Source of the DNA: a virus
DNA length: 20,113 bases
Direction: 5' to 3' (one strand)
IMG/VR virus record: IMGVR_UViG_3300048930_000112
Location: 1-20,113 of that record
Of the stretch, positions 1-20,113 are shown piece by piece; position 1 is the stretch's first letter; each line of letters starts with the position of its first letter. The position numbers were made by a program, and so were the translations under genes. The notes under the pieces were generated by a model. It made no database searches, had not been told where the DNA came from, and saw nothing but the letters and a program-made list of their open reading frames with translations.

Positions 1-102
1 CAAAACCTGCGCGTCGAGATAGCCGCGCTATACAGTGACCGCGCCAAGTTGGCGCATTTAGATAATCGTGTAAACGATATGGAGTTAGTATCATGGCTGT
101 AA
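1..102 (+). CDS. C-terminal end of an unidentified phage protein (partial)
   Basis: Frame 1 is open from the first base to a TAA at 100-102 and gives 33 residues, charged and helix-prone at first (LRVEIAALYSDRAKLAHLDN) and ending in SWL. The 5' part lies outside the window. The stop overlaps the ATG of the next gene by 10 nt, and the GGAG ribosome site of that gene sits inside this frame, which is the usual tight packing of phage late genes. Its place just before small virion proteins and ejection genes suggests a late structural or tail-associated protein, but nothing in the fragment identifies it. Confidence 0.6.
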   Translation, partial: QNLRVEIAALYSDRAKLAHLDNRVNDMELVSWL

Positions 103-467
103 GTCTCGTAGCAATCGCATCAAACGACCAGATTACCAACGTCGGGTTCGACGACGGGGACCCTGTTGACCTTTTGTACACGTCCACTGGCGGCGCGACG
201 CAGATCAACCAGATAACTGTGACCGTCAGCGCCACAACGCCATTGTGGGTGGCGTTCTGGATTATGCCGTCCGGCGGCTCGACATCTGGTGTTAAGCCCA
301 TATGGGCGCAACAGTGTACTGCGGCAGGCATCGTCGATTCACTGTATGGCACAACTATCATCAGCGGACTGCTGGGGCAGATCATCCCTGCCGGTGGCAC
401 GTTGTCGGTAGCCGCAGGCGTGACAAACGTGGGCTACGTCACCGCTTCGGGGATTAAAGTAACCTGA
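93..467 (+). CDS. Small beta-rich virion protein, function unknown
   Basis: A 124-residue protein rich in Gly, Thr, Val, Ser and Ala, with alternating hydrophobic/polar stretches (QINQITVTVSATTPLWVAFW, GGTLSVAAGVTNVGYVTASG) that predict a beta-sandwich. There is no signal peptide, membrane segment or catalytic motif. The ATG has a GGAG site 9 nt upstream, and the TGA stop shares one base with the next ATG, so the two genes are translationally coupled. Position before a carbohydrate-binding-like protein and the ejection cluster suggests a minor capsid decoration or tail protein; this is inference from context. I do not recognise a named family. Confidence 0.8.
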   Translation: MAVSLVAIASNDQITNVGFDDGDPVDLLYTSTGGATQINQITVTVSATTPLWVAFWIMPSGGSTSGVKPIWAQQCTAAGIVDSLYGTTIISGLLGQIIPAGGTLSVAAGVTNVGYVTASGIKVT

Positions 468-913
468 TGCCGGGGGATGTAGGTCGCTTCGCGGCACTAC
501 AGGACCGCCTAGACCGGGCGGTATTCCTGGGGCCGGAACTGCTACGCAACCCGAATTTTATCGGGGGCATAACAGGCGGCTGGACGAATGGCGCGGGATG
601 GTCGTCTGCGGGGTCTATCCTGACCGCTGCGACGGTTTCCACTGCGCTGACGCAGGCAGCGAGCAGCAGCATCATTGTCGCCGGGAAAACGTACAGGGTT
701 TGTTATCAAATCGTAACCCGTACAGCGGGAGATATCCGCTTCCAGTTTACAGGCGGCACAAACGATAACGCTACCGTGCGTGACTCGGTAGGTGTTTGGA
801 GCGAGGACATTACCATCACGCAGACCATCACCAGCGTGAGAATGATCAACGGCGGGACCGCATTCAGCGGGACGCTGTGCAACATCTCTGTGCGCGAAGT
901 GCTTTCGATATGA
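467..913 (+). CDS. Virion protein with a jelly-roll carbohydrate-binding-like fold
   Basis: 148 residues. After a short N-terminal helix (about 1-22) comes the pattern ELLRNPNFIGGITGGWTNGA, then alternating strands with aromatic positions (YRVCYQIVTRTAGDIRFQF), ending in SGTLCNISVREV. This 'N-F.. G. ..W... sG.. ... y.. i.. ..G. i.. ..gt.. ... disV.ev' pattern is typical of the beta-sandwich carbohydrate-binding domains attached to phage tail and capsid proteins. It probably displays a glycan-binding module on the particle. The start overlaps the preceding stop by one base (TGATG) and a Shine-Dalgarno-like AGGAG for the next gene follows its stop. Specific ligand and location are unknown. Confidence 0.8.
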   Translation: MPGDVGRFAALQDRLDRAVFLGPELLRNPNFIGGITGGWTNGAGWSSAGSILTAATVSTALTQAASSSIIVAGKTYRVCYQIVTRTAGDIRFQFTGGTNDNATVRDSVGVWSEDITITQTITSVRMINGGTAFSGTLCNISVREVLSI

Positions 914-926
914 TTAGGAGTACCCA

Positions 927-1892
927 ATGGGCTTTTTAAGTGACATAAGCGACAGCATTACCGGAAAGGGTGCTCAGAGGGCCGCTAAGAACGCTGGCCG
1001 CATGATGCAGCAGACTGCCGAGGAAGGGGCAGACCTGACTTCGCGGATGTACAACGACTATTCCGGCAGGCTTGATCCGTATGCAGCAGTCGGACAAGGT
1101 GGGCTTGCAGGAATGCAGGCGGGCGCGGCTGACAACAGTTACCAGAACTCTGTCGCGGGCTTGATGACCATCGCCAACACACCTTACCAGAACGTCCCGG
1201 GCTTTCAGGACGCATCTAAAGCAATGTCCCGCCAAGTGATGAGCAACAACGCGGCAAGGGGTAAACTTGGAAGTGGGAATGCCCTCATGGACCTCTTTAG
1301 AGAGAACGCCATGCTAGGCGAGGACTTGAAAAACTCCGCATTTACCCGAGGGTTGAACACCGCGCAGTTTAATGAAAACTCGCTCAACAACCGATTCAAC
1401 CGCTACGGCTCACTCGCAGACATGGGCTTCAACGCCGTGAACAACCAAGCGACTCTCGGAAGTAATGCGGTAGCCAACATCAACAACCTGCGAACAGGCG
1501 GCACGGCTGCTAATGCTGCCGGATTGATAGGCGCACAGAACGCCCGTGATGCGGGTGTCGGGAACATGATTCAGTTGGCTAGTATGGCGGCGGGGATGTA
1601 CGGCGGCGGCGCGGGTGCTGCTGGGGCAACGCCTCAAGTCGGGGCAATCACTGCGCCACAAAATGCCTCTATGTCGATGGGCTTCTCTGATGCGAGGCTG
1701 AAAACCAATATTAACCGCGTCGGCACCACCGAAGGCGGCAATGCGGTTTATACATGGGATTGGACGCCGGAAGGCAAGGCACTTGCGGGTAATCAGCCGA
1801 CAGTCGGCGTTATCGCGCAAGAGGTTAATCAGGACGCCGTAGTGGTTGGCTCCGATGGTTGGCTGCGCGTTGATTATGCGAGGGTACTCTAA
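927..1892 (+). CDS. Putative DNA ejection (internal virion) protein with C-terminal peptidase S74 domain
   Basis: 321 residues. The N-terminal part (about 1-200) is helical, Gln/Asn/Ala-rich and resembles the small ejection proteins packed in podovirus heads. A Gly/Ala-rich linker at about 205-245 precedes a C-terminal segment starting GFSDARLKTNI at S254-D255, with R257-L258-K259, and continuing through VYTWDWT, PTVGVIAQEV and DGWLRVDYARVL. That is the signature of the S74 intramolecular chaperone domain, which in tail spikes folds a trimer and then cleaves itself off at the Ser. By order and size this is a candidate counterpart of P22 gp7. AGGAG lies upstream of the ATG, and the stop overlaps the next start by one base. 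The domain call is strong; the ejection role is inferred from synteny. Confidence 0.85.
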   Translation: MGFLSDISDSITGKGAQRAAKNAGRMMQQTAEEGADLTSRMYNDYSGRLDPYAAVGQGGLAGMQAGAADNSYQNSVAGLMTIANTPYQNVPGFQDASKAMSRQVMSNNAARGKLGSGNALMDLFRENAMLGEDLKNSAFTRGLNTAQFNENSLNNRFNRYGSLADMGFNAVNNQATLGSNAVANINNLRTGGTAANAAGLIGAQNARDAGVGNMIQLASMAAGMYGGGAGAAGATPQVGAITAPQNASMSMGFSDARLKTNINRVGTTEGGNAVYTWDWTPEGKALAGNQPTVGVIAQEVNQDAVVVGSDGWLRVDYARVL

Positions 1893-3262
1893 TGCAAGGT
1901 AACGCACTAATCCCCCTGATGGGCGAGCCGATGAACCTTGCTCGCAATGTTGCCGGTGGCGCAGTTGCGGGCAATCAGTTAATGAGCCTGATTGAAGATC
2001 GCAAAATGGCACCGATGCGCCAACAGGCTGCGCAGATGGAAGTGGAAGCGGGCAAAATCACGCTATCCAAGGAAAAGGCCATTGAGCAACTCAGAAACGC
2101 TGCTATTGATGGTTCCTACATCCGCAGGGACTTGGCATCGGGCGACCTGAATACCGCTATCTCGAGAATGGAGCAACGCAACCGGCGCATTCTGGAAGCG
2201 GGCGGGGACAACCAGCACACGCAGCAGTGGCTATCCGCGCTGTCATCCCGCGACCCTGCACAGATTGAAGCAGTCGCCGCAGAGATGGAAGAAATCGAGC
2301 GGGCTTATCAGACGTATGGCGGCGGCACGGCAGTAACAGACCCGCGCACCAACAAAATGAAGGAACTGGAAGCCGCAGGCATTGCCCCTGGTTCGCCTGA
2401 GTACAAGCAGGCGGTGATGGGGCAGGCTCCCACCAATAAAATGCGAGAACTTGAGGCGGCAGGCATCATGCCCGGCACGCCAGAGTTCAGGCAGGCAATG
2501 ATGGGGTCTGGTGGCGCAACAGGTGACGCGCAGAAAGGCAGCACAAACATTGTTATGGTGGGCGAGCAGGCTTTTACCCTTGGCACTGTATTCGACCCGC
2601 AAGCCAAAACATGGAGCAATCAACTTGTGCCAATCGCCGATCCAACAGGGGCTGGCGGCAGGGTAGAGTTCCCCGGCAGTTCAGGCGTGGTGCCTTCACA
2701 ACGTCCTGACCAAAAATTCAGAGAAAGCACATCCACAGCAGCAGGCGCGGCAGCTATTGCGCGATCAGAGAAATACTTTGACCGTGTAGACGCAGCCAGA
2801 AGCACTATTGCCGGGATTGATGATGCTATTGCCGCAATAGATGCGGGCGCTAGCACAGGAACACTGATGCAATACCTGCCTTCACTTCGTGAATCATCCA
2901 AGCAGCTTGATGCGGCAGGTCGGCGCATGGGTCTTGACGTTGTTGGCTCTGTTACATTCGGAGCTTTGTCCGAGGGCGAACTGGCTTTAGCAATGGCTAC
3001 CGCGCTACCTACAAACATGGAGCCTCCGCAGTTGCGTGAGTGGCTGGTTAACAGGAAGGGCGCACAGACAAAACTTGCTGGATATCTTGAGTCAGCCGCG
3101 ATTTATCTCGGTATGGAGGACGAAAACGGCAAGCCGCATACCGTAGCTTCATGGAACAAAATGCAGAAGGATAAGAGAGAGCGCGGCCCCGGCACGCTGA
3201 TGGAAGATGCACAAGGCAATAAAGCATTAGTCTACCCTGACGGGACAGTGGAGGAGCAATAA
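1892..3262 (+). CDS. Putative DNA ejection protein (P22 gp20-like by position)
   Basis: 456 residues, almost entirely helical and Ala/Gln/Glu-rich with no membrane span or signal peptide, as expected for a protein stored in the capsid and ejected with the DNA. Residues 153-208 hold two tandem 28-residue copies beginning TNKMKELEAAGIAPGSPEYK and TNKMRELEAAGIMPGTPEFR. Residues 210-280 are a beta-like segment, followed by a long helical C-terminal half. The size (P22 gp20 is about 470 residues) and the place between an S74 protein and a 661-residue protein match the P22 7-20-16 order. TAATG overlaps link it to both neighbours. Exact homology to gp20 was not tested. Confidence 0.82.
   Translation: MQGNALIPLMGEPMNLARNVAGGAVAGNQLMSLIEDRKMAPMRQQAAQMEVEAGKITLSKEKAIEQLRNAAIDGSYIRRDLASGDLNTAISRMEQRNRRILEAGGDNQHTQQWLSALSSRDPAQIEAVAAEMEEIERAYQTYGGGTAVTDPRTNKMKELEAAGIAPGSPEYKQAVMGQAPTNKMRELEAAGIMPGTPEFRQAMMGSGGATGDAQKGSTNIVMVGEQAFTLGTVFDPQAKTWSNQLVPIADPTGAGGRVEFPGSSGVVPSQRPDQKFRESTSTAAGAAAIARSEKYFDRVDAARSTIAGIDDAIAAIDAGASTGTLMQYLPSLRESSKQLDAAGRRMGLDVVGSVTFGALSEGELALAMATALPTNMEPPQLREWLVNRKGAQTKLAGYLESAAIYLGMEDENGKPHTVASWNKMQKDKRERGPGTLMEDAQGNKALVYPDGTVEEQ
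2348..2515 (+). repeat. Tandem 84-bp duplication inside the ejection protein gene
   Basis: Two adjacent in-frame units, 2348-2431 and 2432-2515, each encode 28 residues with the shared pattern TNKM-[KR]-ELEAAGI-x-PG-[ST]-PE-[YF]-[KR]-QA-x-MG. The DNA copies differ mostly at third positions, so the duplication is old and kept at the protein level. Each unit looks like a small helical hairpin around a PG-x-PE turn. Confidence 0.9.
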
Positions 3263-5247
3263 TGGCTTTTGACCTGTCCACAGCAAGACCAGTACAAGGC
3301 CAAAAAAAGGGCGGCTTTGACCTGTCTACCGCAAAGCCTGTGCAGTCCGCACAATCAACCACGCAACCCGCCAACGCAGAAGATAGAGTGCCACCGAGCC
3401 TTCGCGGTGAAATACCGTTCAGCAGCGATACAAACCCGATAAAACAAACCCTGCAAGGTATGTCGTTAGGGTTTGCGGATGAGCTAGGCTCTGCCGCTGC
3501 CGCGCTCGCTGCGAAGGTCCGCGACCCACAAGGAGTGGATCTGCGAGAAGCCTACACAGATATCAGAGACACTGTGAGGTCACAGGATGACGCCTACCGG
3601 CAGGAAAATCCCGGCAAGGCACTGGCTTTTAATGTGTTAGGTGGCGGGCTTACCGCTGCGCCTGTTTTCAATTCGCTTAGGGGAGCGACTGTCGCTGGTG
3701 GTATATCCGGCGCGGGGTATAGCAATGAAACCACGCCGGGAGGATTGGCGATAGATACAGCAATCGGCGCGACTGCTGGTGCTGTTTTGCAAAAAGCGTT
3801 ACAGCTTGGCGGCAACTATGTACAGACCAAAATAGCCCAACGGGGCGGCATGGCGAACCTGTTGGACGAAACAGGGCAGATAAAGCCCGATATTATTGAT
3901 GCAGTTGAGGAGGGTGTAGCCAGCGGCAGGATTGCGGTAGATGAGGCTACGCAGACGATAGACGAACTACAAGGCTCGCTATCCCCAGAGGCTATGCGAC
4001 GTTACAACCTGTTTAAGCAGCGAGGCGTCACGCCACTTCGCGCAAATATTACCCAGGCTACCGACGATTTCAGGCAGCTACAGGATGGAGTGAAACAATC
4101 CGGCAAGTTAGCGGAGACGGTCGCAGAGCAAGACGAGCAAATGATTGGTGCTGTCAGGCAGGGTATTGATGATATCGCGCCACGCGCTACCAATGTGCAG
4201 GAAACCAATGCCAACGTGTTCAATGTGGTTGATAGCATCACAGGTGAATACGAGGACGTGGTAACTGCCGCCTATAAAACTGCGCGGGAGTCCCTGAGTG
4301 GGCAAAAAAATGTGCGGTACAGCAACTTGTTAAACAGGCTGCGTGAGAACATCGGCAACGAAACCAAAAGCGGCGGCATTATTTCGTCTATCCGGCAAGA
4401 GTTGAAGAATCGGGGCATTATGTCCAAAGGGTGGGCAGATGATCGCCTGACTGACGTGGAAACTGCCGAGGGCATTCGGCAGGCGCTCAATAAGCTATAC
4501 GACAAAAAGCAACCTTTCGGGAATATGGTTATCCGAGACCTGAAAGAAGCACTAGACGAGGATGTAGCGGCGGCGGCTGGGCCTGATGCCTTTAAAGGTG
4601 CTCGAGCTGCCAATGTGCGCCTGAAAACACTAATACAACGCAGCCGCAGGGACGCAAGGGATACAACGAACGGCGGTTTTCTTGAGGACGTACTAAACAA
4701 CAAAATTCCAGAGGAAAAGATTGTGCCCCGACTGCTGACTGGTCGAGATGATGATTTCCTGAAGTTCAAACAGTTTTTGCTTGAAGATGCGGGCGAAGGC
4801 GGCGCACAGGCGTGGAATGATGTTAAGGCGCATGTTTTGCGCGATGCCCTAGAGTCTGCAACGTCCACAATGGGCAAAGGTGAAAAAGGACAGATTCTGT
4901 TTAACAGCAGGCTTTTTGCTAACAGGTTGAACAACCTGAAAGCTACCAAAAAGTACAACAGTCTATTCTCTGCCCAAGAGCAAAAGATGATCGAGGACAT
5001 TACCGAGATAGGCTGGTTGAGAGTGCCGCAGCGATCTGTGCAGTCTGGTAGCGGGCCGACAGGATTTGCTGTTAATGAGTTGCGGCGGGATATTCTGAAC
5101 AGGCTGGACGGGAGCGGCGGGTTAATAGAGCGTGTGCTCGGTTACGCTGGCAGTCGGTCTGCGGAATCTGCGCAGCTTAATCCGTTAAAGCAGACAGCTA
5201 AGGCGATGGCGACAAAACCACCGCTAAAAACACCAAGTAAGCAATAA
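3262..5247 (+). CDS. Large putative DNA ejection protein (P22 gp16-like by position)
   Basis: 661 residues. The N-terminus has two copies of FDLSTA[RK]PVQ at residues 3-12 and 19-28. A Gly/Ala-rich hydrophobic region follows at about 118-185 (LAFNVLGGGLTAAPVF, GGLAIDTAIGATAGAVL), which could insert into the host membrane on ejection, and then a long charged helical part to the end. There is no signal peptide and no lytic transglycosylase motif that I could see. As the third and largest protein after two ejection-type genes it matches P22 gp16, which helps carry DNA across the inner membrane; this is inference from gene order and composition. GGAG lies 6 nt before the ATG. Its last 50 nt may be overlapped by a minus-strand gene. 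Confidence 0.82.
   Translation: MAFDLSTARPVQGQKKGGFDLSTAKPVQSAQSTTQPANAEDRVPPSLRGEIPFSSDTNPIKQTLQGMSLGFADELGSAAAALAAKVRDPQGVDLREAYTDIRDTVRSQDDAYRQENPGKALAFNVLGGGLTAAPVFNSLRGATVAGGISGAGYSNETTPGGLAIDTAIGATAGAVLQKALQLGGNYVQTKIAQRGGMANLLDETGQIKPDIIDAVEEGVASGRIAVDEATQTIDELQGSLSPEAMRRYNLFKQRGVTPLRANITQATDDFRQLQDGVKQSGKLAETVAEQDEQMIGAVRQGIDDIAPRATNVQETNANVFNVVDSITGEYEDVVTAAYKTARESLSGQKNVRYSNLLNRLRENIGNETKSGGIISSIRQELKNRGIMSKGWADDRLTDVETAEGIRQALNKLYDKKQPFGNMVIRDLKEALDEDVAAAAGPDAFKGARAANVRLKTLIQRSRRDARDTTNGGFLEDVLNNKIPEEKIVPRLLTGRDDDFLKFKQFLLEDAGEGGAQAWNDVKAHVLRDALESATSTMGKGEKGQILFNSRLFANRLNNLKATKKYNSLFSAQEQKMIEDITEIGWLRVPQRSVQSGSGPTGFAVNELRRDILNRLDGSGGLIERVLGYAGSRSAESAQLNPLKQTAKAMATKPPLKTPSKQ
3268..3345 (+). 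repeat. Imperfect repeat encoding two FDLSTA-x-PVQ peptides
   Basis: Positions 3268-3297 and 3316-3345 encode FDLSTARPVQ and FDLSTAKPVQ, 48 nt apart, at the extreme N-terminus of the large ejection protein. Such duplicated short N-terminal motifs could be docking or packaging signals. The DNA copies differ at several third positions. Confidence 0.8.
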
Positions 5248-5422
5248 AGGCAAAGCCGCCGATGCGTATGAAGTGTTTCAGAATGACGTGAACCACTCGT
5301 AAATAGCGTGTTTGGTCATCGTTTGGGGTGGAGTTTCTGGTTAACGCAACACACAGACAGTAGGCGCACAGAGCAGTAAAAAATGCGTTGACGGTTAGCA
5401 CAAGTAGAATTATTCCATCCAT
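5198..5422 (-). CDS. Possible two-TM membrane protein on the opposite strand
   Basis: This 74-residue frame fills the only sizeable gap in the late region (5248-5501) and overlaps the end of the ejection gene tail to tail by 50 nt. It has two convincing hydrophobic segments, about residues 2-25 (GIILLVLTVNAFFTALCAY) and 52-70 (GGFAFIAYLVFLAVVL), separated by a polar charged loop (TRNSTPNDDQTRYLRVV). I chose the ATG at 5422; a frame-matched GTG lies 18 nt upstream, and the longer frame to 5503 would read through the terminator-like hairpin. No good ribosome site is visible. It could be a superinfection-exclusion or lysis-related membrane protein, or chance. Coding is moderately likely; the function is not known. 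Confidence 0.4.
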   Translation of the reverse strand: MDGIILLVLTVNAFFTALCAYCLCVALTRNSTPNDDQTRYLRVVHVILKHFIRIGGFAFIAYLVFLAVVLSPSP

Positions 5423-5460
5423 GCCAAACCATAGCACAGCGCCCCAATTGTTGAAATAAC

Positions 5461-5481
5461 GGACACTCCCAAGGAGTGTCC
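5461..5481 (+). terminator. Perfect 9-bp hairpin before the tail-fibre gene
   Basis: GGACACTCC (5461-5469) and GGAGTGTCC (5473-5481) pair perfectly around a CAA loop, followed on the plus strand by TTGATTTAT. The stem is strong but the U-run is broken, so it may be a partial terminator after the ejection genes, or an RNA-processing or stabilising hairpin. On the minus strand it is followed by GTTATTTC, so weak bidirectional action is possible. The next gene's GGAG site begins 9 nt after it. Confidence 0.6.
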
Positions 5482-5501
5482 TTGATTTATGGAGTTTAAT
5501 C

Positions 5502-6236
5502 ATGGCCTACCGCCAAGCCAGTACCTTTGTCCCTCAGTACGTCGATGCCAACGGCGTTCCTCTGAACAGCGGGACTATCTCCGCATTCATTGCCGGGACC
5601 ACTACCGCTACCCCGATGTACAGCGATATTGATGGAACTTCCGCAGGTTCGATTATCACCCTGAATGCCAGGGGCGAGCCTGAAGTCAGCGGCAACACGA
5701 TAATGATCTGGCTCAGCGATGCGATTAACTACAAATTCGTGCTCAAAGACTCAAGCGGGGCGGTGATATGGACGATTGACGATATCGGGGTCGAGGACGC
5801 CAATATTTACGGGCAGTTGTACAGCTCTGGAAACGCCACGGCAGATGCGTCTGTTACGTCCACGCCTTCGCGTGTAGTGGAGGGTTGGACCGCTAACGGC
5901 TCAAGCAACCTGATTACCCCAAGCTATGCAGCGGGGACGCTGACCGTGCCTGCCGGTGGTGCCGGGACGTACCGGGTTAGCTGTCATTTCGGGTGGACCG
6001 GGACCGCAAGCAAGACATGGGTATTTTACCTGTACAAGAACACTGCGACGCCGTTCGGCGAGGCCGGTAGTGCTACGGAATCATTAGGCATTCCATCGCA
6101 GTTTGTAACTGCTTTCGGTGGCTGTGCTTCGCTCGCAGCCGGTGACACGGTGAGCCTGTACGTCAAATCTACCGATGGCGGGACTTCGTTCACGATGGCT
6201 TATGGTGAGCTATTCATGCAGCGAATCGGTGCGTAA
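5502..6236 (+). CDS. Short tail-fibre-like protein with C1q/TNF-like C-terminal domain
   Basis: 244 residues. Residues 8-98 follow the N-terminal pattern common to podovirus tail fibres and spikes: FVPQYVDANGVPLNSGTISA, IITLNARGEPE, then IWLSDAINYKFVLKDSSGAV and WTIDDI, which binds the fibre to the virion. Residues about 110-244 form a beta-sandwich resembling C1q/TNF-type receptor-binding heads (TYRVSCHFGWTG, WVFYLYKN, SLAAGDTVSLYVKS, YGELFMQRIG). It lacks the long beta-helix of enzymatic tail spikes, so it is probably a non-enzymatic adsorption protein. A GGAG site precedes the ATG by 8 nt, after a strong hairpin. The following gene starts on the last base of its stop codon. Confidence 0.82.
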   Translation: MAYRQASTFVPQYVDANGVPLNSGTISAFIAGTTTATPMYSDIDGTSAGSIITLNARGEPEVSGNTIMIWLSDAINYKFVLKDSSGAVIWTIDDIGVEDANIYGQLYSSGNATADASVTSTPSRVVEGWTANGSSNLITPSYAAGTLTVPAGGAGTYRVSCHFGWTGTASKTWVFYLYKNTATPFGEAGSATESLGIPSQFVTAFGGCASLAAGDTVSLYVKSTDGGTSFTMAYGELFMQRIGA

Positions 6237-6361
6237 TGGACGCTGAGGCGCTCGACTGCTTGCATCGAATAGCCTTGGCGCTTGAGTCAATGAACCGGCA
6301 TCTATTCCAGATCAACGAAATGATTCAGGACGCTGTTGAAGCGCAGGCCGAGGAGGAATAA
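6236..6361 (+). CDS. Small 41-residue helical protein ahead of the holin
   Basis: The ATG shares a base with the TAA of the tail gene (TAATG), and the TAA at 6359-6361 is followed immediately by the holin GTG. The product is 41 residues, begins MDAEALDCLHRIALALESMN, and ends in an acidic tail (EAQAEEE). It looks like one amphipathic helix with heptad-like Leu/Ile/Met spacing and no membrane span. Its last codons carry the AGGAGG ribosome site of the holin, so its translation may control holin expression. Small coiled-coil proteins are common at this place in phage lysis modules. Function unknown. Confidence 0.75.
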   Translation: MDAEALDCLHRIALALESMNRHLFQINEMIQDAVEAQAEEE

Positions 6362-6775
6362 GTGACTAACCCATTCACATCCATTGTAGGCGCTCTGATT
6401 GCCCCGGTAACAAGTCTGATTAGTGAGGCCATCACCGACAAGGATAAGGCAGCGGAAATCGCGTACAAGGTCGCTACGATGGCCGCAGAGCACGCGCACG
6501 CCGAGGTATTGGCCCAAATCGAATTAAATAAGGTTGAGGCGGCTACAGGCTCGCTATGGGTGGGCGGCTGGCGCCCCGGTTGCGGGTGGGTATGTGTTGC
6601 AGCGATGGCGATGAACTTTCTTGTTATCCCGATTTTTGGGCCTGTAATCGAGGCATATACCCGCATGGACATGGTGCCTCTTCAGATGGGCGAAATGATG
6701 CCGATCCTGTTGGGCATGTTGGGACTGACCGCCGCAAGAACCTACGAAAAGCAGCAGGGCGTGGCTAAGCCATGA
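6362..6775 (+). CDS. Holin, 3-TM (gene-transfer-agent type) family
   Basis: 137 residues starting with GTG, with an AGGAGG site 7 nt upstream. Hydrophobic segments lie at about 5-24 (FTSIVGALIAPVTSLISEAI), 74-98 (CGWVCVAAMAMNFLVIPIF) and 109-126 (MMPILLGMLGLTAAR). The charged helix between the first two and the conserved GSLWVGGWRPGCGW stretch ahead of the second membrane segment, together with the closing GLTAARTYEK, are the hallmarks of the three-TM holin family. It should form inner-membrane lesions at lysis time and release the endolysin encoded 100 nt downstream. The stop overlaps the next ATG (ATGA), part of a tight lysis cassette. Confidence 0.88.
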   Translation: MTNPFTSIVGALIAPVTSLISEAITDKDKAAEIAYKVATMAAEHAHAEVLAQIELNKVEAATGSLWVGGWRPGCGWVCVAAMAMNFLVIPIFGPVIEAYTRMDMVPLQMGEMMPILLGMLGLTAARTYEKQQGVAKP

Positions 6776-6873
6776 GAACCGCAAAAGCCGCAGCGTTCAT
6801 TGTGCTCGCCGCAGTCTCTGTCATCATCATTTCAGTTGTTTGGGCTATTTCGGCATTGGTGGTGCAGCTATGA
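6772..6873 (+). CDS. 33-residue single-TM peptide in the lysis cassette
   Basis: An ATG overlapping the holin stop (ATGA) opens a 33-codon frame whose TGA overlaps the endolysin ATG (again ATGA). The peptide has a basic N-terminus (MRTAKAA) and one long hydrophobic stretch (AFIVLAAVSVIIISVVWAIS), so it is an N-in single-span membrane peptide. It has no Cys lipobox, so it is not an Rz1-type spanin. Position between holin and muramidase suggests a holin partner, an antiholin or a signal-anchor-like helper for the endolysin; none of these is proven. The four-base overlaps at both ends argue that it is translated. Confidence 0.75.
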   Translation: MRTAKAAAFIVLAAVSVIIISVVWAISALVVQL

Positions 6874-7334
6874 CAATCTTCCATGGCAAACAAGCCTGTG
6901 ACGCTCTGGAGGCCAAAGAGGGCATCCTGCTGACCGATATGGAGCGCAGGGTGGTCATGGTCGAAGGGTATGCCACAGAGCCATACAAGGACACGAAAGG
7001 CATCCTAACATCCGGTGTCGGACAAACGGGTATTTGGCTTGATAAGCCCTTCCGTGATTCATTTAACCACCACGCTGATAGGTGTGCTGCACGGTTTCCT
7101 GATTGGCGGTTATTCCCGTCATATCTCAAAACAGAGTTGGTGCAGAGTGACTACCGTGGCGATTTAGGCTTATCCCCGAAAGCCTGCGAGCACGTCCGTA
7201 ACGGGCGATGGGAGGTCGCTGCCGGGGAGTTCCTTGATAATGCAGAATACCGGAACCCATCAACACCCGAAGGCATCAAGAAGCGTCTACGTGCGCTTCA
7301 TTACGCGCTTATGCTTCGGGCGATGCAGGGCTAG
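6870..7334 (+). CDS. Endolysin, T4-type lysozyme (N-acetylmuramidase)
   Basis: 154 residues from the ATG that overlaps the preceding TGA; an in-frame ATG 30 nt earlier lies inside the membrane-peptide gene and is less likely. The catalytic signature of T4-type (GH24) lysozymes is present with exact spacing: E32, eight residues, D41, five residues, T47, within EGYATEPYKDTKGILTSGVG. The family hydrolyses the MurNAc-GlcNAc bond of peptidoglycan. No signal peptide or transmembrane anchor is visible, so export should depend on the upstream holin. The C-terminal half is helical and ends ALHYALMLRAMQG. It is the last gene of the late block and converges with the minus-strand operon eight bases later. 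Confidence 0.93.
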   Translation: MTIFHGKQACDALEAKEGILLTDMERRVVMVEGYATEPYKDTKGILTSGVGQTGIWLDKPFRDSFNHHADRCAARFPDWRLFPSYLKTELVQSDYRGDLGLSPKACEHVRNGRWEVAAGEFLDNAEYRNPSTPEGIKKRLRALHYALMLRAMQG

Positions 7335-7341
7335 GCATCCT

Positions 7342-7434
7342 TCATTGGTAGACGCCAACGCTAAAAAACCAGACCAAGCCGTATACAAACACGCCTACTG
7401 CCGCAATAAATAACAAATCAGAAACAGCGTCCAT
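7342..7434 (-). CDS. 30-residue single-TM peptide at the end of the leftward operon
   Basis: An ATG at 7434, preceded by an excellent AGGAGG ribosome site, opens a 30-codon frame to a TGA. The product starts MDAVSDLLFIAAVGVFVYGL and continues VWFFSVGVYQ, a single membrane span with a short acidic N-terminus. It lies downstream of tRNA-Trp and stops 7 nt from the convergent endolysin stop. The strong ribosome site and the clean hydrophobic composition argue for a real small membrane protein; no homologue is recognised. Confidence 0.6.
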   Translation of the reverse strand: MDAVSDLLFIAAVGVFVYGLVWFFSVGVYQ

Positions 7435-7452
7435 AACTCCTCCTGTTAATGG

Positions 7453-7528
<76 letters not shown>

Positions 7529-7600
7529 GTGTTGGGTGGCAGGGCAGGGCGTCACTCCTTGCTAATCCCAACCGGACTCCCGGTGGTTCCTGCCATAAAC

Positions 7601-7789
7601 TTAATCCGCAGTCGCATAGGTAGTCTTCACTACCGTGGCTTTGGCGGAGCGGTAGTAGCTCAAAGAATCGTGGGCCACCGTCGCCGCATAGTCGGTGTCT
7701 TCCAACATTGTCCCCGATTGGTTTGTTGACAATCTGGCCAGCGCCGCCAGATAAGCCTTCTGCCAAAACTCAAATTCATTCGGTGTCAT
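7601..7789 (-). CDS. Small phage protein of unknown function
   Basis: 62 residues, starting MTPNEFEFWQKAYLAALARL. The ATG overlaps the preceding gene's TGA by four bases (ATGA), the standard junction in this operon. It is predicted to be mostly helical with a short amphipathic N-terminus and a C-terminal half rich in Thr, Ala and Tyr; there is no membrane span or recognised motif. It is the last protein gene before tRNA-Trp. Function unknown. Confidence 0.8.
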   Translation of the reverse strand: MTPNEFEFWQKAYLAALARLSTNQSGTMLEDTDYAATVAHDSLSYYRSAKATVVKTTYATAD

Positions 7790-8565
7790 TTCGCTTCTCC
7801 GCTGTCGGCTGGCGGGTGCGGCATCCTCGCCACCTGTTGTCGCATCTTTAATGCTCGCTCTGGTAAGTCGTGATGAGAGTGCGAGTGCAGCTGATCAGGT
7901 TCTCCGCGCAGAGCGTTTGCCACGCCAGTCAGTAGCTCACGCTGTTTTGCTATCAATGTGTCTGCTTCATCGGCTTCGCGTCGCAGCCTGTCGATTTCGG
8001 CTGCAACTGGGTTTTCGCAGTAAAAGCCCTCGGGCCAGTCGTCGGCGGCGTGTGTGCCGGAATACCACAGGCTCGCGTCATCCTCGTTGACCACGACAAG
8101 GTTTGATTTGTCGATGGAGTCGCATAGCGCCTTGTGTTTTGACGCCTGTTGGCGCAGTTTGTCACAATCAAGATTCAGATTGATAAAAGCATTGTTTAGT
8201 TTGTCGTAAGCAGCCTGCTCGCGATCTACCACTTTGCGCAGGGAGGCTATCTGCTTCGACTGCTGATCTGTTTCAGCCATCAGTCGTGCAATCAATTTTT
8301 TATCAGAGTTGCGGAGTATCTTTTCGGCTCCCGCCTCTGCCTCCAACTCCGCGATCTTTTCGAGTTGATCGCCGCCAGTCACAATCGCTGTCTGTAGTGC
8401 TTCTCTGGCGTCTGATTGCCACGCCTCCAGCTCCGCGATGGTAGCGACAAAGCCCAGCTCCTGCGCCTCAAGGGCGGCGATGCGCTGTTCAAGGTACGTT
8501 TCGTAGTTTATGCCAGTGGCCTCGATGTTGTCGGCAATGTACTTTATCCAGTATTTGTCGCTCAC
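7786..8565 (-). CDS. Coiled-coil early phage protein, function unknown
   Basis: 259 residues from a GTG start that overlaps the upstream stop as GTGA. Residues about 28-150 are almost continuous heptads (QRIAALEAQELGFVATIAEL, QLEKIAELEAEAGAEKILR, SKQIASLRKVVDREQAAYDK), followed by a non-coil segment with aromatic residues (DDASLWYSGTHAADDWPEGF), a second short coil (EIDRLRREADEADTLIAKQR) and a His-rich stretch (HSHSHH). It is probably an elongated dimer. Phages often carry fast-evolving coiled-coil proteins at this place, some of which bind host factors, but no role can be assigned here. Confidence 0.85.
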   Translation of the reverse strand: MSDKYWIKYIADNIEATGINYETYLEQRIAALEAQELGFVATIAELEAWQSDAREALQTAIVTGGDQLEKIAELEAEAGAEKILRNSDKKLIARLMAETDQQSKQIASLRKVVDREQAAYDKLNNAFINLNLDCDKLRQQASKHKALCDSIDKSNLVVVNEDDASLWYSGTHAADDWPEGFYCENPVAAEIDRLRREADEADTLIAKQRELLTGVANALRGEPDQLHSHSHHDLPERALKMRQQVARMPHPPADSGEAK

Positions 8566-8756
8566 ACCTCACCCCCTTGCGTAGTATCCACGCCAAACGC
8601 CCGAGACATAAAGTCCGCTGCTCGCTCGTTGGCTTCCTTGTGTGGCGCACCAGCATCTATTGCCGCCATAGCAATATTGCAGTGCCATGTGTGCGCGTAA
8701 TCCGGGTCAGCCTTGAATGCTGCCGACAAACACTCTACTGCTTCTTTTGGTGTCAT
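8562..8756 (-). CDS. Small conserved-type phage protein, function unknown
   Basis: 64 residues. It contains the pattern DPDYAHTWHCNIAMAAIDAG and then HKEANERAADFMSRAFGVDT, which I recognise as a recurrent small family in phage early regions without known function. It is helical and soluble, with His, Cys and Trp in the central motif that could bind a metal. GGAGGAG lies upstream of the ATG, and the stop overlaps the downstream GTG by four bases. Confidence 0.82.
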   Translation of the reverse strand: MTPKEAVECLSAAFKADPDYAHTWHCNIAMAAIDAGAPHKEANERAADFMSRAFGVDTTQGGEV

Positions 8757-8761
8757 TCTCT

Positions 8762-8952
8762 ACTCCTCCCCGCTAGCGCCAATAGTTCGTAAACACAATT
8801 CCCCACCCGCCACGGTTACGCAGAAGTAGGTTAAAACAAGCGAAATCGATTGATACCGCTAGGCCGTTATCCTTTGGTGAGTAAATAGTAAATCCAACCG
8901 AAAACGACCTAACCAATTTAAGCTCAATCATTTACACTCCTCCCCGCTAGCG
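8762..8952 (-). repeat. Pair of identical 17-bp repeats carrying ribosome sites
   Basis: ACTCCTCCCCGCTAGCG occurs at 8762-8778 and 8936-8952 (plus-strand reading). On the coding strand each is CGCTAGCGGGGAGGAGT, placed at the 3' end of one gene and supplying the GGGGAGGAG ribosome site of the next. In one copy TAG is a stop codon, in the other the same bases are read in another frame. Confidence 0.85.
8773..8931 (-). CDS. Small 52-residue protein, function unknown
   Basis: The ATG at 8931 overlaps the TGA of the upstream gene (ATGA) and a GGAGGAG site lies inside that gene's last codons. The frame gives 52 residues beginning MIELKLVRSFSVGFTIYSPK and ending GGWGIVFTNYWR. Alternating hydrophobic residues suggest a small beta-sheet protein. 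Without it, 8757-8927 would be the only sizeable gap in this operon, so coupling and context both support it. No family recognised. Confidence 0.75.
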   Translation of the reverse strand: MIELKLVRSFSVGFTIYSPKDNGLAVSIDFACFNLLLRNRGGWGIVFTNYWR

Positions 8953-9191
8953 GCGGGTGCTTCAAACCATTCCGGCTTAGGGAATCGGTCAGTGAACGTG
9001 TAGGTGTCGCGCTCTTCGCTTTCAATCTCCACGGCATCCGGCCAATTGGTCAGGATTTCAGCCTCGTCATCAGCATAAGCGACTATTACCGCATAATCCT
9101 CACCATAGCCGCTGCACCAGTACGGGTGCTTTATCGGCCAATTGACTGGGCGATAGTCGTCGTCGTTTACATGGAATCTTGCTCGTATCAC
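8928..9191 (-). CDS. Small acidic phage protein, function unknown
   Basis: 87 residues from GTG at 9191, directly after the TAG of the preceding gene and with GAGGAGGG upstream. It carries a run that I recognise from many phage early regions: ARFHVNDDDYRPVNWPIKHP followed by YWCSGYGEDYAVIVAYADDE and a Phe/Pro-rich end (FTDRFPKPEWF). It is strongly acidic, Trp/Tyr-rich and compact, features shared by DNA-mimic or host-binding proteins, but no function is known. The stop overlaps the ATG of a 52-residue gene. Confidence 0.85.
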   Translation of the reverse strand: MIRARFHVNDDDYRPVNWPIKHPYWCSGYGEDYAVIVAYADDEAEILTNWPDAVEIESEERDTYTFTDRFPKPEWFEAPAASGEECK

Positions 9192-9587
9192 CTAACCCTC
9201 CTCGCTCTTATGGGCAATGCTTTCTGACGGGCGCGGTACATACTTAATGCCGGACCGTTCCCGTAATTCAGTGCGCCACCAAAACTGTCCTTCACCACTA
9301 CACCGTTGTCTAAACTTCGTTTCGCCCAACGCCCAACGAATTGAGCTTTCCATCCTCGCAAGCTCCGCACGGGCAGCGGCGAGTTCGGACTGGAGGGTGG
9401 CTATTTGTTCTTCCAGCGAGCGGATGTAGTCGTCTTGTGCAAAACCTGTGGTCATTTTCGCTTTCCTCTCGGCTGCTTCGTGCGCTGCATGAGCAAGTGC
9501 TGCCGCAGTTGACATGCCGCCCGCTGTCAGTTTGGATACATCCCTAAAAACCAGCCTGCTTTCCAGATTGATAATGTCGTCGTTCAT
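9192..9587 (-). CDS. Coiled-coil phage protein, function unknown
   Basis: 131 residues from the ATG at 9587, which overlaps the upstream TGA by four bases and has GGGAGGTGGGG before it; the frame is open further upstream, but that extension is Arg/Gly-rich and overlaps a good gene, so I rejected it. An N-terminal segment (VSKLTAGGMSTAAALAHAAH) is followed by a coiled coil at about 52-82 (YIRSLEEQIATLQSELAAAR) and a basic, aromatic C-terminal part (EGQFWWRTELRERSGIKYVP). The stop abuts the GTG of the next gene. No function assigned. Confidence 0.82.
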   Translation of the reverse strand: MNDDIINLESRLVFRDVSKLTAGGMSTAAALAHAAHEAAERKAKMTTGFAQDDYIRSLEEQIATLQSELAAARAELARMESSIRWALGETKFRQRCSGEGQFWWRTELRERSGIKYVPRPSESIAHKSEEG

Positions 9588-9841
9588 TCCCCACCTCCCA
9601 AGTACCCGGCAGAGCGCAGGGCGTCGTTTAAAGCCTTCCACTCTGGGTATGCTACTGTCACGCCAACGTCGCCGTCGTGGATTTCTTTTGCAGCCTCCAC
9701 CACCTTCTCCAGTGCGGCGATGCGCTTTACCGCTGCCTGATACCACGCCTCGCGCTTTAAATCTTCAGCCCGCAGCGCCTCTATCTCCTCGTGCAGCCCG
9801 TCGATAATGTCCTGATGCGTGATTATTTTCTCGTCGCTCAT
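9584..9841 (-). CDS. Small coiled-coil phage protein, function unknown
   Basis: 85 residues, MSDEKIITHQDIIDGLHEEI at the start, then a coil (EALRAEDLKREAWYQAAVKR, IAALEKVVEAAKEI) and a short C-terminal motif PEWKALNDALRSAGYLGGGE. The start overlaps the preceding gene's stop as ATGA, and its own stop overlaps the next start likewise. Its coil resembles parts of the 259-residue protein downstream, so the two may be related or interact; that is a weak inference. Confidence 0.82.
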   Translation of the reverse strand: MSDEKIITHQDIIDGLHEEIEALRAEDLKREAWYQAAVKRIAALEKVVEAAKEIHDGDVGVTVAYPEWKALNDALRSAGYLGGGE

Positions 9842-10281
9842 TGCTTACCCCCAAGGCACACAGCCCTCAGTGCTGCGAGCTGCTGCTGTGCGCCTTCCTC
9901 TGTAGCTTGGCAGAGTCCTGATTTAAGCGCGTTGTGTTCAAAAAACAGACCACCCCAACTGTCGCGGCCAATCCCCCCCGAAACAAGCCCGACAAACCAG
10001 TATATCGTTTGTAGCGGCGGCTCATCCCGCATCGGCACCGGGAACTCATGCCTGACACCCTTGGCGTCGATGACGTGGAGCATCTTGGGGCGGCGGCGGT
10101 ATAAAAGGTAGTAGTGCCACTCCGGTTCCCATGAGCACATATCCCATCCTTGCAGTGATGCGTTGGCATTCGCGCATTGCCACTCCCGCCAAGGCTCCTC
10201 GCCTTCCTTCGCTCCCCTCTCAAGCCACGCCAACTCCTCGCGGGCGTACTCTATGCGCTCTTTCAAATGCGGTATTGTCAT
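9838..10281 (-). CDS. Trp-rich phage protein, function unknown
   Basis: 147 residues with a helical N-terminus (HLKERIEYAREELAWLERGA) followed by an aromatic-rich core (WREWQCANANASLQGWDMCS, EWHYYLLYRRRP) and a C-terminal helix (EEGAQQQLAALRAVCLGGKQ). Eight tryptophans are visible, a notable number given the phage-encoded tRNA-Trp in the same operon. There is no membrane span. The start shares one base with the upstream TAA (TAATG); the stop overlaps the next ATG. Function unknown. Confidence 0.83.
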   Translation of the reverse strand: MTIPHLKERIEYAREELAWLERGAKEGEEPWREWQCANANASLQGWDMCSWEPEWHYYLLYRRRPKMLHVIDAKGVRHEFPVPMRDEPPLQTIYWFVGLVSGGIGRDSWGGLFFEHNALKSGLCQATEEGAQQQLAALRAVCLGGKQ

Positions 10282-10391
10282 TACTTTCTCCCTTTCTTCG
10301 GCCCTGGTTTCCGCTTAAGCGCCTCTCTCCGCGCCATTGCTGCCCGTATCGTCTCCCAACTTGCGCCGGGTGCGTGGATGCTGTTATTCAT
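10281..10391 (-). CDS. 36-residue basic peptide
   Basis: The ATG at 10391 lies within the end of the AraC-like gene (8-nt overlap), with AGAGGG upstream, and the TAA shares a base with the next ATG. The product starts MNNSIHAPGASWETIRAAMA and ends with a highly basic tail (RREALKRKPGPKKGRK). Such a tail could bind nucleic acid. It fills the space between two confident genes with perfect junctions, so it is likely expressed; function unknown. Confidence 0.68.
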   Translation of the reverse strand: MNNSIHAPGASWETIRAAMARREALKRKPGPKKGRK

Positions 10392-10704
10392 GCGAAACCC
10401 TCTTGTAATCAGTGATGGTCATCCCAAACCAGCGCCGGAAAGCCCGTACAGCACTCTGTGAGCACGTTAAACCACAGTGCATGGCAATGTCCCACCCTGT
10501 AGCCTTTGGGTTGGCTGCGACGATTTCCATAGCCCTGCGGCGCTTCTCAGCGTCTGCCATTGCTTTGTAGCTTGCGCCCTCCTCAGTGAGTCGGCGCAGC
10601 AATGTGTTTTCGCTGATGCCAAGCATATCGGCACACCTCACCTGACAGGCTCTGCCGGGCGCGGCGCTTCTCAGGTACTGCGCTACTTTGTCGGTGTAGG
10701 TCAT
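10384..10704 (-). CDS. Solo AraC-type DNA-binding domain, probable transcription regulator
   Basis: 106 residues that amount to little more than an AraC/XylS DNA-binding domain. A first helix-turn-helix is at about 20-41 (ADMLGISENTLLRRLTEEG), with the family's following ASYKAMADAEKRRRAMEIVA helix, and a second at about 67-95 (GWDIAMHCGLTCSQSAVRAF) closing with the typical RRWFGMTITDYKR. The usual N-terminal effector domain is absent. AraC-type proteins bind two adjacent major grooves and mostly activate transcription. Here it sits just downstream of RecT in the leftward operon, joined by ATGA overlap, and could regulate phage or host promoters. Domain call strong; target unknown. Confidence 0.85.
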   Translation of the reverse strand: MTYTDKVAQYLRSAAPGRACQVRCADMLGISENTLLRRLTEEGASYKAMADAEKRRRAMEIVAANPKATGWDIAMHCGLTCSQSAVRAFRRWFGMTITDYKRVSHE

Positions 10705-11804
10705 GCTGCCACCTCCAATTGGCTAACGTAATACCTGTGTTCGGTTGACAGCGCATCCAGCAGTGCATCTTTCTGCGCGCCTTCAAACTCGGCAATAAAC
10801 TCCGCTGTACCGTGATCGTCGCCTGCCTCGCAGAGTGCTCGCAGATCAATAACCCATGCGTCCAGAGTGAGCCGCCCATGCTTCAGTTGGTCTTCGAAAT
10901 ACTTCATCATTTTCTGTTTGGTTCCGCGCTCAAACTCGCAGCCCGGTAGTGATGATTTGAGTCGCTCATCCTGCGACCTGTACCATAGCCAGAAATCAAC
11001 AGCGTCACCTTTGGCTAATTCCAGGTAGGTGTCAGTCTGTTCCTGAGTCGGGCGCAGATAGTCAGTCAGGCGGGCGACTGTGGGCGCATCCTCAAGCCCT
11101 TCGTGCTCGTTCAGGATTTCAACGGCGCGGTCTAGGCGCTCGCGCCCGCCGCTCTGTGGCCATGATTTCGAGGCGCGCTTGACCAGCGTCTTTTTTACCA
11201 TTTCGAGCGGCCAGTCCTTCCACGGGCCGTTTGCCGCCTTGGACGTTGCCCGCACCTGTTCGATATCTGCCAACGGCATGAAGTCAACAAGGTAAGACCC
11301 ATCTTTCAATTGGGCGATACAGTAGCCGCCGATTAATCCATCAACTTTACCGGCAGCGCGTTTGCCACCTGACAGTTTTATCTTGTGAATGGGCAGCGTG
11401 ACCATGTTCACCCATTCACAATCTTCATCGTCATAGACCAATTCAGGCTTGGCCCAGTTGATAGCACCGGAATCAGTGGCCAACTTGACCAGACCTCGAA
11501 ATGAGATATCGAGGCACACTTGCGCCGCCTGACCTTTGGCCGGTGAGCGAGGCACAAGGTAGGCATGAGCGAGCGCAGGGTTAAGGCTGATACCAATCGC
11601 CGCCACGTTCAGGATCGCAGCACGGAGCGCAGCAGGGTTATTCTGCGCGGCGCTCAGCGTGTAATCGTTTTTCAGGAGTTGCTGCTTTGCGAAAAGGCAC
11701 TCGCTTTCAAACTTGAGCGCATAGGCGTTCTGCTTGTTAAAGTGCGGCTCAAGTGCTACGAGTTCGTCGGTGATTGACGGTTGTTTTGCCACTGCATTGC
11801 TCAT
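10701..11804 (-). CDS. recT: RecT-family single-strand annealing protein with C-terminal extension
   Basis: 367 residues. Residues 1-238 match the RecT family: ALRAAILNVAAIGISLNPAL, AYLVPRSPAKGQAAQVCLDI, SFRGLVKLATDSGAI, then GLIGGYCIAQLKDGSYLVDF and EMVKKTLVKRASKSWP. RecT anneals complementary single strands and promotes strand invasion in phage recombination. RecT proteins are usually near 270 residues; here about 120 extra residues (240-367) form a helical tail rich in Trp, Asp and Leu (GDAVDFWLWYRSQDERLKSS) of unknown role. No partner exonuclease is recognisable in the adjoining genes. The start overlaps the preceding stop (ATGA), and the stop overlaps the AraC-like gene's start. Confidence 0.93.
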   Translation of the reverse strand: MSNAVAKQPSITDELVALEPHFNKQNAYALKFESECLFAKQQLLKNDYTLSAAQNNPAALRAAILNVAAIGISLNPALAHAYLVPRSPAKGQAAQVCLDISFRGLVKLATDSGAINWAKPELVYDDEDCEWVNMVTLPIHKIKLSGGKRAAGKVDGLIGGYCIAQLKDGSYLVDFMPLADIEQVRATSKAANGPWKDWPLEMVKKTLVKRASKSWPQSGGRERLDRAVEILNEHEGLEDAPTVARLTDYLRPTQEQTDTYLELAKGDAVDFWLWYRSQDERLKSSLPGCEFERGTKQKMMKYFEDQLKHGRLTLDAWVIDLRALCEAGDDHGTAEFIAEFEGAQKDALLDALSTEHRYYVSQLEVAA

Positions 11805-12076
11805 AGCGCGTCTCCGGAAAGTCTGTCATCGCGCAGCCGCTCGCGCCTTGCATCACCTGCCATTTCGCGCCGCTCTGCCGCCTCCTGTGATGCGAGCATC
11901 AGCTTTGTGTCGCACTGCTCTCTCAGGGCTTCCTGTGCGCGTTGCTGCTCGTTCACGGAGAGGAAGGGCAGCAAATTTTGGTTACAGCCAGGGAAGGTCA
12001 GCACCTCCAGCAGCAAATCGCCGTTGTCGCGCTCGTGAAAGGTGGCGTCTAAATCAAGTTCCACAGTTATTTTCAT
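11801..12076 (-). CDS. Small phage protein upstream of recT, function unknown
   Basis: 91 residues from the ATG at 12076, which overlaps the upstream TGA by four bases; the longer open frame to 12238 reads through two other genes and was rejected. The N-terminal half alternates strands (MKITVELDLDATFHERDNGD, LLLEVLTFPGCNQNLL) and the C-terminal half is a charged helix (EQQRAQEALREQCDTKLM, EAAERREMAGDARRERLRDD). It could assist the RecT protein, whose start overlaps its stop, but there is no sequence proof. Confidence 0.78.
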   Translation of the reverse strand: MKITVELDLDATFHERDNGDLLLEVLTFPGCNQNLLPFLSVNEQQRAQEALREQCDTKLMLASQEAAERREMAGDARRERLRDDRLSGDAL

Positions 12077-12186
12077 CCCAATACCCTCGCCATCAGAACT
12101 ATCGTCGCCGCCGCCATCCCAAGTGTCAGAACGGTCAGCACCCAAACCTGCTCGCGTGTCATCTGATCTTTGTCTGTGTGTCTCAT
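12073..12186 (-). CDS. 37-residue single-TM peptide
   Basis: The ATG at 12186 overlaps the previous gene's TGA, and its TGA overlaps the next ATG (both ATGA). The peptide has a charged N-terminus (MRHTDKDQMTREQ) and one transmembrane segment (VWVLTVLTLGMAAATIVLMA) followed by RVLG. An internal ATG (residue 9) is possible but has no better ribosome site. It is one of four tiny membrane peptides in the window. Function unknown. Confidence 0.7.
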   Translation of the reverse strand: MRHTDKDQMTREQVWVLTVLTLGMAAATIVLMARVLG

Positions 12187-12560
12187 GCTGCCACCGGAGC
12201 GAATTGGGCATTTTCCAAGCAGAAGATTTTGACGCCATCGTGCATCACTGATTTGCGGATGCAAGACTGTTGCGGTAAATTTTCGTGCTCGATTCCGCCA
12301 CGCCCGCTAAAGTGCTCATCAAAGTATTCCGGCATCACATGCAATTCAGGGATGCCGCTGCCGTGCGGCCCGCTGACGTACATTGCAACCATTCCATCGA
12401 ACACGTAAGCCTGGTGCAGCCTGCCAATCGTGTCAGCATACGCCTCGGCCTCGCATTCCTCCCGGCCCTCGCCTCCGTGCGCCTGTTCAGTCTCGCGGTC
12501 ACGGGTGGCTTCCGCTGCTGCTGATACTGCATTATCAAATCTATCGCCAAATACGTTCAT
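12183..12560 (-). CDS. Phage protein of unknown function
   Basis: 125 residues. The N-terminal third is highly charged and Glu/Ala/Arg-rich (AAEATRDRETEQAHGGEGRE), probably helical or disordered, and the C-terminal part is a compact mixed fold (VFDGMVAMYVSGPHGSGIPE, HVMPEYFDEHFSGRGGIEHE, KSVMHDGVKIFCLENAQF). No motif is recognised. It is joined to the YopX gene upstream and the membrane peptide downstream by four-base overlaps. Confidence 0.82.
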   Translation of the reverse strand: MNVFGDRFDNAVSAAAEATRDRETEQAHGGEGREECEAEAYADTIGRLHQAYVFDGMVAMYVSGPHGSGIPELHVMPEYFDEHFSGRGGIEHENLPQQSCIRKSVMHDGVKIFCLENAQFAPVAA

Positions 12561-12958
12561 GGTTTTGTCTCCAGTAGTTCAGGGTTTTCGTAGATGTTGC
12601 CAAGTACGGTGTATTCGCCGCGCAACCAATCGTTATAGACCTTGCCGTAGCCTTGATTTATGGCATCTAGCATATAAAAAGCGCCGCTTTCAAAGCCGAC
12701 AGGGGCATCCACGCTGTGGTCGGTATTCACAAGCCAGCGCACAATATCCCCCTCGTAAATCTCCACGCCGTTAGCATCGCGCAGACCGGCGAACTGCATG
12801 ACCTTGTAATATCCGTCTTGCAGCGGCAGCAACAGGCTTTCACCGTGCTGTAAATACGAACCACCGCCAAGAGCTATGAATATCTCCTCATCACCAGAAG
12901 ATGGAAGCATTATGGCTTTTCTTGTGTCCCACGCCCTGAACTTGATAACCCTGCTCAC
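12557..12958 (-). CDS. YopX-family protein
   Basis: 133 residues from a GTG start with GGAGGA upstream; the GTG overlaps the preceding stop (GTGA), and longer in-frame extensions run through other genes. The YopX signature is complete: N-terminal IKFRAWDTRKAIML, then KVMQFAGLRDANGVEIYEGD (residues 52-71) continuing IVRW, and the C-terminal EYTVLGNIYENPELLE. YopX proteins are common in phages and form a small beta-barrel assembly; their biochemical role is unknown. Its place upstream of recT in an early operon fits other phages. Confidence 0.9.
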   Translation of the reverse strand: MSRVIKFRAWDTRKAIMLPSSGDEEIFIALGGGSYLQHGESLLLPLQDGYYKVMQFAGLRDANGVEIYEGDIVRWLVNTDHSVDAPVGFESGAFYMLDAINQGYGKVYNDWLRGEYTVLGNIYENPELLETKP

Positions 12959-13065
12959 AGGTAATCCTCCATTGTTGCCATCTTCCGGCCCAAGGCTTTC
13001 GCCAGCTCGTTGCAGGCCATTGCAAAGAATATGCCTGCGATGAATATCAGTATGTAAATGCCCAT
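12955..13065 (-). CDS. 36-residue single-TM peptide
   Basis: The ATG at 13065 shares a base with the previous TAA and has GGAGGTATTGTA before it, a very good ribosome site. The product is a hydrophobic N-terminal segment (MGIYILIFIAGIFFAMACNE) followed by a short charged tail (LAKALGRKMATMEDYL). Its TGA overlaps the YopX GTG. It resembles a signal-anchor membrane peptide; the tail would face the cytoplasm or periplasm depending on orientation. Function unknown. Confidence 0.75.
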   Translation of the reverse strand: MGIYILIFIAGIFFAMACNELAKALGRKMATMEDYL

Positions 13066-13397
13066 TACAATACCTCCGCAGCGTAGCAATCGGCGCATAC
13101 TGGACCGTCGCCGTCAGGCAGTGTATAAGTCTTGCCGAGGAATGGATTGCCGCATTCGCAAAAAGGCCAATCTTCAAGATGTTCCGGCGGCTCCTCGGCA
13201 AATTCCAAAAGCTCAGCCCTCAGGTCGTCGATTGTTTTCCGCAGAGACACGACTAAATCACAATTACAGGGTTGCTCAAGCGCGGATATATGATTTGCTA
13301 TTTCAATCGCTTCGCGGGCAGTGATACATGGGTTTACAACCTCATTACGCTGCCTGCCAGTGTAGTGTTTTCTAAGCCGCTCTATTATTTCGCTCAC
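13065..13397 (-). CDS. Small protein with four-Cys zinc-ribbon-like end
   Basis: 110 residues from the GTG at 13397, just after the preceding TAA and 7 nt from a GGAGG site; the longer frame to 13433 would enter the previous gene. An N-terminal helical part (SEIIERLRKHYTGRQRNEVV, AREAIEIANHISALE) with a CxC pair (CNC) and coil (LVVSLRKTIDDLRAELLEFA) leads to a C-terminal ribbon FCECGNPFLGKTYTLPDGDG then PVCADCY, a CxC...CxxC set that would bind one zinc ion. Probably a nucleic-acid- or protein-binding adaptor. Target unknown. Confidence 0.8.
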   Translation of the reverse strand: MSEIIERLRKHYTGRQRNEVVNPCITAREAIEIANHISALEQPCNCDLVVSLRKTIDDLRAELLEFAEEPPEHLEDWPFCECGNPFLGKTYTLPDGDGPVCADCYAAEVL

Positions 13398-13398
13398 A

Positions 13399-13605
13399 TT
13401 ACACCTCCATCCAGTAAAACCACGCATTACCAAAACGCTTGCAGGTTATCGTCCGCCCATTGGCCCGCAGCTCAGCCACCGCACTGTTGATTGCGTAAAC
13501 GTCCGTGCGATTTGAAATCTCTTTGGTGCTGTACTGCTTGCCTGATCGCAGAAGGGCATCGACCCGCTGGAGCCTGTCGCTCTTGTCGAGTTTCGCCGCA
13601 TTCAT
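13399..13605 (-). CDS. Winged-helix-like small phage protein
   Basis: 68 residues from the ATG at 13605, which overlaps the upstream TGA (ATGA); the frame upstream of this ATG overlaps another gene. The sequence MNAAKLDKSDRLQRVDALLR then KQYSTKEISNRTDVYAINSA and VAELRANGRTITCKRFGNAW reads as a winged helix: helix 1, a turn at 'ySTkEI', recognition helix 'vyAINSAVAELRANG', and a beta wing 'itCkr..naWfYwm'. It is probably a small DNA-binding protein. Second gene of the leftward operon. Confidence 0.8.
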   Translation of the reverse strand: MNAAKLDKSDRLQRVDALLRSGKQYSTKEISNRTDVYAINSAVAELRANGRTITCKRFGNAWFYWMEV

Positions 13606-13952
13606 GCTGCCGCCTCCGGTGCTCTGGCATTGAAACTTGTGCCATAACCACCCATAGCTATAACATCCCACGTGTCGCAATCCACGATGTAAACGCCCGC
13701 ATCGCCGTGCGAATCGTCGCTTGTCAGCAGTGCGTCGGCATTCCATACACCAAGGCTCAAATTCCCCGGTGTGCTGGTGTGGCAGACGCCAACCAATCGG
13801 GCAAAGGCATAAGCCACATCGTTATCGCGCCCTTTCATCAGATCCGCTGTTTCGCGTATAAGCGCCGGGGCTGAGTCTCCGCTCCAGTGCAAATAACAAA
13901 CCGGAGAAAACTCTGTACCCGCTTTGACTTGAATTAATACTCTGTCGCCCAT
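13602..13952 (-). CDS. First gene of leftward operon, conserved-type phage protein of unknown function
   Basis: 116 residues from the ATG at 13952 with GGGAGAAGGGAA upstream, matching the promoter predicted at 13993-14021. It shows a pattern I recognise from many early phage regions: MGDRVLIQVKAGTEFSPVCY, LHWSGDSAPALIRETADLM, DVAYAFARLVGVCHTSTPGN, LSLGVWNADALLTSDDSHGD and AGVYIVDCDTWDVIAMGGYG. The function is not known. It would be the earliest leftward product, so a role in host take-over is plausible but unproven. Confidence 0.85.
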   Translation of the reverse strand: MGDRVLIQVKAGTEFSPVCYLHWSGDSAPALIRETADLMKGRDNDVAYAFARLVGVCHTSTPGNLSLGVWNADALLTSDDSHGDAGVYIVDCDTWDVIAMGGYGTSFNARAPEAAA

Positions 13953-13992
13953 TTCCCTTCTCCCTTGCTGTTGTTGTGTTGCCGATGGATTG

Positions 13993-14021
13993 AATATAGA
14001 CGCGCTGCAATGGCCTGTCAA
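13993..14021 (-). promoter_or_regulatory. Strong sigma70 promoter of the leftward operon
   Basis: On the minus strand, TTGACA (14021-14016) and TATATT (13998-13993) are separated by exactly 17 bp. The -35 box is perfect and the -10 box matches five of six consensus bases. Transcription would start near 13986, about 34 nt before the first leftward ATG. Confidence 0.88.
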
Positions 14022-14042
14022 ACATTTTCGCAACAATTTTTG

Positions 14043-14070
14043 TAGTTGACCGAAACCATAGCTTCAACTA
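14043..14070. promoter_or_regulatory. Candidate operator: inverted repeat TAGTTGA/TCAACTA
   Basis: TAGTTGA (14043-14049) and TCAACTA (14064-14070) are perfect inverted copies with centres 21 bp apart. The left arm covers the -35 box and the right arm abuts the -10 box of the rightward promoter, so a dimeric protein bound here would block RNA polymerase. The protein is not known; the ribbon-helix-helix-like product of the first rightward gene is one candidate. Confidence 0.5.
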
Positions 14071-14074
14071 TAGT
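14046..14074 (+). promoter_or_regulatory. Strong sigma70 promoter of the rightward operon
   Basis: TTGACC (14046-14051), 17 bp, TATAGT (14069-14074). Five of six bases match consensus at -35 and at least four of six at -10. Transcription would start near 14081, about 25 nt before the first rightward ATG. It diverges from the leftward promoter with the two -35 boxes 24 bp apart. Confidence 0.85.
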
Positions 14075-14105
14075 GAGTCAGAACATTCATTTTACAGGTG
14101 ATTTT

Positions 14106-14252
14106 ATGAAAGGCGACGTACCATTGCACATCACAATTAACCCTAAATTAAAGGCTAAATTGGAGAAAAAGGCGCGACAGCAGAGCGTAACCGTAGCCGG
14201 GCTTCTCCGAGTGATCATTGCGCGGGAGTGCGCGAAGGAGGCGGGGAAGTGA
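14106..14252 (+). CDS. Small ribbon-helix-helix-like protein, possible Cro/Arc-type regulator
   Basis: 48 residues from the ATG at 14106, with AGGTGA upstream; an earlier in-frame ATG would lie ahead of the predicted transcription start. MKGDVPLHITINPKLKAKLE gives a short beta strand (LHITIN), then helices KLKAKLEKKARQQS and VAGLLRVIIARECAKEAG, the layout of Arc/CopG ribbon-helix-helix repressors, which bind DNA as dimers through the strand pair. As the first rightward gene, beside an inverted repeat over its own promoter, it may be autoregulatory. Fold is inferred by eye. Confidence 0.72.
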   Translation: MKGDVPLHITINPKLKAKLEKKARQQSVTVAGLLRVIIARECAKEAGK

Positions 14253-14482
14253 TGGTTAAGCGATACGACTTTTACTCCAGCAGAAATTATGTTTCGTTTG
14301 CTCACAGGGATGAGGACGAAAATGGAGGGTATGTAGCCTATGAAGATTACGCCCACCTTGAGGCGCTGATAACAGATGCGCCGCATGACCAAGAGTGTGC
14401 GAGTCTCAGGTGGTTTTCTGACGATTTCGGAGATTGCGACTGCTGGCGATCCCGCGCACTGGACACAGGGGCGAAGGGGTGA
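14252..14482 (+). CDS. Small Cys-rich phage protein, function unknown
   Basis: 76 residues from the ATG that overlaps the preceding TGA (TGATG), with AAGGAGG a little upstream. After an aromatic/acidic N-terminal part (YDFYSSRNYVSFAHRDEDEN) the C-terminal half carries H45, C49, C62 and C64 in HDQECASLRWFSDDFGDCDC followed by W65, which could bind one metal ion. This 'H..eC ... C.CW' ending recurs in small phage early proteins. The stop overlaps the GTG of the next gene. Function unknown. Confidence 0.75.
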   Translation: MVKRYDFYSSRNYVSFAHRDEDENGGYVAYEDYAHLEALITDAPHDQECASLRWFSDDFGDCDCWRSRALDTGAKG

Positions 14483-15153
14483 GCCTGGAATCGCACTCAC
14501 AAAAAAGCCCACCGAAGCGGGCTAGTTTGCGCCACCGAAGGGAGATAGCCGCTCTGTTTGTTCAGCCCGATGGGGGCTATTCGGAATTGCAGAATGTCGA
14601 TGTGTGGCCGCAAGATCGTGATGCGCGACTGTATACCGGCCCTTACCCTGTTGTGGCTCATCCCCCGTGTCAATTATGGGGCGCAATGGCGGCTGTGAAC
14701 TACGCAAGATGGGGTGGCGACCACAACAAGCCGGGTAATGATGGTGGCTGCTTTTCGTCTGCGCTTGATTCAGTCAGGCGATATGGTGGGGTGCTTGAAC
14801 ATCCTGCGAATACACGGGCTTGGGCTGCGCATGAGATTGTGAAGCCTCACACAATGGGTTGGCAGCTAACCATCGATGGCGGCTGGGTTTGTGAAGTATG
14901 GCAAAGCGCCTACGGGCATCGAGCGAATAAAGCTACATGGCTGTACTATTTTGGCGCAAACCCGCCGATAGAGCTGAAATGGGACAGGATTGTAGGAACG
15001 CATCAGATTGGACAACATGACCAGCGTGGCAAGGCGGCGAATAAACCAACCCTTGGGAAGCGAGAGGCAAACGCTACGCCACTGGAGTTCAGGGACATAC
15101 TCATTCAGCTTGCGATTAACTCAGGCACAAAAAAGGCATCCGAAGATGCCTAG
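14479..15153 (+). CDS. PPCQ-motif protein, putative DNA methyltransferase-like enzyme
   Basis: 224 residues from GTG 14479, which overlaps the previous TGA and has GAAGGG upstream. The N-terminal part (AALFVQPDGGYSELQNVDVW) leads to a conserved core YPVVAHPPCQLWGAMA (P63-P64-C65-Q66), then GGCFSSALDSVRRYGGVLEH, PANTRAW, and a C-terminal ANATPLEFRDILIQLA. PPCQ resembles motif IV of cytosine-C5 methyltransferases, whose Cys attacks the base, but the FxGxG SAM motif is not evident, so activity is uncertain. The first ~24 residues overlap a hairpin element; the true start could be later (for example near 14544, where related proteins seem to begin). The element recurs at its stop. Confidence 0.7.
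   Translation: MSLESHSQKSPPKRASLRHRREIAALFVQPDGGYSELQNVDVWPQDRDARLYTGPYPVVAHPPCQLWGAMAAVNYARWGGDHNKPGNDGGCFSSALDSVRRYGGVLEHPANTRAWAAHEIVKPHTMGWQLTIDGGWVCEVWQSAYGHRANKATWLYYFGANPPIELKWDRIVGTHQIGQHDQRGKAANKPTLGKREANATPLEFRDILIQLAINSGTKKASEDA
14501..14545 (+). repeat. Hairpin/leader element, copy 1
   Basis: A6 run (14501-14506), stem GCCCAC/GCGGGC with one mismatch (14507-14522), CGAA loop, then TAGTTTGCGC and GAAGGGAGA. It aligns without gaps to copy 2 at 15129-15173, identical at 31 of 33 positions outside the stem while the stem bases differ and still pair. It looks like a terminator stem followed by a leader with a ribosome site; here it lies inside the predicted 5' coding end of the PPCQ gene. 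Confidence 0.8.
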
Positions 15154-15173
15154 TTTGCGCGACAGAAGGGAGA
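15129..15173 (+). terminator. Hairpin/leader element, copy 2 (probable intrinsic terminator)
   Basis: A6 run, perfect 6-bp stem GGCATC/GATGCC around CGAA (15135-15150), then TAGTTTGCGC, where TAG is the stop codon of the PPCQ gene, and finally GAAGGGAGA. The U-run is short and broken, so termination is probably partial. A promoter candidate follows at 15186-15214. Confidence 0.65.
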
Positions 15174-15185
15174 GGACTGCCGCTA

Positions 15186-15214
15186 TTGACTCACCGGCAG
15201 GGCGGGAGTAGATT
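15186..15214 (+). promoter_or_regulatory. Candidate sigma70 promoter for the replication genes
   Basis: TTGACT, 17 bp, TAGATT; five of six and four of six consensus matches. It lies between the copy 2 hairpin and the O-like gene. An inverted repeat GATTGT (15211-15216) / ACAATC (15230-15235) overlaps the -10 box and the start region and might be an operator or a leader hairpin. Confidence 0.42.
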
Positions 15215-15252
15215 GTAGATGCGACTCAAACAATCATGGGAAGATAGTATCA

Positions 15253-15972
15253 GTGGAACACCCCCCGCGCAACATAGTCATAGACTGGATAAATACCATC
15301 TGGGAAACCGATATGCCCGCGTCTGCCAAATTGGTAGCGTGTTGCCTGCGGCGTTACATGAATAACCAGAACGACATGGCATGGCCAAGCGTGGCTAGAA
15401 TCGCAGGTGAATGCGGCCTAAGTGAGCGATGCGTTCAGGGCTATCTGAAACTGCTTTGCAGTGAGGGTTGGCTAGTCAATGCCGGCAACAGCCAATCTGG
15501 AACCGTCAAATATCAGGCCAATACCCCCGCAAAAATTGCACCCCCCGCAGATTCTGCACCCCCGCAAAAAACAGCACTACCCCCCGCAGATTCTGCACCC
15601 GAATTAAACAAAGAATTAAACAATACTCTTTCTTTAGGGAAATCGACTTTTTCTCCACCTTCCCTAACCGAAGTCAGGCACCACTGCCTATCCAAACAGT
15701 ACGACATTGACGCCGAGGCATTCATAGCTTTCTATGAGTCTAAAGGATGGTTAATAGGAAAAAACAAAATGAAGTGCTGGAAGTCGGCATTAACAACTTG
15801 GCACAAGAGGAGCGCCAGCAATGGAATTCAAAACCCCACAAACAATTCTCGGCAAGCTGGCTACACGGGGCGACCTACGAAAGCTGATGAAGTCCGCGCA
15901 GCAAGAGAGCGGGCGCGATTGCGAGATTCCGGCGGACAGTCCGATTTGGGAAGCGTGGTTGAGACTCAGTGA
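15253..15972 (+). CDS. Lambda O-like replication initiator
   Basis: 239 residues from GTG 15253 (GGGAAG upstream). Residues 6-75 are a winged helix of the type found in phage initiators (VIDWINTIWETDMPASAKLV, WPSVARIAGECGLSERCVQG, YLKLLCSEGWLVN). A Pro/Ala-rich linker (91-116) of hexapeptides PPADSA/PPQKTA is encoded by the predicted origin iterons. Residues 153-186 (EAFIAFYESKGWLIGKNKMK then CWKSALTTWHKR) match the C-terminal domain of phage O-type and DnaT-like proteins that contacts the helicase loader. The protein should bind its own gene's iterons and recruit the overlapping P-like product. The C-terminal 50 residues share DNA with that gene. Confidence 0.87.
   Translation: MEHPPRNIVIDWINTIWETDMPASAKLVACCLRRYMNNQNDMAWPSVARIAGECGLSERCVQGYLKLLCSEGWLVNAGNSQSGTVKYQANTPAKIAPPADSAPPQKTALPPADSAPELNKELNNTLSLGKSTFSPPSLTEVRHHCLSKQYDIDAEAFIAFYESKGWLIGKNKMKCWKSALTTWHKRSASNGIQNPTNNSRQAGYTGRPTKADEVRAARERARLRDSGGQSDLGSVVETQ
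15523..15624 (+). other. Predicted replication origin: four iterons plus AT-rich tandem repeat
   Basis: Inside the O-like gene are four 18-bp units of the form CCCCCCGCAGATTCTGCA at 15523-15540, 15541-15558, 15559-15576 and 15580-15597; units 2 and 4 are identical and contain the palindrome GCAGA-T-TCTGC. They are followed at once by an AT-rich 12-bp tandem repeat, GAATTAAACAAA (15601-15612) and GAATTAAACAAT (15613-15624), then a T-rich stretch. Lambda ori has the same plan: four O-binding iterons inside gene O followed by an AT-rich unwinding region. Confidence 0.75.
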
Positions 15973-16273
15973 ATACTACGGGGCAGCATGGACATTTGGC
16001 GCTGAGCCTACCGCAACCTGGGTTTACAACTTGCGCGAGCTTACAGGCGACGAGCTGGGTAATGGAATCAGGAATCTGTCACACCATCCCGGCAGTTTCC
16101 CGCCTAATCCCGGTCAGTTTTTTGACTTGTGCAAAACCAATTTTGACTGGGAAAGGCAGTGCCATAAAATCCTTCCCACTGACAACATGATCGAAGATAT
16201 CACCGGAAAAGAAAAACGTTGCGCGGAAGGGCTGGAAAAGATCAGGGCATTGAAAGATCAATTCGGTTTTTAG
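15821..16273 (+). CDS. Lambda P-like helicase loader / replication protein
   Basis: 150 residues from ATG 15821 with GAGGAG 9 nt upstream, overlapping the O-like gene by 152 nt in another frame. The core PADSPIWEAWLRLSEYYGAA, WTFGAEPTATWVYNLRELTG, DELGNGIRNLSHH then PGSFPPNPGQFFDLCKT fits phage P-type proteins, where 'W...L..L....l..Gl......yPP.p.eF..lC' is the recurrent pattern. Lambda P delivers the host DnaB helicase to O at the origin. An internal ATG (15887) lacks a ribosome site. The function is inferred from motif and from position after an initiator. Confidence 0.8.
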   Translation: MEFKTPQTILGKLATRGDLRKLMKSAQQESGRDCEIPADSPIWEAWLRLSEYYGAAWTFGAEPTATWVYNLRELTGDELGNGIRNLSHHPGSFPPNPGQFFDLCKTNFDWERQCHKILPTDNMIEDITGKEKRCAEGLEKIRALKDQFGF

Positions 16274-16281
16274 TTGGGCAA

Positions 16282-16295
16282 GGTAACTAAGGGAG
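16282..16295 (+). repeat. Leader motif GGTAACTAAGGGAG, copy 1
   Basis: Fourteen bases ending in a ribosome site, 7 nt before the radical SAM gene ATG. The same string occurs before the next two genes (17333-17346 and 17564-17577) at nearly the same distance, and nowhere else that I found. Confidence 0.85.
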
Positions 16296-16302
16296 TATAG
16301 AC

Positions 16303-17331
16303 ATGAAAGCATACACATTGCCAACAGGGTATTTATTCACAGACCAGTACAGCAAAGGGCAGCTTGAAACGCTGTCAATTGGTGATTACGGGAAGCATTA
16401 CAACGTAAAGGCTGACTTTCTTGGGTACTCGCGCCCATTGGACGGAGTGCCGAATACATGGTGTATGCCGCTATCTGAGAAGTGGGTAGTAACCCTGTCA
16501 ACGCAGTACGGTTGCCCGATGAAATGCACATTTTGCGATGTGCCGAAAGTCGAGTGGCGCGGAAACGCAACAGTGGAGGATTTGAAGCAGCAGCTTTACA
16601 CTGCTATCGCGTTATTTCCTGGCGCCGCTTATACCGAGCGTCTGAACATCCACTTTGCGCGAATGGGAGACCCTATCTTCAACAGCAACGTGTTTGCGTT
16701 TGCGCGGTGGTGTTACGCCAACAAAAAGGCTATTTACGCCGATACAGGCTTGCGGATTGAAACCATCCACCCTGTCTTGACAACGTCGCTGCCGCGCAAG
16801 TTCAAGCAATTGGAAGCGCGCATTATGGAGTGGTGCGAAATTAAAAACGAAGTCTACAACGGGCAGGCTGGATTACAGTTCAGCATCAATTCAACCTGCG
16901 AAGATCAGCGCAATGATATGTTTGCTGGTTTGTCGCTGACGCTGCAAGAGTTCTCTCAGATTGCGGCGCGGATGCCGGAGCCGGTGAGCAGAAAATACTG
17001 CCTGAATTTCGCGTACTCGACTGATTACGAAATCGACGCGCAAAGAGTTAGGGCGCTATTTGACCCCAATAAGTTCATGTGCAAGATTACCCCTATTCAC
17101 AATAATAATGCCTGCATTGAAAACGACATTAAAACCGTAGGCGGTTATGAGCACTTTACGCCTTACGCAAAACCGGAGCAGGATTTGCGTGACGCTGGAT
17201 TCGATGTGCTGGTGTTCGTTCCATCAATCGACGAGGAGGACGGTCTTGTGACGTGCGGAAATGCAATACTTGGAGGTTCGACGCTCAAGACGGACACACA
17301 AGTTATAAAAATTCATGGCCTAGCGGCTTAA
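16303..17331 (+). CDS. RlmN/Cfr-like radical SAM enzyme
   Basis: 342 residues. LSTQYGCPMKCTFC holds the radical SAM CxxxCxxC (C71, C75, C78) that carries the [4Fe-4S] cluster. Further blocks align with RlmN in order: NIHFARMGDPIFNSNV (GMGEP block, SAM binding), VLTTSLPRKF, GLQFSINSTCEDQRND, CKITPIHNNN, and C318 in LVTCGNAILGG, matching the methyl-carrying Cys355. RlmN methylates C2 of adenine in 23S rRNA and tRNA. Two departures: T64 stands where E. coli RlmN has the resolving Cys118, and the N-terminal RNA-binding domain is short. The substrate may therefore be different (phage DNA or another RNA). A GGGAG site lies 7 nt upstream. Family call strong; reaction unknown. Confidence 0.88.
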   Translation: MKAYTLPTGYLFTDQYSKGQLETLSIGDYGKHYNVKADFLGYSRPLDGVPNTWCMPLSEKWVVTLSTQYGCPMKCTFCDVPKVEWRGNATVEDLKQQLYTAIALFPGAAYTERLNIHFARMGDPIFNSNVFAFARWCYANKKAIYADTGLRIETIHPVLTTSLPRKFKQLEARIMEWCEIKNEVYNGQAGLQFSINSTCEDQRNDMFAGLSLTLQEFSQIAARMPEPVSRKYCLNFAYSTDYEIDAQRVRALFDPNKFMCKITPIHNNNACIENDIKTVGGYEHFTPYAKPEQDLRDAGFDVLVFVPSIDEEDGLVTCGNAILGGSTLKTDTQVIKIHGLAA

Positions 17332-17332
17332 G

Positions 17333-17346
17333 GGTAACTAAGGGAG
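17333..17346 (+). repeat. Leader motif GGTAACTAAGGGAG, copy 2
   Basis: Identical 14 bases in the 21-nt gap after the radical SAM gene, 6 nt before the ATG of the four-Cys protein. Confidence 0.85.
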
Positions 17347-17352
17347 TAGGGT

Positions 17353-17568
17353 ATGAGCGAGCAAAGCGAAGCAAAAGAATCACAGGGTTACACACGGACG
17401 CTGAAGATGTGCAGTAACTGCGAGTGGTACGAGTCTGATTTAACGCCTGTCGAAAATTGGGCGGGGCAAGTTTACCACGATGAGAAAAACATCCGCTGCG
17501 GCCTTGGCGGTTTCAAGGTTCACAAGACAGCGACCTGCAATCACCACAAAGAAAAGGCCGCAGGGTAA
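17353..17568 (+). CDS. Four-Cys small protein next to the radical SAM gene
   Basis: 71 residues. A charged N-terminus (SEQSEAKESQGYTRTLK) precedes MCSNCEWYESD (C20-x2-C23), then C49 in NIRCGLGGF and C62 in ATCNHH with two His residues. The four cysteines could hold zinc or an iron-sulphur cluster. It is encoded 21 nt after the radical SAM gene with the same leader motif, so it may act with that enzyme (for example as an adaptor or electron carrier), but no direct evidence exists. No membrane span. Confidence 0.8.
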   Translation: MSEQSEAKESQGYTRTLKMCSNCEWYESDLTPVENWAGQVYHDEKNIRCGLGGFKVHKTATCNHHKEKAAG

Positions 17569-17577
17569 CTAAGGGAG
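17564..17577 (+). repeat. Leader motif GGTAACTAAGGGAG, copy 3
   Basis: Identical 14 bases, here including the TAA stop of the four-Cys gene, 6 nt before the ATG of the HTH-like gene. Confidence 0.85.
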
Positions 17578-17583
17578 AGAGCA

Positions 17584-17892
17584 ATGAAACAACACAAGCC
17601 AAGATCAGTTCAGCGGCAGGCAGTGCTAAAGCTGTTTGAGACGCAGGACAGCGTGACGAAGTACGACGCCGCAACCGCTATCGGGCTATCGCCAATCAGC
17701 GCGGCTAACCTGCTGAATGCTATGGTTCAGGATGCCGTTATCAGGCGCGGGCCGGATGTGGAGGGTAAGTCAGGGCAGGCGCTTCGCACGTTCGTAAGCA
17801 ACCGCAAGTGCGCTAACAAGTTCCTGACGATGGCGATACGCCGGAAAAATAATGATGAACTTGGGATTGAAAGTGTACGGGGATGGGCGTAA
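17584..17892 (+). CDS. Small helix-turn-helix-like protein
   Basis: 102 residues. VQRQAVLKLFETQDSVTKYD then AATAIGLSPISAANLLNAMV and VIRRGPDVEGKSGQALRTFV read as a winged helix: helix 1, a turn, helix 2 'yDAATAIGL', recognition helix 'iSAANLLNAMVqd', and a wing with 'RRGpd..gk'. The C-terminal tail is basic (AIRRKNNDELGI). Likely a DNA-binding regulator or replication accessory protein. It is followed by a structured 63-nt gap before the helicase-methyltransferase gene. Confidence 0.76.
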   Translation: MKQHKPRSVQRQAVLKLFETQDSVTKYDAATAIGLSPISAANLLNAMVQDAVIRRGPDVEGKSGQALRTFVSNRKCANKFLTMAIRRKNNDELGIESVRGWA

Positions 17893-17897
17893 GGTTC

Positions 17898-17926
17898 GGG
17901 GACTGGCAGCGGAAACTACCAGCCCC
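17898..17926 (+). promoter_or_regulatory. Leader hairpin before the helicase-methyltransferase gene
   Basis: GGGGaCTGG (17898-17906) pairs with CCAGCCCC (17919-17926), 8 bp with one bulged A and a 12-nt loop. No U-run follows, so it is not a canonical intrinsic terminator. It ends 29 nt before the GTG and could affect mRNA stability or readthrough. Confidence 0.4.
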
Positions 17927-17955
17927 CTATCAACTGCACTATGAGAGGTAGCACA

Positions 17956-20113
17956 GTGAATGCGAATATAGTAAATCAAGAAAAGCCAGAATACGAAGAC
18001 TTTTTAAAAGCAAAAGTTTGCGTTGCTGATCGCACGGGTTTTGATATTGATTTGAATGATATCAACCCGATTCTCAAGGAACACCAGAAGCTAATTGTGG
18101 CGTGGGCTTGTCAGGGTGGTCTGCGCGCGATCTTTGCCGCGTTTGGTTTGGGGAAGTCTGTTATTCAGCTTGAAGTTATCAGGTTGTGTATGCTGCGCGA
18201 TGGCTGCGACGGCCTTATCGTGTTGCCGTTAGGCGTGCGACAGGAGTTTACCCGCGATGCCGCAATGCTCGGCATTGAAACAAAGTTTATCCGGCGGGCA
18301 GAAGAAATTGAGCCGGGTAAAATTCATCTTACCAACTACGAAACTATCCGAGACGGCAAGCTGGACCCGACGCTGTTTGGCGCTGTTAGCCTGGATGAGG
18401 CATCTATTCTCCGAGGGTTTGGAGGCACTAAGACATTCCGCGAATTCATGGCCACGCTTGCGGGCGACGATAAGCGCGACATGCACAGCCGGGTTAGAAC
18501 GGCTGGCGTTAAATATCGCTTTGTGGCAACGGCCACGCCTTCACCGAATGAATACATTGAGCTTCTGGCCTACGCCGCCTATCTCGGCATTATGGACGTA
18601 GGGCAAGCCAAAACGCGCTTCTTCAAACGTGATTCTACCAAGGCCGACAAGCTCACATTGCACGCGCATAAGGAACAGGAGTTCTGGCTATGGGTAGCGT
18701 CGTGGGCTTTGTTCGTCCAGCGGCCATCCGATTTAGGATGCTCCGACGAAGGCTACACCATGCCTGAGTTAGATGTGCGCTGGCACGAAATCCCGGCAGA
18801 TCACGAGCACGCAGGCGAGGACTGGAATAACCAGTTGATGATGTTTAAAAAGCACGCGATTGGTGTAGTTGAATCATCGCGAGAGAAGCGCGAAAGCCTG
18901 CCGCACCGCATAGATAAGATGCTGGAATTGATAGCAGAAGATCCGCTTGCCAATCGGCTGATCTGGCACGACCTGGAGCGCGAGCGTTACGCTATCGAAA
19001 AAGCAATACCGTCATCTGTCAGCGTCTACGGCTCACAGGATTTGGAGGCGAGAGAAAAAGCCATCATTGATTTCAGCAACGGGGAATTTCAATACCTTGC
19101 CGCCAAGCCTTCAATAGCGGGGTCAGGTTGTAATTTCCAGCGCCACTGTCACCACGCGATATTTCTCGGCATCGGTTTCAAGTTCAACGATTTCATTCAA
19201 GCTATTCACCGCATACAGCGATTCCTGCAAGACAAGCAATGCGTCATAGACATTATTTACACAGAGTCAGAGCGGCAAGTGCGGTCAGTGTTAGAAGAAA
19301 AATGGCGCAATCACATTAAACAGGTGGGGAAAATGACGGAAATAATCAGGGAGTATGGTTTGTCGGATGCCGGGAAGCTGGACTTTCTCACGCGCAAACT
19401 TGGCGTGGAAAGAATGGTTGTTACCGGGAGCAACTTCACGGCGGTACATGAGGATTGCATCAAAGAATGCGCCCGCATGGAATCAGATAGCGTCGGGCTT
19501 ATCCTGACTAGCATCCCGTTTTCAACTCAGTATGAATACTCGCCGAATTATGCCGATTTTGGTCACACAGACCATAACGAGCATTTTTTCGAGCAAATGG
19601 ACTACCTCACGCCAAACCTGTTCCGCGTATTGCAGCCTGGTCGCATATGCGCCGTCCACGTTAAGGATCGCATTGTGCCGATGGGAATGACTGACTTCGG
19701 TTGTCAGACGGTTTACCCGCTGCACATGAAAGCGACAGAGCATTACCTAAAGCACGGCTTTGCTTACATGGGCATGAAAACCATCGTCACGGATGTTGTG
19801 CGGGAGAACAATCAGACGTATCGCCTTGGCTGGACAGAGCAGTGCAAGGACGGGACTAAGATGGGCGTAGGAATGCCGGAATACCTTTTGCTATTCCGTA
19901 AGCCAGCAACAGAAACAGCGAACGCCTACGCTGATACGCCAGTGGTTAAAACGAAGGAAGATTATTCTGTAGGCCGCTGGCAGGTGGACGCTCACGGCTT
20001 CGCCCGATCATCGGGAAATCGAAAATTAACGCCGGATGAATTAGAGCAATTGCCGCACGAACAGATATTCAAATGGTTCAGGAAGTACAACCTTGAAAAT
20101 ACCTATGACTTTG
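17956..20113 (+). CDS. SNF2-type helicase fused to a DNA methyltransferase (C-terminus outside window)
   Basis: Open from GTG 17956 (AGAGGT upstream; an in-frame ATG at 17941 has no ribosome site) to the window end, 719 codons. Helicase motifs appear in order: AAFGLGKS (G64-S68, Walker A), SLDEAS (D147-S150, motif II), TATPSPNEY (T192, motif III), and QAIHRIQRF (Q415-R422, motif VI). A second domain follows: VGLILTSIPFSTQYEYSPNY, with T518-S-I-P-F in place of the TSPPY catalytic motif, then YLTPNLFRVLQPGRICAVHV, typical of N4-cytosine/N6-adenine methyltransferases. Such fusions in phages are thought to protect DNA from restriction or to remodel and modify it, as in P1 DarB. Target site unknown. 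Confidence 0.88.
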   Translation, partial: MNANIVNQEKPEYEDFLKAKVCVADRTGFDIDLNDINPILKEHQKLIVAWACQGGLRAIFAAFGLGKSVIQLEVIRLCMLRDGCDGLIVLPLGVRQEFTRDAAMLGIETKFIRRAEEIEPGKIHLTNYETIRDGKLDPTLFGAVSLDEASILRGFGGTKTFREFMATLAGDDKRDMHSRVRTAGVKYRFVATATPSPNEYIELLAYAAYLGIMDVGQAKTRFFKRDSTKADKLTLHAHKEQEFWLWVASWALFVQRPSDLGCSDEGYTMPELDVRWHEIPADHEHAGEDWNNQLMMFKKHAIGVVESSREKRESLPHRIDKMLELIAEDPLANRLIWHDLERERYAIEKAIPSSVSVYGSQDLEAREKAIIDFSNGEFQYLAAKPSIAGSGCNFQRHCHHAIFLGIGFKFNDFIQAIHRIQRFLQDKQCVIDIIYTESERQVRSVLEEKWRNHIKQVGKMTEIIREYGLSDAGKLDFLTRKLGVERMVVTGSNFTAVHEDCIKECARMESDSVGLILTSIPFSTQYEYSPNYADFGHTDHNEHFFEQMDYLTPNLFRVLQPGRICAVHVKDRIVPMGMTDFGCQTVYPLHMKATEHYLKHGFAYMGMKTIVTDVVRENNQTYRLGWTEQCKDGTKMGVGMPEYLLLFRKPATETANAYADTPVVKTKEDYSVGRWQVDAHGFARSSGNRKLTPDELEQLPHEQIFKWFRKYNLENTYDF

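Follow-up and report, generated by a model that had tools for sequence, protein, structure and literature searches.

The gene at 16303..17331 (+) of the virus contig IMGVR_UViG_3300048930_000112, whose 20113 bases form the window analysed here, encodes a 342 amino-acid radical SAM protein derived from RlmN/Cfr. The protein belongs to PHROG_24834 (hereafter family C), in which a threonine occupies the place of the resolving cysteine of RlmN and Cfr, while the cysteines of the radical SAM cluster and the methyl-carrying cysteine are kept. Two other groups of phage RlmN-like proteins, A and B, serve as points of reference. The conservation of the threonine in 118 members of the family, together with linked active-site changes shared with group B, argues for a changed function and not for decay.

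Genomic setting

The radical SAM gene sits in a run of genes on the forward strand. It follows the genes of an O-like replication initiation protein (15253..15972, +; HTH_36, from Pfam and PHROG profiles) and of a P-like helicase loader (15821..16273, +; phrog_109, E=1e-6). It precedes those of a 71-residue four-Cys protein (17353..17568, +), an HTH-like protein of 102 amino acids (17584..17892, +; weak HTH_Crp_2 and weak Ren-like matches) and a fusion of an SNF2-like DNA helicase with a DNA methyltransferase that runs off the contig end (17941..20112, +; phrog_16, E=1.2e-63; phrog_67, E=1e-5, residues 493-658). A ribosome-binding-site-like motif of 14 bases, GGTAACTAAGGGAG, resembling a Shine-Dalgarno sequence, occurs in exact copies at 16282-16295 (+), 17333-17346 and 17564-17577 (3 against 0.06 expected), and precedes three consecutive genes, of which the radical SAM gene is the first.

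An earlier, sequence-only reading had placed the gene beside a four-Cys protein and two methyltransferase-like genes. The four-Cys protein is present; it has no Pfam match and no assigned function, and it clustered with no neighbour of the other family C loci. Among the two methyltransferase-like genes, the helicase fusion is clear, but the ORF at 14434-15153, upstream of the radical SAM gene, matches only phrog_12600, a PHROG with no assigned function. The window also carries a tRNA-Trp (CCA) gene (7453-7528, minus), about 60 bases of which match actinobacteriophage tRNA-Trp at 95-97%; besides this gene, no near DNA match to the window is found in the phage collection. A predicted tail-side protein of the window is similar to podovirus ejection proteins.

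Fold and family membership

The Radical_SAM, RlmN and Cfr models of Pfam and NCBIfam all match the protein below threshold: it scores 27.7 bits against TIGR00048 (RlmN), far under the curated cut-off of 290, and 25 bits against the Cfr model, whose cut-off is 530. The PHROG_24834 profile matches it with E=1e-119 over profile positions 7-326 of 336. When a profile of 16 relatives is compared with the PDB, E. coli RlmN (2.4e-8) and Cfr (6e-7) are retrieved, with alignments spanning the radical SAM core. The AlphaFold2 model, built with 61 sequences, reaches a pLDDT of 96.3 and a pTM of 0.93. Far from being unlike RlmN, it has RlmN or Cfr structures as its nine best PDB matches (TM 0.46-0.61 over ~330-350 columns). 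The best is 5hr7, the tRNA-crosslinked RlmN (E 5.7e-10 for RlmN), and Cfr 9p0p matches with E=2.8e-5. Spore photoproduct lyase (4fhg) is a weak match (E=9e-3) and not the closest radical SAM fold.

Sequence profile and predicted fold thus bear out the RlmN/Cfr-like character that had been proposed from the sequence. The short N-terminal region remarked upon at that stage is confirmed as well: the model opens with a beta-hairpin and, in the alignment with RlmN, the N-terminal RNA-binding helical domain is absent. The window protein is an RlmN/Cfr-derived radical SAM protein. It should be classified neither as RlmN nor as Cfr, because it lacks both the resolving Cys and the RNA-binding domain and scores below the family cut-off.

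Active-site residues and their conservation

In a joint alignment, E105, C118 and C355 of RlmN correspond to E22, T64 and C318 of the window protein, and the cluster cysteines to C71, C75 and C78. E22 (16366..16368, +) does not vary among cellular RlmN proteins or within any of the phage groups A, B and C. T64 (16492..16494, +), at the position of RlmN Cys118 and Cfr Cys105, stands exactly 7 residues ahead of the first cluster Cys, the same spacing as Cys118 in E. coli RlmN. The three cluster cysteines form the CX3CX2C [4Fe-4S]-binding motif (16513..16536, +), while C318 (17254..17256, +) lies within the motif TCGN and aligns with the methyl-carrying Cys355.

T64, C71, C75, C78 and C318 are invariant in all 79 non-redundant relatives, which share 46-83% identity with the window protein, and alignment A3 shows no variation at E22, T64 or any of the four cysteines. 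In an enlarged set of 119 non-redundant family C loci, Thr is found at position 64 in 118/118 readable members (117 by regular expression and L079 by eye, L047 being without that region). As the peptide patterns that fetched the family C loci exclude residue 64, this result is not a search artefact. C318 is present in 118 of the 119 loci, the exception (L367) ending early, after EEDAGRINVW; the C318 motif is contained in one of the two patterns of the 208-stretch scan mentioned below and absent from the earlier fetch patterns. The replacement of Cys118 by T64, with the cluster cysteines and C318 kept, therefore stands as initially described, the residue at the 118 position being a Thr and not a conserved Cys.

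The same reading had put forward C54 (16462..16464, +) as another resolving residue. This candidate is ruled out: position 54 is a Cys in just 21/79 members, and an Ile or Val in most. The other cysteines are less conserved than those of the active site (C178 in 47/79, C233 in 31/79, C260 in 25/79, C271 in 49/79), and no Cys besides C71, C75, C78 and C318 is conserved among the 79 non-redundant members.

Further changes are fixed in family C: from RlmN to the window protein, M176 becomes A119, G177 becomes R120, N307 becomes K261 and N312 becomes H266. R120 and K261 are also found in the sister clade B, where the position of M176 is a Thr in the joint alignment. One scan yielded 208 confirmed viral stretches with a member; a family so widespread is unlikely to be decaying.

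Distant relatives and a separate methyl carrier

The distant phage RlmN-like proteins fall into the two further groups. In a tree of 82 proteins, A, B and C each form one side of a branch (supports 99/98, 99/92 and 100/99, respectively), and B, C and the cellular protein G138 split from cellular RlmN and A with a support of 99/96. If the root is assumed on the RlmN side, this pattern would fit a single loss of Cys118. G138, a bacterial protein (L122, 264-2487, minus), has an Ile in place of Cys118 and retains the carrier Cys; genes for a nucleotidyltransferase and another radical SAM protein lie next to its own. Another distant bacterial relative is an 807 amino-acid ORF with a long TTG-started frame (L121, 790-3213, minus), which combines an RlmN-like core with a membrane region at the N-terminus and with a domain of the PNP_UDP_1 nucleosidase family. 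In this core, N stands in place of Cys118 and Ser in place of Cys355. To note, the contig of one family C member also encodes a second, more distant RlmN-like protein (L004, 660-1556, minus), with a Cys ahead of the cluster and a CG motif at its end.

In group B, the Cys118 position is a Gly in 69/69 proteins; this Gly belongs to one of the two peptide patterns used for the fetch, and the 36 of 69 members without that pattern still have it. The group B enzyme is also predicted with the RlmN fold (pLDDT 91), and it stops before the Cys355 region. The missing segment, ACGQL, is found on a separate protein of ~40-60 residues in 60/63 loci, with a consensus that reads roughly MEEIKxQLEEAGYDYAVAIATKAEIEAGAACGQLSIITE. 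A carrier profile made from 38 examples detects it in 60/63 group B, 0/66 group A and 0/119 family C loci; because some of these group B loci also went into building the profile, it is the zero counts in A and C that act as genuine controls. The carrier mostly starts 3-23 nt past the enzyme stop (examples are L105, 6627-6758; L106, 6623-6904; L107, 6673-6795), elsewhere 0.3-5.6 kb downstream, and its ORF has a clear Shine-Dalgarno sequence in some loci. In Vibrio phage D479 the carrier segment is in tandem.

A programmed frameshift or stop read-through was considered for this split and is disfavoured, because the carrier lies in differing relative frames, has its own start and is in many loci 0.3-5.6 kb away. 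Group B would represent an RlmN-like enzyme in two parts, with a free mini-protein as the methyl carrier. In 25/63 loci, another radical SAM protein, of ~283 amino acids, is encoded near the group B enzyme (for example L452, 8222-9082, and L434, 9224-9988).

Gene neighbourhoods and NAD salvage

Clustering of the neighbours reveals no constant partner gene of family C. The commonest neighbour clusters, reaching about 10 of 80 loci, are C5 DNA methyltransferases, DnaB and N6 DNA methyltransferases. Genes of NAD salvage, counted as NAMPT, NMNAT (some with NUDIX), NAD synthase and PRPP synthase, are enriched close to the radical SAM gene in family C (14/684 neighbours within three genes against 5/1409 further out, p=2.8e-4) and in group A (32/377 against 21/804, p=1.5e-5); these p-values assume independent neighbours and are weakened by relatedness. 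A NAD salvage gene is present in 19/63 group B loci, with a near/far contrast that is not significant (p=0.19). After clustering at 70%, NAMPT or NMNAT lies within 5 genes in 7/50 (C), 7/19 (B) and 10/26 (A) clusters.

The order NMNAT - radical SAM - NAMPT is observed in 11 A, 3 B and 4 C loci, and the reverse order never among the loci examined. The arrangement NMNAT - RlmN-like - (carrier) - NAMPT occurs in L391, L038, L330, L374, L478, L483 and L490; in the phage L391 (8001-10548), NMNAT, the group B enzyme, the carrier and NAMPT follow one another. The link of the phage RlmN-like groups to NAD salvage is real as adjacency, but limited. It concerns only 11/119 family C loci, and the 20 kb of the window contain no NAD gene. 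In the reverse test, an RlmN-like gene is found in the flanks of only 6/80 phage NAMPT loci, so NAD salvage does not require an RlmN-like enzyme. The NAD salvage contexts and the nucleosidase fusion of L121 suggest a small nucleotide as a candidate substrate.

Proposed mechanism and alternative explanations

Class A radical SAM methylation has its textbook example in the two-cysteine mechanism of RlmN and Cfr, where the second Cys (118/105) removes the ring proton and breaks the enzyme–substrate bond. We infer the activity, chemistry and substrate class of the window enzyme from its family, fold and residue pattern. The explanation that we favour, and regard as somewhat probable on balance, is an active, phage-specific enzyme that descends from the class A methylases RlmN and Cfr, with a substrate that is probably not A2503 and a release that proceeds without a thiol base. 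The window protein would be RlmN-type in the first half-reaction. E22 would deprotonate C318, as E105 of RlmN deprotonates its carrier C355 (PMC9692996), and C318 would receive a methyl group from the first SAM. A second SAM would undergo cleavage at the C71/C75/C78 cluster; the 5'-deoxyadenosyl radical so formed would abstract a hydrogen from S-methyl-C318 to give a Cys-S-CH2 radical, which would add to an sp2 carbon of the substrate.

The second half-reaction is where the two known enzymes and family C would part. Cys118 of RlmN and Cys105 of Cfr are reported to be the base that allows the crosslinked intermediate to break down, and the second Cys is reported to be indispensable for substrate release in both (PMC9692996, PMC13001441). 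The RlmN C118A variant traps the crosslink (PMC9692996) and the Cfr C105A or C105S variants build it up (PMC13001441), so a Thr is not expected to be a simple replacement for the Cys. As the resolving residue is an invariant Thr, proton removal and bond breaking would be done by something else, possibly by a newly placed active-site group such as K261, H266 or R120; alternatively, the substrate may form an adduct that resolves without a thiolate. The missing N-terminal RNA-binding domain and the concerted change of several catalytic residues make 23S rRNA A2503 an improbable substrate. The score of 27.7 bits against the 290 of the RlmN family model counts against this explanation; so do two further points, namely that C318 could be a hydrogen-atom donor and not a methyl carrier, and that the enzyme could be single-turnover.

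The single-turnover case would leave a persistent Cys-CH2-base adduct, the protein staying covalently on a nucleic acid or nucleotide as a block, tag or trap. Exactly such a crosslink accumulates in the RlmN C118A and Cfr C105A/C105S variants, no conserved Cys takes the place of C118, and the small separate carrier of clade B, in tandem in Vibrio phage D479, would suit a carrier that is consumed. In family C, however, the catalytic protein itself would be consumed, and the concerted, fixed changes to R120, K261 and H266 suggest that another mechanism has taken over; this explanation is considered unlikely. An ordinary tRNA/rRNA C-methylase that aids phage translation, with another base replacing Cys118, is judged to be of the same low probability. 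RlmN, its homologue, modifies tRNA A37 besides rRNA (PMC5130265). The tRNA genes near the family C gene amount to a weak association: two loci hold eight each and the window has its tRNA-Trp, but most loci are without any nearby (present in 8/60), the tRNA-Trp of the window lies ~9 kb off on the opposite strand, and the RNA-binding N-terminal domain is absent.

The substrate could also be a nicotinamide-type nucleotide: the phage clade without the resolving Cys, whose carrier is free in the sister branch, may act on it within NAD salvage operons, and not on rRNA. A cationic pyridine ring would be a natural acceptor for the Cys-S-CH2 radical, for which a thiolate base may be unneeded. The product would then be a C-methylated or carrier-linked NAD-type molecule that perhaps escapes host NAD-destroying enzymes. 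We hold this rather unlikely. A non-methylating radical chemistry, in which C318 would act on a nucleotide or DNA lesion as a hydrogen-atom donor, appears quite improbable. It would be analogous to spore photoproduct lyase, where a conserved Cys is the hydrogen-atom donor and which is among the weak fold matches. The conservation of a single non-cluster Cys is compatible with it, as is the Ser that replaces C318 in the distant bacterial L121, with its nucleosidase-family and membrane domains. Yet the protein keeps E22, the counterpart of the RlmN Glu that readies the carrier Cys for methyl loading by deprotonating it, and the fold is far nearer to RlmN (5.7e-10) than to the lyase (9e-3). As for a degenerate, inactive RlmN copy, it would account for the loss of the residue reported as indispensable for release, but the other four cysteines and dozens of further residues are invariant across very diverse phages, and such a copy is highly improbable.

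Significance

With a Thr for the resolving Cys in 118/118 relatives, the family must complete the reaction in some other way or on some other target, or leave it unfinished. The interest lies chiefly in the fact that an entire natural family, along with its split sister clade, does not follow a catalytic mechanism that has been studied in depth. A large natural family without the second Cys, and with an active site changed in step, points to another ending, another substrate or a use of the adduct. The sister clade with its separate carrier would offer a two-component system for the separate study of methyl loading, radical formation and transfer, and the recurrent NAD-salvage context in three phage groups provides a concrete, testable substrate class.

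Comparison with known systems

Phage RlmN-like proteins without the resolving Cys, or with a separate carrier, are unreported in the literature searched, the coverage of which was partial. The window protein shares with E. coli RlmN (3rfa, 5hr7) the fold, the CX3CX2C motif, the carrier Cys (C355/C318) and the Glu (E105/E22), as well as the (R)MGEPxxN and SxxxxxxxR motifs. It differs by Thr64 in place of Cys118, by the absence of the N-terminal RNA-binding domain, by an insertion of ~30 residues between E22 and the radical SAM core, and by the replacement of M176, G177, N307, N312 and R344. Cfr (9p0p) belongs to the same mechanism class and has the same fold; the window protein is without its Cys105, and the other differences are as for RlmN.

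Among phage proteins, PHROG_24834 is the window protein's own family, to which PHROGs assigns no function; one member, WAK79139 of Bacteroides phage Versailles, shares 54% identity with it. The group A proteins (Salmonella phage Arash, Vibrio phage 496E54-1) are likewise short and without the N-terminal domain, but keep both cysteines in 80/80 cases and branch with cellular RlmN. Group B (Kehishuvirus 'tikkala', Moorella phage MTATph1, Vibrio phage D479) is the sister group, with no resolving Cys and with R120 and K261; it is set apart from family C by a Gly instead of the Thr and by a methyl-Cys carried on a separate small protein in 60/63 loci.
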